64,000 nucleotides of DNA. Origin: Methanosarcina barkeri str. Wiesmoor (GTDB lineage: Archaea; Halobacteriota; Methanosarcinia; Methanosarcinales; Methanosarcinaceae). Of the stretch, positions 1 to 64,000 are shown piece by piece. The translations under genes and the position numbers were made by a program. The notes under the pieces are model-generated. The model saw only the letters and a program-made list of their open reading frames with translations. It did no database searches and was not told the origin of the DNA. Positions within the stretch are counted from its first letter, which is position 1. The number at the start of each line of letters is the position of its first letter. The stretch spans positions 2,604,001-2,668,000 of the forward strand of contig NZ_CP009526.1 in the NCBI RefSeq assembly GCF_000969985.1, given 5' to 3'.

Positions 1-708
1 CCACTCAGCTATTGAATACAATAACAAACATAGAACCATTACCATTGCAAGTGCTTCTATTCTGGACTTTTTTTTCAGGTACACCTCAGATACTCTGAAA
101 CTCTTATCTTTAAGGAACCTGAACCCTCTTTTATCGGAACTGTTACCATCCAATGCTCTCACGAACAGAGGAATTCCTTTCTGGTCAGTAACCATAGAAA
201 TGGAAAAACGAAGTAAGTCTACTCTCTTGTCTTTAGGATGACCATGTGTAATGTTGATAGTTTGGCCGTTATCATCGTTCTCATAGTCACCATAAACACT
301 GAAATTTGTAGTGTCTGTATGGCAAGTACGGGAGTTAATTGGAACGTGTTTCATAGCTTGCAGAATTATATGATTGAAGATTTCGGTTGCTCCATATTCC
401 TGGATTTTGTCCAGAGTTCTGCCAAAAACGTCATCATTAAGAGATTCTGGGAGAACACCTTCTCCCAGTAACCTTTCAGTGGGCAAGTTTTCAAAGAAAG
501 CAGGAAATAGGTAAAGACAACGTTCAGTAAATCCTAAATCGTTAATGCACATTGCCTTAAGAACAGTAGAATGATAAATGTTATGGCCACTTTTCTGAGG
601 AAGAAGAGTGTCAATCAAATCTGAAATTTCAAGTTCGTCAAATACGCCAGCAATAAGACCATAATGACCAAGATGAGTTGTGGATTCAGAGCTGGGAGAG
701 AGAGTCAT
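1..708 (-). pseudogene. IS1634-family transposase, internally deleted, partial
   Basis: The reading frame starts at the ATG complementary to 706-708, the same start as the intact paralogue, and runs off the left edge. It keeps the N-terminal part with the conserved segment around HTDTTNF, then jumps to the C-terminal segment (KDKSFRVSEVYLKK region). The central region is missing, so it is very unlikely to be active. Confidence 0.8.
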
Positions 709-793
709 CAAGGGGAAATTGGATGAGATTTTATAAAAAGTAAGTACATGATCTGAAAAATATCAAACCAAGAAAATTTACTGCGGAAAGTGC
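1..793 (-). mobile_element. IS1634-type element, internal deletion derivative (cut by window edge)
   Basis: This is nearly identical to the 1921-3638 element in the same orientation. Compared with that copy it lacks the stretch corresponding to 2297-2974; the join is at 130/131 and has a short ctt overlap. The missing 678 bp is a multiple of three, so the frame is kept while about 226 codons of the transposase core are removed. The right end carries the same terminus (tactgcggaaagtg, ending about 793). The left end lies outside the window. Probably non-autonomous, but possibly mobilisable in trans by the intact copy (inference). Confidence 0.88.
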
Positions 794-863
794 ATGAAAC
801 TAAAATTTGGAATTAAAAAATCTTAAAGTGAAAGTTTACAATCTGATAAGCAGAGGATTCTTA

Positions 864-1892
864 ATGAGTTTTCGAAATAGAGTAAGTTTGCGAGATGCAA
901 TGAGAGGGATAGTTGAAGAACCCCTGCTTCCTATGGTTCCGAAACGTTTTGATTATATCGGGAACGTGGCCGTAATCTCAATTCCTCCAGAGCTTGCGGC
1001 TTATAAAGAAGCTATTGCCTCAAAGCTATTTTCTATGCGAGGCAATACGCGGGCTGTGCTTAATAAAGTAAGCAAACTCGGAGGAGAGCACAGAGTTGCA
1101 GATTTTGAGCTTCTGCTTGGGGAAACCACTGAGACCATTCATAGGGAAAACGGCTATGCCTATAAGCTGGATGTCAAAAAAGTCTTTTTTAATCCCCGCC
1201 TGTACTCTGAGAGAATGCGGGTAACCTCAAAAATTAAGTCGGGAGAAAATATCATAATTCCTTTTGCTGGAGTGGGCCCTTTTGTACTTCCTGCTGCAGG
1301 AAAAGGGGCAAAGGTTTATGCTATCGAAATAAATCCCGATGCCTATGCTTGCCTTCGGGAAAATATCAGGATTAACAGGCTTGAAGGACAAGTAACCGTA
1401 ATCCAGGATGACTTTGAGAATCTTTTCCTGAATGGGGAGATTTTCCAGATACTTGATTCAAAAACCTATAAAGAATCTCAAAATGGCGACAGTGATGAGA
1501 ATTGCGAAAAAGTCGGAACTGGTGAAAAATTTAGAATTAGCAAAAAAATTGAAAATGGTGAAAAAGCTGGAAATAATGCTTTTTCTAGCCTGTCCGCCTA
1601 CCCAGGTCCTGGCGAAGGAAAGAATAAAGAACTTCAGGTTCCAGGCAGCGGATTTGATAGAGCCATAGTGCCTACACCATATGGCATGGACCATTTTCTT
1701 GGCGAAATCTCAAAACTTGTCAGGAAGGAAGGATATATTCACTTCTACACTTTCAAAGCCGAATCTCAGATTCCTGGGCTGATTAATGAATACAAAAAAA
1801 TGGGACTTGAAGTGGAACTCTACAGGCGGGCTGGAGACGTTGCTCCAGGCATCAGCAGGTGGGTTTTTGATCTTGTTAAAAAAGAAATGTGA
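864..1892 (+). CDS. Trm5/Tyw2-family (COG2520) class I SAM-dependent tRNA methyltransferase
   Basis: Members of this archaeal family methylate or modify guanosine 37 of tRNA using S-adenosylmethionine. The fold is visible: an N-terminal RNA-binding part containing RGNTRAVLNKV, then the SAM site FAGVGPFVLPAAGKG followed by VYAIEINPDAY (acidic ribose-binding residue), and a late VPTPYG in place of the usual NPPY-type motif. A low-complexity, Lys/Glu/Asn-rich insert of roughly 70 residues sits between the SAM domain and that motif. I chose ATG 864 (342 aa) because agagga lies just upstream; a TTG start at 807 is also open but has no ribosome site. The gene is bracketed by two IS1634 copies. The exact position modified cannot be told from the sequence, and the atypical NPPY motif leaves Trm5 versus Tyw2-like roles open. 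Confidence 0.82.
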   Translation: MSFRNRVSLRDAMRGIVEEPLLPMVPKRFDYIGNVAVISIPPELAAYKEAIASKLFSMRGNTRAVLNKVSKLGGEHRVADFELLLGETTETIHRENGYAYKLDVKKVFFNPRLYSERMRVTSKIKSGENIIIPFAGVGPFVLPAAGKGAKVYAIEINPDAYACLRENIRINRLEGQVTVIQDDFENLFLNGEIFQILDSKTYKESQNGDSDENCEKVGTGEKFRISKKIENGEKAGNNAFSSLSAYPGPGEGKNKELQVPGSGFDRAIVPTPYGMDHFLGEISKLVRKEGYIHFYTFKAESQIPGLINEYKKMGLEVELYRRAGDVAPGISRWVFDLVKKEM

Positions 1893-1920
1893 AAGAAAAA
1901 AGTGTAGAGACTTGAGTTAT

Positions 1921-3638
1921 CCTACTTTCCGCAGTATTTTTTCACATATAATATTTTTCGTATTTTTCTCCCATCAATCTCAGCACTTTAATTGTTTCTT
2001 CATCCAGATTTAATACCTTCTTTATCCTCTTTCCCTCAATTTCGATCTCTAACTCTGTTATTCTCCTGAACTGAAAGAATACCCATTTCATTGTTGGAGT
2101 CTGTGTTTTCTTCTTTACTTGGTTTCTAATAGCTTCTTTTGTTTCCTCCAATCTTGTTCTCAGTTTCCATTCAGCTATTGAATACAATAACAAACACAGA
2201 ACCATTACCATTGCAAGTGCTTCTATTCTGGACTCTTTTTTCAGGTACACCTCAGACACTCTGAAACTCTTATCTTTAAGGAACCTGAACCCTCTTTCAA
2301 CTGTTCCCTGTTCTTTATAGTACTTTAGGAGTTGATCTGGAGTCAACTCCAGATCATTGGTTGCAAGAATGAACCTTCCTAACTTTGCTCTTTTTTCCTG
2401 TACTTTCTCCTGGTCGTGTTTTATCTCTGCTTCTATCAGGTAAAAAGTCTGTACATCTTCACCTTTCCTTGGTCTTCCTTTCTTGTTTTCAAGTCTGTGT
2501 GACTTAGTTTTTATTTCAAGTTTCTGGAATTCATACAGTTCATTCTCTTTCAACCATTGTTCAGCAGCCATTCTTGCGTCTGCTTCACAAGCAAACTCAT
2601 GATTAGAAAGCTTTTTAAGAGACTTTTCTGCTGCTTCAAGCTCTTTGAGAATCTTTTCATCAAATTTCTTCTCTTCCTTCTTTTTCATTTCCTCTGAACA
2701 GAATACAACCCATAACTGTTCTACTCCACCATAACAGGATTTTACAGCAGAACAAGAATAACGTTCATCAGAGCATGTTTCCAGAATTAAGTCTGTCATC
2801 AATAATTCCTTTGATTCATTGATGGTTGCAGGTACTCTCGAGATGAAAAAAGCGTTAGTTCCTATCTCTTTGACATTATCTTCAGTATAAAATGCACTGT
2901 CTGCAATATGGTAGACTCTCTGATCAAGATTCAGGTTCTGTGTTACTTCCTTTATGGTTTTGATGAGAACTTTCTTATCGGAACTGTTACCATCTAACGC
3001 TCTCACAAACAGAGGAATTCCTTTCTGATCAGTAACCATAGAAATAGAAAAACGAAGTAAATCGACTCTCTTATCTTTAGGATGACCATAAGTAATGTTG
3101 ATAGTTTTGCCGTTATCATCGTTTTTATAGTCACCATAAACACTGAAATTTGTAGTATCTGAATGACAAAAACGAGGATTAATAGGAACGTGTTTCATAG
3201 CTTGCAGAATTATATGATTGAAGATTTCGGTTGCTCCATATTCCTGGATTTTGTCCAGAGTTCTGCCAAAAACGTCATCATTAAGGTGTTCTGGGAGAAC
3301 ACCTTCTCCCAGTAACCTTTCAGTGGGCAAGTTTTCAAAGAAAGCAGGAAATAGGTAAAGACGACGTTCAGTAAATCCTAAACCGTTAATGCACATTGCC
3401 TTAAGAACAGTAGAATGAGAAATGTTATGGCCACTTTTCTTAGGAAGAAGAGTGTCAATCAAATCTGAAATTTCAAGTTCGTCAAATACGCCAGCAATAA
3501 GACCATAATGACCAAGATGAGTTGTGGATTCAGAGCTGGGAGAGAGAGTCATCAAGGGGAAATTGGATGAGATTTTATAAAAAGTAAGTACATGATTTGA
3601 AAAATATCAAATCCAGAAAATTTACTGCGGAAAGTGCG
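1921..3638 (-). mobile_element. IS1634-family insertion sequence, apparently complete
   Basis: Terminal inverted repeats are cctactttccgcagta at the left and its imperfect complement (tactgcggaaagtgcg) at the right. The 5-bp direct repeat gttat flanks it at 1916-1920 and 3639-3643, as expected for a target duplication in this family (5-6 bp). It carries one full transposase gene. The same ends recur at about 793, at 20691-20931, in degenerate form at 22936, and as a solo end near 42634. Confidence 0.9.
1942..3552 (-). CDS. IS1634-family transposase
   Basis: This 536-residue DDE transposase has the DUF4277-like N-terminal region (LGHYGLIAGVFDELEI) followed by the transposase DDE_Tnp_1-type core. 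Visible landmarks are the first catalytic region around HSDTTNFSVYG, the second around YHIADSAFYT, and a C-terminal GFRFLKDKSFRVSEVYLKK block typical of IS1634/IS4-like enzymes. The ATG complementary to 3550-3552 is chosen over an in-frame TTG one codon earlier. No frameshift or premature stop is seen, so this may be the only live transposase of this family in the window and a source of activity for the related MITEs. Confidence 0.9.
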   Translation of the reverse strand: MTLSPSSESTTHLGHYGLIAGVFDELEISDLIDTLLPKKSGHNISHSTVLKAMCINGLGFTERRLYLFPAFFENLPTERLLGEGVLPEHLNDDVFGRTLDKIQEYGATEIFNHIILQAMKHVPINPRFCHSDTTNFSVYGDYKNDDNGKTINITYGHPKDKRVDLLRFSISMVTDQKGIPLFVRALDGNSSDKKVLIKTIKEVTQNLNLDQRVYHIADSAFYTEDNVKEIGTNAFFISRVPATINESKELLMTDLILETCSDERYSCSAVKSCYGGVEQLWVVFCSEEMKKKEEKKFDEKILKELEAAEKSLKKLSNHEFACEADARMAAEQWLKENELYEFQKLEIKTKSHRLENKKGRPRKGEDVQTFYLIEAEIKHDQEKVQEKRAKLGRFILATNDLELTPDQLLKYYKEQGTVERGFRFLKDKSFRVSEVYLKKESRIEALAMVMVLCLLLYSIAEWKLRTRLEETKEAIRNQVKKKTQTPTMKWVFFQFRRITELEIEIEGKRIKKVLNLDEETIKVLRLMGEKYEKYYM

Positions 3639-3655
3639 GTTATTAAACAAGTAGA

Positions 3656-3838
3656 GATTTTGAGTCCTCATTGGGTAGATATTTTCAGTTCTCATTGGGT
3701 AGATATTTTTAGTTCTCATTGGGTAGATATTTTCAGTTCTCATTGGGTAGATATTTTCAGTTCTCATTGGGTAGATATTTTCAGTTCTCATTGGATAGAT
3801 ACATTCAGTCCCCATAGGGCAGATATTTTCAGTCCTCA
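3656..3838. repeat. 24-bp tandem repeat, about 7 copies
   Basis: The unit is roughly ttctcattgggtagatattt plus ttcag, repeated head to tail with a few substitutions at the distal end. Because the unit is 24 bp, both strands stay open, encoding an 8-residue repeat (MRTENIYP on the minus strand). It fills the gap between the IS right end and the stop codon of the 3829-5259 gene, and there are no spacers, so it is not a CRISPR. Confidence 0.9.
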
Positions 3839-5259
3839 AGCCCGATATGTTTAAGAAAATGATGATAATGTTCAGGTGGCAATCGAGAATAAAAGGCTCT
3901 GGTTACAACCTCACTAAGAGACGGGTGAATATCCATACCCCGCATTATTGGTTCAGGACTTCTTGACTCTGTATACATGAGAGGAATTATCTGATGGATC
4001 AGGACTGAAGCATGCGGGCCTATTATGTGAGCCCCCAGAATCTTTTCTTCCTCCGAATCCAGAATCACTTTTACGAAATAATCTCTGATTTCCATAGCCG
4101 ATCCTTTTGCAGTATCTTCAAAGAATTTGAGGCCTATGAGGATTCTTTCCTCTCCATACTTTTCTACGGCTTCCTGCTCTCTCATGCCTACTCCGGCAAT
4201 TTCAGGATATGAAAATACTGCATGGGGTACAGCATGATAGTCTGCCTTTGCTTTTTCTTTCAGGATCGCATTAAGGTAAACTATTCCAGACTCATAGTTT
4301 GCTACGTGCTTTAGCAGGTATTTTCCGTTTGCGTCCCCAAATGCCCAGATATTAGGCTGTGAGGTCTCAAGAAACTCGTTCACCAGAATCCAGCCATGAG
4401 TATCGGTTTTGATCCCTGCTCTATCAGGGTGGAGAATATCGGTATTCGGAGCTCTTCCTGTTGCCACAAGGACCTCGTCTACAGTGACTTTTACCTCCTT
4501 TCCAGAATTTTTATTCCTTGCAACAACCGTTTTCTGCCCGTTGTCTTCTTTTCGAACCTCTATAGCTTCGTGGTTTGTAATGATCTGCATGTACTCCGAC
4601 ATCTTCATACTGGCAAGTCTGGAGATCTCGGGTTCCTCCTGAGGAAGAAACTGGGAATTTCTTCCTATAACTGTGACCCGGGAGCCTATAGCTGAAAAAA
4701 AGTTCCCGTATTCGGCTGCAATGTAACTCCCTCCTAAGATGGCGAGCTTTTTTGGGCATTCCGTGAGCTTAAGCACCGTATCACTTGTAAGGTATCCTGC
4801 TTCTTCGAGGCCTTTAATGGTAGGAATTGCAGGTTTTGAGCCGGTACAGAGAAAGATCATTTTGGAGTGGAGGGTTTTTTCACCTACTTTCAGGGTGTAA
4901 GGTGAGATAAACTCTGCACTTTCGTGATAGTAATCAAGATACGGGTCATCGGTCAAACTCTTCCTTATTGCCTCTATGTCTTCTCCGCTTTTCCTGCGCA
5001 TCCTTTCCATAATGGCAAGGAAATCGATGTCCTTTATTTCAAGCTTAATTCCGAAAATGGATGCAGTTTCAATTTCCCTGATGAGTTCGGCAGGATAAAG
5101 CAGGATTTTTGAAGGAATACACCCTCTAGTAAGACAGATCCCGCCTGGTTCATCTTTGTCAATAACGGCAACTCTCATTTTCAGGTTTGAATCAAGAATA
5201 GGATTTATGTAGTTCATTGCAGAACCTGTACCTATTATAATAAGGTCGTAGTTTTCCAC
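3829..5259 (-). CDS. Dihydrolipoamide-dehydrogenase-like FAD/NAD(P) disulfide oxidoreductase
   Basis: A 476-residue protein of the class I pyridine nucleotide-disulfide oxidoreductase family, cytosolic, using FAD, NAD(P)H and a redox-active disulfide. It shows an N-terminal FAD Rossmann motif (IIIGTGSA), the active-site pair in GGICLTRGCIPSK (Cys42/Cys47), the NAD-binding block GGSYIAAEYG, the second FAD block FGDANGKYLL, and the C-terminal dimer-interface motif HPSLSE that supplies the His-Glu dyad. The usual form of the first motif is CLNxGC, so LTR is a small departure. No lipoyl or 2-oxoacid dehydrogenase genes are adjacent, so the true substrate (dihydrolipoamide, another disulfide, or a metal) is open. 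The gene stands alone, and its 3' end touches the 24-bp repeat. Confidence 0.88.
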   Translation of the reverse strand: MENYDLIIIGTGSAMNYINPILDSNLKMRVAVIDKDEPGGICLTRGCIPSKILLYPAELIREIETASIFGIKLEIKDIDFLAIMERMRRKSGEDIEAIRKSLTDDPYLDYYHESAEFISPYTLKVGEKTLHSKMIFLCTGSKPAIPTIKGLEEAGYLTSDTVLKLTECPKKLAILGGSYIAAEYGNFFSAIGSRVTVIGRNSQFLPQEEPEISRLASMKMSEYMQIITNHEAIEVRKEDNGQKTVVARNKNSGKEVKVTVDEVLVATGRAPNTDILHPDRAGIKTDTHGWILVNEFLETSQPNIWAFGDANGKYLLKHVANYESGIVYLNAILKEKAKADYHAVPHAVFSYPEIAGVGMREQEAVEKYGEERILIGLKFFEDTAKGSAMEIRDYFVKVILDSEEEKILGAHIIGPHASVLIHQIIPLMYTESRSPEPIMRGMDIHPSLSEVVTRAFYSRLPPEHYHHFLKHIGLED

Positions 5260-5414
5260 GCTTTTCCCTCATCAATAAGATTATAGCACCCAGCTTTACC
5301 GACTATAATATACAATTTACTTCTGGTTATATTTATGGATCAGAGTTTTGAATAATTTATATGAATAAGCGTAAAACCCCTAAGTCTTTAGCTTAGGGGA
5401 TATAAGCGTCAACT

Positions 5415-5810
5415 TCAACCCTGATTTCGTATATAATATTCTACCGCCTCTTTACTAACATTTCCGATTGTAGACGCAAAATATCCATCACTCCATAACG
5501 TATTTTCACCCCAATAATACTTTTCCAGATATTCTTTTTGTGTTTTCCATAACCCGTTCGTAGATTCTTGTTTCAATTTTCTGACAATAGATAAAACACT
5601 AACTTTTGGTTCACTCTTAATCACTAAATGAATATGGTCTTTGTCAGTTTCCATTTCAAGGATTTCAAAGTTAGACTTTTTTGAAATGTCAATCATAATC
5701 TGTTTGAGTTCTTCGCTAATTGATTCAAGTATGACTTTTCGGTATTTGCAAACGAAAATAATGTGTTACATTAACAAAAATTTGCTATGATTCCGTGTTT
5801 CATACTTCAT
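5415..5810 (-). pseudogene. IS200/IS605 TnpA Y1 transposase with one nonsense codon
   Basis: TnpA is the HUH single-strand transposase of this class. Reading from the ATG complementary to 5808-5810 gives 14 residues, then TAA at codon 15 (plus-strand tta 5766-5768), then an open frame of 116 residues starting HIIFVCKYRKVI. The HUH pair is in HIHLVI and the catalytic tyrosine is in VEYYIRNQG. The usual N-terminus of these proteins reads through this place as MYHIIFVCKYRK, so a single Tyr-to-stop change explains the break. Shorter starts would remove the first beta strand. The element is probably unable to move by itself. Confidence 0.85.
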
Positions 5811-5855
5811 ATTTAACAAAAAATATATATATTGTTAAACAATATAATACTTTGT

Positions 5856-6968
5856 ATGATGAAAGCGTTCAAATTTAGGCTCTATCCTACAGCTACACAA
5901 GCTGTTCAATTAAATCAGCATATAGGTAGCTGTAGGTTTGTCTACAATTGGGCACTTGATCAGAAAATTAAAACTTATGAACAGACAGGAAAATCAATTT
6001 CCAGATTTGACTTAAACAAAAAGCTTCCTGTCTTGAAAGCTTCTAATGAATGGTTAGGAGAAGTCAATTCTCAATCATTGCAGGGAATGACTAAGCAGGT
6101 TGAGTCTGCCTTCACTCGATTTTTCCGAGAGAAAAACGGCTTTCCTAAGTTCAAATCTAAGAAAAACCCAATTCAATCTTTTCCTGTACCTCAACACTAC
6201 TCCGTAAACTTTGAAAAAAACACTGTCAAGCTCCCTAAAATAGAACCAATTAAAGCAGTTTTTCACAGGAAGTTTGAGGGCGAGCTTAAAACAGCTACTG
6301 TTTCAAGGACATGTCAAGGACATTACTACATTAGTATCCTTGTTGAAGATGGAAAAGAACTTCCTACAAAACAGAAGTATTCAGAATCTACTACAGTGGG
6401 TCTAGATGTCGGGATTAAGGATTTTGCTATACTTTCCACAGGAGAAAAGATTGAGAATCCTAACTACCTGAAAAACTCTTTGAACAGGTTAAAGGTTCTT
6501 CAAAAAAGAGTATCAAGGAAACAGAACGGTTCTAAGAACAGGGTAAAAGCCAAACATAGGCTTGCTGTACTACATGACAAAATAACTAATCAGAGGAATG
6601 ACTTCCAGAACAAACTCTCTTTTAAACTCATAAGCGAAAACCAAGCAATAGCTCTGGAAACTCTGAATGTTAAAGGAATGGTCAAGAATCATCATTTGGC
6701 ACAGGCTATAAGTGATTCCGCATGGAGCAGTTTTGTAACAAAACTAGAGTATAAAGCTGAATGGTACGGAAAAACCATCCTGAGAATTGGGCAATTTGAA
6801 CCATCTTCTAAAGTATGTCATGTTTGTGGATATCATAATTCATATTTGACATTAAAAGATAGAGAATGGACTTGCCCAGACTGTAAAACAAAACATGATA
6901 GAGATATAAATGCCGCTATCAATATCAAGAAATTTGCTCTCATAGATCAAAATCGAATTGGATTATAA
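5856..6968 (+). CDS. tnpB: TnpB, RNA-guided RuvC-like nuclease of the IS605 element
   Basis: TnpB proteins are compact RNA-guided nucleases ancestral to Cas12. About 370 residues: an N-terminal helix-turn-helix part (SCRFVYNWALDQK), then the RuvC triad with Asp in GLDVGIKDFAI, Glu in ALETLNVKGM and Asp in HDRDINAAINI. A zinc finger lies between the last two (CHVCGY and CPDCK). All three catalytic acids and four cysteines are present, so the protein looks functional. ATG 5856 or 5859 is preferred over an upstream TTG (5832). Its guide RNA (omega RNA) would be expected to overlap the 3' end of the gene and the right hairpin, with the guide taken from the flank. Confidence 0.9.
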   Translation: MMKAFKFRLYPTATQAVQLNQHIGSCRFVYNWALDQKIKTYEQTGKSISRFDLNKKLPVLKASNEWLGEVNSQSLQGMTKQVESAFTRFFREKNGFPKFKSKKNPIQSFPVPQHYSVNFEKNTVKLPKIEPIKAVFHRKFEGELKTATVSRTCQGHYYISILVEDGKELPTKQKYSESTTVGLDVGIKDFAILSTGEKIENPNYLKNSLNRLKVLQKRVSRKQNGSKNRVKAKHRLAVLHDKITNQRNDFQNKLSFKLISENQAIALETLNVKGMVKNHHLAQAISDSAWSSFVTKLEYKAEWYGKTILRIGQFEPSSKVCHVCGYHNSYLTLKDREWTCPDCKTKHDRDINAAINIKKFALIDQNRIGL

Positions 6969-7060
6969 CACCTGCGGAACGCGGGGAAGAGCTTGGGGAC
7001 TTGCCCTCAATAGAGGGAGGAATGAACCAAGAAGACACTCAGTCTTTAGCTGAGTGGTAG
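6880..7060 (+). ncRNA. Candidate omega RNA region of TnpB
   Basis: In IS605-type elements the TnpB guide RNA covers the 3' end of tnpB and the right element end. Here the non-coding stretch 6969-7060 keeps GC-rich, foldable sequence (ctgcggaacgcggggaagag; then the cactcag/ctgagtg hairpin) after tnpB. The limits are inferred from position, not from a defined promoter or processing signal. Confidence 0.35.
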
Positions 7061-7075
7061 TTCACTTCTGCTTAC

Positions 7076-7164
7076 TCACGTATCAAAACTTTGTCAGTTC
7101 GCATTTACACCTGAAGAAATGAAGTGAACTACTCCTCCCTGAACCCCTTTCACGGCTCAGGTTC
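7076..7164. other. Junction between IS605 right end and PKD gene remnant
   Basis: No gene is seen. An inverted repeat is present: gtagttcacttc (around 7058-7069) and gaagtgaactac (around 7126-7137). It may mark an older element end. Confidence 0.4.
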
Positions 7165-7467
7165 GAGGGGGATACTTATGTGTTGGATTCTGCTGAATTG
7201 AAGTTTTTCCATCTCCAAAATTCCATTTCCATTTAGTACCTGCAACGAAATAACCTATGCAACTTATTATTTATTATAACTTTGATTGGCAACCTTGATA
7301 GTGAAAATCAAAACGTCCAATTGAAAATCTGCATAGTTCGTTCTGAGACGGGACCTTAGTTGGTGACCCTTTACTTTTGTCAGCAAATTTAATGTTTAAT
7401 GGTACTTTTCCTGAGGTTGGAGATGCAGAAAATGCAGCAACTGGCGTTTGGGAAGCTCTGGACACTT
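7165..7467 (-). pseudogene. Decayed fourth PKD repeat of the 7468-9801 gene
   Basis: Downstream of the stop of the beta-helix/PKD gene, the minus strand continues as TPVAAFSASPTSGKVPLNIK, the start of another PKD domain. It is out of frame by a 2-nt expansion (ta) in the run gttatataaaagtg. The domain is then split: its second half (WNFGDGK, then QNPTHKY) reappears at about 7168-7240 after roughly 105 unrelated bases (7241-7345). The short repeat actaa borders that insert on both sides. The ancestral gene therefore had at least four PKD repeats. Confidence 0.75.
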
Positions 7468-9801
7468 TTATATAACATTTATATACTTTGATTTGGTTTT
7501 TGTACTACTTCCTGCTGCATTTGTTACCGCAAGTTTAACAGTATATTTTCCGGCTTTAGAATACTTATGAGTTGGATTTTGGGCAGTTGACGATTTTCCG
7601 TCTCCAAAATTCCATTTCCATTTAGTGGGGTTTCCTGTACTTTTGTCAGTAAATTTAACTTTTAATGGCGTTTTTCCTGATTTTGGAGATGCATAAAATG
7701 AAGCAACAGGTTTTGCTGTCACTATGATATACTTTGATTTTGTTACTGTGTTACTACCTGCAGCATTAGTCGCCATAAGTTTAACAGTATATTTTCCGGC
7801 TTTAGAATACTTATGAGTTGGATTTTGGGCAGTTGACGATTTTCCGTCTCCAAAATTCCATTTCCATTTAGTGGGGTTTCCTGTACTTTTGTCAGTAAAT
7901 TTAACCTTTAATGGCGTTTTTCCTGATTTTGGAGATGCATAAAATGAAGCAACAGGTTTTGCTGTCACTATGATATACTTTGATTTTGTTACTGTGTTAC
8001 TACCTGCAGCATTTGTTACTGTAAGTTTAACAGTATATTTTCCAGCTTTAGAATACTTATGAATTGGATTCTGGGCAGTTGACGATTTTCCGTCTCCAAA
8101 ATTCCATTTCCATTTAATGAGTTTTCCTGTACTTTTGTCAGTAAATTTAACCTTTAATGGCGTTTTTCCTGATTTTGGAGATGCATAAAATGAAGCAACA
8201 GGAACGCTGGGTTTTTGGTTTTTGGATATCTTATTTCCGGTAATTTTAGCGTTTTGAACATTTTTTACTATGATTCCATAAGAAAGAGTCGGTGGATACA
8301 CATTTATTAAGATGTTGTTTTGTATCTTCACAATGTTACTTTTGAACGAATTTCCATCTATATGTATTCCATTCAGTTTTATGTCTGTAAACCTATTGTT
8401 AGAGATATTTAAGTTTACTCCGTTAATTCTAAACTTCTGATACACTCCTTTATGCGAAAGATTGCTAAAGCTGTTTCCACTTATTATTATATTCCTGAAA
8501 CTCTCCTTACCTGGAAAATAAATTCCATATATCCCATCGTTTTGAACATTATTTTTAATTATGAGCTTGTTATTGATTCCACTTTTTCCTCCCAGATACA
8601 TAATACCTGACATACCATTAAATTTATTATTTTCGTAAATGTGTACTCCATCATTAATGCTACCGCGTCTGGATATCCCTCCATATCCACCGAAAATTTT
8701 ATTGTTAGAAAATGTCGAATATTGTGTGCCATCTGAAAAAGTGAAAAAGCCTGGTTGCGGGTATATTTTGTTTTTAGTTACGACATAGTTAATAGTAACA
8801 GGATGAGAATCAACAACACTAGAACCGGCGATGTTTCCCCCTATCAGAGTGTTATCAGTGATAAAAACGTCACGATTTAAAGATTTGCGTTCAGCTGTAT
8901 TACCTGTTATAGCATGCCTGCAATTTTCTATGTGATTATGGTCAATATTGACAAAAGCCGAACCGCTAGCCACATTAACACCATATCCACTCCCGGGAAG
9001 AAGTGAATTGTAAATCCCATTATTATTGATATTCACATTAAAACAGGAATACAGGCAAATAGCACCGAATCCAATATCTTTGAACCAGGAATCAGTGATA
9101 GAACTGTCCTTGCAATATTGCATAGCCAGTCCATGATGAGACGTCGTTGCACCTCTGCCCTGTACTCTTATATTCTGTATATGCATTTGAATAGGTCTGT
9201 ATACTTCGACCTTTACAGTCTCGGATAATTTGTAGTCTCTAAGGAGTGGTTGATTTAAAGTGACAACATTTCCATTCACATTTTTAACAGCGTAAATTTC
9301 CCCTGTCATTTGATCAGAATAATCAAGAGGACACCACTTGACATTTTTCCAGATTTTTATCAGGTCGTTCTTGCGAACCCCGTAAGCATCAGTTAAAACC
9401 ACTTGAGATGAGCCCTTATTGAAATTAGTGTTCAATTTTTTGTTTGTGATCAATGATCCACGGAATAAAATCCCGTAAATTTCTTTTTCCGGATTTTTGA
9501 TGTGAAGAGTTACTTTTCCTTCGCCTATTATTTTCAGATTTTTACCATTTTGATATATTATTTTTGTAATATAGTAGTCCCCTTCATGGATAGTAATTGT
9601 ATCCCCACTTTTTGATTTATCCAGTGCCGCCTGAATGCAGGCGGCATCGTTTGCATAATTAGATGTATGAAAAATACCTGATTCAGCTGATCCAGTTTGT
9701 TTGTCAATTACGATATTTGCCGCCAAAGCTGCAGGGCTGCTTAAAGTAATATAAAAAAAAGAAAGGGCAAACACTGTCACAAAAAATCTCAAGCTTTTCA
9801 T
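7468..9801 (-). CDS. Secreted right-handed beta-helix protein with three PKD domains
   Basis: A 777-residue surface or secreted protein. Residues 1-28 are a signal peptide (hydrophobic core, ending PAALAA). About 29-530 is a pectate-lyase-like parallel beta-helix with repeated short N-rich turns such as NNKIFGG and ISGNSFSN. Residues 535-777 are three near-identical 82-residue PKD domains (each with WNFGDGKSSTAQNP and KAGKYTVKL). Beta-helix plus PKD proteins of methanogens act at the cell surface in adhesion or polysaccharide binding; no catalytic residues can be assigned. No C-terminal sorting signal or membrane anchor is seen, which fits the evidence that the 3' end was lost (see 7165-7467). 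ATG at 9801 directly precedes the signal peptide. Confidence 0.85.
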   Translation of the reverse strand: MKSLRFFVTVFALSFFYITLSSPAALAANIVIDKQTGSAESGIFHTSNYANDAACIQAALDKSKSGDTITIHEGDYYITKIIYQNGKNLKIIGEGKVTLHIKNPEKEIYGILFRGSLITNKKLNTNFNKGSSQVVLTDAYGVRKNDLIKIWKNVKWCPLDYSDQMTGEIYAVKNVNGNVVTLNQPLLRDYKLSETVKVEVYRPIQMHIQNIRVQGRGATTSHHGLAMQYCKDSSITDSWFKDIGFGAICLYSCFNVNINNNGIYNSLLPGSGYGVNVASGSAFVNIDHNHIENCRHAITGNTAERKSLNRDVFITDNTLIGGNIAGSSVVDSHPVTINYVVTKNKIYPQPGFFTFSDGTQYSTFSNNKIFGGYGGISRRGSINDGVHIYENNKFNGMSGIMYLGGKSGINNKLIIKNNVQNDGIYGIYFPGKESFRNIIISGNSFSNLSHKGVYQKFRINGVNLNISNNRFTDIKLNGIHIDGNSFKSNIVKIQNNILINVYPPTLSYGIIVKNVQNAKITGNKISKNQKPSVPVASFYASPKSGKTPLKVKFTDKSTGKLIKWKWNFGDGKSSTAQNPIHKYSKAGKYTVKLTVTNAAGSNTVTKSKYIIVTAKPVASFYASPKSGKTPLKVKFTDKSTGNPTKWKWNFGDGKSSTAQNPTHKYSKAGKYTVKLMATNAAGSNTVTKSKYIIVTAKPVASFYASPKSGKTPLKVKFTDKSTGNPTKWKWNFGDGKSSTAQNPTHKYSKAGKYTVKLAVTNAAGSSTKTKSKYINVI
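7471..8199 (-). repeat. Three 246-bp in-gene repeats encoding PKD domains
   Basis: Units of 82 codons, very similar at DNA level (for example the shared stretch ccgtctccaaaattccattt in each). Such identity points to recent unit duplication or gene conversion. Confidence 0.85.
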
Positions 9802-10915
9802 AAAAGATCACGTGCAAACCTGTTCAACTTAGAGACTATCCAAAGCGGTTGTGATCACTAACTTTCACAGTTGGCATATTCAAAAAAAGATGGTCACTCA
9901 ATTTTAGAGACCTATTATAATTTTACAATACGCCATTGTTGACTTTTCGGAGGGCTCTATATACTTTTATTATATATTTATAAGAAGTTTACATTTTTCT
10001 CGATTTAACTGTCTTATTATTTTTTCACTGATATAACCTTTTTCATATTATTCATAAAGTACGAAGTGCTCTCAGTTACTTGTGTTTAAAAGAAATAGTC
10101 TAATGTAAAAAACTAAAATATTTTAAAAATAAGAAAACTTTGTGAGGAAATAGGAAAACTGGAATAGTACTTGAAATCAAAGAACAGTAGCTTCACGGAC
10201 ATTAGTGCGAGAGGCGCGATTCAAACTACTGTTACTGTTTGCCATTAACAAGTAAAGTTTAATAAAAAGTGTTTTCCCTCAGGTAAAAGAACAGAAAATA
10301 CAGGAATACTGCTGAAACTACAGAAACTGGAAAAACTGGGAATATTGCAAGGCAGGAAAAAGAAATACCTACCTCACGCCGAGAATTAATAAATCACGAA
10401 GTATATAAGTGACAGCACTCCAATTCTGACAAAAGTTCTTTATCTAAAGGCTTCTATTTAGTTATAGAACATTCCCTGTCTTTTTACTTTCAAACTTAGC
10501 TATTATTTTATCAGTCATAAGTTCTTTAGTAATGTCAATGGCATATTTTATGAGTTTAAATTATTATATTAAAGCCATAATATATCTCAGCAACGTAAAA
10601 TATCAGTGATAAATTCTTTAATAATGTCAATGGCATATTTTATGAATTTAAATTATTATATTAAAGCCATAATATATCTCAGCAAGGTAAAAGAAAGAAG
10701 GTTTAATTAGATAATAATTCGATGTGAGTCGGCACTTTAACAGACTACCTGGCACTTTAACAGACACTTTAATGTTAACAAATAAAGTGAGTGCAAATGA
10801 TGCTTCATTACATAATAAGTAAAATTGTATTAATATGAAAATTAAGATACTGATTTATTCCATTATCATTAAAATTAGGCATTTTGTTGCGTAAAAGAGG
10901 GAGACCAGGGGAATA
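9802..10915. other. 1.1-kb AT-rich spacer with repeats and a tRNA fragment
   Basis: No full gene. It holds the promoter side of the beta-helix gene (TATA-like ttataaatatata on the minus strand near 9970-9985), a 3' tRNA-Leu scrap at 10203-10227, a short open stretch near 10290-10390 that could be a gene-end remnant, a 92-bp tandem duplication (10511-10694), and two copies of ggcactttaacagac (about 10730-10770). Confidence 0.6.
10511..10694. repeat. 92-bp tandem duplication
   Basis: Two head-to-tail copies, 10511-10602 and 10603-10694, beginning tcagt(c/g)ataa and ending cagcaa(c/g)gtaaaa, with only a handful of mismatches. Each contains gccataatatatctcag. It lies upstream of a sensor kinase gene. 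No coding sense. Confidence 0.9.
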
Positions 10916-13318
10916 ATGACAGCTAAAATGGTGCAGTCTCAAGCAATAAACCCGAATCCTGTGATCAGTGTGGCAAAGGATGGTACAGTTCTTTACTCTA
11001 ATGAGGGAGGAAAGCCTTTATTGCATGAGTGGGGCGTGAGAGTTAGAGAAAAATTGCCTCAACATATCAAAATTTTTGTTCAAAAGGCAATTTTCCAGAA
11101 ATGTATTGAAAAAATAAAAATTAAAGTGGGGAAAAGAGTATATTTTCTCGTTTTTCATCCCTTGCCTGAACAAGAATGCGTAAACATTTATGGATTTGAT
11201 ATAAGTGAGAGTAAAAAGCTTGAAGGAAAACTCCAGGAAAGTGAAGCTCTAAAGATGACAAATCTGGAACTTGCCAGTATTATTGATGTGCAGGCTGTCC
11301 AGTCCCTGATGGAGGATTTCTATAAGCTTGTTAGCATTCCAATAGCCCTGGTTGATCTCAAAGGCAATGTTCTATCAAGTGTTGGATGGCAGGACATCTG
11401 CACGAGATTTCACAGGATTCATCCCGAAGCCTGCAAACACTGCATGGAAAACTACATAACGCTATCCTCAGGTGTTCTCCCGAGAGAATTTAAGCTGAAT
11501 AAATGCAAAAACAATATGTGGGATATAGCGACTCCCATTATTGTGGATGACCAGCATGTTGGCTATGTCTTTTCAGGGCAGTTCTTTTTTGAGGGTGAGC
11601 CTGTAGACTATGAATTATTCCGAGCCCAGGCCAGAAAATATGGCTTCAATGAGCAGGAGTACATAGCCGCTCTTGAGAAAGTTCCAATGTTGAACCCTGC
11701 AGCTGTGAACACATGCATGTCTTTTCTTACAGCATTTGCCAATATGGTTTCACAGCTAGGCTACAGCAATACCAGGCTGTCTCAATCACTGGCGGAGCGT
11801 GATGCTGTGGTTGATGCATTGCAAGAGAGTGAGAAGCGGCTGCGTCTCCTGAGCAACAACCTGCCAGACAGCGCGGTATATCAGTATGTCCTTGAGCCCG
11901 ATGACAATACCAATTTTGTATACTTCAGCACAGGTGTCGAGCGGCTGTTCGGCATCAGCATATCCGACGCGCTTCGTGATCCAGAAATGCTGTACAGGCA
12001 AATTCCACAGACGTACTTAGAACGTCTCGTCGAAGCCGAGATACGAAGTGCCCGTGAATTGTCAGATTTTGATATGGAATTACCTCTGCAGCTTTCCGAC
12101 GACCAGGTTAAATGGATACGGTTGCACTCCCGTCCTCGCAGGCTGCCCGATGGCCGAATAATCTGGGACGGCGTACTGACTGACATTACCAAGCTAAAGC
12201 AGGCTGAGGAGGTGCTGTGCGAGAGTGAATCACGCCGTAAGGTTACCGAAGCTGTCGATACTGAACGGAAGCGGTTTTTTGATGTACTGGAGGCGCTGCC
12301 GGTAATGGTTGCTCTATTAACACCTGACCATTACATTGCCTTCGCAAACCGCTGTTTCCGTGAGCAGTTTGGCGAGTTAGGCGATCAACACTGTTTTGAG
12401 TATTGTTTTGGGTGTACCGAACCCTGTGAGTTTTGTAAAGCATATAAGGTACTTGAAACCGGCCAACCCTATCATTGGCAGGTTACCTTACCAGACGGTG
12501 GTATGTTTGATGCTTATGACCTTCCGTTTACAGACGTTGATGGTTCTCCCCTGATCCTTGAGATGGATATTGACATCACCAAACGAAAGGAAGCTGAAGA
12601 AGCTCTTGCAAATATTGAGACTGCTCGGAAGAAGGAAATCCATCATAGAATAAAGAATAACCTTCAGGTAATTTCCTCTCTGCTTGATCTTCAGGCTGAA
12701 CAGTTTAGAAATAGAGAGGATATTAAGGATTCAGAAGTTCTGGAAGCCTTCAGAGAAAGTCAGGATAGAGTAATATCTATGGCTTTGATACACGAGGAAC
12801 TATATAGAGGCGGCGGATTCGAAACACTAAACTTTTCCCCGTACATTCAGGAACTTGCTGAAAATCTTTTATTAACATACAGGCTTGGAATCACTGATGT
12901 CAGCTTAAGTATGGATATGGAAGAGAACCTTTTATTTGATATGGATATTGCAGTGCCATTAGGAATAATTGTCAATGAACTTGTTTCCAATTCCCTCAAG
13001 CATGCATTTCCTGACAGAGCGAAAGGAGAAATCCGAATTAAACTCAGCCGGGAGGAAAACAAAGAGTATATAAAAAACATAAACGAAGGTCGGAAGAGCA
13101 CTAACTTCATTCTAACCGTTTTAGATGACGGTATAGGCATTCCTGAAAATCTTGAAATTAAAGAGCTTGATAGTCTGGGATTTCAGCTTATAACTTCTCT
13201 TGTAGACCAATTAGATGGGGAGTTCGAATTGAAAAGGAACAATGGCACAGAATTCATTATGAGATTTAGAGTGATGGAAAGAAATAATCTGGTTCAAGCT
13301 GGTCTAAAATCACAATAA
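10916..13318 (+). CDS. Sensor histidine kinase: PAS-PocR-PAS-PAS-HisKA_2-HATPase
   Basis: An 800-residue cytosolic signal-transducing kinase; no transmembrane segment is evident. Order: a PAS-like region about 10-105, a PocR-type sensory domain about 118-290 (Cys-rich, with HPEACKHCMENY), two PAS domains about 305-430 and 445-560, then the HisKA_2 phosphoacceptor region with EIHHRIKNN (His576/577), and an HATPase with NELVSNSLKHAF (N box), DDGIGIP (G1) and a LGFQLITSLVDQ block. ATG 10916 has aggggaat just upstream. The C-terminal 480 residues are closely similar to the kinase at 28154-30835, but that protein has an extra PAS and no PocR. No response regulator is adjacent. The ligand is unknown; PocR domains are thought to bind small organic molecules. 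Confidence 0.9.
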   Translation: MTAKMVQSQAINPNPVISVAKDGTVLYSNEGGKPLLHEWGVRVREKLPQHIKIFVQKAIFQKCIEKIKIKVGKRVYFLVFHPLPEQECVNIYGFDISESKKLEGKLQESEALKMTNLELASIIDVQAVQSLMEDFYKLVSIPIALVDLKGNVLSSVGWQDICTRFHRIHPEACKHCMENYITLSSGVLPREFKLNKCKNNMWDIATPIIVDDQHVGYVFSGQFFFEGEPVDYELFRAQARKYGFNEQEYIAALEKVPMLNPAAVNTCMSFLTAFANMVSQLGYSNTRLSQSLAERDAVVDALQESEKRLRLLSNNLPDSAVYQYVLEPDDNTNFVYFSTGVERLFGISISDALRDPEMLYRQIPQTYLERLVEAEIRSARELSDFDMELPLQLSDDQVKWIRLHSRPRRLPDGRIIWDGVLTDITKLKQAEEVLCESESRRKVTEAVDTERKRFFDVLEALPVMVALLTPDHYIAFANRCFREQFGELGDQHCFEYCFGCTEPCEFCKAYKVLETGQPYHWQVTLPDGGMFDAYDLPFTDVDGSPLILEMDIDITKRKEAEEALANIETARKKEIHHRIKNNLQVISSLLDLQAEQFRNREDIKDSEVLEAFRESQDRVISMALIHEELYRGGGFETLNFSPYIQELAENLLLTYRLGITDVSLSMDMEENLLFDMDIAVPLGIIVNELVSNSLKHAFPDRAKGEIRIKLSREENKEYIKNINEGRKSTNFILTVLDDGIGIPENLEIKELDSLGFQLITSLVDQLDGEFELKRNNGTEFIMRFRVMERNNLVQAGLKSQ

Positions 13319-13332
13319 ACTATATGAATAAT

Positions 13333-13393
13333 TAGTGCGAGAGATGCTATTCGAACGCACGAATTCCTAAGAAACTGGATTCTGAACATGGTC
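13333..13393 (-). pseudogene. tRNA-Leu 3' fragment (degenerate)
   Basis: Read on the minus strand it gives a TTCAGAA anticodon-loop-like stretch, a Leu-type long variable arm (cttaggaattc), a T-arm remnant with loop ttcgaat, and an acceptor strand ctcgcacta. The 5' half is absent and the T stem is mismatched, so it is not a working tRNA. It lies right after the kinase stop codon. Confidence 0.7.
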
Positions 13394-13508
13394 CCATTGA
13401 GCATCACTAAGCTTTTCGAAATGTATACTATTCTCCTATAGTCCCCTATATATATAAAATCAAATTGTATATTATTTTGAAAGAGGCTTAACAATTATAA
13501 TCAGAGCC

Positions 13509-13664
13509 GTGGCGCGAATATATCCCATTGCTTGCAGTGGAGTGCACCAGCGCAACTTTGATTTCACAAACCTGGCAACAAGCTTTGAACAGATGGATGT
13601 GGAACACGTTGCCGAGTTGCTACGTCCGAAAGATGTCCCTGAAATCATCGAGTTCTTTTTTTAG
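13509..13664 (+). pseudogene. Gene-end fragment of unknown protein
   Basis: An open stretch of 51 codons ending LLRPKDVPEIIEFFF then TAG. Composition is protein-like, but there is no convincing start or family. Possibly the 3' end of a lost gene. Confidence 0.35.
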
Positions 13665-13738
13665 TGTCTGTGTGTGGCTGGAATAGCGTTTCCGGGTCTT
13701 GCAAAAGCTGAAAGAAATATTTTGCTCTGACCAACTAC

Positions 13739-13788
13739 ACCAACCCCGAATACTGCCAATCCCGAATACTGCCAACCCCGAATACTGT
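13739..13788. repeat. 17-bp tandem repeat, three copies
   Basis: The unit ccccgaatactgccaac is repeated three times with small changes, in the spacer between the fragment at 13509 and the ABC exporter. Confidence 0.8.
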
Positions 13789-13875
13789 GACCGGCTTCAT
13801 GGCAACACGGGTAAAACTTGCAAGGAAACTCGACGGCAGAGCAAAAGATTGCCATTGTTGAGCCGTCCTACCAAC

Positions 13876-15723
13876 TTATATTGCCATGCCTTTTTTGAAC
13901 TGACTTTTGTAAAGGTTGGCATAGAAACCGCCCGAAACAAGCAGTTCGCTATGCGTACCTGTTTCTACTACTCGACCGCCGTCTAAAACGATGATTTTAT
14001 CTGCGTTTTTGATGGTGGAAAGGCGGTGTGCGATAACAAAACTCGTTTTTCCGTGCATTAGTTTGAGCAGAGCACTCTGAATAATCAGCTCTGTCCGTGT
14101 ATCGATTGAAGAAGTCGCTTCATCAAGTATCAACACAGAAGATTGTGCGATCATCGCTCTCGCAATACTAAGCAATTGCCGCTGTCCCTGTGAAAGGTTG
14201 CCGCCATTGTCAGAAAGAATTGTATCATAACCCTGTGGCAGTTGCATAATAAAGTCATGGGCATGTGCCAGCTTTGCTGCCTGTTCAACTTCTTCATCCG
14301 TTGCTGTCAGCCTGCCATAGCGGATATTCTCGCGTATGGTGTCCGAGAAAAGAAAAGTATCCTGGAGTACCATTGAAATGGACTGCCGCAGACTCTTTCG
14401 AGTAATGGCATTTATATTCTTTCCATCAATATAGATTGCTCCGTCATCAATGCCATAAAACTTGGTGAGCAGATTGATAATGGTTGTTTTCCCAGCACCC
14501 GTAGGGCCCACGATGGCAATTGTCTGACCTTTTTTCGCAGAAATTGTTGCCTCTTTAAGTACAGGCTTACCAGGTATGTATGAAAAATTAACAGATTCAA
14601 TTTTCACGTTGCCTTCAATGTTTTGAATGTCTCTGGCATTATCGGCATCTTTTTCTTTTTCCTCGTCCATTACCTCAAACACTCGCTCTGCGCCTGCAAG
14701 GGCTGACTGGATAGTGCTGAAAAGGTTGAGAATATTGTTGATTGGCTGGGTAAAATTGCGCATATAGAGCAGGAAAGAAAATATTACGCCAACAGTGATT
14801 CCCGCAAATCCCTTTATGATTAAAACGCCACCGCAGACCGTGATAATCAAATAGGTCAGATTATTGATAGTGTTATTCACAGGTCCCATGACGCTGCTTA
14901 TTGCCTGTGCTTTCATAGAACTGGAAACAAGCTTTTCATTGATTTCTTTGAAGTGACCCTCCACCTCCTTTTCTCGGGAAAAGACCTTAATAACTTTTTG
15001 GCCGGAGACCATTTCCTCGATATATCCGTTAAGCCGTCCAAGCTCATATTGCTGTTCCTTAAAAAACTTCTGAGACTTTACTGCAAGGACTTTTGACGTA
15101 AAGAACATCAGAGGCGTTGTCAGCAGCCCGATCAGCGTAAGCAGCGGGCTGAGCAGCAGCATCGCTATCAACATACCGACCACGCTGATGACGCCGGAAA
15201 AAAGCTGCACGACACTCTGTGAAAGTGTAAGGTTGATGTTGTCAACATCGTTTGTCAGGCGGCTCATGAGGTCCCCGCTTGAGTGGGTATCAAAATACTT
15301 GAGGGGCAGCTTTTGCAGGCTGCTGAAAAGATCGTTCCGGATACTAGCCGAAGTTTTCTGAGCAACACGGATCATCAGGGAATTCTGCATGTAAGTAGAA
15401 AAAACCGCAACAAGGTAAATAAGAATCATGATAATACAGATGCGAGCAAGTCCGGCAATATCCTTTTTAGAGATGAACTCGTCGACTGCGTACCCGTTTA
15501 GTTGAATGCCGATAATGGTGATCACTGTTGTAACAAGAGCACAGAAAAAAATGATGAGCAATGTGCGCCACCATTTGCCAAGGTACATAATAATGCGTAT
15601 GAATGTTCCCTTAACGTCCTTGATTTCCGTTTTTTCCCTTTGAAGAAAAGCGCTTGGTCCTCCTGCCGGGCGGCCTGTAATATTATGAGGCATATTATGA
15701 GGCATCACGTTATTCTGTGGCAT
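13876..15723 (-). CDS. ABC exporter half-transporter (second subunit)
   Basis: A 615-residue exporter: an N-terminal soluble tail (about 50 residues), a six-helix ABC_membrane domain about 50-340, and a nucleotide-binding domain with Walker A GPTGAGKTT, Q-loop VLQDTFLF, signature LSQGQRQLLSIARA, Walker B VLILDEATSSID and H-loop AHRLS. Its signature begins LSQGQ and Walker B ends with Glu, so this partner keeps a canonical catalytic glutamate. It is the downstream partner of 15710-17449, overlapping it by 14 bp, which implies translational coupling and a heterodimer of the BmrCD/LmrCD type. Exported compounds are probably drugs or lipophilic toxins (inference). Confidence 0.92.
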   Translation of the reverse strand: MPQNNVMPHNMPHNITGRPAGGPSAFLQREKTEIKDVKGTFIRIIMYLGKWWRTLLIIFFCALVTTVITIIGIQLNGYAVDEFISKKDIAGLARICIIMILIYLVAVFSTYMQNSLMIRVAQKTSASIRNDLFSSLQKLPLKYFDTHSSGDLMSRLTNDVDNINLTLSQSVVQLFSGVISVVGMLIAMLLLSPLLTLIGLLTTPLMFFTSKVLAVKSQKFFKEQQYELGRLNGYIEEMVSGQKVIKVFSREKEVEGHFKEINEKLVSSSMKAQAISSVMGPVNNTINNLTYLIITVCGGVLIIKGFAGITVGVIFSFLLYMRNFTQPINNILNLFSTIQSALAGAERVFEVMDEEKEKDADNARDIQNIEGNVKIESVNFSYIPGKPVLKEATISAKKGQTIAIVGPTGAGKTTIINLLTKFYGIDDGAIYIDGKNINAITRKSLRQSISMVLQDTFLFSDTIRENIRYGRLTATDEEVEQAAKLAHAHDFIMQLPQGYDTILSDNGGNLSQGQRQLLSIARAMIAQSSVLILDEATSSIDTRTELIIQSALLKLMHGKTSFVIAHRLSTIKNADKIIVLDGGRVVETGTHSELLVSGGFYANLYKSQFKKGMAI

Positions 15724-17449
15724 TCAAGAGCACCTCCTTGCCAAGCTGTGAAACGGCTATATTGCGATATACTTCGTTGCTTTGCAGTAATTCTTTATGG
15801 GTGCCTTTCGCGATAACGCTGCCATGGTCAAGCATCAATATTGTGTCCGCGTCCATAACGCCGGATATACGCTGCGCAATGACGATTACCGTGTTTTCTT
15901 TCATCTTTTTTGCAATTTCAAACTGCAGGCGTGCCTCGGTAGAAAGGTCAACTGCGCTTGTGGAGTCATCAAAAATCAAAATTTTTGGCTTTTTCAGAAG
16001 AGTTCTTGCTATGGAAAGGCGCTGTTTTTGTCCACCTGAAAAGTTTTTGCCTCTTTGTTCAACTTGACTTTGTAATTTGTAAGGGAGGGCCTGAATAAAA
16101 TCTTCTGCCTGAGCAGCTTGAAGGCCATCCCATATTTTCGCTTCGTCTGCTTCTTCATTACCAAAATTCATATTTTCTTTAACTGTTCCGTGGAAAAGAA
16201 TATTTTCCTGCAGCACGACCCCAATACTACTGCGCAGGTGCTGTACTGGCATATCCTTAACATCACAACCTCCGATCAGGACCTGCCCGCAGGTTGCCTC
16301 ATACAGCCGAGGAATCAGGCTTACAACTGAGCTCTTTCCTGAGCCGGTAGCTCCGATAATGCCTACTGTCTGCCCTTCCTTAAATAGGAACGACAAGTCT
16401 TTCAGAACATATTCTCCGCTTTCACCGTATCTAAAACTGACATTTTTGAACTCAATGTCATAATTCTTTGGCAATACTGGAGAATTGCACTCCTTAATAC
16501 TCGCTTCACAGACTAAAACCTCTTTTATACGTCCTGCAGATGCCTGTGCGCGTGAAATGTTTATAATCATGTTGACAAGCATTATAAGAGAGTTTGTTAT
16601 CTGCACAAGGTAATTGACAAATGCCATTATCTTACCGGTTTCAATATTTTCGGAAACGACCATATTGCCTCCAAACCATAGGATGGCAACCACGCTCAGA
16701 TTCATAACCAGAGTAGCTATCGGCATCAGTGTAAAGGTCAGGTTCTGTGCCCGTATGCTTTTTTCTGTAAATTTTGTATTCACGTTGCTGAAAAGCGTAT
16801 TCTGTTTGTCTTCTAAATTAAAGGCTTTTATAACACGTACACCCAGCAGATTTTCACGCATGACGGTATTAACCTTGTCAAGCCAGAACTGCATCTGCGT
16901 ATAAAGCGGCACCGATCTCATCATCACAAATGCGACGCAAGTGATGAGAATAGGCAAAATGATAAAGAAAACAATTGAAAGACTGGGACTCAGCAAAAAG
17001 GACATAAATATGCCGCCGATGCACAACAATGGTGAACGTACCATGCCACGCAGCAACATGAGAAACATATTCTGAATTTGCGTTACATCGTTGGTCAGCC
17101 TTGTAATAAGCGACGATGTTTTGAAATGGTCAATTTCCGTATAGGAAAGCGACTGTATTTTATGAAATAACTCTTCTCTCAAACTCCCGGCTAACATCAT
17201 AGATGCAAACGAGGCGATCACACCGCAGCCTGCGCCGCCAATTAATCCGGCAAACGCACAAAGGACCATTTTGAAGCCTGTCGATAATATATATCCCGAA
17301 TCTCTGTTTTGAACACCTATATCCACAATATTTGCCATAAGCCTGGGTTGTTGAAGGTCCATGAAGACTTCTATCAACATCAAAAGAGGAGCAAGTAAAG
17401 AATAAATCAGAGCCATGCCCTTAAGATTTTTTTTAATAAGTTGAAACAT
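15710..17449 (-). CDS. ABC exporter half-transporter (first subunit)
   Basis: A 579-residue partner: ABC_membrane domain about 15-300, then a nucleotide-binding domain with Walker A GATGSGKSS, Q-loop VLQENILF, signature FSGGQKQRLSIART, and Walker B ILIFDDSTSAVD. The residue after the Walker B aspartate is Asp instead of the catalytic Glu, the hallmark of the degenerate site in heterodimeric exporters. The H-loop also departs: AQRIS replaces AHRIS, so the switch histidine is missing. Together with the canonical partner this supports an asymmetric heterodimer with one active ATP site. It follows the MarR gene in the same direction. Confidence 0.92.
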   Translation of the reverse strand: MFQLIKKNLKGMALIYSLLAPLLMLIEVFMDLQQPRLMANIVDIGVQNRDSGYILSTGFKMVLCAFAGLIGGAGCGVIASFASMMLAGSLREELFHKIQSLSYTEIDHFKTSSLITRLTNDVTQIQNMFLMLLRGMVRSPLLCIGGIFMSFLLSPSLSIVFFIILPILITCVAFVMMRSVPLYTQMQFWLDKVNTVMRENLLGVRVIKAFNLEDKQNTLFSNVNTKFTEKSIRAQNLTFTLMPIATLVMNLSVVAILWFGGNMVVSENIETGKIMAFVNYLVQITNSLIMLVNMIINISRAQASAGRIKEVLVCEASIKECNSPVLPKNYDIEFKNVSFRYGESGEYVLKDLSFLFKEGQTVGIIGATGSGKSSVVSLIPRLYEATCGQVLIGGCDVKDMPVQHLRSSIGVVLQENILFHGTVKENMNFGNEEADEAKIWDGLQAAQAEDFIQALPYKLQSQVEQRGKNFSGGQKQRLSIARTLLKKPKILIFDDSTSAVDLSTEARLQFEIAKKMKENTVIVIAQRISGVMDADTILMLDHGSVIAKGTHKELLQSNEVYRNIAVSQLGKEVLLNATE

Positions 17450-17534
17450 AAATGTATCCTTTCGCTGTTTTGTAATTATTCAAAATGAGAACATCGTCCC
17501 GGTTCTCTACAATGGCAGTGATTATTGACAGCAT

Positions 17535-18020
17535 TTATTGACAGCATTCTTCGTCTCTATCTTTCGATTCTTTCGAGTCCAACGTATCAAGACTTTTACA
17601 CAGCTTTGAGGTAATTGCAAGCATCTTTTCGAGTTCTTCTTCCGAGATTTCTTTGAACACTATGTCTGTAAATTTTTTTATGAATACTTCTTCGGACCTA
17701 ACAGCGTCTTCAACAATTTCCCTGCCTTTATTTGTCAGGTAGATGTGCATTGTCCTTTGATCTTTTTCATCCCGTTTACGCAAAATCAAGTTAAGTTGCT
17801 CAAGCCTTCCGAGCGCCTCCGTCATAGATGAAGGGCGCATATCCATTTGTTCCGCAAGGTCTCGCTGGATAATTCCTTCATTTTTTGAGATTAGCTGCAG
17901 CAATTTTGACTGCCCGAAGAATAGACCGCGTTTGTGTTCTGCCCTATGAGAAAAACGGTGCATTTGCCTGCTTAGACGGTTCAACGTATTATACAGCTGT
18001 ATCACATTTTGATTCTGCAT
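17535..18020 (-). CDS. MarR-family transcriptional regulator
   Basis: A 161-residue winged-helix repressor. The recognition region reads IIQRDLAEQMDMRPSSMTEA and the wing region RKRDEKDQRTMHIYLT, both typical of MarR. The C-terminus is an acidic tail ending EECCQ, with a Cys pair that might sense oxidants (inference). ATG 18020 has gaaggtag upstream. It is the first gene of a marR-ABC-ABC unit transcribed leftward and separated from the exporter by 85 bp. A 20-bp palindrome about 34 bp upstream is the likely operator. Confidence 0.9.
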   Translation of the reverse strand: MQNQNVIQLYNTLNRLSRQMHRFSHRAEHKRGLFFGQSKLLQLISKNEGIIQRDLAEQMDMRPSSMTEALGRLEQLNLILRKRDEKDQRTMHIYLTNKGREIVEDAVRSEEVFIKKFTDIVFKEISEEELEKMLAITSKLCKSLDTLDSKESKDRDEECCQ

Positions 18021-18053
18021 TTGACTACCTTCACACTATTTAAGTATCCTAAT

Positions 18054-18073
18054 ATATTTAGGTACCTAAATAT
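18054..18073. promoter_or_regulatory. Palindromic operator upstream of marR
   Basis: Perfect 20-bp palindrome atatttaggtacctaaatat. On the minus strand its distal half runs into taaatatatta, a TATA-like box for the marR transcript, so a dimeric MarR bound here would block TBP/TFB. Autoregulation is inferred from position and symmetry. Confidence 0.7.
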
Positions 18074-18419
18074 CAGTATAGTAATGCCATCTACAGTGTC
18101 AACAACAATGTCTGATAATGCCTGGTGCCAAAACAAATTTTCAAAAAAGTAATTACGCTGTTAAAATACTCTAAAATCAAAAAAAGCTTTGGGATGGTGG
18201 ATAATCGATTTTTAATAACTGCATTATACCCGGAACACTGGTGCGATTTTGATTGAAACTTTATATATCTACAGCTTAAATTATAGAAAATTTTTCTTTC
18301 AAATATTTTTGATTTGTTTTTATAATTATTTAATATATAAGCTGCAGAGTAATTTAAGTGGGCCTTTCCAATCTTATTTATCATCCAATAAGAGATAAAT
18401 AACTCAGCGAGGTCAGAGG

Positions 18420-19604
18420 ATGGAATATGGGAAAAAGATCACTGTAAAAGAAATTTCTTTCTGGTTAGAAACGTCTCCTGGTACAAATTTTCCTAAACTT
18501 GACAAAAGGTTGAAAGTTGACGTGGCGATTCTGGGAGGCGGCATTGCAGGTATAACTTCTGCAGCATTGTTGATAGAAGCCGGGTACAAAGTAGCGGTAA
18601 TAGAAGCAGACCGGATCATAAAAGGAGTAACAGTTAAAACCACGGCTAAGATAAGTGTGGCACCTAATATGATCTACAAGAATCTTGTATCAAAATTAGG
18701 TAAGTCAAAAGCTCAGGATTTTGCTAATGCCAATATTAAGGCAGTTGAAAAGATAGCTGATATTGTAAGAAAGTGGAACATTGACTGTGAATTTCAACGC
18801 CTTCCTCTTTACATCTACACAGAGTCTGGTGAAAGAATTGATGAGATTAAAGGCGAATTTGAAGCTGCAAAACAGTTAGGACTTCCAGTTTCTTACACCG
18901 AAGAAGTGCCTTTACCCTTTGAAACTGGTCCCGCTATCAAATATGAGAATCAGGCCCAATTTCATCCGCGTAAGTATCTTCTGGCTCTTTCAAAACATAT
19001 AACTGGAAAAGGAAGTTATATCTTTGAGAATACCTCTGTCATCACCGTCAAAGATGGCGAAATCAAAGAAGTAGTAACAGATCAGGGCTCAATAATAGCC
19101 GATCAAGTAATAATTGCAACACATACACCAGTATATGATCCCGACCAACTCTACAGGCATTTGCATTCAGCAAGATCCTATGTGTTAGCATTATATGCTA
19201 AAGGCAATTTCCCTGAAGGGATGTTTATAGACTTCAATCCTGTTCACACCTATAGGACTACCCTTACAGACAAAGGTAAACTGATCATTGTTGCTGGAGA
19301 ACACAGTCCGGTAGATGTAGCTGACAAAAATATTTACTATGGTCGGCTTGAAAACTATGCACGCCAACACCTTAATGTTAAGTCTATTGAATACCGCTGG
19401 TCCAGTAAAGACTGCACTACTGACGATGGTCTACCTCTTATAGGCATGACATCTCAAAAAGGCATTTATGTAGCAGCTGGATTTGGATTTTGGGGAATGT
19501 CAAACGGCACCACTGCTGCCATGGTAATTACTGATCTCATTAATGGTCAAGAAAACAAATTCGTTGATCTATTCAATCCCTTAAGGTTTAAGACTATTGT
19601 TTGA
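18420..19604 (+). CDS. FAD-dependent oxidoreductase of the DAO family
   Basis: A 394-residue flavoprotein of the glycine/D-amino acid oxidase (DAO) superfamily. The FAD-binding motif VAILGGGIAGITSAALLIEAG begins about residue 36, followed by VIEAD (the ribose-binding acidic end). A late TTDDGLPLIGM then GIYVAAGFGFWGM closes the FAD site. Close relatives often carry a C-terminal Rieske iron-sulfur domain; here the protein stops before one, with no CxH or CxxH motif at the end. The substrate is unknown. ATG 18420 has a strong purine-rich site (gaggtcagagg). It stands alone, divergent from marR. Confidence 0.85.
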   Translation: MEYGKKITVKEISFWLETSPGTNFPKLDKRLKVDVAILGGGIAGITSAALLIEAGYKVAVIEADRIIKGVTVKTTAKISVAPNMIYKNLVSKLGKSKAQDFANANIKAVEKIADIVRKWNIDCEFQRLPLYIYTESGERIDEIKGEFEAAKQLGLPVSYTEEVPLPFETGPAIKYENQAQFHPRKYLLALSKHITGKGSYIFENTSVITVKDGEIKEVVTDQGSIIADQVIIATHTPVYDPDQLYRHLHSARSYVLALYAKGNFPEGMFIDFNPVHTYRTTLTDKGKLIIVAGEHSPVDVADKNIYYGRLENYARQHLNVKSIEYRWSSKDCTTDDGLPLIGMTSQKGIYVAAGFGFWGMSNGTTAAMVITDLINGQENKFVDLFNPLRFKTIV

Positions 19605-19671
19605 TTTTTATTTCTCTGGAATTTACTTGGTAAATAACAATTTCTATGGAGTAATCAATTGCGAGAGTGTC

Positions 19672-19728
19672 AAAACACAAATTTTCAAAAAAATAATAAA
19701 ACACAAATTTTCAAAAAAATAAATTCGA
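19672..19728. repeat. Direct repeat in spacer
   Basis: Two neighbouring copies of aaaacacaaattttcaaaaa, with a related stretch (ccaaaacaaattttcaaaaa) near 18127, on the other side of the FAD gene. Confidence 0.7.
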
Positions 19729-19810
19729 ACTGAAACATTTTACCTTGAGTTTTCACCTCAAATGCTTTAGTCTTTCACAGTTAAGAGATAATTAAACCGG
19801 AGTTTAATGT

Positions 19811-20584
19811 ATGGAAAAAATTATGCCTGTATTATTTGTAGGTCATGGTTCACCAATGAATGCCATAGAAGACAATGAGTTTACAAGAAGTTGGGAAAAT
19901 ATTTCCAAAAAAATTCCAAAACCTAAAGCAATACTGGCCATATCTGCACACTATGAAAGAGAAGATACTAGCGTTACTTCAAACGAAATACTCAAAACAA
20001 TTCACGATTTTTATGGGTTTCCTAAACAATTATATGATAAAAAATATGATTGTTCCGGTTCACAGGAACTTGTTCTTAATATAAAAAATCTAATTGAAGA
20101 TGTTAATTTCGACTCTAATTGGGGCATTGATCATGGGGTATGGTGTGTACTTTCTAAGATGTATCCAAATGCTGAGATTCCTGTAGTTGAGCTGAGTATA
20201 AATCGAAAGCTCAGTATGCAACAGCATTATGAACTGGGAAAAAAACTCTATAAATTAAGAGAAAAAGAAATTCTTATTTTCTGTACTGGCAATGTCGTTC
20301 ATAATCTTATGGTGGCAGATATATCTGAAAGTCCTTATAAATGGGCAATAAGTTTTGATGAGAAAGTGAAAAAGTTTGTCACAACCAGAGATGATCTGAA
20401 ACTGGTAAATTACAAGTTAATTGGAGAAGACGCATTGTTATCTGTTAACTCCGCTGAACATTATATTCCTTTAATCTATTCTCTTGGCGCAACAAACAAA
20501 AATGAGACTGTCCGCTTTTTTTGTGAAAAGATAGTTTATGCAACTATTTCCATGCGGTGTATATTCTTTGGAAATTTATCATAA
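19811..20584 (+). CDS. ygiD: LigB-type extradiol ring-cleavage dioxygenase (YgiD/DODA-like)
   Basis: A 257-residue class III extradiol dioxygenase family protein; relatives include 4,5-DOPA dioxygenase YgiD. Conserved blocks are visible: FVGHGSPMNAIEDN (metal His), ILAISAHYE (second His), TIHDFYGFP, and WGIDHGVWCVLSKMYP with the catalytic His-Gly. A fourth, FCTGNVVHNL, corresponds to the usual GSG..HNL site. The C-terminus ends in a hydrophobic stretch. Physiological substrate in an archaeon is unknown; these proteins are annotated as DOPA dioxygenases by homology. ATG 19811 follows a purine-rich stretch. Solitary gene. Confidence 0.85.
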   Translation: MEKIMPVLFVGHGSPMNAIEDNEFTRSWENISKKIPKPKAILAISAHYEREDTSVTSNEILKTIHDFYGFPKQLYDKKYDCSGSQELVLNIKNLIEDVNFDSNWGIDHGVWCVLSKMYPNAEIPVVELSINRKLSMQQHYELGKKLYKLREKEILIFCTGNVVHNLMVADISESPYKWAISFDEKVKKFVTTRDDLKLVNYKLIGEDALLSVNSAEHYIPLIYSLGATNKNETVRFFCEKIVYATISMRCIFFGNLS

Positions 20585-20690
20585 AACTCGGCATCTGCTT
20601 ACTAAATCTTAATTAATTTTAACAACTGATGCATTCCTAGCAATGAAATCAGTTCTGATGAATACATAATCTAAATCTTAAAACTTAGAA

Positions 20691-20931
20691 CCTACATTCC
20701 GCAGTATTTTTTCGAAAATCAATATTTTTCCTGATAGCGTTTTTTGGACAGGTGCAAATAATTTGGATTTTTAGTGGTATTTGGTGAAAATTGAATGATA
20801 TCGTTTTTTGCCTCTAAATCCACCACATAGTTGCTTTTACCTATTACATAAAAGTCCAATAAATCCATGTTTGATTGAAAATCAATAGCAGTAAAAATAT
20901 GAATTTACGAAAATTTACTGCGGAAAGTGGG
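20691..20931. mobile_element. MITE related to the IS1634 element (241 bp)
   Basis: Left end cctacattccgcagtatttt and right end tactgcggaaagtggg match those of the IS at 1921-3638. A 6-bp direct repeat ttagaa flanks it (20685-20690 and 20932-20937). It has no coding capacity. A diverged relative lies at about 22936-23155. Confidence 0.85.
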
Positions 20932-20975
20932 TTAGAAACAAAAGAAATACCAAAGTTGAAAAATCAAAAAGGTTT

Positions 20976-20998
20976 TAGTGCGAGATGTGCGATTCTAA
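20976..20998 (-). pseudogene. tRNA-Leu 3'-end scrap
   Basis: Plus-strand tagtgcgagatgtgcgattc resembles the complement of the acceptor and T-arm of the tRNA-Leu fragments at 13333 and 30841. It sits just beyond the MITE. Confidence 0.45.
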
Positions 20999-21079
20999 TA
21001 AACAAAATAACAGTTAATAAAGCAGTGGGAACGCTAATTACAAGCCGGGAAATTTTGACTGAAATTCTCCTAGCGTCCC

Positions 21080-21210
21080 TTTCTTTATTTTTCTATTTTC
21101 TTTCTTTATATTTTCAGTTTCTTCCTTTATATTTTCAGTTTCTTTCTTTATATTTTCAGTTTCTTTCTATATCTTTCCAGTTTCTTTCTTTATATTTCTA
21201 TTATGATTTT
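21080..21210. repeat. 21-bp tandem repeat, about 5-6 copies
   Basis: The unit is close to tttctttatattttcagttt, repeated between the MITE and the homospermidine synthase 3' end. The unit length is a multiple of three. Confidence 0.85.
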
Positions 21211-21304
21211 TGTTCCTTCTTCTTGGAATTCAATGAAGAGGCACGGAAAAGAACTCTTCCTAGACAGACATAAGTCTGCCCTTGGAAGGGTAGTTTACTT
21301 GAAA

Positions 21305-22753
21305 TTAACTTACGAATTGAAAATTTTCGAATTGCCATGGATCAGGATTGTGTTTTACTGCCGGGCTTTCTTTGAAAAATATTTTGCGATTTTTAAGCGG
21401 CGTCCAGTCCGATGATGTGGAAATAAATTTACCAAGATATGGTTTGGCAATATTCAGGACAAAATCATGAGGCAAGTCTTCAGGTGTTTTAATGCCTTCT
21501 CGCGGATTTTCAAGCATCCAGAGTATAGCAGCAACAATGCCTGCTGCTACCTGAAGAGTCGTAGCGTTCTGGCCGGGAGCAAGGGATCTGGTCTCTTCAA
21601 TGCTCAATGCACTTCCAGTCCACCAGGAATTATAAGAATGGCCCATTAAGAGTGCTCCCATTATATCCTCACCAGATGTGATTTCATTTGTCATGATCCG
21701 AAGTCTCGGTTGAAGCTTATAATTCCGGCCTCGCAGTTCGCAGAGAGAAGAAAGCGTATCATGGCAGGGCATGTAAGCATAATGCACGGTAGGCCGATAG
21801 ACTGGCTTATCGTCTTCCCAAACAGTTAACAGTTTTGAAAGGCCATATGATTCGCCATGACGGATCGCCATACCTACAATTTCTTCATCCGGTATCCATG
21901 ATCTGACCCATGTATTAATGCCCATCTGGGGCAAGAGAACCACATTTTTAGGTCCGTAAGGAGGTATATGCGCCATGGGCGGCAATTTGCTCTCATGCGT
22001 TCCCCAGGCTATTTCAATAGGAGCAGTCCCTTCTTCCCTTAATCCTTCAATGCTCCATGTTCCTACAAATTCATTAACTTCCTTTGCCCTGTTTGCGACT
22101 TGAGTATCTCGCTCGCTACAGTGGATCACTTTGACTCCCAATTTCTTAGCGAGGTGGGCAAAGTCCTTGTTTTTTGCAAGGAGGGCAATTTCCTGTTCAT
22201 CTTCGGGAGATACTTTCTTATCAGCACAGGTGCGGGCGGCAATATCCAGCAAGCCTTGCTTTACAAAGTGAGTTATCAGGCCAGGATTTGCGCCATGGTC
22301 AACAACAGCAGTCGGCGCATCTTTCCAATCACGGGAAAGTTCAAGCAATTTCATTTGCCTTATGTAAAGCGATTTTTCCAATAGGCTTTGAGTCAAAAAT
22401 TTTTCAGCAGGGTCCCATACTTCAACAGACGTGTTAACGTACAATACATTGTGATCATGACACCACTTAATGATTTCATTGGCATCGATGTTCCATGAAA
22501 GGTCAATGAGCAAGCCTTCATTTTCCATATATCGTGACAAAACTTGATCCAAATTTTTTGGGGTAATTTTTTCACAGACAAATCTTAATCCCTGATTTGT
22601 ATATTTTTTTAGGGCTTTTGATTTGTCTTCAAAATCAATCAAAGTAATGTTTTCTAACAGAACATCGAGTTTATCCAGTAAAAGGGGCAGGGTGCATTGT
22701 GAAACTGATCCATAGCCAATAATGAGGACTTTATTGGAAAACTTTTTTTTCAT
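21305..22753 (-). CDS. hss: Homospermidine synthase
   Basis: A 482-residue enzyme of the saccharopine dehydrogenase-like family that makes sym-homospermidine from putrescine (or putrescine plus spermidine) with NAD. The NAD-binding N-terminus is VLIIGYGSVSQCTLPLLL. Family blocks include DLSWNIDANEIIKWCHDHNV, VVDHGANPGLITHFVKQ, and NEITSGEDIMGALLMGHSY. Length matches bacterial homospermidine synthases. ATG at 22753 precedes the Rossmann motif by nine residues. In methanogens, unusual polyamines such as homospermidine stabilise nucleic acids. A solitary gene; homologues are mostly bacterial, so transfer is possible but not shown here. Confidence 0.9.
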   Translation of the reverse strand: MKKKFSNKVLIIGYGSVSQCTLPLLLDKLDVLLENITLIDFEDKSKALKKYTNQGLRFVCEKITPKNLDQVLSRYMENEGLLIDLSWNIDANEIIKWCHDHNVLYVNTSVEVWDPAEKFLTQSLLEKSLYIRQMKLLELSRDWKDAPTAVVDHGANPGLITHFVKQGLLDIAARTCADKKVSPEDEQEIALLAKNKDFAHLAKKLGVKVIHCSERDTQVANRAKEVNEFVGTWSIEGLREEGTAPIEIAWGTHESKLPPMAHIPPYGPKNVVLLPQMGINTWVRSWIPDEEIVGMAIRHGESYGLSKLLTVWEDDKPVYRPTVHYAYMPCHDTLSSLCELRGRNYKLQPRLRIMTNEITSGEDIMGALLMGHSYNSWWTGSALSIEETRSLAPGQNATTLQVAAGIVAAILWMLENPREGIKTPEDLPHDFVLNIAKPYLGKFISTSSDWTPLKNRKIFFKESPAVKHNPDPWQFENFQFVS

Positions 22754-22935
22754 AGGATTCGTAAACGTGAGGCTTGGATATAACTTTTTTTATATACTTT
22801 TTACAATAATTCAACCTGACCCCTCCCAAAATCTGGACCACTGGTTATGAGATTTTTTAACAAAACAGATCGGGTGTAAATATGAATAAGTCAAGTTCCA
22901 AATTAAAAACATATAATAATGTGATGGCAGTGAAT

Positions 22936-23155
22936 ATCACATTCCACAGTATTTATTAAAGACCAATGTTTTTCCAGATGGCGCTTTTGGAGGAGGTTCA
23001 AGTAATTTTTACTCTAGAGCGCTTGGTTAAAATTGAATAACATCGTTTTTGGTCTCTGATACTTCTACATTTGCTTTTGCCTTCTGCATAAAAATCCAAT
23101 ATATCCAAGCTAGATTAAAGATCGATAGCGTGAAAACATTAATTATCTCAAACAC
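22936..23155. mobile_element. Degenerate MITE, relative of 20691-20931
   Basis: The left end (cacattccacagtattt) and interior align with the better-preserved MITE: aaaattgaat(g/a)a(t)atcgtttttg, then cataaaa(g/a)tccaata, then gattgaaaatcaatag versus gattaaagatcgatag. The right terminus is eroded, so the limit is approximate. Confidence 0.65.
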
Positions 23156-23338
23156 TAACTCAGTCACAAAGCCTAATATGCTTGATTTGTACTTCAAGTA
23201 CTAACTGGAGCAACTGGCATATCAGCACGACCACCTTTATGGAAGAGGTTATTTGGATCTTTCCCATGGCTTTGCAAAGAAGAGGGGAATGCGTTACACA
23301 CCGAAAATTCAAAGTGAATATATTCAAGAATTGATAAA

Positions 23339-24616
23339 ATGGTTCTACGTACTGATTCATCTCACACAAACTCTTTGAATATTTCAGAGAAGAATGAGCC
23401 ACCTCATCAACTATTGAAATTTCTCACAGAGCTTTCCAGAGCTCTGACTACTGCAGGAATTGCGGTAATGTCTATTGAATCAATTTTGAAAAAAATATGC
23501 CAGGCTTATGGTTTCAAAGCTGAGGAGGTTATTAGTTTACCTACTTTTTTAATCATAAAGATTGCAAATGGCGATTCAAAGGCTCTGGAAGTCACCATGC
23601 AGAAACCCGGAGTACTTCCTTTAGACCAGGTTTCAAAATTATATGAGTTGATCAACCAGGCAGAAAATGCTGAAATAACGCCTGAACAGGGAATAAGGCG
23701 TATTAATGAAATAATAAATGTTAAGCGCCAAAATAATTATATCAAAAATATTTTAGGTTACGCAATGTTTTCTACAGGCCTGGGGATGCTCTTTCTACCA
23801 ACTTTTAATGGGTTATTTTTTTGTGGAGCATTAGGAGCCATAGCTGGACTTATACTGGCTTATTCCAAGGATAAAACAAGACTTACTCTGATCCTGCCTG
23901 TTTTAACGGCCTTTTTTGTTTCCACGATATTCTTTCTCGGTATTAAACAGGGAATTATAAATGGGTCTCTAACCATAATGGTTCCTGCACTTGCTTACTT
24001 CATTCCCGGAGCAGTTCTGTCTACGGGAATGTTTGAACTGGCAGCAAACAATCTGGTATCTGGTGCAGCTCGCCTGGTTCAGGGAGTTGTAATACTGCTA
24101 CTTCTCTTATTTGGAGTGATAATCGGCCTCCAGGTTGTAGGTTTGCCCGAAGACTACATAATAGCCAATACGGCAACTCCTTTGTATTGGTGGGCTCCCT
24201 ATATTGGGGTTCTTATTTTCACCCTTGGGATGTACCTTTTGATGTGCATAAGAAACAAGGACATGTTAGGGGTTTTGATTGTATTGTTAACCACTTTTCT
24301 TGGACAGCAAGCAGGTAACTACTTTTTGGGGGGACTTTTTGGAGCTTTCACAGGTTCCATCATCATGACAATGATAGGGACTTTTCTGGAACGATCTAAA
24401 CTTAGAACACCGTATTATGTGTCTATAATACCTGCATTCTGGGTTCTGGTTCCAGGATCACTTGGGTTTCTCAGCTTAGCTGCATTAGTGGGACAGAGCT
24501 ATTCCCCTTCCATTGCCAGTCTGATCCAGGTAGCTCTGACCTTTGTGGCGATCTCTACGGGGTTGTTAATCGGTGCTGTGATCGCCGATCCATTAAAAAT
24601 CGGGTCATCTCCCTAA
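23339..24616 (+). CDS. ThrE-type threonine/serine exporter family protein
   Basis: A 425-residue membrane protein with an N-terminal soluble ThrE/DUF1212 domain (about 20-135, ending [19 protein letters not shown]) and two membrane blocks of about five helices each: the first about 140-280 ([33 protein letters not shown]) and the second about 300-425 with [15 protein letters not shown] and [21 protein letters not shown]. This is the fused ThrE/DUF3815 arrangement. The family exports threonine and serine by proton antiport in actinobacteria; the substrate here is inferred. ATG 23339 is the furthest upstream start but has no strong ribosome site; ATG near residue 42 (GIAVMSIES) is less likely because it would cut the domain. 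Confidence 0.85.
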
Positions 24617-24673
24617 GTTATTGAACAGGAACTTTAAACTTAAATAATTCTTTCAAATGTTAGGCCGAATATA

Positions 24674-24770
24674 GTGACAGAAAAAGATAATCTGGCTCAA
24701 GCCGGCTTAAAATCGCAAAAAAGTATCTATAAAAATTTAGTGCGGGAATATAGGTAACTCAAAAAACGCA
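24674..24770 (+). pseudogene. Remnant of a sensor kinase 3' end plus tRNA-Leu scrap
   Basis: gtgacagaaaaagataatct followed by ggctcaagccggcttaaaat is almost identical to the last codons of the kinase at 28154-30835 (TEKDNLAQVGL). As after both full kinases, it is followed by a tagtgcg segment (24738-24745), the first bases of the tRNA-Leu-like tail. The rest of the gene is gone. Confidence 0.8.
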
Positions 24771-24793
24771 ACGCATGTGAAGGCAGGAAGGTA

Positions 24794-24832
24794 GGCAGTG
24801 TGCCAATTTTTCTGTAAAATCAGAAATATCAA
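24794..24832. mobile_element. Solo IS256-type terminus
   Basis: ggcagtgtgccaatttttct followed by gtaaaatcagaaat resembles the ends of the dead IS256 element at 31258-32518. A second solo copy is at 38674. No transposase sequence is attached. Confidence 0.6.
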
Positions 24833-25088
24833 AAAGTTATTGAGTAGAGAATTCCATCTCGAAAGATCAATTATCTACATAGTACGTAAAAACTTGACTT
24901 CAAATTTACAGCAAATTCAAGACACTGCCGTCAGGTTAAGCTTGGCATTTTTCAGAAAAAGGGAGTTTAAAGAAATAAATCCTTACGAAATTGAAATTGG
25001 ATTTGATGGTAAACCATTACACCAGCAAAAACAAGAAACAAATTTAATGCTCTGTGTTGGGTTTTAGTTTGAGTTGAGGGTATTCGTA

Positions 25089-25287
25089 CTACCCAAGTAC
25101 AACCTGTCGTAACAACGTACAAAATACCGTTTAATAACTTTCTCATATTTGCACTTGGTCTTCCTGTAGGTGATTTCTGTGGAGGAAGATAAGGTTCTAT
25201 GGATTCCCATAGAAAGTCATCGATTTCATGAATGGACATAAAAGTAAATATATAATTCCATTATAATATTACTTTTGGGATGAGCTC
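25089..25287 (-). pseudogene. IS5-family transposase N-terminal remnant
   Basis: From the ATG complementary to 25239 the frame reads IDDFLWESIEPYLPPQKSPT then MRKLLNGILYVVTTGCTW, matching the start of the IS5 copy at 26846-27702, then switches to unrelated sequence. A right terminus like that of the full element remains (acttttgggatgagctc to about 25287). Confidence 0.8.
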
Positions 25288-25925
25288 TATAATAATCAGA
25301 TGATAAAACAGAAGCAATAATTTTAGTATTACTATTTTTAACAAAATCATGTCAGTTTTGCATACTATAGTATTTTGTAATTTTTTAGATTTCAGAACAT
25401 CTCTTCCATAATTTTTTTTGCAACGGAATCAGAATTGTTGACTTAATAGAATAACTCTGCTACCGGACTTTTGGACAATTAGTGCACAAAACTCCAATAC
25501 TTATCCTCTAAAGTAATATTTATATAAATAGTATTATTACGAAGGCAGACTTACTTATATATAATCTTATTTGCTAACTTATTATGAATTTACTATTTTA
25601 TGTATTATGAATGTCAAAAATAAAATTAAATTAGTTTATTTGACTCCATATCAAATAACTTTATGTGGATATAAAAAAAATTAAATATGAAGCTTTAGAT
25701 TTCATTTTAATCTATGTCTAAACTTCATGGTATTTGAATTATATTTAGCTATATTTATCTTTATATATATAGCTAATAGTATTTTTTTCAAACACAATAA
25801 ATAAAAAACATACTATTCAATAAAAAACAGACATAATTATGAAAAAATTGTATTTACTTTAACTATTTGAAAATTAAATGAAGATTAGTGTATATATCCA
25901 AATAAATGATATTCGGAGATACAAG
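25288..25925. other. AT-rich spacer
   Basis: No gene is seen. Strongly AT-rich, with several TATA-like stretches (for example ctttatatatatagc near 25771-25785) that could serve the gene at 25926. Confidence 0.5.
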
Positions 25926-26654
25926 ATGAAATATAGGATTGTATTCATAGGATTGTTTGTTTTTTTGTGTTTACTAGTCCCGTTAACACTAGCAAATACG
26001 AATACAGACCAGTCAACACAAGAATTGAATAGTCAGTTGCAAAAAGCTGTCGAAAATTACAATTCGGTAGTGTCAGACAAAAGCTCGTCATGGGATGATG
26101 TTAAGAAAAGCACCGATAATATAGATTCAATAGTGGATCAGATAAATAAACTTGAAATGGATGTTGATTTTAAACAAACATCAGAGGTACATATAAACAG
26201 CAATAATGTAACACTACCTGCATGTATATCGGCAGAAATTACACCACACATGCTCTCACAATCATATCATTTTTCCTGTAATAACAGTACGCTTTTAGCT
26301 GAGGTCTGGAATACAAATATAACAGTTGCTGAATATATGGACAAGGTATATCCCGGGTCGTTGGAAAAGCTTCCTAAAGATACTGTAGCACGGCTTAAGA
26401 AAACACCAAAGACTTGGTCAACAAACGTGGAAACGAATGACAATCGAACATCGTCATCTGTAAGTTCAAATAATGGTGGCAGTCAATCGACTATAAATGG
26501 AACACGTACTGATTATGAATGCGACCATCATGTTTATGAAAGAATTTCTGATGATGCTTATTATTACGCATATACCAAAATGGTGCTTCCAACTCCATAT
26601 ACAAAAGTACCGGAAATAGATGTAGATGCAGATTTGTATAAGGATAATGGTTAG
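25926..26654 (+). CDS. Secreted protein of unknown function ending in TAG (possible readthrough)
   Basis: A 242-residue protein. The ATG at 25926 has cggaga eight bases upstream and begins a signal peptide (KYRIVFIGLFVFLCLLVPLTLA), so it is preferred over the ATG at 25878. The mature part starts with a helical segment (QELNSQLQKAVENYNSVV) and continues with an N/S/T-rich region. It ends DADLYKDNG then TAG at 26652-26654. The frame stays open for another 35 codons (26655-26759) of similar Tyr/Ser/Asn/Thr-rich character, containing YEFNTYSVRATGATNLASGY, before a second TAG at 26760-26762. In Methanosarcina TAG can encode pyrrolysine. Whether this is readthrough, a nonsense mutation or the real end is undecided. 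Family not recognised. Confidence 0.65.
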   Translation: MKYRIVFIGLFVFLCLLVPLTLANTNTDQSTQELNSQLQKAVENYNSVVSDKSSSWDDVKKSTDNIDSIVDQINKLEMDVDFKQTSEVHINSNNVTLPACISAEITPHMLSQSYHFSCNNSTLLAEVWNTNITVAEYMDKVYPGSLEKLPKDTVARLKKTPKTWSTNVETNDNRTSSSVSSNNGGSQSTINGTRTDYECDHHVYERISDDAYYYAYTKMVLPTPYTKVPEIDVDADLYKDNG

Positions 26655-26845
26655 GGTCCTTATTCATCGGCAAGTAATTATGAATTCAATACTTATTCTG
26701 TGAGAGCTACAGGTGCTACAAACCTCGCCTCTGGGTATCATGGTTATTACACTGAGAGTTAGCACTATATCATGTGACCAATAGGATGTTGGCCAGCATA
26801 TTCGACTTGCGAGTTAGAAACAGATACCATATACGGTTAATTAAC

Positions 26846-27702
26846 GAGCCTATCCCAAAAGCTCATTTAATCTAATTATTGCTGCTATCATTAAAACTCC
26901 TAAATATGATGTCTCTTTAATTTCATATCTCGGAAATACTTTCTTGCATGACTCTATCCAACTAAAGAACCTTTCTACTATGCTTTTATTTTTGTATTCT
27001 TCCTTATCAACCTTTATTGGTCTTCCTCTCTTCTTTTTCTTCCGATTTCTTTTATTTACTGGTATATTGGACTTTATTCCTCTTCTCCTGTTATATTTTC
27101 TAATTTTAGCTGTATCATACATTGCATCAGCTGTTACTTTGGAAGGCCTGTTAACAGGCCTTCCTATAGGTCTTCTTATCTTGAAATTTTTAAGTGTAGG
27201 TATATAAAGTGTAGAACATTTTTATTTGCAGGAACAATGACAATCGAGAGAGGTAAGCCCTATAAATCTACTAAAACGCTTATTTTTATTCCTTTTATTT
27301 TTTTGTGACCATCGTAGCCGATATTCCCCCTTTTTTAGCCGGAATATCCTTTGTATCAGTAAAACAATGAGAAAGATCTATTTTCTTCAAATCGTAACCT
27401 TTGTTTAAAAGCTCATTAAAAATCTTCTGATAAATACCATGTTCACACAGATATAGATGAAATCTATGAACTGTTGACTTTGATCCATATTTCCTGGGAA
27501 CGTCTTTCCACGTACAACCTGTCATAACAACGTAAAAAATACCGTTCATTAACTTCCTCATATTTGCACGCGGCCTTCCTGTATGCGGTTTCTGCGGAGG
27601 AAGATAAGGTTCTATGGAGTTCCATAGAACGTCATCGATTTCACGGAGTGACATAAAGTCAAATTTATAATTTCAACATAATATTACTTTTGGGATAGGC
27701 TC
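26846..27702 (-). mobile_element. IS5-family element, inactivated
   Basis: Terminal inverted repeats gagcctatcccaaaa at 26846 and its complement ending 27702. About 857 bp, one transposase frame now in pieces. The same ends define the MITE at 54516-54645 and the relic ending near 25287. Confidence 0.85.
26850..27654 (-). pseudogene. IS5-family transposase, frameshifted
   Basis: The N-terminal piece (27654 down to about 27310) has the DUF4096-type start SIEPYLPPQKPHTGRPRANM and TGCTWKDVPRKYG, then the segment before the first catalytic Asp (IDLSHCFTDTKD). At the run aaaaaagggggaatatcgg one base is missing, so KGGxIGYDGHKK is lost from frame. A stop follows in VDL-stop-GLPLS. The C-terminal piece (27122-26850) holds KVTADAMYDTAKIRKYNRRR and the late SIVERFFSWIESCKKVFPRYE. 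At least two lesions. Confidence 0.85.
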
Positions 27703-28153
27703 TATTAATATTTTAGTATAAATCTTTTTATTGGTCACCGATTAAAAAATTTTCTTGCTGCGCTAATTCGAAAAAAGTGAAAAACGATAATAATTTTAGA
27801 GCGTGTCTTAAAATTAAGTTTGGTTCTATAATTGGGATAAAACACTTTGTTTTAAAATTGAAGGTATGGAAAAGATGTATATAAATACATGAAAAAATGG
27901 AAATCAGTAGATTCTGCTTTTTGCATATTAACTAATCCAAAAAATTGTTTTATTTTTTGAACTTTCTTTGAAAAAAGTTCTCAAGCATAAAAAATGAAAT
28001 ATGGACTTATTCCAGTAAATCTAATAGATAAGATATTTATCACATCGTCTCTATAAAAAAGTCTGTATATAGGTATCAAACTATAATATTTGTTTTTGTG
28101 AATGGATTAAAACTGATAAAGTTTGAACGCTTAGATAAAACAAAAATATTGAT
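27703..28153. other. AT-rich spacer
   Basis: No gene or repeat is seen. It holds the promoter region of the second sensor kinase. Confidence 0.4.
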
Positions 28154-30835
28154 GTGGATTTTGACTCTTTATCCATGCCAGAGAAGAATATGAAAAATGG
28201 TAGTATAGATCAGAAATCGCAGGGGGGCGAAGAGCTCTACAGGATGATATTCGATCATAGCATGGATGGTATTATCCTGACCGATCCAAGAGATGATGGG
28301 AAAATCCTATTAGCTAATCCAGCAGCTTGCCGTATGCTCGGATGGACGGAAGAAGAGCTTGTTGGCAAAGAATGCGATGAAATTTTAGATCTGCAAGAAC
28401 CGAAGCTATCAGTTTTATTGGATGAACGTCCTCACTCTGGATCAGCAAGAACTCAGCTTACTTACAGGCGCAAGGATGGAACTACATTCCTTGGAGAGGT
28501 AAGCACTGGTTTCTTTACGAATAGCAATGGGGAGCCTCGAACAGTCACTATCATCCGATATATCACTGAGCGAAAGAAAGCTGTAGAGGCACTGTTAGAG
28601 AGTGAAAGCCGATATAAGGCAATATTTGATAATAGTCTTGATGGCATTTTTGTTACAATTCCAGATGGGACTATTCTTGCAGCCAATCCAGCCGCTTGCC
28701 AAATGTTTGGGATGACAGAAGAGGAGCTTATCTTGGCTGGAAGAAACGGTACTGTGGATACATCTGATCCAAGGCTTAAGTCTGTCCTGGATGAAAGAGC
28801 CAGGAATGGCAGGTTTAAGGGAGAACTTAATCACAAACGGAAAGATGGTACTATCTTCCCAAGTGAGATATCGAGTACATTATTCAAAGATAAAAATGGC
28901 CTTACAAAAGTTGTCATGGTTATTAGGGATATCTCTGAGCGAAAGAAGGCTGAAAAGAAGTTGCGGGAAAGCGAGGAAAGACTACGCCTTTTGGGCGATA
29001 ACCTGCCAGACAGCGCAGTCTATCAATATGCCCACGAGCTCGACGGCAGTGTCCATTTCCTGTACTTCAGCGCAGGTATCGAGAAGCTCAACGGCGTCAA
29101 AGTATCAGATGTGCTTCGCGATCCGGGCACGCTACACCGGCAAATCCCACCTGATTATTTCGCACGACTCGTCGAAGCTGAGGCACGCAGTGCCCGCGAG
29201 CTGTCTGACTTTAATATGGAAACACCTATGCGGCTTCCCGATGGCCAGGTTAAGTGGATGCGATTGCATTCCCGTCCTCGCCGGCTGCCTGATGGCCGAA
29301 CGGTGTGGGATGGAGTGCAAACCGATATCACTGAGCTTAAACGGGTTGAGGAGATGCTGCGCGAGACTGAATTGAGCTGGAAGGTTGCTGAAGCTGTCGA
29401 GTCTGAACGGCAGCGACTCTTTGATGTGCTGGAAACACTGCCGGTAATGATATGCCTGTTAACACTTGACCATCACATTGCCTTTGCCAATCGCAGTTTC
29501 CGTGAAAAGTTCGGCGAGTCAGAAGGTCGGCACTGTTATGAACGTTGTTTTGGGAGTAACCAGCCTTGTGAGTTATGTGAATCGTACAAAGTGCTTGAAA
29601 CCGGTCAGTCCCATCAATGGGAAGTTACCACTCCAGAAGGAAGCGTGATTGATATCTACAGTTTTCCCTTTACTGATGTTGATGGTTCTCCCATGATCCT
29701 CAAGATGGACATTGACGTTACCGAGAGGAAACAAGCAGAAGAAAAACTTCGGGATAGTGAGGAAAAGTACCGAAATATCGTTGAGACAGCAAATGAAATT
29801 ATACTCATAACTGACAAAGAATCCATAATCACTTACGTTAACAAGAAAATGGTAGACATGCTCGGGTATACTTTGGAAGAATTTATAGGTAAACCAATAT
29901 GGAGCTTCATCAGTGAAGAATGTAAATCTGTTGTCAAAATGAACCTAGAAAAGAGGATGCGGGGAGTAAGTGAGAGTTATGAATTAAAATTAATACGTAA
30001 AGATGGCTCATCCCTTTGGACATTTCTAAATGCTAAACCTCTTTTTGATAAGGAAGGTAAGTATATAGGTGCTATGAGCATGCTAACCGATATTACCAAG
30101 CGAAAAGAAGCTGAAGAAGCTCTTAATATTATCGAAGCTGCCCGTAAAAAAGAGATCCATCACAGAATTAAGAACAACCTTCAGGTAATTTCTTCCCTTC
30201 TGGACCTCCAGGCTGAACAGTTCAGAAACCGGGAGAACATTAAGGATTCGGAAGTTCTGGAAGCCTTCAGGGAAAGCCAGGATAGAGTGGTATCCATGGC
30301 TCTTATCCATGAAGAATTATACAAAGGTGGAGGGCTTGAGACACTAAACTTTTCGCCGTATATTAGGGAGCTTGTTGAGAACCTTTTCCATACATACAGT
30401 CTTGGAGATATTGACATCAGCTTAAGCATGGATCTTGAAGAGAATGTTTTCTTTGATATGGATACTGCTGTCCCGTTAGGAATGATTGTTAATGAGCTTG
30501 TTTCCAATTCCTTCAAACATGCATTTATAGGAAGAGACAAAGGGGAAATTCGAATTGAACTTTACAGGGAAGAATCCACAGAATTTGAAAGTGAAAACTG
30601 TAAGAGCACCAACTTCATTCTAACCGTTTCAGACAACGGTGTAGGCATTCCTGACAATCTTAATATTGAAGATCTCGGTAGTCTTGGCATGCAACTGGTA
30701 GCTTCCCTTATCGATCAAATGAATGGTGAGCTTGAACTTAAAAGGAACAATGGCACAGAATTTACTATGAAATTTACAGTGACAGAAAAAGATAATCTGG
30801 CTCAAGTAGGCTTAAGCTCACAAGAAAGCAGATAA
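28154..30835 (+). CDS. Sensor histidine kinase: five PAS-HisKA_2-HATPase
   Basis: An 893-residue cytosolic kinase without visible membrane segments. PAS domains at about 30-145 (MIFDHSMDGIILTDP), 150-275 (AIFDNSLDGIFVTIP), 285-405 (with DNLPDSAVYQYAH), 420-535 (a Cys-rich variant: CYERCFGSNQPCELC) and 540-655 (NIVETANEIILITDK), then HisKA_2 with EIHHRIKNN (His669/670) and an HATPase with NELVSNSFKHAF and DNGVGIPDN. From the third PAS on it closely parallels the kinase at 10916-13318, except for the inserted fifth PAS. ATG 28154 is the first start; an ATG seven codons later is possible. A broken tRNA-Leu follows the stop. Confidence 0.9.
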   Translation: MDFDSLSMPEKNMKNGSIDQKSQGGEELYRMIFDHSMDGIILTDPRDDGKILLANPAACRMLGWTEEELVGKECDEILDLQEPKLSVLLDERPHSGSARTQLTYRRKDGTTFLGEVSTGFFTNSNGEPRTVTIIRYITERKKAVEALLESESRYKAIFDNSLDGIFVTIPDGTILAANPAACQMFGMTEEELILAGRNGTVDTSDPRLKSVLDERARNGRFKGELNHKRKDGTIFPSEISSTLFKDKNGLTKVVMVIRDISERKKAEKKLRESEERLRLLGDNLPDSAVYQYAHELDGSVHFLYFSAGIEKLNGVKVSDVLRDPGTLHRQIPPDYFARLVEAEARSARELSDFNMETPMRLPDGQVKWMRLHSRPRRLPDGRTVWDGVQTDITELKRVEEMLRETELSWKVAEAVESERQRLFDVLETLPVMICLLTLDHHIAFANRSFREKFGESEGRHCYERCFGSNQPCELCESYKVLETGQSHQWEVTTPEGSVIDIYSFPFTDVDGSPMILKMDIDVTERKQAEEKLRDSEEKYRNIVETANEIILITDKESIITYVNKKMVDMLGYTLEEFIGKPIWSFISEECKSVVKMNLEKRMRGVSESYELKLIRKDGSSLWTFLNAKPLFDKEGKYIGAMSMLTDITKRKEAEEALNIIEAARKKEIHHRIKNNLQVISSLLDLQAEQFRNRENIKDSEVLEAFRESQDRVVSMALIHEELYKGGGLETLNFSPYIRELVENLFHTYSLGDIDISLSMDLEENVFFDMDTAVPLGMIVNELVSNSFKHAFIGRDKGEIRIELYREESTEFESENCKSTNFILTVSDNGVGIPDNLNIEDLGSLGMQLVASLIDQMNGELELKRNNGTEFTMKFTVTEKDNLAQVGLSSQESR

Positions 30836-30840
30836 AAAAT

Positions 30841-30924
30841 TAGTGCTAGAGGTGCGATTCAAACGCACGAATTCCTGCGATACTGGACTCTGAACCTGGC
30901 AGGTTTGGCCTGGCTGGGCGAGCC
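30841..30924 (-). pseudogene. tRNA-Leu(CAG) lacking its 5' acceptor strand
   Basis: Minus strand: D-arm region cgcccagccaggccaaac, anticodon loop ttcagag (CAG, leucine), long variable arm (tatcgcaggaattc), T-arm gtgcg-tttgaat-cgcac with a perfect 5-bp stem, and acceptor 3' strand ctagcacta. The matching 5' acceptor strand (expected tagtgc-like) is absent, and the anticodon stem has two mismatches, so I call it a truncated copy. It directly follows the kinase stop, as at 13333 and 24738. Confidence 0.75.
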
Positions 30925-30982
30925 TTATACATTAATGTTTAGCCTTTGATAAAATATAGTTATATTTGCTAAACACTGAATC

Positions 30983-31177
30983 TTATCCATCTTGCCTACC
31001 TAAGTATTCGGTAAATCTTTTTTGATTAGTATCCGCCCAAAATTCATTTTCTTTTATGATTTCTGGAAATACAATTAATTCTTGTACTTGTCTTTTACCT
31101 AGCCAACAAACTTCTTTAATATAATGTTTATATAGTCCATTTCCTTGAATATTTTTTATTGACAAATTAAGAAACAT
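30983..31177 (-). other. Short unassigned open frame
   Basis: 64 codons containing YKHYIKEVCWLGKRQVQELI. No ribosome site, no family. Could be a gene remnant beside the IS256 element. Confidence 0.2.
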
Positions 31178-31257
31178 GATGAGAATAAAATCACTATTAA
31201 TACATCCTTAGTTTGACAGTTTGATTTTTATGCTGAAAGATTGTTTTTATATCCGTT

Positions 31258-32518
31258 GGCAGTGTGCCTAATCTTCTGTAAATTTTACTCTATACCCCTA
31301 TTCTTCTTTTTTGATTACTGCTCCATTACTATATACCTGTTTCCTGTAATCCATTCGTCATTTATATCAATAAGTATTGAGACTACCAGTCTCAATACTG
31401 ATTCCTGGTTCGGAAATGCTCCCACAACTCTGCTTCTTCTTTTTATTTCCTTGTTAGTTCTCTCCATCATATTTGTTGTCTTTATTCTTCTCCAATGACT
31501 CTGTAGAAACTGCATGTAGTTCATTACATCATACTGAAAATGTTCAGTGTGTCAGCTGCACTTTTATATCCCATATTATCCAGTTCCCTTATCAAATCCT
31601 GTACCTTCTGACGGTCTACCAATGCTTCTTTTATTTTCTCTGATACTTCTTTCTGTTTCTTTTTTGGAACCTTTTTAGAACTTGTCTTATCAGATGAACG
31701 TGACACATCTGCCAGCTTGATCCAATAAAGGATTCTCTAACTGCTTTTTGTATTCCTTTATGGCCATCAGAAACAACTAACTTTACACCTCTTAACCCTC
31801 ATTCTTTAAGGTCTTCGAATAGATCTTCCCGGAATAGAGAGTCTTCACTGTCTGCCAATCTTACTCCAAGAATCTCACGTAAACCGTCATCTCTGATTCC
31901 AGCAACTACAAAAAGAGCTTTATTTTCATAATGGAGTCCATCTCTTACTTTAAGATAAGTCGCATCAACAAAAAGGTAAGGAATTTCATGTTCTATTGGC
32001 TTTGAGAGAAATTCTTCAACTTTCTCATCAAGGTCTTTAGTAATTCTAGAAACAGAAGAAGCTGAGATTCTCTCTACTCCTAAAGCAGTCATGACCTTTT
32101 CCACCCGTCGGGTGTAAACACCTTGAAGGTAAGATTCCGCTACAGCAGCTAATATGGACTTTTCAACCCGGAATACTTTTCAAATACCTGAGTGTCAAAG
32201 GGAAATTCACGGAATTAGGGCTTTAACAATTCAAATTCTCCATATTTGGTAAGGAGAGTGCGGGTTTGTAGCCATTTCTACTGGCTTTTTGTGAATCAGT
32301 ACGCTCATAACGTTGTGCACAAGATTGGAGGAGGGCTTCCTCCTCCATAACAAGACTTAAAAACCAGGTAATTAGCTGACGAATTCCATCTTCCTGATCG
32401 ACAAGGTAATCTTTTATGAATGGGAATAGATTAACCATTGACTCTGCTTCCTATTTTTTGTGATGAAGAAAAAGGATACAGAGTCAATCATAATTTACAG
32501 AAATTTCGCTACACTGCC
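31258..32518 (-). mobile_element. IS256 (Mutator)-family element, dead
   Basis: Imperfect terminal repeats: ggcagtgtgcctaatcttct at the left, and at the right the complement of ggcagtgtagcgaaatttct. About 1.26 kb. It abuts the interrupted TauE/SafE remnant at 32519. Confidence 0.8.
31315..32438 (-). pseudogene. IS256-family (Mutator) transposase, multiply broken
   Basis: Pieces in order from the 5' end: 32438-32223 (N-terminal region, LITWFLSLVMEEEAL, SRNGYKP), 32104-31799 (core with FVDATYLKVRD and VVAGIRDDGLREILGV, holding the first catalytic Asp), 31706-31524, and 31524-31315 (C-terminal NMMERTNKEIKRRSRVVGAF with the late Glu). They lie in different frames and the region between 32105 and 32222 has lost sense. 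Confidence 0.88.
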
Positions 32519-32865
32519 TTGGAGTTGCTGGCGGTGAGTTGATAATACCAACAATAATTTTGCTATATGGTATTGATATTAAGTTAGCAGGTAGCTTGAG
32601 TTTATGCATTAGCCTTCCTACAGTATTAATTGGAATTATGAAATATAGACAAAGAGGAGAATTAAAAATTGTAAAAAACAATTTAAGCTTTGTGCTTTGT
32701 ATGGCAATTGGTTCTGTGCTTGGAGCATTCATAGGTAGTAGGATACTTATTGGAATTGGAGCAGGTACATTACAGATAATTTTAGGGGTAATTTTGTTGA
32801 TTTCTGCAATTAAAATATTTAAAAATAAAAGAGATATTATTAATTCAGCAACTAATTCCCAATGA
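32519..32865 (+). pseudogene. TauE/SafE-family membrane protein, 3' half only
   Basis: The frame opens at the IS256 edge with LGVAGGELIIPTIILLYG, continues LAGSLSLCISLPTVLIGIMK, and ends with IGAGTLQIILGVILLISAIK. These are the second-half helices and the G-G-(E/F)-x-x-x-P signature of TauE/SafE anion exporters. The N-terminal half is missing, so it is a truncated gene disrupted at the IS256 insertion. Confidence 0.75.
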
Positions 32866-33000
32866 TTAATCTTAAAAGGAACGAATTTCAGATTCAAAAA
32901 GGTCTTTTTCGATCATACCCTTCGGCGCTCTCTTCTCTGCTAGGTTAATAGTTGTTCTTATTTCTATTTGGATTTTTTTGAGTTTCCATATTCCGTTCCT

Positions 33001-33954
33001 TTAAGCTCTGCCAGTTTCGTTTTTTCTTCCATTTCTCGCATCCAAGGCTTCTGAATTTCTTTTTTTTATAGGCTCTATTTTTTCTTTGCTTTCGGGTTTA
33101 CTTTCTATCTTGTTCTTTGTCATTTGTTCTTTGTCATGAACCCAAAATTCTTCTTTTTCCATGAATTCCTTTTTCCAGATTGGAGCTTCGGCTTTTATAC
33201 GCTCTTATGACTTCGTTGAGGGCTGGAAAGAGTTCCTTCCTGTGACCAGATGTAATAACGATGTAGACTATATCTTCTCCGGCTTTCATGACATCCGTTT
33301 TGTGATGAAGAATCACTTAGAGGATTCCTTCTTTTTCTTGATATCTTCCCTTATTTTGTCTAGAATTTTTGAGGTTTCAGGTTCATATTTCTCAAATTCG
33401 AGATTGATTGTCTTCTCGTCGTCAGCAAGTTCGCGGACAATATCTGTAAAAGTGCCTATTGCGCCAGATTTCTTGATTGCAGGATTTTTTAGGGCTTTCT
33501 TTATAAGGGCTTCGAGAGTGTAGTGGTCAGGCTGAGAGAGAGTAATTCCTACGAGAGAAGCTGTAAGTTCTTCACACAAGTCAAGTTTTTCTGGCATTCT
33601 GAAAACTATATTTGAGACGCCTTGAAGGTCTCCAAGCACAATTTTGGGCAAATTACTGTTTTTGAATCCTTCCACTAAAGCAAAATCAAATCCCTGGTAG
33701 CAAAGCATATCAAGAGCATCCTCGAGACCACAGTTCCTTGAGAAGCTGACAAGCTCTGTACCTGTTATACCTATTACCGTGTCAGCTCCTGCATCAAAGT
33801 GCTTTCCAGTGTCCGTTTCTGCAGGATTGAGGCGCGGTTCTCCCATATGCTTTACAGTACCTACTGTCCCGACCTCGGAGAGCTTTTGGACAAGAGTTGT
33901 TACAAGTGTGGTCTTGCCCGATTTTTTATGCCCAACAATTGAAATGACTTTCAT
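33001..33954 (-). pseudogene. mobB: MobB-MoaE fusion with decayed MoaE part
   Basis: The first part (33954-33313) encodes an intact MobB-like GTPase: P-loop GHKKSGKTTL, then DTGKHFDAGAD and LVEGFKNSNLPKI. It acts in linking nucleotides to molybdopterin. After about residue 165 the sequence turns into the start of MoaE (GAIGTFTDIVREL, INLEFEKYEPETSKIL), the large subunit of molybdopterin synthase. The frame ends at TGA after KKESSK, and the MoaE continues in another frame as HHKTDVMKAGEDIVYIVITS then HRKELFPALNEVIRAYK. A second 1-nt lesion in a run of A near 33180 separates the PIWKKEFMEKEEFW motif, which resumes to a TAA at 33001. MobB may still be made. The divergent moeA supports a cofactor role. 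ATG at 33954 fits the P-loop spacing. Confidence 0.8.
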
Positions 33955-34191
33955 AAAAGGCGATATGAACTTTCCGGTATAAGTAAGAGTTGACAACTTT
34001 TATCTATTCTTGAGTCTTCTACATGCCTAATTTCTCTGCGACTTATTTCCAATATGTGTGAATTAAAGTTCAACTATACAAGACATTGATTTCGATTGAA
34101 AGATGAATTTTCCTACAAATTCAGTATTAGTTATTCAATAAAAATATAAAAAATCACTAAATTTTTCATATACAGATGAGATCACAGTCTT

Positions 34192-34227
34192 GCCTCCACT
34201 TTCCGGAGGCTGATTTTTGAAGGAGGT
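34192..34227 (+). promoter_or_regulatory. Leader hairpin next to the moeA ribosome site
   Basis: gcctcc (34192-34197) pairs with ggaggc (34205-34210) around an actttcc loop. The ribosome site aggaggt (34221-34227) follows and could compete for the same gcctcc strand, so the leader could switch between two pairings. Regulation is inferred. Confidence 0.5.
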
Positions 34228-34232
34228 AAAAA

Positions 34233-35426
34233 ATGGGAAGAATATTCAAAGAACAAACTTCTGTGGATGAGGCTCTGAAACTTTTTCTTGAGAATATTTC
34301 TCCTCTAAGAAAAACAGAGGAGATTTCTCTCGAAGTCTGCATAGACAGGATACTGGCAGAGACTGTAGTTTCAGAACGGAATGTACCTCATTACCGCCGT
34401 GCTGCTATGGATGGATATGCTGTGCAGGCTTCAGACACTCTGGGTGCCTCTACTACAAATTCTATTTTTATGAAACTTTCCAATTACGTCGAAGAAGGAG
34501 TTACAAAATGGGTACATACAGGGGCTGTAATGCCGGTTGAAGCCGATGCAGTCGTAGTTGTAGAGGATACGGTCACTGTAGGTGATACTGTTGAGGTCAG
34601 AGCCCAGGTATATCCAAACAAGAATGTGGCCCAGGTTGGAGAGGACATAAAAGTAGGAGATCTTCTTTTTGAGGAGGGGCATCTTCTTCGTCCGTGTGAT
34701 GCAGCTGTGCTTGCATCTATAGGCTTTGAAAGAGTAAAAGTTTTCCGAAAACCTATTGTTGCAGTTATTCCCACAGGAAATGAGCTGGTAAGCCGTGAAA
34801 AGGTCGAGGATATTCCACCTTCTGGAATGGTGCTTGAAACTAACGGGCTGATGGTTTCTCTATATGTGGAAAAATGGGGAGGAATTCCTCGATACACGAG
34901 GATAGTTCCTGATGATAAGGAAAGTATAAAAAAAGCGATAGAAGAAAATCTGGATGCAGATATGATCCTTTTTTCTGGTGGAACCTCTGTAGGGAAAAGG
35001 GATTATACCACAGAAGTTGTAGCATCAATGGGAAAGTTACTTGTCCACGGTATTGCAGTCAGTCCTGGAAAACCCACAGCTCTTGGTACCATAGGTAAGA
35101 TTCCTGTGGTCTGCCTTCCAGGATATCCTGTTGCCGAAGTTGTAGCTCTCTATTTATTTGTTCACCCAGGAATCCGAAGACTTGCATCAATTCCAGACTT
35201 TCCTAAACTTCCTCTCAAAAAAACTCTCGCGACAAAAATAAGCTCAAAAATAGGATATGTCAATTTTATCCGTGTAATTTTTGAAGGCGATAGAGTACGA
35301 CCCTTAACTGGAGCCAAAGCTGGTGTTCTGAGTTCGGTTTCAAAAGCCGATGGTTTTGTGCTGGTGCCCCAAAACGTGGAAGGATATGAAGAAGGAGAAG
35401 AAGTAGATGTCTTCTTAATTGAATAA
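34233..35426 (+). CDS. moeA: Molybdopterin molybdenumtransferase MoeA
   Basis: A 397-residue MoeA, which inserts molybdate (or tungstate) into adenylated molybdopterin. Typical blocks: N-terminal VPHYRRAAMDGYAVQASDT, the domain-III site PIVAVIPTGNELV, LFSGGTSVGKRDYT, and PGKPTALGTIG followed by VCLPGYPVAEVVALYLFV. Domain IV ends with PLTGAKAGVLSSVSKADGF. ATG 34233 has a near-perfect aggaggt six bases upstream. It is transcribed divergently from the mobB-moaE gene, sharing a promoter region (33955-34190). Moco/tungstopterin in methanogens serves formylmethanofuran dehydrogenase. Confidence 0.93.
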   Translation: MGRIFKEQTSVDEALKLFLENISPLRKTEEISLEVCIDRILAETVVSERNVPHYRRAAMDGYAVQASDTLGASTTNSIFMKLSNYVEEGVTKWVHTGAVMPVEADAVVVVEDTVTVGDTVEVRAQVYPNKNVAQVGEDIKVGDLLFEEGHLLRPCDAAVLASIGFERVKVFRKPIVAVIPTGNELVSREKVEDIPPSGMVLETNGLMVSLYVEKWGGIPRYTRIVPDDKESIKKAIEENLDADMILFSGGTSVGKRDYTTEVVASMGKLLVHGIAVSPGKPTALGTIGKIPVVCLPGYPVAEVVALYLFVHPGIRRLASIPDFPKLPLKKTLATKISSKIGYVNFIRVIFEGDRVRPLTGAKAGVLSSVSKADGFVLVPQNVEGYEEGEEVDVFLIE

Positions 35427-35603
35427 GAGTCTGTATTTATTACAATGTTGGCCTTTTTCCGGAAATGGCTTTGTGTTCAGTCTATCATTTCCGGTATTAA
35501 AATTTGAATATGAGCAGGTTATTTATGCATATTTCCTTTTAGCTTTTCGCAAACCTGCTCACTAAAAGGAACATGTAGCTAATACAGCACCAGTTTATAT
35601 TTT

Positions 35604-36121
35604 TCAAGTCACGTCATGTGTCATAATACTTCTTCGTATCCACATATCGAGATTTATCTTGCCCTTGCACGTGGCTTCAATTATCTTGCCCTTAACTTCA
35701 TCCATGTTGGCAATTTTGGTTATCACCTTTGAATCAACTTCCACTTTTATTTCTGTAATTTCCCTAATCAGCACAAAAGCCCACTTCAAAGTGGACTTTT
35801 GAGTTTGCTTTTTAACCTGATCAGGTATTGTTTTCCCTGTTTCCTTTAGCCTTTTTCTTAGTTTCCATTCCACTACCGAGTAAACCATTAGAATTAAGAT
35901 CATTACCATTGATAAAGCTTCAATTCTTTGAGGTTTCTTCAAATAAACTTCTGAAACCCTGAAGCTCTTATCTTTAATGAACCTGAACTCTTATTCCATT
36001 TTACTCTGGTTTTTGTGGTGATCCAGCATCTTTTCAGCATTAAGATTAATGTCGTTGCTTTTAATACAATAGAATGAGCTAATTTGTGCTGCACAAGCTT
36101 GGGCAGCACTTCATCAATCAC
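35604..36121 (-). pseudogene. IS1634-family transposase remnant
   Basis: The C-terminal frame (35942-35604) reads KKPQRIEALSMVMILILMVY, paralogous to the same region of the 1942-3552 transposase. The upstream frame (36121-35939) keeps DEVLPKLVQHKLAHSIVLKA, the N-terminal part, then joins QNKSSGSLKIRASGFQKFI-like sequence in a wrong frame. The middle is deleted. An independent, more diverged relative. Confidence 0.8.
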
Positions 36122-36402
36122 TTTTCCAATTTCAGAAAGAAAACTCTGAAATTAAATGAAAAGCAGAAAATAAGCCGAAAAAGAGAAAATAATTAGAGAA
36201 TATGCAGAAAAAATTCCGAAAATAGATATAAAAGCTGTAAAAACGCTCTTCCGTAAAAATACATAAAAAACAATATATACGAGCGGTTCCTTTCCTAAAT
36301 GAATTCTGGCATAGAATAATTGAAAATGATTAAATTATATCTGTTTGTCAGATTTCAGCTTTTCAGATTATTTTCAGGAAATTGATAGAAAAAAGGATTC
36401 AA
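36122..36402. other. Spacer upstream of ncsA
   Basis: No gene seen; AT-rich, with a possible TATA-like taaattatat around 36332. Confidence 0.4.
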
Positions 36403-37311
36403 ATGACAATCAAATGTAAAAAATGCAATCATGAAGCCATCATTTTTCAGAAATATTCCGGGATGCACCTTTGCAAGAAACATTTTGTAGAAGATGTCGA
36501 AAGGAAAATCAAACTGACAATACGGAAAGAGTACAGTATCCGCAAAAACGATATGATAGCTGTTGCTCTAAGTGGAGGTAAGGACAGCTCGGTTGCCCTC
36601 TATATAGTGCACAAAATTCTGGGAAACAGGCCGGACATTGAAATCGTTGCAATTTCGGTGGACGAGGGAATAAACGGATACCGCCCACATTCCCTCGAAG
36701 TTGCAAAAAGCCTCACGAAGATGCTCGGGGTGAGGCATATCATAAAGTCCTTCAAAGAAGTACACGGAGTAACTATGGACGAACTGGCTGCAATGGACCG
36801 GGAAAAAGGTGCATGCAGCTACTGTGGCGTCCTCAGGAAGAACATTCTCAATAGAACCGCGCTTGAAATCGGGGCAACAAAACTCGTCACAGGGCATAAC
36901 CTGGATGATGAAGCTCAGACAATTCTTCTCAATCACTTAAGGGGAGATGTGGAGCGCATGGTTAGGCTTGCCCCGCCTGCAGCTATTGAAGGCCTGGTCT
37001 TGCGGGCAAAACCTCTGAGGAATATCCCTGAGAAAGAAGTGGCACTTTATGCCCTTGTAAATTCTCTCCCTGTGGACTTTAGCGAATGCCCCTATGCAGG
37101 AGAAGCTTTACGAGGGGAGATAAGGGAGCTTCTGAATAACTTTGAGGCAAAACATCCTGGAACCAAATATTCCCTGCTAAGAGGCTTTGACAAGCTTACA
37201 GGAGTACTTACTAAGGAAATGCCGCCCGCAAAAATCGGAAAGTGCAGGATTTGTGGGGAGACATGCACTGAAGATGTATGCCAGGCCTGCAAGTTGCTTG
37301 GTCGGACTTAA
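36403..37311 (+). CDS. NcsA/TtuA-type tRNA 2-thiouridine synthase
   Basis: A 302-residue TtcA/TtuA/NcsA-family enzyme that thiolates uridine in tRNA after adenylating it; sulfur comes from a ubiquitin-like protein or sulfide. Features: N-terminal zinc finger (CKKCNHEA, then CKKH), the PP-loop ATP site IAVALSGGKDSSVALY, the cysteine pair in GACSYCGVLRKN, GHNLDDEAQTILLNHLRGD, and a C-terminal zinc finger CRICGETCTEDVCQACK. The start at ATG 36403 has aaaagga just upstream; an in-frame TTG at 36382 is unlikely. Solitary; flanked by repeats on its 3' side. Exact tRNA position is not determined here. Confidence 0.9.
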   Translation: MTIKCKKCNHEAIIFQKYSGMHLCKKHFVEDVERKIKLTIRKEYSIRKNDMIAVALSGGKDSSVALYIVHKILGNRPDIEIVAISVDEGINGYRPHSLEVAKSLTKMLGVRHIIKSFKEVHGVTMDELAAMDREKGACSYCGVLRKNILNRTALEIGATKLVTGHNLDDEAQTILLNHLRGDVERMVRLAPPAAIEGLVLRAKPLRNIPEKEVALYALVNSLPVDFSECPYAGEALRGEIRELLNNFEAKHPGTKYSLLRGFDKLTGVLTKEMPPAKIGKCRICGETCTEDVCQACKLLGRT

Positions 37312-37488
37312 ATTCAGAATTAACCTTTCAATAGCCTTTCAGAATTAACCTTTCAATAGCCTTTCAGAATTAACCTTTCAGAAAGATCTTTCAGAATTAA
37401 CCTTTTAGAAATTATCCTTCAGAAAGATCTTTCAGAAAGATCTTCGAGAAACTTAACTTCTCGGAAAGACCTTTCAAAAACTAACTTT
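37312..37488. repeat. Irregular tandem repeat
   Basis: Units built from cagaattaacctttcaatag and ctttcagaaagat, repeated in mixed order from the ncsA stop to the next gene's stop. On the minus strand it could form the 3' tail of the following gene's transcript. No coding sense. Confidence 0.75.
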
Positions 37489-38394
37489 TCAGAAGCTATC
37501 CGGATAGGAGAGCAGATCTGAAGGGTCATAGAGTTTTCTTCCTTTTCTTGTCAGGTAGAGGCGTGTCCACAGGACAGTTGTGAGAGGTTGTAGAATCACA
37601 ATCGGAACCAGAGATATAATTGATGTAAACAGGATGTTTCCCGAGTCTACAAATTCGTTGACATAACCATTGATTATAGCCAATCCGATAGTGATTATCC
37701 AGATAATAACAACGTCCAGCTTATTATTCGTAAAGAAACGAAAACTTTCACTCAAAGCCTCAAGGGGTCCAAGCTCGTCGATCACGAGGGCATAGCTGCT
37801 GAGGGAAAGCACGACATTGAGAATTATTATATAAGCGATCCAGAGAATGACTCCTATACCGATTGACATCATACCGTTTACTGAGGCTTCCGGGTTTTGG
37901 ATAAACGTACTCAGGTTCCCTACTGCAAAGGTTCCGGGCACTATAAATATGATTCCTACAAGTAGGAGCAGGGTGGTTAGCAGGATTGTAAGGAAAAGCC
38001 TAAAGGTATTTTTTGAACTAGAAACCAGCATATCAAAGATACCGGTATCTCCTGTCTCAGAGGCTTTTTTTGCCATCCCTATTGCTCCTGCTGTAAAGAA
38101 GGACTGCACTAACAACGAAAACAGGAAAAACACGAGAATCAAAAATAAGGACAGCCCGAGGTTCTCAGAAAAACCGTTCCATAATATGGAAAAGATTTCC
38201 TTGTTGGAAAGGGTTGCAGGATCGATAATACTTCCTGTATTAGAGGTAAAAAACAAGATGCCCATCAAGCCAAAAAAAAGGACATAAATAATCATATTGA
38301 TAAGAAAATTAAGAATGAATGGGATACAGATATTTAAATTTCTAAACCAGCTGTAAAATCCTCTGTTAAGTATTGTTCCAAAATCTTCATACAT
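37489..38394 (-). CDS. Multi-pass membrane protein, glycerophosphoryl-diester/DUF7847-like
   Basis: About 301 residues with six likely transmembrane helices, including FLINMIIYVLFFGLMGILFF, LSLFLILVFFLFSLLVQSFF, FLTILLTTLLLLVGIIFIVP and LDVVIIWIITIGLAIINGYV. The C-terminal RLYLTRKGRKLYDP is basic and cytosolic. ATG at 38394 has ggaagg upstream; the longer frame to 38472 has no ribosome site. The fold class (a six-helix protein with GFxxLF-like inner segments resembling the DUF7847 family) is a tentative reading. Its function is unknown. Confidence 0.65.
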   Translation of the reverse strand: MYEDFGTILNRGFYSWFRNLNICIPFILNFLINMIIYVLFFGLMGILFFTSNTGSIIDPATLSNKEIFSILWNGFSENLGLSLFLILVFFLFSLLVQSFFTAGAIGMAKKASETGDTGIFDMLVSSSKNTFRLFLTILLTTLLLLVGIIFIVPGTFAVGNLSTFIQNPEASVNGMMSIGIGVILWIAYIIILNVVLSLSSYALVIDELGPLEALSESFRFFTNNKLDVVIIWIITIGLAIINGYVNEFVDSGNILFTSIISLVPIVILQPLTTVLWTRLYLTRKGRKLYDPSDLLSYPDSF

Positions 38395-38472
38395 ATGCCG
38401 TAACCTTCCAAGTATAAGAGCAGTGCTCCTGCATTTCTCTTGCAAACATATCCTAACAGATAGCAAAAGCAT

Positions 38473-38973
38473 AGCTGGTATGCAGGCTCACAGATACCAT
38501 TTTTGGATATATATGCAGAAGATAAATATATAATCTCTTATTTTCATACTAAGATACTACAGGCGAAAACCAGATGAAGGACAGGTGAAAGTCTGGTTAA
38601 TCTGTCTGTTAATTAATGAATTTTCCGCTAGAAAAGGGATTTATTTTGGAATCGGTACACTTGGATTTCATGCCGGCAATGTACCAATTTTTCTGTAAAA
38701 TCAGAATTCTCCCAACTCTCCTAACTCTTCCAAATCTTAGACTTGAACCCCCAAAAAATCAACGTGTGCCATCATTTCAAATTTCTTTTTAATCAACGGT
38801 TTTCTTGGTATGAAAGTACTTTCAAGTACTTTCATTATTTACTCATGTTTTACAAATTGATACCTTTCGTCTTTTTTTGAAGAGATTTAAGTTTATTCTA
38901 ATCCAACCTGCATCAGATCCTACAACTTATATATCAAAAATAATAAAACGTTATTAAATTGGAGATGTAGAAA
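38473..38973. other. Spacer with solo IS256 terminus
   Basis: No gene. A solo IS256-type end (ggcaatgtaccaatttttct) lies at 38674. The TATA-like acttatatat near 38922-38931 probably serves the next gene. Confidence 0.6.
38674..38712. mobile_element. Solo IS256-type terminus
   Basis: ggcaatgtaccaatttttct followed by gtaaaatcagaattc resembles 24794-24832 and the ends of 31258-32518, without transposase sequence. Confidence 0.55.
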
Positions 38974-40881
38974 ATGAAGAATCGATTTATTGCATTATTG
39001 TTATCAATTTTTATATTTATAACAGGATCTGGAATAAGTGCTGCAGCTGACATAGTAGTGCACAACGGTGAATCAATACAGTCAGCTGTGGACAATGCAA
39101 CGCACGGAGATACTATAATTGTAGAACCCGGTACTTATTATGAGAACGTTACTCTCCGTACATACGATCTGGTCATTATGTCCCAATCAGGCAATCCTGA
39201 AGACACGATAATTCAAGGGGATGGTTTTTACCTCACAGGTGATGCACAGGAGATAACTATTAAAGGTTTTACTCTAAAAGGTACTGACACTTCTTATGGA
39301 ATAAATCTCGGTCAGTTCTCTAACTGCATGATTGAAAATAATAAAATTCTGAATTATGGTACAGGTATTGACACAAATCTGTACTCTACTTTTACAATAA
39401 ATGACAATGAAATTTCAAATTGTAAATCAGGAGTTTTTGTTGGGGAATGTTATTTCAGTGCTATTGTCAAAAACAACAGGATTTCTAACTGTGAAACAGG
39501 AGTCGTTGTGGGAGATTCAGGAAATTCCCAAATTGAGAATAACACAATTACAGAAAATGATCAGGGTATATCCCTGATGTACGAAGGCCGCGCTGATATT
39601 GCTGGTAATACTATAAGTTTTAACAAGAAATGTGGGCTTTACGATAAAGCAGATGCTAGTAGCAAGATCTATAACAATTATTTCAATAACACAGTAAATG
39701 TAATTTTTGATGACTATTATGGTTACCCTAACGTCTGGAACATTACCAGAACAACAGGAAAAAATATTATAGGCGGCCCTTATATTGCAGGAAACTATTG
39801 GGCTAAACCTAATGGGACAGGCTTTTCTCAAATACATTACGATGTAGACGGAGACGGTATAGCAGAGGGGATAGCAAACCTTAGCGAAAGTGAGATCGAC
39901 TATGCAGCTCTTGCAACGTTGAATTCTTCAACGCCTGAGCAACCTCCGGCATCAACTAATTCAACAGTCACTCCTTCCGATAACGTAACAGAGACTCCTT
40001 CAGAGGAAATTGTAGATAATAATAGCAGCAATTCAGATAATAGTTCAGATAATAGTTCAGATAATAGTTCAGATAATAGTTCAGATAACAGTCCAGATAA
40101 TATTTCAGATAACAGCTCAGATAATAGTTCAGATGACAGTTCTGATAGCAATTCAGATGGCAGTTCTGGTGGAAGCAGCCACAGAAGCGGAAGTAGCGGT
40201 GGCGGTGGTGGTTCTCCTGAACCTCAAACCAACGTTCAAGTCAAGGAACTTTCACAGGCACAGGTTTTAAACGGAAAGCCTGTAATGTTTGATTTTCCAA
40301 ATAACGTAACCTGTGTTGTGTATGTCAGCTTTGATGCAAAGAAGACTGCAGGTAAGATTACAGCCATTGCCGAACAGCTTAAAGGAAAATCGACTCTGGT
40401 TTCAGAACTGAACTCGGGTGAGGTCTATAAGTACTTCAACCTCTGGGTTGGAAACTCAGGATTTGCTACCTCAAAGAATATTGAAAACCCTGAAGTATGT
40501 TTCAAGGTTGAAAAGTCCTGGCTGCAGGATAAGAAGATCGACCAGAATTCAATCACACTCAATAGCTACAGTGACAAAAAATGGTCACAACTACCAACAA
40601 CCCTGTTAAAAGAAGACAACCAATACCTGTATTTCACGGCACACCCCTCAGAATTCTCATTCTTTGCAATAACCGGAGCAACACCAGAGGGAGCCGGAAA
40701 TGAAACACAGGCTGAACCTAATGTTGAAAACCTCAGTAATAATACTGGAAACAATACTGGAAACGCAACAACAGGTGTTGAGCAACCTTCTGAGCAAGAA
40801 GAAAATAAAGGTATTCCGGGCTTTGAAATGATTTACGGAGTAATAGGGCTTACTGGAGTGTACCTGCGTAGAAGAAGGTGA
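38974..40881 (+). CDS. Surface beta-helix protein with Ser-Asp linker, PGF-pre-PGF domain and PGF-CTERM-like anchor
   Basis: A 635-residue cell-surface protein. Signal peptide residues 1-25 (FIALLLSIFIFITGSGISAA). A NosD/CASH-type beta-helix about 30-260 with repeats like NCMIENNKI and NSQIENNTIT. Then a low-complexity spacer about 330-410 built on SDNSSDNS, followed by SGGGGGSPEP. Then a PGF-pre-PGF-type domain about 423-570 (KPVMFDFPNNVTCVVYVSF, FFAITGAT at its end). The C-terminus GIPGFEMIYGVIGLTGVYLR fits a PGF-CTERM-like archaeosortase substrate (PGF, one helix, then RRRR). The Ser-Asp linker is encoded by 12-bp repeats (about 40036-40150) that probably vary in number. ATG 38974 has ggagatgtag upstream. 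A hairpin at 40975 may terminate it. Confidence 0.9.
   Translation: MKNRFIALLLSIFIFITGSGISAAADIVVHNGESIQSAVDNATHGDTIIVEPGTYYENVTLRTYDLVIMSQSGNPEDTIIQGDGFYLTGDAQEITIKGFTLKGTDTSYGINLGQFSNCMIENNKILNYGTGIDTNLYSTFTINDNEISNCKSGVFVGECYFSAIVKNNRISNCETGVVVGDSGNSQIENNTITENDQGISLMYEGRADIAGNTISFNKKCGLYDKADASSKIYNNYFNNTVNVIFDDYYGYPNVWNITRTTGKNIIGGPYIAGNYWAKPNGTGFSQIHYDVDGDGIAEGIANLSESEIDYAALATLNSSTPEQPPASTNSTVTPSDNVTETPSEEIVDNNSSNSDNSSDNSSDNSSDNSSDNSPDNISDNSSDNSSDDSSDSNSDGSSGGSSHRSGSSGGGGGSPEPQTNVQVKELSQAQVLNGKPVMFDFPNNVTCVVYVSFDAKKTAGKITAIAEQLKGKSTLVSELNSGEVYKYFNLWVGNSGFATSKNIENPEVCFKVEKSWLQDKKIDQNSITLNSYSDKKWSQLPTTLLKEDNQYLYFTAHPSEFSFFAITGATPEGAGNETQAEPNVENLSNNTGNNTGNATTGVEQPSEQEENKGIPGFEMIYGVIGLTGVYLRRRR
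40036..40150 (+). repeat. 12-bp in-gene repeat encoding the Ser-Asp-Asn-Ser linker
   Basis: The unit gatagttcagataatag-like tcagataatagt is repeated about nine times, in frame, inside the 38974-40881 gene. Confidence 0.85.
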
Positions 40882-40974
40882 TCATCTGGAGAGTTTCAAA
40901 GTTACTCTTGACAAGATTGAGTCTTGACAGGATTAAGTCTTGACGGAATTAAAGATGAAACTGCAGTACTACTT

Positions 40975-41016
40975 AAGGGGTGAGGAAATAATTTTAAAAA
41001 CACTCACCCCTTTTAC
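40975..41016 (+). terminator. Hairpin plus T-run after the 38974 gene
   Basis: aaggggtgag (40975-40984) pairs with ctcacccctt (41003-41012) and is followed by a T-run. It lies about 95 bp after the stop codon. Short tcttgac direct repeats precede it (40905-40945). Confidence 0.6.
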
Positions 41017-41123
41017 TGCCTCCTGAAAGCAGAGAAGGAAATATTCTGATTACCATTGCCAAAGCTGTAGAAGAAACAGAAGACACGAGAAAAAAGGTTA
41101 TTAAGCGAAATGCAGGTGAGGAT

Positions 41124-41633
41124 ATGAAAAAGCTGGAAAATTACGAGTGTTCCCACGTTTCTGAAAAATCTGCTGCTTGCGACGACAGCGAAGAAGTCCT
41201 GGTCATAGGCCACTGCCTTCTCAACCCCCTTGCAAGAGTAAAAGGAGTAAAACCAGCCCGGCCTATTGATACGCGGGGCGCGAACGTTATCCAGCTCCCC
41301 TGCCCGGAAGCCATGTTTTTTGGAATGAGACGCCGGGAAATTACTAAAGACCAGCTTGACCATCCTGCATACCGACGTTTTTGCAGAGAAATCTTTACCC
41401 ATTTTGCAGACCTGCTTGAAGACCTCGCAGCCAGTGGCGTAAAAATCAAAATTCTCGGCGTCCCGAAAAGTCCTTCATGCGGCGTGGAAATAACCAGCAT
41501 TGGCGGAGAGCCGGGCAAGGTGAAAGAATTCCACCACAGGCATGCGCCGGGACCTGGGGTGTTTATGGAAGAGATTATAAAAGAGCTTAAAAAGAGGAAT
41601 GTAAGGTTTGAGATAGAGGATGCGGGAAAATAA
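41124..41633 (+). CDS. TudS-related (CD3072-like) putative desulfidase
   Basis: A 169-residue protein of the DUF523/TudS superfamily; such proteins use an oxygen-sensitive iron-sulfur cluster to remove sulfur from thiouracil-type compounds. The three conserved cysteine places are seen: IGHCLLNPLARVKG, QLPCPEAMFFGMRR and PKSPSCGVEITS, spaced as in CD3072-like members. The C-terminus has PGPGVFMEEIIKELKKRN. ATG 41124 has aggtgagg upstream. An extra N-terminal piece (about 20 residues, Cys at 9 and 19) is not part of the core. Its substrate is not known. Confidence 0.8.
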   Translation: MKKLENYECSHVSEKSAACDDSEEVLVIGHCLLNPLARVKGVKPARPIDTRGANVIQLPCPEAMFFGMRRREITKDQLDHPAYRRFCREIFTHFADLLEDLAASGVKIKILGVPKSPSCGVEITSIGGEPGKVKEFHHRHAPGPGVFMEEIIKELKKRNVRFEIEDAGK

Positions 41634-41842
41634 GAAAAGATTTTTGAGTATTTAAGGATTTATACGTTTTTGTTGAAATTGAACCCTAATTCCCTCATGT
41701 TAGGTTACAACACGATTTTTTTAGCAATTTTGTGTTGTTTCTGTTACTCTAACAACTTAAAATTGTTATATACAGCATTCTATTAAATGTTAAAAATATA
41801 TAAAAAGAATATTTATCGTTAGTTAATCTATATCTTTGTGTC

Positions 41843-41941
41843 TCATACTGCTTTCGAGGCCCGTTCCTGTTTCATAATGCTCAGAGCAAACGCAGCTGCA
41901 ATGAGAGCCGGTATCAAATGTTCCACTATCTCTTGCTCCAT
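41843..41941 (-). CDS. Possible 32-residue single-helix membrane peptide
   Basis: Minus strand: an acidic start (MEQEIVEHL), a hydrophobic helix (IPALIAAAFALSIM), then a basic tail (KQERASKAV). A TATA-like ttttaaataaatg lies about 40 bases upstream. There is no strong ribosome site. Its size and composition resemble the small peptide at 54981-55076, but no family is recognised. Confidence 0.35.
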   Translation of the reverse strand: MEQEIVEHLIPALIAAAFALSIMKQERASKAV

Positions 41942-42038
41942 CTTTATCTGCTTGTTGTTTTTCGTCTTCTGCACAATGGCAACCACAAGTCATTTATTTA
42001 AAATGCAGCAGCCATTTGGGAAAATACTTTTTCTGAAG

Positions 42039-42607
42039 TCAGAGTATGAAGTCAGAGTATATAGGTATTTGATGCAAAATTGTGAAAATCTTGTCGAATG
42101 TATTTGTCTCTAAAGTTGTCATACATTTGGTACCATCCTCAACATAATGAATCCATTTTTGCTTAGGACTTTCCGTACATCTGTTCTTTGGAGGATGTAA
42201 TTCTAAGCCTCTTGGGACCTCCATTAAATTTGCTTGAGCTCTTATGTTTTTTGGCAACCAGAGTTCTTTATTCCATAACTCCTCTAATTTATTAGTCCAT
42301 TTATTCAATGGTACAACCGTATTCAATCCCATTCTATTATCATGCAATTCTAATGGATAAGTATCAAGCAAAATTTTCAGCCCTTTGATTGCAGAGCAGT
42401 AGCTACCTTTTGTCTTCAAAAAAATAACATTTTTCTTGATATCGTTTTTTGAGAATTATTCGAAAAATTTGCAGTTGTTACCTCAACTGATGCTTCTGGA
42501 TATGGATACTGATAATTTTCAATGAAGGCAAAAAGTCGAAAACTATGAGATATTTCAAAAACACATTTTTGAGCAACCAAGGCAGTTTTCAGAAAAAACG
42601 ATAGCAA
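42039..42607 (-). pseudogene. Unassigned broken gene (two frames)
   Basis: Upstream frame 42607-42416 ends ENYQYPYPEASVEVTTANFS and stops in KMLFF; the downstream frame 42419-42039 continues KTKGSYCSAIKGLKILLDTY then MGLNTVVPLNKWTNKLEELW. The junction is a run of T/A at 42416-42424, suggesting a one-base slip. Family not recognised; the neighbouring IS1634-like end (42634-42649) suggests mobile DNA, but I do not call it a transposase. Confidence 0.4.
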
Positions 42608-42633
42608 GAATAATTATGAAAATTGAGAGGACA

Positions 42634-42649
42634 TCTGCGGAAAGTGGGT
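42634..42649. mobile_element. Solo IS1634/MITE right end
   Basis: tctgcggaaagtgggtt matches the right terminus of the MITE at 20691-20931 (ctgcggaaagtggg). No partner end is evident nearby. Confidence 0.5.
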
Positions 42650-42689
42650 TTAATGAAATGTGAAATAAAGGAAAAGAAAAGGGGAAAGG

Positions 42690-42765
42690 TAAACGGAGAA
42701 GAAGAAACAGAAACGGAAAACAGAAACGGAAAAACAGAAACGGAAAAACAGAGAAGGGAGAGTGA
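42690..42765. repeat. 12-13-bp purine-rich tandem repeat
   Basis: cagaaacggaaaa repeated about four times in a G/A-rich tract continuing to 43010. No gene. Confidence 0.75.
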
Positions 42766-43179
42766 GGTCCATAAAACAAAGAAAAAGAGGCGTTAAATGA
42801 GTCAGTAGCAACTTGATAGAGAAAGTAACAAAAAGGAACAAGCTTGGAGAGGAAGTAATGGAAAACAGGGACTGTCGGAAGAACCTGAACAGGAACAGCT
42901 TGAGAGAGGGAATGATGGAATGTCAGAGCAGCCAAGGGATGTTGAAGAAGAACAACCTGAGATGGAGAGTAACAAAAAAGAGGAGCAGCCTCGAAGAGAG
43001 AGGGGCTAAGGATAGATAACCATAAAAAGCATAGACCGAAGTTAAAAGCAGAATCAAAACTATTCGACAGATATCAAAGGCTGGACTACAGTTAGAAACG
43101 AATTGAAGTGAGAGATAAAAATAGTATAGAGAGGGATTTTCTCTCACTTCTTTTTGTTTCTGATATCCGGAACCGGAAT

Positions 43180-43320
43180 GAGGAATGGCGAACCTCGTTT
43201 TCGGTTCCCTTGAAACCTCTCCGAACTAAAGCTTGAGGAATGGCAAAAAACCTCAGTAGCTTTTTTATTCAGGCGGGGTTTCGGATTTGTGGAGGGCAGG
43301 GCTGAGGAATGGCGAACCTC
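43180..43320. other. Three repeated GAGG-CCTC hairpins
   Basis: gaggaatggcgaacctc at 43180-43196, a variant gaggaatggcaaaaaacctc at 43235-43254, and gaggaatggcgaacctc at 43304-43320. Each has a 4-5-bp stem (tgagg/cctca) enclosing aatggc. Spacing is 55 and 69 bp. No coding sense; possible structured RNA or protein-binding repeat. Confidence 0.5.
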
Positions 43321-43582
43321 ATTTACCTTGCTCTACTTTTCGCTAAATGCTACTCATGAACCCCATTCAATATTAGCATTTAGAACTACATGATATAGAA
43401 TATCAATCACATATAAAACATAAGTGGAAATGATTTTTCCTTTTCTTTGATGTAATAAAGAACACTCAAAATTTTCAAGCGGCTTATCTCTTGATTGGAC
43501 TAAAATTACTCATATCAGCAAATATTTATTAAAAACTTCACGACTTAACCACAAAGAATTTATACCATAAATTTTAAACTTA

Positions 43583-43872
43583 CTATAGTAAATTCTGCAG
43601 CCTGTTCAAACTAATTTTCTTACTACATTTTTTACTACTTTCTATTATATTTCGTTCTCTGTGTGAGCTCATTTCAGAACCAATTTTATTCTTAAATTTA
43701 AAAGTCTTAATTAAGATATCAGTTGTTAATAAAATTTTTACTGTCTCATGATCAAGGCCGTTCCCTTTATCATAATCTATTCTCAGCAGAGTGTCCTTAC
43801 ATATCTGCAAGATTTCTCGCCTTAAGTTCCAACTACTCAGTCTATGGGCAAGGTGACCGGCATCTAAATGGC
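43583..43872 (-). pseudogene. Unassigned open frame, likely gene remnant
   Basis: The open minus-strand frame reads DAGHLAHRLSSWNLRREILQ then DHETVKILLTTDILIKTFK, protein-like and open back to about 43872, but the only starts are weak (TTG at 43810). Not recognised. Rest of the 42650-44208 gap: purine-rich tract, the GAGG hairpins, and AT-rich DNA with the promoter of the next gene. Confidence 0.3.
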
Positions 43873-44208
43873 CTTTTTTAGATTAAGTAGAAATATCTAT
43901 AACTTAGGTTTACATGAAAACCAGTCACAGATTAATTTCAATATGTATAGGCTGGTTTCAATATAAGAATAGTAGTCTAAGCAGTCGAAAGTGGTAAGAT
44001 ATATAAGAGTAATATAATAAATAATGGTGTATAATTAGTAATTATTAGTCTCAACTTAAGTAAAGATACACAATGTTAATTTCTCGGACTCAGCTTATAC
44101 CACTAATTTTCAATCTGACGGTTTGAATCTTGAAAAGCTTGATAAATCAGAAAATAGGGTCAAAATGAAATAGGGTCAAAAATTCTGGAGTAAGGGGGCA
44201 AATTTAGC

Positions 44209-45330
44209 GTGCCTGATACATCGGATATATTGATTTTCTGGGCTGTAGTTATGTTACGCTTCTTTATACCACTCGCTATTCCCAGATATCCTCTTCCGGC
44301 AGTAATCGCTTCTATGGTTCTTGATACCGTAGACCAGACAATTTTCCAGCAGTTTACGAGCCTGCCTCTTGAAGGATACCAGGGTTATGATAAGGCGCTG
44401 GACATCTATTACCTGGCTATCACATACCTTTCAACACTTAGAAACTGGTCGAACCTTTTTGCCTTTAAGGTGAGCCGTTTCCTTTTTTATTACAGGATTG
44501 TAGGAGTGACCCTGTTCGAACTAACACACCTGCGTCCATTATTGCTTATTTTTCCCAACACTTTTGAGTATTTCTTCGATTTCTATGAAGGAGTCCGCCT
44601 GAAATGGAACCCGTCAGTGCTTACGAAAAAGAAATTAATTACGGCTACAGCTCTGATCTGGGTCTTCATAAAACTGCCACAGGAATACTGGATACATATC
44701 GCCAAACTGGACACAACTGACTGGATAAGAGCCAATCCTGCAAATGCCCTCATTCTGATTGCCTGGGCTCTCTTCCTGCTCGGCATGGCCTGGGCTCTGC
44801 TTCGAGACCTGCCTCCAATGAAACCTGGATTCTCAATTGCAGCCGATCCTCTACCTGCTGCTCCAGAGGGTTTTTCCAGGCAAGGAAGTGGAACTAATTT
44901 TCCGTTACTTAATTCTGCAGAACGTTTCTTCAATAACGCGCTTGTCGAAAAAATAGTTCTGGTATCCCTCCTGAGCATAATTTTTGCCCAGGTTCTTCCC
45001 GAGGTACGGTCAACCAGCCTTCAGCTAGCGATAGGCATAGCCATCATTATAATAATAAATACGGCACTGAGCCACTGGCTTGCAAAGCGTGGGAATCACT
45101 GGAGGTCTATAATCCGGGAATTCATAGTAATGACCATGGTGAACTTCGGAATTGTACTTGCATTCGATTTCCTGCTACCCAAGTATGGTGGTTCGACCAA
45201 CCTTTTTAACATGCTCTTTTTTGTCCTACTCCTGACACTGAACGTAACGCTCTATGACAGGTATCATGTGGTGCATATAAGGTATAATGTCGATGGAGGA
45301 AATTCTGGCAGAGAAGGGAAAAAAGAGTGA
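44209..45330 (+). CDS. Conserved multi-pass membrane protein of unknown function
   Basis: A 373-residue protein with roughly eight membrane helices: IFWAVVMLRFFIPLAIPRYP, RIVGVTLFELTHLRPLLLIF, LITATALIWVFIKLPQEYWI, ALILIAWALFLLGMAWALL, IVLVSLLSIIFAQVL, LAIGIAIIIIINTALSHWL, FIVMTMVNFGIVLAFDFLLP and LFNMLFFVLLLTLNVTLYDR. A hydrophilic loop of about 40 residues (PAAPEGFSRQ) divides the two halves. It starts with GTG at 44209, eleven bases after ggagtaaggggg. Family not recognised; no conserved catalytic motif seen. Confidence 0.7.
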   Translation: MPDTSDILIFWAVVMLRFFIPLAIPRYPLPAVIASMVLDTVDQTIFQQFTSLPLEGYQGYDKALDIYYLAITYLSTLRNWSNLFAFKVSRFLFYYRIVGVTLFELTHLRPLLLIFPNTFEYFFDFYEGVRLKWNPSVLTKKKLITATALIWVFIKLPQEYWIHIAKLDTTDWIRANPANALILIAWALFLLGMAWALLRDLPPMKPGFSIAADPLPAAPEGFSRQGSGTNFPLLNSAERFFNNALVEKIVLVSLLSIIFAQVLPEVRSTSLQLAIGIAIIIIINTALSHWLAKRGNHWRSIIREFIVMTMVNFGIVLAFDFLLPKYGGSTNLFNMLFFVLLLTLNVTLYDRYHVVHIRYNVDGGNSGREGKKE

Positions 45331-45511
45331 CTTATTCATGAAACCAATGTATAAAATTTTTTATTTAGACACGAAAGGATAATTTGGCTTTGGCTTTTAT
45401 TTATAGCTGCAGGGAATCGGTTGAATGATTAAGCATGTATCAAACATGTTCTAAAAAAAGCAAGTATGAGAAAAACTGCAAAGAACGACTCTGAATTAAA
45501 ACATAACCTCT

Positions 45512-45592
45512 TATTTACTTTCATTTACTTTTATTTACTTTTATTTACTTTTATTTACTTTTATTTACTTTTATTTACTTTTATTTACTCTC
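45512..45592. repeat. 10-bp tandem repeat (ttatttactt), about 8 copies
   Basis: The repeat covers the 3' end of the Nudix gene, supplying its last codons and stop (NKSK then TAA), so repeat-number change would alter the C-terminus. Confidence 0.9.
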
Positions 45593-45888
45593 CTTTTTTT
45601 CAGCCCATAATAAATATCCAGTAATTTGAGCGTGTTTTCAGAAACCTGCACCTTCATTTCCTTGCCCGGCTTGAAAAACGCAAAATGGTGGATTTCACTT
45701 CTCGGTTCTGGCACACCTTTAGCCTTAATCTTGAAGACCTTGGACGCATGAAATTTGAAAAGGTATCTTACGTCGTATGCCCGAAGCCCTGTTTCTTCCC
45801 GAAGTTCTCGGATTGCGGCTTCGATGCTAACCTCCCCTTTCTTCGGTCTTCCTCCGGGGAGCCTGTAGTAAGAGCCTGAACTGCTCAC
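45571..45888 (-). CDS. Nudix hydrolase, start uncertain
   Basis: A Nudix box is clear: GRPKKGEVSIEAAIRELREE-TGL (G-x5-E-x7-RE-x2-EE-x-G-type), with a preceding SGSYYRLPG. Nudix enzymes cleave nucleoside diphosphates linked to other groups. From the GTG at 45888 it is 105 residues, short for the family. The same frame stays open upstream to about 46030 with convincing Nudix N-terminal sequence (SAYDNRRGSVIFETDEGILL) but no ATG, GTG or TTG, only ATA codons. The gene may start at a non-standard codon or have lost its start. Its 3' end is in the decamer repeat. Confidence 0.75.
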   Translation of the reverse strand: MSSSGSYYRLPGGRPKKGEVSIEAAIRELREETGLRAYDVRYLFKFHASKVFKIKAKGVPEPRSEIHHFAFFKPGKEMKVQVSENTLKLLDIYYGLKKRRVNKSK

Positions 45889-46220
45889 CAGCAGGATCCC
45901 TTCATCGGTTTCAAATATTACCGACCCTCTTCGATTGTCGTATGCGCTTGGAATATTTTTACCTTCTTTGAAACGGTTGAGTTTTATGGGTTTTCTACTT
46001 CTTGATAGGGTCTTTATTTCTAGAATTATTTAAAATTTCCACAGGTTGGTTGCTTTCCTTATTCGGTCTCGAATAACAGGAACTTTTTATTTCCTATAAA
46101 GTTCTCAATAACTATATCAAAAGAGTTATGCCCTGAATAACTTCACTTTCATTCTTTTAGTAACTTTTATATGTTAATCCATAATGAAAAGCAGAAACAA
46201 GTTCAAAAGAAGATGTAAAA

Positions 46221-47747
46221 ATGGCAGGCAATAATAACGAAACTGAAAACAGGTTATGGGACGTAGCAAATGAACTTCGGGCTAATTCCGGCTTGAAAGC
46301 CTCGGAATATTCTGTGCCTGTGCTTGGATTAATTTTTCTAAGGTATGCCGAATTTAAATTTGCCAAGGCAGAAAAGGAATTGAAACTGGAGCTTGAAAAC
46401 GAATCATCCAGCAGACGAAGGAAAAAAGAAATCTCAAAAATTGATTTTCAGGCAAAAGGAGTCCTGTACCTCCCGAAAAAAGCCAGATATTCTTATCTGC
46501 TGAACCTGCCAGAAAGCGAAAACATAGGGAAAGCCGTAAATGATGCAATGGAAGCAATTGAAGCCGAAAATCCAGAACTGACCGATACCTTGCCAAAAAA
46601 CTACACATCTTTTGAAAATGACCTGCTTGTTGCTCTTTTAAAAGCCTTTAAACTGCCCCCGGAAATCAAAGGCGACGCTTTTGGGAAAATCTACGAATAT
46701 TTCCTCGGCAAATTCGCAATGGCCGAAGGCCAGAAAGGCGGGGAATTCTTCACTCCTACATCTCTTGTCAGGCTGATTGTGGAAATTATCGAGCCCTACC
46801 ACGGGAGAATCCTTGACCCTGCCTGCGGGTCAGGCGGCATGTTCGTCCAGAGTGCCCATTTCGTGGAAAACCAACACAAAGAAGCCAGTTCCGAAATTTC
46901 GATCTACGGCCAGGAAAAGGTAGCCGATACTGTTAGGCTCTGCAAGATGAACCTTGCAGTCCACGGTCTTTCAGGGGACATTAAAGAAGGCAACACCTAT
47001 TACGAAGACATTCACAACTCAGTAGACGCATTTGATTTTGTGATGGCAAATCCACCATTCAACGTGAAAAAAGTTGATTTTGAAAAAGTGAAAGGCGACA
47101 AAAGAGTCCCTCTCGGGACTCCTTCAACTGATAACGCAAATTACCTCTGGATTCAGCACTTCTGGTCAACCCTGAATGAAAAAGGCAGGGCCGGTTTTGT
47201 TATGGCAAATTCAGCATCGGACGCCAGGGGTACAGAAGCCGAAATCCGAAAGCAGCTCATAGAAGGCAATGCAGTTGACGTGATGGTCTCAATCGGCTCA
47301 AACTTTTTTTATACTGTCACTTTGCCCTGCACCCTCTGGTTCCTGGACAAAGGCAAAGCCAGAACGTCACGAAAAGATAAGATTCTCTTCATTGATGCGC
47401 GGGAAATTTTTACGCAGGTCGACCGGGCGCACAGGGAATTTACCGGCGAGCAGATTGAAAAGCTCGCTGGAATCGTAAGGAGCTACCGCGAAAAGGAAGG
47501 AAGCGAACCTTATGAGGACGTTAAGGGGCTGTGTAAGGTTGCAACACTTGACGAGGTCAGAGAGCAGGGATATTCCCTCAACCCGGGGCGGTATGTTGGA
47601 GTTGCCGAAGCCGTTGAAGAGGATTTTGATTTTACTGAAAGGCTGCAAGAGTTGAATGAGGAGCTTGAAGGGCTTAACCTTGAAGCTAGGGAACTGGAAG
47701 AACAGATTTCTGAGAATATTGAGAAATTAGTAAGGAGCGGTGTTTAA
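46221..47747 (+). CDS. hsdM: Type I restriction-modification DNA methyltransferase subunit HsdM
   Basis: A 508-residue adenine methyltransferase subunit. N-terminal HsdM helical domain ([20 protein letters not shown]) about 10-130, then the N6-Mtase core: [15 protein letters not shown], the SAM motif [13 protein letters not shown] (about 197), and the catalytic MANPPFNVK (about 275). A coiled-coil end ([20 protein letters not shown]) contacts HsdS. ATG 46221 has aagaagatg upstream. The stop overlaps the hsdS start by one base (taatg), so the two are coupled. First gene of the restriction island. Confidence 0.95.
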
Positions 47748-49087
47748 TGCCGAGAGTAAATACATCAAATTCTTGGAAAAAAGTTCCAATAAAAAATTTG
47801 TACTTGGGTTTATATGATGGACCTCATGCTACGCCTAAACCTTCTTTGAGTGGACCAATATTTTTAGGAATAAAAAATATTACTGAAGATGGTAGGCTAG
47901 ATTTATCTCAAATTAGGAACATCTCAGAAGATGATTTTCCAAAATGGACAAAAAGAGTTCTTCCAACAGAGGGAGATATAGTATTCAGCTATGAAGCTAC
48001 GTTAAATCTCTATGCAATGATTCCTAAAGGGTTTCGAGGATGTCTTGGTAGAAGGCTTGCACTTATAAGACCCGATACTGAAATTGTAAATCCAAAATTC
48101 TTGTACTATTCTTTTTTTGGAGAAGAATGGAGAAATACTATCTCTAAAAATTTAATTTCTGGTGCAACAGTTGATCGAATTCCTCTTATAAATTTTCCAA
48201 ACTTTGAAGTTTCTATACCTATTCATTCAATCCAAAGAAAAATCGCCTCCATCCTCTCTAATTATGATAATCTTATCGAAAACAACACCCGACGAATAGA
48301 AATTCTTGAACAGATAGCAAAGCTGGTGTACGAAGAATGGTTCGTTAAGTTCAGGTTTCCGGGGCACGAAAATGTAGAAATGGTATCTTCGGAATTAGGG
48401 GAGATTCCGGAGGGGTGGAAAGTAGAAAAATTATCTGAACTGGTCAAAACACAATATGGATATACAGAAAGTGCAACCGAAGAAGAAATTGGCCCAAAGT
48501 TTTTGAGGGGTAAAGATATCAATAAACAGTCATACATTTCCTGGGACGAAGTGCCTTTTTGTTCGATTTCTCCTGAAGTTTTAGATAAATATCTCTTAAA
48601 GAAAGGAGATATTGTTGTTATAAGAATGGCCGATCCCGGTAAAGTTGGAATTGTTGAAACAGAAGTTAATGCTGTATTTGCTTCTTACTTGATAAGACTG
48701 GAAATAATTAAAAATATCAAGCCTTATTATTTGTTTTACTTTTTACAGTCAGACAAATTTCAAAATTATGTAATCGCTGCATCGACAGGGACTACCAGAA
48801 AAAGTGCCAGTGCAGGTGTAATTACTAACATTGACTTAATAATTCCACCTGAATACTTATTAACATTATTTGAAGATAAAATTGGACTTCTTAGAAAGCA
48901 ATTGAATATATTAATTAACAAAAACCAAAATCTCCGCAAAACCCGCGACCTTCTTCTCCCAAAACTCATTTCAGGAGAAATCGACGTTTCGGATCTGGAT
49001 ATTAGCATAAGAAATGAGTATCAGGAGCATAATATTAATTTTGGAGAGCCACAAGATGAGGAAGGACTCAGATCTAAAATGGGCTGA
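47747..49087 (+). CDS. hsdS: Type I restriction-modification specificity subunit HsdS
   Basis: A 446-residue DNA-recognition subunit with two target-recognition domains: about 8-160 (KVPIKNLYLGLYDGPHATPK) and about 222-385 (ELGEIPEGWKVEKLSELV), separated by the central coiled coil (IDSNLIENNTRRIEILEQI; KLVYEEWFVKFRFPG) and followed by a terminal coiled coil ending TRDLLLPKLISGEIDVSDLD. Two different domains imply a bipartite, asymmetric target sequence that cannot be predicted here. It starts at ATG 47747 overlapping the hsdM stop. Its end overlaps the next gene by 32 bases. Confidence 0.95.
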   Translation: MPRVNTSNSWKKVPIKNLYLGLYDGPHATPKPSLSGPIFLGIKNITEDGRLDLSQIRNISEDDFPKWTKRVLPTEGDIVFSYEATLNLYAMIPKGFRGCLGRRLALIRPDTEIVNPKFLYYSFFGEEWRNTISKNLISGATVDRIPLINFPNFEVSIPIHSIQRKIASILSNYDNLIENNTRRIEILEQIAKLVYEEWFVKFRFPGHENVEMVSSELGEIPEGWKVEKLSELVKTQYGYTESATEEEIGPKFLRGKDINKQSYISWDEVPFCSISPEVLDKYLLKKGDIVVIRMADPGKVGIVETEVNAVFASYLIRLEIIKNIKPYYLFYFLQSDKFQNYVIAASTGTTRKSASAGVITNIDLIIPPEYLLTLFEDKIGLLRKQLNILINKNQNLRKTRDLLLPKLISGEIDVSDLDISIRNEYQEHNINFGEPQDEEGLRSKMG

Positions 49088-49628
49088 CCTGAAAAAATCA
49101 CTTCAGAAATCAGACAAGAAAGAGCTTTTAAATGCCATTCAGGAGCTTTATAAGTATTCCGAAGACAACAGAAGATATTTGCTTGCCAGGTTTATTGATA
49201 AGAAAGAGATCCCTAAAGTTCTGGAAGAGTACAGACAGATAGTTATAAATGAATTTTTCCCGGAAATGGGGATTGGAGAGCTTCGATACTCTGTTGCGGA
49301 AAAAGCAATTAAGGAATATTCGGAAGCATCCGGGGATTTTATCGGGAAAATGGAGTTGATGCTTACTTATGCGGAAAATGGAGTGAAATATACAAACGAA
49401 TATGGAGACATAGATGAAGAGTTCTACGACAAAATTAATGACATGCTTGAACAGTTTTGCGCTTTGTTGAAAACACCTGAAGGGCAATCACTTTATCCGC
49501 ATTTCAGGGAACGGCTTCTTAAAGTCCGTGATGATTCGGAAGAAATCGCCTGGTGTTTTGGGGATGCGGTTGATATCCTCATTACGAATATTGAAGATTT
49601 TTTTGAAGAAGTGCAGAATGATTCGTAA
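49056..49628 (+). CDS. DUF6155 family protein, in hsd operon
   Basis: A 190-residue, probably cytosolic protein rich in charged helices. The N-terminus has WADLKKSLQKSDKKELLNAI; the middle EYRQIVINEFFPEMGIGELR; the end HFRERLLKVRDDSEEIAWCF and IEDFFEEVQND. I place it in DUF6155 from the DLKKxLxxxxKxELLxxIxxLY-like start and the helical layout; function unknown. ATG 49056 lies inside the end of hsdS (32-bp overlap), with ggagag upstream, so it is part of the hsdMS transcript. A second, broken copy follows hsdR (54142-54853). This repeated linkage suggests a role with the restriction system. Confidence 0.75.
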   Translation: MRKDSDLKWADLKKSLQKSDKKELLNAIQELYKYSEDNRRYLLARFIDKKEIPKVLEEYRQIVINEFFPEMGIGELRYSVAEKAIKEYSEASGDFIGKMELMLTYAENGVKYTNEYGDIDEEFYDKINDMLEQFCALLKTPEGQSLYPHFRERLLKVRDDSEEIAWCFGDAVDILITNIEDFFEEVQNDS

Positions 49629-49675
49629 AACAAAAAACTCAGATGGTTTTTCATGGTGAAAGAAGGGTAAAATGG

Positions 49676-49892
49676 ATGGAACTGGAAGAAATCCTGCAGA
49701 AGACTGAGGGACGACCTGGATTTCCTTAAAACAAAAGTTCTCGAAATCGAAAAAAGCCTTGAGTTAATTGACAGTGAGCTGCACCCTGTAAGAGAAGAAT
49801 ACCTTGAGAGACTGGACGAGATCAAAAAAGAAGGGACTATTTCGGGAAGCGAATTTGAAAAGAAATTTGGGGTAATTTACAGAACGTCCTGA
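49676..49892 (+). pseudogene. Small coiled-coil protein broken by one base
   Basis: ATG 49676 starts MELEEILQKTE; after an extra g in gaggga, the downstream frame continues DDLDFLKTKVLEIEKSLELI then EEYLERLDEIKKEGTISGSE and ends VIYRTS. Removing one base restores a protein of about 71 residues, largely coiled coil. It follows the DUF6155 gene by 47 bp. A frame-repair or a sequencing error would both explain it. Confidence 0.6.
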
Positions 49893-49914
49893 AACTGAAA
49901 AACTCGCCTCATGC

Positions 49915-50679
49915 TCATTGATGTATTTTTTGAAGAGGGACAGAATAAATAAACATATTTCTTTTGACTTTTTTAAGTCTTTCGTACTCGTTTTCATAAC
50001 AATCAAGAACTCGCTGGAGCGAATTCTTTGTAGTCTCATTTTTGACCAGAAAGAAGAATATAATCTCATTGTCCGAAGTGTATAGCGGCAAAACTCCCAT
50101 TTTTTCTTTTAACTCCAGAAACCGCTTATGCAAATAATCAGGATGTTTTTTGAATTTTGGGAAATGCTGGTAAATCATAATTGTGGAGTTCTGATCCATT
50201 CGGTCGTAAAGGTTTTTTACTTCACTGTATAGGAGATGTTTCTCTCTGGAATACTTAACTTCCAATCCTATATCCGGATCTATAAAAATTAAAGAGTTTG
50301 TCAATAGTTCCCGGGGTATTTCACTGAAATACTCTTTTCGGACCTGTTCCTCAAAATACAAGCCTTTCTGCCCTTTGTAAATAGAGATTTTGTGATCTTT
50401 TGAATTAAAGTAAGATTCAATGGAATTGATATCTCTTTCATTAGCTTTTACATCTTTATATGGTTCAAGGAATTCCACGAGCTTTTCATTGTGAGTACCA
50501 GGTAGGTTATGAATTTTCGCTTTCTGAAAATCCCTTTTGTTTCCTTCATTACTAGAATCGTTTTTGTTAAGCATAGGGATGAAAGTTAGATGTTGTAAAG
50601 AATCGTTCTTTTCCAGGATATTAAGGATCAAATCATACTTGAAAAGGTCTCTCAGGTCTCCAAAAAACTGGTTTTTCAT
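49915..50679 (-). CDS. Conserved protein of unknown function, antisense within the hsd island
   Basis: A 254-residue soluble protein between hsdS/DUF6155 and hsdR on the opposite strand. Motifs: an N-terminal FFGDLRDLFKYDLILNILEK, FIPMLNKND, a central LLTNSLIFIDPDIGLEVKYS, HLLYSEVKNLYDRMDQNSTI and MIYQHFPKFKKHPDYL. The pattern SLIFIDPDIGLE followed by YDRM and a hydrophobic strand looks like a Rossmann-like core with an acidic catalytic or binding site, as in nucleic-acid-processing proteins, but I cannot place the family. ATG at 50679, with an AT-rich promoter region to the right. Confidence 0.65.
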   Translation of the reverse strand: MKNQFFGDLRDLFKYDLILNILEKNDSLQHLTFIPMLNKNDSSNEGNKRDFQKAKIHNLPGTHNEKLVEFLEPYKDVKANERDINSIESYFNSKDHKISIYKGQKGLYFEEQVRKEYFSEIPRELLTNSLIFIDPDIGLEVKYSREKHLLYSEVKNLYDRMDQNSTIMIYQHFPKFKKHPDYLHKRFLELKEKMGVLPLYTSDNEIIFFFLVKNETTKNSLQRVLDCYENEYERLKKVKRNMFIYSVPLQKIHQ

Positions 50680-50835
50680 AATAATTCTTCGATGCCAAAA
50701 CTGTATAAAGTTTTATAAGCTGATGTTTGGAAAAATAATATGTAGAAAAATAATATGAAATCAATATAATTTAAATAGTTGAGAAGTCTTAACAGAATAT
50801 AGAATTTTGGAAAAGCCAGGGGAAAAATCGAAGTC

Positions 50836-53800
50836 GTGTTGAAAATGGTTGCCGAGATAAAAAATAATGACGGATCAGCGAGAAACGATGTTTTAAAAGA
50901 AGAAGATGAATCAGGTTCTGGTGATTATAGTGAAGGCACCCTCGTAGAAGAGTCCGCAATCCGAGAATTCGAAAAACTGGGTTATACTTTTTTAAACTGC
51001 TTCAATGAAAAAATCAGGCTTGACGGAAAAGGGACACTGGGCAGGAAAACAAAATCCGAAGTATTGCTTTTCAGGAAACTGAGAGAGGCAATCAAAAAAC
51101 TCAATCCTGAGATTTGCCCCGAAGCTGAAGAGTCCGCAATCCGGGAACTGGCAAAAGACAGGAGCAGGCTTAGCCCTGTAAAGGCAAATCAGGAAATTTA
51201 TTCATTAATCAAAAACGGGGTCAAGGTCAAAGTCCGAAATGAAAAAGGGGAAATTGAAGACCGGACCATAAAGATTATCGATTTTGAAAATCCCGAAAAT
51301 AACGACTTCTTTTTAGCTTCCCAGTTCTGGATTATGGGAGAAATGGAATCAAGGCGGACCGACCTTCTGGGATTTGTTAACGGGATTCCTTTAATTTTTC
51401 TTGAGCTAAAATCGACTGCCAGAAGGGTCAAAGAGGCTTTTGACGATAATCTTACAGACTATAAAGAAACAATTCCACAGCTTTTCTGGTACAATGCATT
51501 TATAATCCTCTCCAACGGCAGAGACTCAAAAATCGGCACTGTTACAAGCGGTTTTGATCATTTTGGGGAATGGAAAAGGGTTGAAGATGAAAATGAAACA
51601 GGAAGTACCCTGCTGGATACAATGATAAAGGGAACCTGCGAAAAAAGCCGCTTCCTTGATATCCTGGAAAACTTCACGCTTTTTTCTAGCAGTGAAGGGC
51701 ACTCAGTCAAAATTGTTGCCAAAAATCACCAGTACCTTGGAGTTAATAATGCCATAGAGTCCTTCAAAAAACGCAATGAGGATGAAGGAAAAATCGGTGT
51801 CTTCTGGCACACTCAGGGTTCTGGAAAAAGCTATTCCATGATATTTTTTACCCAAAAAATCCTGCGAAAATTTCCTGGCAATTACACCTTCGTGGTCGTA
51901 ACCGACAGGGATGAACTGGACGAGCAGATATATCAGAACTTCCAGAACGCAGGCGTAATAAGCGAAGTTGGCGTACAGGCCAGAAGTAGTAGGCATCTCA
52001 GGCAACTGCTAACTGAAGACCACAGGCTGGTTTTCACTTTGATCCACAAATTCGGGACTAACAAAGGAGTTAAGCATCCCCTACTTTCGGATAGAGATGA
52101 CATTATAGTAATTGCAGACGAAGCCCACAGGACCCAGTACGACACCCTGGCGCAAAACATGAGAGATGCTCTGCCGAATGCGAATTTTATAGGTTTTACA
52201 GGCACGCCTTTAATGGCTGGCGAAGAAAAGACAAAAGACACATTCGGAGACTACGTAAGCATCTACAACTTCATACAATCGATAGAAGATGGAGCAACCG
52301 TCCCCCTCTATTATGAAAATCGCGTGCCTGAAGTCCAGTTGCATAACGAGAGCCTCAATGATGATATTTATCGAGAAATCGAAAAAGCAGGTTTGAATGA
52401 TGAAGAAGAATCCAAACTTGCTACCGACTTTGCAAAGGAATACCAGATAATCGTAAGGGAAGAACGCCTGGAAACGATTGCAAAAGACATTGTAACGCAT
52501 TATACCACACGTGGTTACGCCGGAAAAGCCCTTGTAGTATCCATTGATAAGCTTACAACGGTCAGGATGTACGATAAAGTCCAGAAATACTGGAAAATGC
52601 ATATTAACGAACTCAAAGAAAAGAGAAAAGAAATAACTGAAGGTAAGAAAGCTATAGATCTGGAAAAACAGATCTCCGAACTTGAAAACACTGATATGGC
52701 AGTCGTTATCAGCGAAGGGCAGAATGAGGTAAAGAAATTTGAGGAAAATGGGCTGGATATAAGGCCACACAGGAAAAGAATATCTGTGGAAGATCTGGAA
52801 GAAATTTTCAAGGATTCAACAAGTAAGCTCAAAATTGTTTTCGTGTGCAGCAAATGGAGAGAAGGGTTCGATGTCCCCTCGCTTTCCACGATTTATCTTG
52901 ACAGGCCCATGAAGGACCACAGCCTCATGCAAACGATTGCCAGGGCAAACAGGGTCTTTGGAGATAAACCCGGAGGCTTCATTGTCGACTATGCTGGTAT
53001 TTTCAGAAATCTTGAACAGGCCCTCAAGATTTATGCAACGCCCAGATCTGGCGGAGTTGAAATCCCACTCAAGCCGAAAGAAAAACTTGTGGAAGCCCTT
53101 GAACAGAAGCTTAAAGAAATAAATAAATTCCTTTCCGGCCTTTCGGTAAATCCTGACAAAATCATCAAGATGAAGTCGAGTTTTGATAAAATAAATCTCT
53201 TGAAAAACGCAACTGATGCTATTCTCATAAACGAGTCAACAAAAAAGAAGTTTTTAACCGAAGCTGGGACTGCTCTAAAAATATACAAATCTATACTTCC
53301 CCACAAACGGGCCTCAGAGTTTTTTCCACAGGTAACTCTTTATGAAGAACTGGTAAACGAAATTCGTTCTCTTGATCCTGAAGTCGATATCTCAAGAGTA
53401 ACGGACGGTATACAGCGAGTCCTCGATACATCGATTAAGCCCAGAGAATATATAATCAAGGAATCAAAAAAGGGCAGAATAATTGCTCTTAGAGATATCG
53501 ACTTTGATGCCCTGGCAGATAGATTCGATAAGCAGCATAAGAACACTGAGTTTGAATGGCTAAAAAATCTTCTCTCGTACAAACTAAAAGAAATGGTTAA
53601 AATTAATAACAGCCGCCTTGATTACCAGAAAAGTTTTGAAAAACTGATCGAAAATTATAATTCAGGCTCTGATAACTCAGATTATCCTTACAGAGAACTA
53701 ATCGAATTTGCTAAAAAGCTGAAAAAAGAAGATGAGAGAGCAATAAAGGAAAATTTAACTGAAGAAGAACTCTCCCTCTTTGACAAGCTAAAAAAACCTG

Positions 53801-54066
53801 ATCTAACCGAGAAAGATAAAAAACAGGTAAAGCAGGTTGCAAGAGATCTGCTTTCCACACTAAAAGCTGAGAAACTCGTTCTGGACTGGCGGAAAAAACA
53901 GCAGGCAATGGCCGCAGTTAAAAAAGAAATTGAAGACGAACTTGATAAGGGACTGCCCGAATCATACGACTCCAGAATCTATGAAGAGAAATGCAATACA
54001 GTCTTTCAGCACATTTATGATTCTTATGCCGGTGACAGCCATAGCATTTATGAAGCAATAGCCTGA
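50836..54066 (+). CDS. hsdR: Type I restriction endonuclease/translocase subunit HsdR
   Basis: A 1076-residue motor and nuclease subunit. N-terminal nuclease domain (about 40-250) with the PD-(D/E)xK-like IPLIFLELKSTARR (Glu-x-Lys), then the superfamily-2 helicase: Walker A FWHTQGSGKSYSM (about 323), DEAH-type IADEAHRTQYDTL (about 427), FTGTPLMAGEEK, and motif VI-like LMQTIARANRVFGD. The C-terminal helical domain has many charged helices (QKLKEINKFLSG, FDKINLLK). GTG 50836 has agggg twelve bases upstream; TTG 50839 or ATG 50845 are alternatives. With HsdM and HsdS it forms a full type I system that cuts foreign DNA lacking the methyl mark. Confidence 0.95.
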   Translation: MLKMVAEIKNNDGSARNDVLKEEDESGSGDYSEGTLVEESAIREFEKLGYTFLNCFNEKIRLDGKGTLGRKTKSEVLLFRKLREAIKKLNPEICPEAEESAIRELAKDRSRLSPVKANQEIYSLIKNGVKVKVRNEKGEIEDRTIKIIDFENPENNDFFLASQFWIMGEMESRRTDLLGFVNGIPLIFLELKSTARRVKEAFDDNLTDYKETIPQLFWYNAFIILSNGRDSKIGTVTSGFDHFGEWKRVEDENETGSTLLDTMIKGTCEKSRFLDILENFTLFSSSEGHSVKIVAKNHQYLGVNNAIESFKKRNEDEGKIGVFWHTQGSGKSYSMIFFTQKILRKFPGNYTFVVVTDRDELDEQIYQNFQNAGVISEVGVQARSSRHLRQLLTEDHRLVFTLIHKFGTNKGVKHPLLSDRDDIIVIADEAHRTQYDTLAQNMRDALPNANFIGFTGTPLMAGEEKTKDTFGDYVSIYNFIQSIEDGATVPLYYENRVPEVQLHNESLNDDIYREIEKAGLNDEEESKLATDFAKEYQIIVREERLETIAKDIVTHYTTRGYAGKALVVSIDKLTTVRMYDKVQKYWKMHINELKEKRKEITEGKKAIDLEKQISELENTDMAVVISEGQNEVKKFEENGLDIRPHRKRISVEDLEEIFKDSTSKLKIVFVCSKWREGFDVPSLSTIYLDRPMKDHSLMQTIARANRVFGDKPGGFIVDYAGIFRNLEQALKIYATPRSGGVEIPLKPKEKLVEALEQKLKEINKFLSGLSVNPDKIIKMKSSFDKINLLKNATDAILINESTKKKFLTEAGTALKIYKSILPHKRASEFFPQVTLYEELVNEIRSLDPEVDISRVTDGIQRVLDTSIKPREYIIKESKKGRIIALRDIDFDALADRFDKQHKNTEFEWLKNLLSYKLKEMVKINNSRLDYQKSFEKLIENYNSGSDNSDYPYRELIEFAKKLKKEDERAIKENLTEEELSLFDKLKKPDLTEKDKKQVKQVARDLLSTLKAEKLVLDWRKKQQAMAAVKKEIEDELDKGLPESYDSRIYEEKCNTVFQHIYDSYAGDSHSIYEAIA

Positions 54067-54141
54067 AAAAAAAGATTCTATTCGGATTAATACTTATAAT
54101 GAGATTCAGGAAACGTAACTTTTGCCTTATGGAGCTGTAAA

Positions 54142-54853
54142 ATGAGAAATACTCCGGACTTAAGGTGGCTTGACTTAAAAAATGCCCTAAAAAACACAGA
54201 CCGAAAAGAGCTTATTAATATTATTCGGGATCTTTACAGGTATTCTGAGGAAAATAGAAGGTATCTGCTGCCAGATCCATGAATACAAATGCTGAGCCCA
54301 GGATTCTGGAAGCTTACAGGGAAGTAATAAAAAATGAGTTTTTTCCGAAAAAGGGGCACGGGACGCTCAGGTACTCGATTGCAAAAAAAGCAATTAGCGA
54401 CTATTCGAAGGCTTCCGGGGATTTTGCAGGGACAATGGAGTTGATGCTTTTTACGTCGAAAATGGGGTGGAATTTACCAACGAATATGGAGATATAGACG
54501 AGGAGTTTTATCAAGGAGCCTATCCCAAAACCAGCTTTATCCTCAAATAGATAAAAGTTTCAGAACTATTTTCCGTGATCTGAAAACCATTGATCATTCC
54601 CTATTCAAGATTTAGAGAAGCAGTTTTGAGTTATGGGATAGGCTCAAGAAATATACAAATATACAGTGCCTTTGACGAGTTCTGCACAAGGTTAGAAACA
54701 CCTGAAGGCGAAACACTTTATGACGGTTTCAGGGAAAGGCTTTTGAAGATCCGCAGGAAAACAAAAGGAATGGAATGTGGATTTGGAGACGGAATAAAAC
54801 TGCGTGTTAGAGAAATTGAAGATTTTTTTGAAGAAGACGTGCAGGACAACTGA
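54142..54853 (+). pseudogene. Second DUF6155 copy, frameshifted and MITE-disrupted
   Basis: The N-terminal part starts at ATG 54142 (PDLRWLDLKNALKNTDRKEL, SEENRRYLLPDP then TGA). After that the frame shifts to NTNAEPRILEAYREVIKNEF and YSIAKKAISDYSKASGDFAG, another shift gives SKMGWN. The MITE at 54516-54645 then interrupts it, and the end HGFRERLLKIRRKTKG-like GETLYDGFRERLLKIRRK and EIEDFFEEDVQDN follows. Homologous throughout to 49056-49628. Confidence 0.85.
54516..54645. mobile_element. IS5-type MITE (130 bp)
   Basis: Terminal inverted repeats gagcctatcccaaaac and complementary ttatgggataggctc, matching those of the IS5 element at 26846-27702. A 3-bp direct repeat aag flanks it (54513-54515 and 54646-54648). 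No coding capacity. It is inserted in the DUF6155 pseudogene. Confidence 0.85.
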
Positions 54854-54980
54854 TGGTTAGTCCTTCCCGTTTTATTCTGGTTTGTGAGAAGGGAAGTTTT
54901 TCTGTGGGTATTAATGATAGATTACTCTATTTTTAAACATGAGAAAAAATTTAAATAAGATTGGTTGATTAAATAAGAAC

Positions 54981-55076
54981 ATGGACCTACAGTTAAGAAA
55001 AGATTTAATTTCAGCCATTGGTTGGCTTGTTCTCTGGATTATTATCAGAAGCTACATAAATGCCTGTACCTCTTAA
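54981..55076 (+). CDS. Possible 31-residue single-helix membrane peptide
   Basis: ATG 54981 reads MDLQLRKDLISAIGWLVLWI then IIRSYINACTS. A TATA-like atttaaata stands about 25-30 bases upstream, so it could be leaderless. One transmembrane helix, basic N-terminal flank. Too short for a family; comparable to 41843-41941. Confidence 0.4.
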   Translation: MDLQLRKDLISAIGWLVLWIIIRSYINACTS

Positions 55077-55235
55077 CTTTGGGACTCTAACAGAGAAACT
55101 TAAAAGATTTTTAAAGGGAATTCAAATTACTGAAAGCTGCATAAAATAATTTATGGTTTAACCTTCAGATTTGCAGGCACTGCAGGGGAGATTACAACAA
55201 ACAATTTTTTATATTTAAAATCCAATTTATTTCCA
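55077..55235. other. Short spacer before 55236 gene
   Basis: No gene. The frame of the next gene is open upstream to about 55140 but lacks an ordinary start. Confidence 0.3.
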
Positions 55236-55829
55236 ATGGCTGCTTCCTGGTCTCGATCAAAAACCCTTGGGACAAAGCAGAAGGTATTTTCCTGGCGGAT
55301 AGACAGTCGAGGAAACCTTTTCATAAAAAGGAAGTTCAGAAAGAATCGTTTTCCCAGAATCGATAAAATTAGCTGCCACCACCTTGACAGGCTCTGCGAA
55401 TTCATGCAGGATCGGGAATGGAAGACTCTTGCAAATAACGCCGCAAAACTATGCATGGGCACGGAAAAGGACGGAATCGGGAAATTCCTGTATAAGCTCC
55501 GTTCCGAAGTATCTTATGCTCAACTTTCAAGCCAGTTAGGAGCCATTTTTTACCAGGCTGGAGTGTGGGAATGGAATGAGCAAAAAAGAGGGATGAAGTT
55601 CTTGTTGCTTTTGGAAAACTGGCAGGAAAAAACAACAGAGTATTATAGAGATTCGCTAAGTCTAGAAAATGAAGTCGCTTTTTTTGATAACGCTCTTGAG
55701 CCTGGACTCGAGCCCGGACTTGAGCCCGGAGAAATAGTAAAATCTAAAAAACAACAAAAACAGGAAGTGCAAATTGAAGTAATTCAGAAAATTGAGCAGA
55801 TGAAACTTTCGGCTTTTTTCCGGGATTAA
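55236..55829 (+). CDS. Hypothetical protein with EPGL repeat
   Basis: A 197-residue protein of unknown function. It starts MAASWSRSKTLGTKQKVF; the central part has SCHHLDRLCEFMQDREW and LSSQLGAIFYQAGVWEWNEQ; near the C-terminus is a short LEPGLEPGLEPGE repeat (9-bp units) followed by a Lys/Gln-rich coiled segment. ATG 55236 is the first start but has no strong ribosome site. No motif was recognised; it may be a fragment. Confidence 0.45.
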   Translation: MAASWSRSKTLGTKQKVFSWRIDSRGNLFIKRKFRKNRFPRIDKISCHHLDRLCEFMQDREWKTLANNAAKLCMGTEKDGIGKFLYKLRSEVSYAQLSSQLGAIFYQAGVWEWNEQKRGMKFLLLLENWQEKTTEYYRDSLSLENEVAFFDNALEPGLEPGLEPGEIVKSKKQQKQEVQIEVIQKIEQMKLSAFFRD

Positions 55830-55987
55830 GAAAGAATAAAAATTCAGAAATTTGGAATTCATTATACAATCTGAAAAAGAAAAACAGGAGAGAAAAAGTT
55901 TAGAAAAAAGAATTGTTTTTGATGAGTTTAGAAACAAATTGCTTTTGATGAGTTTCTCTATCATGTTTCTCTATCATATCAGACAGT

Positions 55988-56245
55988 TTAAGTATCTATT
56001 TCGATACCTCCAACCTGTTTTGCAACAATATTATATATCGTACCAATAAGAAATCCTGCTATTGCTCCCGCAATCCCATAAAAAACAATAAGGAATACAG
56101 TTACGAATATACTTTCAGTAAGACCTATTCCATCCATACTTACCGTGAAAAGAATAAGCGGCGAAAATATAATTGCAAAGCAGAGATACATAAGACTCAG
56201 GACTTTTGCCAGAGACATGCTATTTAAAGATGTGATACGCATCAT
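55988..56245 (-). CDS. Small membrane protein, DUF3566-like
   Basis: An 85-residue protein with two transmembrane helices (LMYLCFAIIFSPLILFTV and IFVTVFLIVFYGIAGAIAGF) and a following GTIYNIVAKQVGGIEI tail. The two-helix layout and ending match small DUF3566-type membrane proteins. ATG at 56245; a ggagag-like site is upstream (cct aaaaaatatt complement). Function unknown. Confidence 0.6.
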   Translation of the reverse strand: MMRITSLNSMSLAKVLSLMYLCFAIIFSPLILFTVSMDGIGLTESIFVTVFLIVFYGIAGAIAGFLIGTIYNIVAKQVGGIEIDT

Positions 56246-56476
56246 ATTAACTCTCCTAAAAAATATTTAATAACCACTTGGTATAAAAATTTATTCTGTT
56301 GAACGGCTGAAGAAGGTAACCTTTTGCTTGTGGGAATATTTTTTTGAATATTTAAAACTCGAAACTCAGTTTTACAACGAGAGTGCCTGAACATCAAAGT
56401 TTAAGACCAGCCTGGAACAAATACTGAGTTAAAACTATCTCTTTTAAGACTATGTCTTTTCTTAAACTATCTCTTT

Positions 56477-57898
56477 GCTTTCTGGGGGCTGGCTTTAACG
56501 GAATTATCGGGTGTTAATGTACTTGAGATCCTTACAGGAATAGACCAGTTAATCTGGGGACCACCGCTTCTGGTTTTACTTGTAGGGACCGGGATTTTCC
56601 TTACCTGGGAACTCGGGATGGTCCAGATTTTCAGGTTGCCAATTGCGCTCAGGTATGTACTTAGTTCAAGGAAAACCGAAACTGGAGTACAGGGGGACGT
56701 TTCGAGTTTTGGAGCTCTCACCACTGCATTGTCCTCGACTATCGGAACGGGAAATATAGTTGGGGTTGCAACTGCAATAAAAACGGGAGGTCCAGGCGCT
56801 CTCTTCTGGATGCTTCTTGCAGGCTTTTTCGGGATGGCAACTATGTATTCCGAGTCCCTGCTTGCAGTCAAATACAGGGTCGTGGATGCAAAAGGGCAGA
56901 TGTCAGGAGGGCCCATGTATTATATCAAAAATGGGCTTGAACAGAGGAAGTACAGCCACGCTCTTGCACTCGCTTTTGCTTTTTTTGGGATGAACGTAGC
57001 TCTCTTTGGGATCGGAACCTTTCCGCAGGTAAATGCCATTGTAGATTCGGCAAGGATTGCCTTTAATATCCCTGAAACCCTGAGTGCTTTTGTAATAAGC
57101 CTGCTTGTAGCGTTTGTAACGCTTGGCGGGATCAGGAGGATTGCAGCAGTCGCCCAGCTTCTTGTGCCTTTCATGGCAATAAGCTATGTATTGGGCTGCC
57201 TGATAATTCTTGGGTTAAACCTTGAGAAAATTCCTGAAATCCTCGCTTTGATAATAAACTCTGCATTCACAGGAACTGCTGCACGGGGTGGTTTTCTTGG
57301 TGCAGGGGTGATGCTTGCAATTAGAATCGGAATTGCGCGAGGAATTTTCTCAAACGAGTCCGGCCTTGGAAGTGCTCCAATAGCCGCTGCGGCTGCAAAG
57401 GTAAAAGAGCCAGCCAGGCAGGGCCTTATTTCTATGACAGGAACTTTCTTTGACACCATTATCATCTGTTTCATGACCGGAACCATTCTGATCATAACGG
57501 ATTCCTGGACAGGCGACCTTGCAGGTGCCTATATGACAAGTTATGCCTTTTCCACAGTACTTGCGGAGGTTGGAAATTACATCGTAACAGTCGGGCTCAT
57601 TTTGTTTGCCTTTACAACTATTCTGGGGTGGAATTACTATGGTGAACGATGTGTGGAATATCTCTTTGGCGTAAAAGGAATCCTCCCTTACAAAATCATT
57701 TACATCCTGATTGTTGCCTCAGGCGCTTTCCTGACTATAGATGTTATCTGGGTACTTGCCGATATCGTAAATGGGCTCATGGCTATCCCGAACCTTATTG
57801 CTCTGTTGGCTCTGCGAAAAGTTGTTAAGGCTGAGACCAGGAGGTATTTTGATAAACTCAAGGCCGAAGCCTCAAGCCCAGGGGAGGTATCAAGATAA
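56477..57898 (+). CDS. AGCS-type alanine/glycine:cation symporter, start not found
   Basis: A sodium:alanine/glycine symporter (AGCS). The ATG at 56618 gives 426 residues, but the frame is open upstream, with PPLLVLLVGTGIFLTWELG forming the first helix and LTELSGVNVLEILTGIDQLI before it, so the true N-terminus lies upstream. No ATG, GTG or TTG is in frame between 56405 and 56618; 56477 is only a guessed limit. Recognisable blocks: TTALSSTIGTGNIVGVATAI, GMATMYSESLLAVKYR, ISNESGLGSAPIAAA (as FSNESGLGSAPI) and ILGWNYYGERCVEYLFG. About eleven helices. A rare start codon or mutation would explain the missing start. Confidence 0.85.
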   Translation, partial: AFWGLALTELSGVNVLEILTGIDQLIWGPPLLVLLVGTGIFLTWELGMVQIFRLPIALRYVLSSRKTETGVQGDVSSFGALTTALSSTIGTGNIVGVATAIKTGGPGALFWMLLAGFFGMATMYSESLLAVKYRVVDAKGQMSGGPMYYIKNGLEQRKYSHALALAFAFFGMNVALFGIGTFPQVNAIVDSARIAFNIPETLSAFVISLLVAFVTLGGIRRIAAVAQLLVPFMAISYVLGCLIILGLNLEKIPEILALIINSAFTGTAARGGFLGAGVMLAIRIGIARGIFSNESGLGSAPIAAAAAKVKEPARQGLISMTGTFFDTIIICFMTGTILIITDSWTGDLAGAYMTSYAFSTVLAEVGNYIVTVGLILFAFTTILGWNYYGERCVEYLFGVKGILPYKIIYILIVASGAFLTIDVIWVLADIVNGLMAIPNLIALLALRKVVKAETRRYFDKLKAEASSPGEVSR

Positions 57899-58066
57899 TC
57901 CTGCTGGATTTTCGAGGAAAACCTGTTGAAATAGAAACTTTTTCAATCAATTCTTTCATATTTAAAATGGGTTATAGCCACGCAGTTAGACCTTTTCGCT
58001 CAATCCCAACCGTTGAGCTGTAAATGTTTAGTCGGTTTATCACGCTGTTGTTCGGAGCTTTTCGTT

Positions 58067-58150
58067 CAAGCCTTTTTTAAAAAGGCTTGCGTTGCGCCGG
58101 TTGTCACGCCGTCACGTAGTTTTCGCTCAAGCCTTTTTTGAAAAGGCTTG
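58067..58150. terminator. Two near-identical palindromes after the symporter
   Basis: Two palindromes: caagccttttttaaaaaggc (58067 on) and, 61 bp later, caagccttttttgaaaaggc (58128 on), each closing with ttg. Each is flanked by ttcg(t/c)tcaag context, so the whole block looks duplicated. They may act as terminators or be mobile repeats. Confidence 0.5.
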
Positions 58151-58218
58151 GAATACAACATATTACCGGTTGCAAATAAAGTGCAACCGTTATAAACTAG
58201 GCACAAGGACTGTTATAT

Positions 58219-59772
58219 ATGAAGCCCGCCTGTCCAGAAAAGTATTCCTGCACCGGGAAAAAGAAGTGTAAGTTAATAGGTCGAATGCCCGCAGACCAAA
58301 GATTGATAAATAAAATATCGGGAGATCGAAGTTTAGTAAATAAAACATCGGGAGATCGAAGAGCAGTAGGTAAAATACTGGGAAATCAAAGAACAGTAGA
58401 CAAAACATTGAGAGATAGAAGTTCAATAGATAAAAAACCGAAAAATCAAAGAAAAGTTGATAAAATACCGGAAAATCCAAGATCAATGGATAAAATGCCG
58501 GTAAATCGAAAATCGGCAAACAAAACACCGATAGATAAAATCTCGGCGTCATTTCTTCATTTTGTACTTGCCTTATTGATGATAACCTTCTTTTTGACAG
58601 GTCCGGCTTCTGCAGTTGTAGTGTCCGGAAACACTCACCTTGGAGTCGATGTTTCGGAAATCAACCCCAATCCTGCCAGGCCGGGTGAAGACCTGCTCAT
58701 TAAGATCAATATCCAGAATGCCGGAGACGAGCCAGCAGAGAACGTGATAGTAGGAATCGAGGAAATTCATCCATTCATTTTTAAGTATAGCACGTCAGAA
58801 CTTTACGGTTCCGGAACGAATACGGAGCGAAATTTCCAGATCGAACAGATACGGCAGCGTTCCAAGGTCGAACTGAGTTTCTATTTGAGAGTAGATCCTG
58901 AAGCTGAATCGGGAATATATCAGCTTGAATTCACTATCAAAGACAAAAGCGGAACAAGTTTTTCTAAAAGAATTCCTGTTCGGGTGGAAGGAAATCCCGA
59001 CCTTGTACTCAGCGGTACTGAAATTCTTCCTGTAAATGAGGATAATTCCTCTTCAAGAGCCATAGTTCCTGGACAGGAGTTCTACCTGAGGACATCAGTT
59101 AAGAATGCAGGAAGCGGGAACGCAAAAAATGTCAGGGTAATGCTTAACCTCAACAATTCGTCACCTTTAATCCCGCTGGAAGACAATGTCCATTTCTTTG
59201 AGAACCTGAGTGCAGGCAGTTCGGAAAACCTCTCTTTCAAACTTCTCCTGGGCAGCAATGCCGATGTGAAGCCTTACAGGATTCCACTGCGGATAACAGC
59301 CTCGAATAATACGGAGACTTTCCAGATAGACAAGATCCAGGAAATTGGAATTAACGTGCTTAATCGAGCGCAAATTGATATTTCAAGCCTGAAATTTGAC
59401 CCGGAGATACCTGTGAAAGGGCAGCAGGCATCCCTTACTTTAAGGCTCGAAAATGTTGGGGAAGGAGAAGCTCGCTCAGTCAAAGCCAGGCTTGAAGGGC
59501 TTGAAGGCAGCGGAAGCACGAGTGCTTTTCTCGGGCGCCTGGATAAAGACGATGACGCTCCTGCAGTTTTTACATTCACCCCCGGAAAAACAGGTGATCA
59601 GAATGTGACCCTGCTGGTAGAGTATGAGGATGATTTTGGCGAGCACCAGGTTAGCGAGAACCTCACTTTTAATGTGAAGAGGCAGGAAGGAAGCGTTATT
59701 CCAATTGTTCTTGGAGCCGTACTGGTTCTTACAACTGTGATTCTTTATACGAAAAAGAAAGGTAAGCTCTAA
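58219..59772 (+). CDS. Membrane-anchored CARDB/COG1361 surface protein with N-terminal decapeptide repeats
   Basis: A 517-residue protein. Residues 25-110 are eight 10-residue repeats, such as DRSLVNKTSG and NQRTVDKTLR, rich in Lys/Arg and encoded by 30-bp units. Then a signal-anchor helix (FVLALLMITFFLTGPASA), and four or so CARDB/NEW3-type beta domains (INPNPARPGEDLLIKINIQN, SEILPVNED-like TEILPVNED, KFDPEIPVKGQQASLTLRLE). A C-terminal helix (IPIVLGAVLVLTTVILYTKK) anchors it. A cytosolic basic repeat before a signal peptide is odd; ATG near 58487-58496 (SMDKM, MPVNRK) would give a normal leader. It is followed by a MacB-like permease and ATPase, so it is the extracytoplasmic part of that ABC system. 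Confidence 0.8.
   Translation: MKPACPEKYSCTGKKKCKLIGRMPADQRLINKISGDRSLVNKTSGDRRAVGKILGNQRTVDKTLRDRSSIDKKPKNQRKVDKIPENPRSMDKMPVNRKSANKTPIDKISASFLHFVLALLMITFFLTGPASAVVVSGNTHLGVDVSEINPNPARPGEDLLIKINIQNAGDEPAENVIVGIEEIHPFIFKYSTSELYGSGTNTERNFQIEQIRQRSKVELSFYLRVDPEAESGIYQLEFTIKDKSGTSFSKRIPVRVEGNPDLVLSGTEILPVNEDNSSSRAIVPGQEFYLRTSVKNAGSGNAKNVRVMLNLNNSSPLIPLEDNVHFFENLSAGSSENLSFKLLLGSNADVKPYRIPLRITASNNTETFQIDKIQEIGINVLNRAQIDISSLKFDPEIPVKGQQASLTLRLENVGEGEARSVKARLEGLEGSGSTSAFLGRLDKDDDAPAVFTFTPGKTGDQNVTLLVEYEDDFGEHQVSENLTFNVKRQEGSVIPIVLGAVLVLTTVILYTKKKGKL
58285..58545 (+). repeat. 30-bp in-gene repeat, about 8 units
   Basis: Units like aaaatatcgggagatcgaag encode the decapeptide repeats of the 58219 gene. 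Copy number may vary between strains. Confidence 0.85.
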
Positions 59773-59784
59773 AATCTGAAAATA

Positions 59785-59945
59785 AGAATTTCGGAAACAA
59801 GAATTTCAGAAACAAGAATTTCAGAAACAAGAATTTCAGAAACAAAAATTTCAGAAACAAAAATTTCAGAAACAAAAATTTCAGAAACAAAAATTTCAGA
59901 AACAAAAATTTCAGAAACAAAAATTTCAGAAACAAAAATTCTGAA
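59785..59945. repeat. 15-bp tandem repeat, about 11 copies
   Basis: The unit aatttcagaaacaaa(g/a)a is repeated between the CARDB gene and the permease. Both strands stay open because the unit is a multiple of three. Confidence 0.9.
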
Positions 59946-60017
59946 AACAAGCATTATGAAAATAAAAATCCAGGAAACAAGCCCGAAAACGAAATTAACC
60001 AGAAAGGATGGCCTATT

Positions 60018-61223
60018 ATGCTCGAAAAAGCGAGAGTTTCCTTCTTCCTTGCCAGCCGCTCCATGACCAGGGGCAATAAAGGGATTACAATCTTTACAAT
60101 TTTTGTCCTGACCCTGATCTTTATACAGCTTGTGCTTTTTTCAAGCATGCTGGCTGGGGTTACGCTCAAGTTTAATGAACTTATGGTAAACTTTCAGACT
60201 GGAAACGTCGTGGTCGAACCGAAGGAAGAGGAAAGATATATAGAGGACGTATCAGCCCTCCAGAAAAAGATAGAAAGTCTTCCGCAGGTGGTAGGAACCT
60301 CGGCTCGCCTGAAAATGACTGGAAACTTCCGCTATAAAGAGAAGGAAATAGGAGCTACGGTTTATGGGATAGATCCTGCGGATGAGATCTTTGTAACAGG
60401 CCTTGAAGATGCTATAATAAGTGGGGAATTTCTGAGCAGGCCTGATAAAGGAGAGGTTATTCTGGGCAGGGAGGTCTCAGGAGGTTTCGGAGCCCTTATG
60501 GAATCAAGGTCTTTAGGAGGTGTGGAAGTAGGAGATACCGTTGAACTCACAATTGGAGGTGTAACCCGGGAGTTCAGGGTAAAAGGAATCTATACAACGC
60601 GCTACTTCATGGCTGATGCCTCAGCCTATCTTACCAGAGCTGACCTTGAAGAAATGCTGGGTATTGAGGGCAGAGACCTTGCTCAGGAAATAGCCGTTAA
60701 AACCGCAGATGGTACACCTGAGGACGATACCAGAACTGCGCTCCTTTCTCTTGGCATCAGTGAGAATATCCGCACCTGGCATGAATTTGCAGGTCTCCTC
60801 CGGCTGATCGAAAGCACGCTTGGGCTGGTCCGAAATATTATGAATGCAATCGGCCTTCTAATTGCTTTTGTGATCATCTTTGTGGTTATTTACGTAAATA
60901 TTGTGAATAAAAAAAGACAGATAGGGGTACAGAAAGCAATAGGGATAGAACAAAACGTGATAGTTACATCCTTTGTGCTCCAGGCCATGCTTTACGCAGG
61001 CGCGGGTGTTATACTTGGCTACTTGTTTATGCGCTTCGGGCTTGTGCCTTATACGGTTTCCCATCCTGTAGAAATCCCGCTTGGTGACATGAGCCTCAAG
61101 CTGGACAATGCAGAAGCCTTGAATCGGGCAGTTCTCCTGTTTCTTTCTTCTGTAGTCGGCTCGGTAATTCCTGCGTACAAACTGGCTCAGAAAGATCTTC
61201 TTGACCTGATCTGGGGCAAATAA
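60018..61223 (+). CDS. MacB/FtsX-like ABC transporter permease
   Basis: A 401-residue permease with a first transmembrane helix near 20-45 (ITIFTIFVLTLIFIQLVLFS), a MacB-type periplasmic core domain about 50-245 (VVGTSARLKMTGNF, EVILGREVSGGFGALM, GDTVELTIGGVTREF), and three C-terminal helices (IGLLIAFVIIFVVIYVNIVN, GAGVILGYLFMRFGLV, LLFLSSVVGSVIPAY). It lacks an attached ATPase. ATG 60018 lies just after ggcctatt. Its stop is followed by three copies of ggggcaaataaat. It works with the downstream ATPase and upstream CARDB protein, probably in lipid, peptide or other export (inference). Confidence 0.9.
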   Translation: MLEKARVSFFLASRSMTRGNKGITIFTIFVLTLIFIQLVLFSSMLAGVTLKFNELMVNFQTGNVVVEPKEEERYIEDVSALQKKIESLPQVVGTSARLKMTGNFRYKEKEIGATVYGIDPADEIFVTGLEDAIISGEFLSRPDKGEVILGREVSGGFGALMESRSLGGVEVGDTVELTIGGVTREFRVKGIYTTRYFMADASAYLTRADLEEMLGIEGRDLAQEIAVKTADGTPEDDTRTALLSLGISENIRTWHEFAGLLRLIESTLGLVRNIMNAIGLLIAFVIIFVVIYVNIVNKKRQIGVQKAIGIEQNVIVTSFVLQAMLYAGAGVILGYLFMRFGLVPYTVSHPVEIPLGDMSLKLDNAEALNRAVLLFLSSVVGSVIPAYKLAQKDLLDLIWGK

Positions 61224-61250
61224 ATGGGGCAAATAAATGGGGCAAAACAA
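61212..61250. repeat. 13-bp tandem repeat at permease stop
   Basis: ggggcaaataaat is repeated two and a half times, covering the permease stop codon (codons GK then TAA). Confidence 0.85.
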
Positions 61251-61261
61251 AGGGTGAAAAT

Positions 61262-62056
61262 ATGGAAATAATCCAAAAGCAGGCTGAAGAAGCAGTAAAA
61301 ACTATGGAAATAATCCAAAAGCAGACTAAGGACGCAGTAAAAAGTACGGATGAAATCCGAAAACAGACAGAGGATACTATTATAGATACTATTATAGAGG
61401 GTATCGATATCGTGCGAACCTTCAAGATGGGAGAGGTAGAGGTTCGGGCCCTGCGCAGCGTAAATGTAAGAATCCGACGTGGAGAGTTCATTGCAATCAT
61501 GGGCCCGAGCGGTTCAGGCAAAACCACTCTTCTGAACCAGCTCGGCCTGCTTGATACCCCGAATTCGGGAGAGGTCATTATAGACGGTACGGATACCTCC
61601 AGACTGTCGGACAGTGAAAAAGGCAAATTCAGGTTGCATAACCTGGGCTATGTCTTTCAGGACTATGCTTTACTTCCTGAGCTCAATGCTATGGAAAATG
61701 TCTATATCTCCCTTTTGATGCAGGGCAAAAGTAAAACCGAATGCGAATCCGCAGCCGCAGAAATTCTTGCCGCAGTTGGCCTTGGCGACCGCCTGCATCA
61801 GCTCCCTTCCAAAATGAGCGGCGGCCAGCAGCAGAGAGTCTCAATTGCCAGAGCTCTTGCCCATTCCCCAGAAGTCCTTTTTGCAGATGAGCCCTGTGCC
61901 AACCTTGATTCCCAGACCTCAAAGGAAGTCCTTGACCTTTTCGAGAAATTCAATCAGGAAAAAGGACAGACGATTGTAATGGTTACCCACGAAGAATGGC
62001 ATGCCGAATATGCAGACAGGGTAATAAGGTTGAAGGATGGAATCGTTCAGGAGTGA
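61262..62056 (+). CDS. LolD/MacB-like ABC transporter ATPase with N-terminal heptad-like repeat
   Basis: A 264-residue ATPase. Residues 1-42 are three 14-residue repeats (MEIIQKQAEEAVKT, MEIIQKQTKDAVKS, TDEIRKQTEDTIID), an amphipathic, probably coiled tail not usual in the family. The ATPase core has Walker A MGPSGSGKTTLLNQ, Q-loop VFQDYALLPEL, signature MSGGQQQRVSIARALA, Walker B VLFADEPCANLD and H-loop VTHEE. It pairs with the 60018 permease. ATG 61262 with ggtgaa upstream; ATG 61304 is an in-frame alternative that removes the first repeat. Confidence 0.9.
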   Translation: MEIIQKQAEEAVKTMEIIQKQTKDAVKSTDEIRKQTEDTIIDTIIEGIDIVRTFKMGEVEVRALRSVNVRIRRGEFIAIMGPSGSGKTTLLNQLGLLDTPNSGEVIIDGTDTSRLSDSEKGKFRLHNLGYVFQDYALLPELNAMENVYISLLMQGKSKTECESAAAEILAAVGLGDRLHQLPSKMSGGQQQRVSIARALAHSPEVLFADEPCANLDSQTSKEVLDLFEKFNQEKGQTIVMVTHEEWHAEYADRVIRLKDGIVQE

Positions 62057-62732
62057 ATTTCTGTACAGGATTGGATTTCTGTTAATATTGGATATTTGAC
62101 AGAGTTGAACATTAATCGGGAACGTATACCAATGAAAAAGTATACGTAACTACCCAATATTAACAATACAGTTTTGGAATATATTGACGGGATCATTTTT
62201 TTAAAAGTTGGTATAACCAAAATTGATTTTTTCATAATGTATATTAAATAAAAAGCTTAAGTTTTCACACACTGTTTGTTAGGTGAATGCACAACTTTTT
62301 TTAGGAAATTATCTTAACTAAAATAAAAGTTATTATTTTTTTAGGCATATTAGAGAAAATTAAATACAGTTTGTATTTATTTGTACAATTTTTGATTTTA
62401 AATTATATGTTTGTATATAATATACAATAACTGGTTTTAGAAACGCATTATATGTTGAATATAAGAAACATTAACCAATTATGAATCAAAGAAAAATTGA
62501 ACAATTCGTAACAATAAGGCTCTTCGTTGTTTTGTGTGGATATTCTTACAATGACCTCCTAAAAACCAATGCAGTCTCGAATTGAAAATTATCTTATCCA
62601 TAGAGAATGACGAAGAGCCCAAAATAATTATAATAATAGATCAAAGATTTGATAAATGTAATATAAACCAACTAATACTGTATTAGAAGTTTTGAAGTAA
62701 AAACTGGAATTAAACTAGCGGAGATTTTATAA
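62057..62732. other. AT-rich spacer with hairpin and MITE
   Basis: No gene. Holds a cgtatac...gtatacg hairpin (62128-62151), the ISL3-like MITE (62518-62619), and a promoter region for the next gene. Confidence 0.5.
62518..62619. mobile_element. Small inverted-repeat element, ISL3-like ends
   Basis: ggctcttcgt at the left and acgaagagcc at the right, about 102 bp apart, with no coding capacity. GGCTCTTCG-type ends are typical of ISL3-family elements, so it may be a MITE of that family. Target duplication is not clear. Confidence 0.6.
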
Positions 62733-64000
62733 ATGGCACTTCATCCGACTGATTATTTTAGGAAGGAAAGGATTTTTGTTGATAGGGAAACTTGCATTGA
62801 TAATTTTAGACGCTTCATTCAAAACTCTAATAATCAAGATTATAATGCTCTATTTTACTATGGTATAGCAGGCATTGGTAAAAGCAAGTTGCAACATAAG
62901 TTGCAAAATATACTGAACACGGAATACCCTGAAATGCTTTGGGTATCCATGGATTTGGAAAACGATACTCACAGAAATGTGAGTACTTTTTTAATAGCAC
63001 TCAGGAACAAAATTCAGAAAAAATGCAATGTGAGGTTTTATAAATTTAACTTGGCTCATGCTATATTCTCGAAAAAAAGTCGACCTGATATCCCGTTAAA
63101 TAAAGAAACATATCCAATGCTTAAAGAAGATGGATTTTTTTACGAAATATTAAATTCCCTTAATGAAACCGCATTTGGACCTTTTATATCAATACCTGTA
63201 AAACGGATAGTTGATATTATAAACCAGGCTCCTGGAAACGTCAGAAGACATTTTGGAGAGCTGCCTATAGATATTAATAAACTTGAATCTATGGAAGCTC
63301 ATGAGATTGAAAAGAAATTGCCTGGTATTTTTGCTGCAGATTTTACAGGTAGTTTAGGCACTAATTCAAGAGCTTGTATTTTTATTGATACTTATGAAGC
63401 CATTTGGAAAGGCTGGCGAGGAATAGGTAGTTTCAGTGAAAAAGATAAATGGATACGAAAATGCCTAATTCCCAATATGCCAGGCGTCTCATGGGTAATA
63501 TGTGGGAGAAAACAGATAAAATCACTATGGATAAAAGACGAGCAAGACTGGGAAATGTGCATGAAAGAGTATCCTATAGAGGATCTACCAGAAGAATATA
63601 GTGAACAATTTTTAAAAGAATATATAGAAGAGGAAGACATTCGAAGTGTAATAGTTAAAGCAAGTGAAGGAGTTCCATGTTACCTTAATCTATCTGTTGA
63701 CACCTATGAGCAAGTCAGCAGAATCAAAAAACCAGAAGTCAAGGACTTTCCAAACACGAAAATAGAGGTTTTTGAAAAGTTTGTGAAATATCTTGATAAT
63801 AACGAAAAAAGAACTCTTTATATCCTCTCAGCACCGAACTCATGGGATCGGAATCTATTCAAAAAATTGATTAATGAATTCAATCCAACTTATTCAATTT
63901 ATGAATTCTCAGACTTAATTAAATATTCTTTTGTTAAAAAAATCACGGATGAAAAATTTTCACTTCACCAATTAATGAGGAAAAATCTTCAAGAATATCA
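62733..64000 (+). CDS. STAND-type P-loop NTPase, N-terminal part (cut by window end)
   Basis: ATG 62733, with agcggaga upstream, opens a frame without stop to the window end (422 codons seen). It starts MALHPTDYFRKERIFVDRE, then Walker A FYYGIAGIGKSKLQHKL (about residue 45), Walker B ACIFIDTYEAIWKG (about 214), a sensor-like WVICGRKQ, and a winged-helix end (EKFVKYLDNNEKRTLYILS; FSLHQLMRKNLQEY). That order (NB-ARC-like NTPase followed by winged helix) is the STAND layout; the missing C-terminus would be expected to hold sensing repeats such as TPR. STAND NTPases act in signalling, cell suicide or anti-phage defence (Avs-like). An N-terminal effector is not visible. The gene is incomplete here. 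Confidence 0.8.
   Translation, partial: MALHPTDYFRKERIFVDRETCIDNFRRFIQNSNNQDYNALFYYGIAGIGKSKLQHKLQNILNTEYPEMLWVSMDLENDTHRNVSTFLIALRNKIQKKCNVRFYKFNLAHAIFSKKSRPDIPLNKETYPMLKEDGFFYEILNSLNETAFGPFISIPVKRIVDIINQAPGNVRRHFGELPIDINKLESMEAHEIEKKLPGIFAADFTGSLGTNSRACIFIDTYEAIWKGWRGIGSFSEKDKWIRKCLIPNMPGVSWVICGRKQIKSLWIKDEQDWEMCMKEYPIEDLPEEYSEQFLKEYIEEEDIRSVIVKASEGVPCYLNLSVDTYEQVSRIKKPEVKDFPNTKIEVFEKFVKYLDNNEKRTLYILSAPNSWDRNLFKKLINEFNPTYSIYEFSDLIKYSFVKKITDEKFSLHQLMRKNLQEY

Follow-up and report, generated by a model that had tools for sequence, protein, structure and literature searches.

Does a gene that lies between two subunit genes of a restriction system, and is read against them, belong to that system, and what might its product do? 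We pursued this question in a 64,000-nucleotide stretch of Methanosarcina barkeri str. Wiesmoor (NZ_CP009526.1, positions 2,604,001 to 2,668,000; hereafter the window, numbered from its first letter). A preliminary description had located a protein of unplaced type at 49915-50679 and drawn attention to the segment LIFIDPDIGLEVK and to YDRM and QHFP patterns following it. The coordinates are correct and the gene lies on the minus strand, where an ORF of 254 aa extends from an ATG at 50679 to a stop at 49915; a plus-strand reading of the interval is ruled out, as its frame is interrupted by stops. All three segments are found in the translated ORF, which, for reasons given below, we refer to as the RlmJ-like gene. 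Against its nearest relative, a Methanosarcina protein of 72% identity, dN/dS amounts to 0.22 over 237 codons (Nei-Gojobori, own script), and the gene is thus under purifying selection.

The surroundings are indeed those of a restriction system, as had been proposed, and this system is of type I. Upstream, on the plus strand, lie hsdM (46221..47747; Pfam N6_Mtase and HsdM_N, PADLOC MTase_I) and hsdS (47747..49087; Methylase_S), followed on the same strand by a DUF6155 gene (49014..49628; PF19652, E 7.8e-11), which a homologue from the Methanosarcina genome G008 matches from 49056 onwards in tblastn, and by a match to a 68-aa protein of G008 (49698..49874; tblastn, 90% over 59 aa). Downstream, hsdR (50836..54066, plus strand; HSDR_N, SWI2_SNF2, TIGR00348) diverges from the RlmJ-like gene across 156 bp. 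A further seven Methanosarcina genomes encode HsdR orthologues of 82-91% identity, the match being partial in one. For six of the seven, we set the hsdS-hsdR interval against that of the window and looked for the RlmJ-like gene, for DUF6155 and for the ParE-type gene pair found in G008. Of the seven orthologous loci thus compared, two have the RlmJ-like gene, the window and G008, in reverse orientation in both; the G023 interval contains none of the genes looked for. DUF6155 is found once in G008, twice in G016, three times in G003 and four times each in G007 and G027, some copies being broken. Both genes of the ParE-type pair occur in G016 and G008, only the 68-aa partner in G007 and G027, and neither in this interval of G003; in the window, the ParE-type toxin gave no tblastn match at E 0.01. 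In Methanosarcina, hsdS and hsdR of this locus enclose a slot with variable cargo, none to four copies of DUF6155 as well as ParE-type genes, and the RlmJ-like gene, found in only two of the loci compared, is optional cargo in it. The comparison shows no consistent presence across orthologous hsd loci of the kind that would mark a type I component and speaks against a fixed role in restriction; because the gene has its own orientation and is missing from most of the orthologous loci compared, its product is probably not a restriction-enzyme subunit.

Three further points may be recorded here. The stretch at 49698-49874 is perhaps a solitary antitoxin remnant, the toxin gene being intact in G008 and G016; the 68-aa protein, which has no Pfam match, was taken as the antitoxin from its position beside the ParE-type toxin in G008. 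A second DUF6155 copy, split over three frames, lies downstream of hsdR at 54112-54850. For DUF6155 itself, no paper was found in one literature library.

Profile searches with the window protein did not place it in a described family. It had no Pfam match above the cut-off, and up to E 1 only ORC3_ins appeared, below the cut-off; NCBIfam gave no match, PADLOC none up to E 1, a PDB sequence search none, and PHROG weak matches only. Several candidate identities were set aside. The ORC3_ins match is weak and partial, and the window protein is its sole matcher among the 75 aligned family members described below; a PhoH-like match is likewise weak and partial. TcmP was rejected as nearest family, the window protein having no NCBIfam match and a literature search bringing nothing helpful, and CopM, found in the PDB with the alignment profile (E 0.0056 and 0.01, 58 profile positions), is a partial match that the fold lists do not support. 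The RsmJ model of Pfam (PF04378) was not matched by the window protein and is absent from the best 25 of 42 families for the 75 members.

A scan of genome contigs with the single protein returned no relatives, and it was an alignment query that found them: 119 in species genomes and 2 in viral contigs. We retrieved 80 of the 119, which together with the viral ones make up 82 family loci. The window protein and the proteins of 74 of these loci form a 75-row alignment, from which near copies (L062, L069, L077, L101), broken or partial sequences (L081, L082, L086) and one protein with a long extra part (L093) were left out. The members, mostly metagenome-assembled, come from Methanosarcina, Methanoregula, Methanoperedens, Methanophagales, Dehalococcoidia, Planctomycetota, Pseudomonadota, Acidobacteriota and others, with Methanosarcina sp. 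DH2 as the closest named carrier found. The gene was detected in 2 of 30 genomes of the genus Methanosarcina, in 19 of 392 genomes of the phylum, searched with the L003 protein (own genome counted), and in 7 of 398 proteobacterial genomes, including the search centre as a known carrier. The distribution of the family across archaea and bacteria is patchy.

In a maximum-likelihood tree, both Methanosarcina proteins fall within a supported set of 13 rows that includes seven Chloroflexota sequences (95/94); their neighbours are Methanophagales and Chloroflexota, and archaea and Chloroflexota are intermixed. This mixing suggests transfer between the domains, although misbinned contigs may contribute and a pattern of this sort is no proof. 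In the same tree, the protein of a 'Fermentibacteria' contig is near-identical to that of a Methanolinea contig (L060/L066, branch 0.026), and the contig is probably misbinned. Phage records yielded no family match with two queries; plasmid records yielded one match with the window protein and three with the L119 protein. On a conjugative plasmid of Ensifer (L130/L200; NZ_CP118613.1, 49642-51947), a member sits between two GIY-YIG nuclease genes and overlaps one of them. The patchy counts, the mixing in the tree and the comparison of the hsdS-hsdR slots support the view of the gene as mobile accessory cargo. Literature on RlmJ-like and YhiR proteins, on MntA-HepT with methyltransferases and on HEPN-MNT fusions, as represented by the listings and abstract openings of one library, contained no description of the family.

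The Rossmann-like layout suspected in the preliminary description is borne out by structure prediction, which it had suggested together with a comparison with methyltransferases and nucleases. An AlphaFold2 model of the window protein, built on the 75-row alignment, reached a pLDDT of 94.6 and a pTM of 0.92. Foldseek against the PDB returned weak matches, mostly methyltransferases, the best at E 0.03 and nothing below that value. In a closer structural comparison, a re-alignment of Foldseek's top 1000 chains, RlmJ and its Legionella homologue occupied ranks 1-9 and 11, with 4blv as the best structure (Z 10.2, rmsd 4.7, 207 residues aligned), followed by METTL16 (Z 9.4) and spermidine synthases (Z 8.6 and below). 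METTL16 thus trailed RlmJ by less than one Z, which the tool counts as a tie, and we therefore repeated the comparison on a model (pLDDT 92.3) of the bacterial L119 protein, which shares 23% identity with the window protein. Here, RlmJ took ranks 1-10 (Z 10.3-11.2, rmsd 3.9-4.4, 193-204 residues aligned), the best other structure scoring 8.4, and Foldseek placed RlmJ at rank 1 as well (E 1.3e-4, prob 1.00). A BFVD fold search gave weak matches of methyltransferase type (best E 0.012). In the window model, strand 1 leads into two helices (51-56 and 65-76), at the place of the helical subdomain of RlmJ. At the level of profiles the resemblance is faint: hhalign of the family against RlmJ gave a probability of 4.7%, with a best segment restricted to the N-terminal helix and strand 1, and in a column-shuffle control one of 60 shuffles outscored the real profile. 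RlmJ thus ranks first with both models, and the two predicted structures show the RlmJ variant of the class I methyltransferase fold. The protein is a real, conserved and uncharacterised member of a widespread family with the RlmJ shape; going by the models, this is an RlmJ-like methyltransferase-fold family and not RlmJ itself. Shared descent with RlmJ is probable, inclusion in the RlmJ family improbable.

Conservation across the 75 members goes well beyond chance in the core that the preliminary description had highlighted. Invariant in all 75 rows are D8, D134, P135, D136 and G138; 74 rows share D11, R114 (50338..50340; this and the following positions on the minus strand) and Q171, 73 share G7, 70 share K14 and E153, and 66 share H172. 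The columns of DPDIG and QHFP are among these, whereas YDRM is not among the columns conserved in at least 60% of members. DPDIG (residues 134-138; 50266..50280) follows strand 129-133, which we take as the strand carrying methyltransferase motif IV, and YQHFP (residues 170-174; 50158..50172), with Y170 in 66 of 75 rows, lies at the end of strand 166-172. The core, which had been described as catalytic, is conserved and probably catalytic. Residues 36-38 after strand 1 (50566..50574), at the position of the class I AdoMet glycine loop, read MLN in the window protein and MLT in most members (M36 in 70, L37 in 72 and T38 in 69 of 75 rows; with residue 35 included, the usual sequence is P/W-M-L-T). 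Over the stretch from residue 39 to residue 129, conservation attains 90% at L67 and R114 alone.

RlmJ offers a framework for reading these residues. It is the 23S rRNA m6A2030 methyltransferase, with DPPY as motif IV and a helical subdomain between strands 2 and 3; Y4, H6, K18 and D164 are needed for its activity, and K18A and D164A abolish it (PMC3814359). All RlmJ rows in the structural comparisons of both models start at an offset of +4 (2 to 6, 1 to 5, 5 to 9). For the motif X-like N-terminal segment (residues 2-18; 50626..50676), this offset appears to put D8, D11 and K14 on RlmJ N12, D15 and K18, provided that the alignment is gap-free up to K14, as we infer. D134 is taken as the counterpart of the catalytic D164 from strand order and the DP motif. 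On this basis, the catalytic pair K18/D164 of RlmJ appears to be kept as K14 (70/75) and D134 (75/75). Other parts of the RlmJ site have no conserved counterpart: at the +4 offset, Y4 would precede the first residue, and H6 meets residue 2, which is K, N, Q or R; sequence columns, as opposed to a superposition, show no conserved equivalent of AdoMet motif I (H42, G44, G46) or of the motif-II acid (E118) among the 75 members; and W195, like these other RlmJ residues invariant in a set of 21 RlmJ sequences, has no conserved counterpart in the matching stretch. From that set, L128, L140, L143, L149, L153 and L154 had been left out as partial, with a stop or motif-negative. The (N/D)PP(Y/F/W) motif IV of m6A amino-methyltransferases is absent as well, DPDxG standing in its place in 75 of 75 members.

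How much of the RlmJ chemistry has survived such replacements? A housekeeping rRNA methyltransferase, that is, an archaeal counterpart of RlmJ, would agree with the fold and the Lys/Asp pair; the patchy distribution, the lack of several RlmJ invariants and the co-occurrence of RlmJ, above the Pfam cut-off, in 4 of 12 carrier genomes make it the least probable of the explanations considered, and we give it hardly any weight. Far more serious, if still a minority view at perhaps half the weight of our preferred reading, is the possibility that the fold was kept and methyl transfer lost, with DPD and D8/D11 binding a metal or another ligand and the old pocket serving a hydrolase or a different transferase. 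The invariant second acid D136, at a position where RlmJ has Pro, Ser or Ala, would fit this, as would the missing glycine loop and motif-II acid and the high rank of spermidine synthases in the structural lists of both models. Spermidine synthases use the same fold with a different AdoMet derivative and transfer an aminopropyl group. RlmJ uses this very Lys/Asp pair for methyl transfer, and its apparent retention argues against such a loss. The best explanation remains, at about even chances, that of an RlmJ-like protein of class I methyltransferase fold, carried as mobile cargo, which most likely modifies nucleic acid, and RNA sooner than DNA. The proton acceptor would be D134 in the DPDxG loop, a part that D164 plays in RlmJ, and K14, in the N-terminal helix, would orient D134 and the base in the manner of K18. 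The cofactor half of the pocket, by contrast, would have been rebuilt, with MLT for the glycine loop and DPD for DPP, and because of this rebuilding we infer, as we do for substrate and chemistry, that the donor would be either AdoMet bound in an altered way or a different donor.

The preliminary description had further regarded the protein as a good candidate for a defence-linked enzyme and had proposed a survey of its genomic neighbours. That it might work as part of the type I system, or serve defence independently, is suggested by its place between hsdS and hsdR in two Methanosarcina genomes and by a few relatives. With the HsdM, HsdS and HsdR of the window, tblastn found type I relatives at 4 of the 82 family loci (L043, which is the G008 locus, L085, L111 and L124), those of L085 and L111 within 10 kb of the family gene. 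On the viral contig L124 (839-11745), hsdR, an AAA (McrB-like) gene, McrC, the RlmJ-like gene and a further gene stand nearly in a row, constituting a defence island, in which the RlmJ-like gene comes after these three. When three of 14 large neighbours were compared with the PDB, one proved to be a helicase (a 1750-aa DEAD/DEAH protein in L120), one had no match and one was a copper ATPase. DEAD/DEAH helicases of such kind are also known from defence loci. Across the family, such neighbours are few. PADLOC and Pfam scans covered 136 of 178 non-redundant near neighbours, from 57 loci, with all 14 proteins over 700 aa left out; no PADLOC family occurred in more than two of the 136 proteins, single ones matching type I, type II and candidate defence models (without a control), and the Pfam matches were for the most part to metabolic families, the most frequent single family being phage integrase (4 of 136). 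Together with its absence from five of the seven orthologous loci and its opposite orientation, these counts make a role in restriction or defence improbable. A defence link thus stands for the position in the window and for a few relatives such as L124, and as a character of the family as sampled it is not borne out.

The survey did find defence genes beside some members, but toxin-antitoxin and metabolic genes were seen more often. The neighbouring ORFs were called by a greedy procedure with a rough composition filter, so that spurious and missed small genes exist among them, the hepT of L100 being one that was missed. Some settings recur, by our own reading of the sequences. Several Dehalococcoidia carry the gene within a leucine operon; in L049, L052, L058 and L068 it lies between the two isopropylmalate dehydratase genes, and in L049 and L068 a HicB or HicA gene accompanies it, an insertion into a metabolic operon. 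Methanoregula relatives repeatedly occur near a 2-oxoacid:ferredoxin oxidoreductase and a thermosome gene.

Toxin-antitoxin genes provide the most interesting lead. Among 102 small proteins encoded within 1.5 kb of the family gene (from 79 loci), 13 of the best 25 of 57 Pfam families were toxin-antitoxin families by our own classification, generic HTH not counted; overlapping models and the several such genes of L048 inflate this list. A control of 102 small proteins encoded at distances above 3 kb in the same contig set (from 150 sampled of 210 left after removal of near copies) had two among the best 25 of 47, HepT-like and ParE. Toxin-antitoxin genes confirmed by Pfam lie near the family gene at 11 or more of the 79 loci (L043 via its duplicate L002, L048, L049, L055, L068, L085, L088, L100, L102, L104 and L117), and also in G041; for L104 and L085, confirmation extends to a single partner. 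The closest association is with MntA-HepT. In L100 and L102, the protein continues into a C-terminal MntA-type nucleotidyltransferase domain (E 2.5e-9 and 9e-14), whose gene end is overlapped by hepT, and ORFs and motif indicate the same arrangement in L101; these fusions (L100:10001-11312, L101:10001-11315, L102:10001-11348) come from Rhodocyclales/Sulfuritalea and a beta-proteobacterial genome. In G041, the RlmJ-like gene overlaps mntA, which in turn overlaps hepT. Linked mntA and hepT were recognised by Pfam in L003, L100 and L102; around the RlmJ-like gene of the window there are none.

Such arrangements would also suit a protein that assists toxin-antitoxin modules, MntA-HepT in particular, in a non-catalytic or regulatory capacity, an idea that the fusions, the overlapping genes of G041 and the enrichment within 1.5 kb all favour. 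Against it, Pfam-confirmed genes of this kind were found near only 11 of 79 loci, a lower bound, the invariant acidic residues favour catalysis, and these modules gather in mobile regions anyway, for which reason the whole link may be one of shared mobility. A control counts against the link as well: in 300 genomes of the order, a fusion query had matches in 84, full-length only in the query genome and in most others to an MntA-type domain alone, so that stand-alone matches of this type are common. We regard a purely regulatory partnership as rather unlikely. Slightly more speculative still is a combination with the preferred reading, in which a mobile RNA-modifying enzyme would work with toxin-antitoxin modules: the MntA fusion would protect RNA from the HepT ribonuclease by modifying the RNA or HepT itself, in a three-part system whose RlmJ-derived enzyme has a rebuilt and possibly AdoMet-independent DPDxG site.

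These results give a predicted fold and a testable active site to an archaeal and bacterial family for which our scans found no Pfam or NCBIfam model. They suggest that the catalytic Lys/Asp pair of a methyltransferase fold can outlast the replacement of the cofactor motifs, and the recurrent toxin-antitoxin link, including the MntA fusion, raises the testable question of whether an enzyme of RNA-modification type takes part in MntA-HepT systems. They also urge caution, in that one restriction-locus neighbour is insufficient to call a gene 'defence'.

Set beside known systems, the RlmJ-like gene shares its slot between hsdS and hsdR with DUF6155 and, in some genomes, ParE-type pairs, but encodes a distinct protein and is read in the opposite orientation in both carrier genomes. 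With MntA-HepT (MNT-HEPN) modules, some family members are fused or overlapping, whereas most of those examined have no such module nearby; passages on these modules in the literature mention no RlmJ-like partner (PMC2701414). Spermidine synthases have the class I methyltransferase fold in common with the family (Z 8.6 over 178 residues for the window model, 8.4 over 167 for that of L119), yet score below RlmJ by about 1.6 and 2.8 Z, respectively. RlmJ (YhiR, PF04378; PDB 4BLU, 4BLV and 4BLW) is the closest comparison. It differs in its glycine loop (H42, G44, G46), its conserved motif-II Glu, its Y4/H6 tail and the conserved Trp at the end of strand 5, all of which the family lacks, and in having DP[PSA][YF] where the family has DPDxG; the family gene, moreover, is scattered patchily over archaea and many bacterial phyla. 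What the two have in common is the predicted fold over nearly the whole chain, the helices after strand 1, the N-terminal G-[DN]-x-x-D-x-x-K helix, the catalytic Lys/Asp positions and the DP at motif IV.
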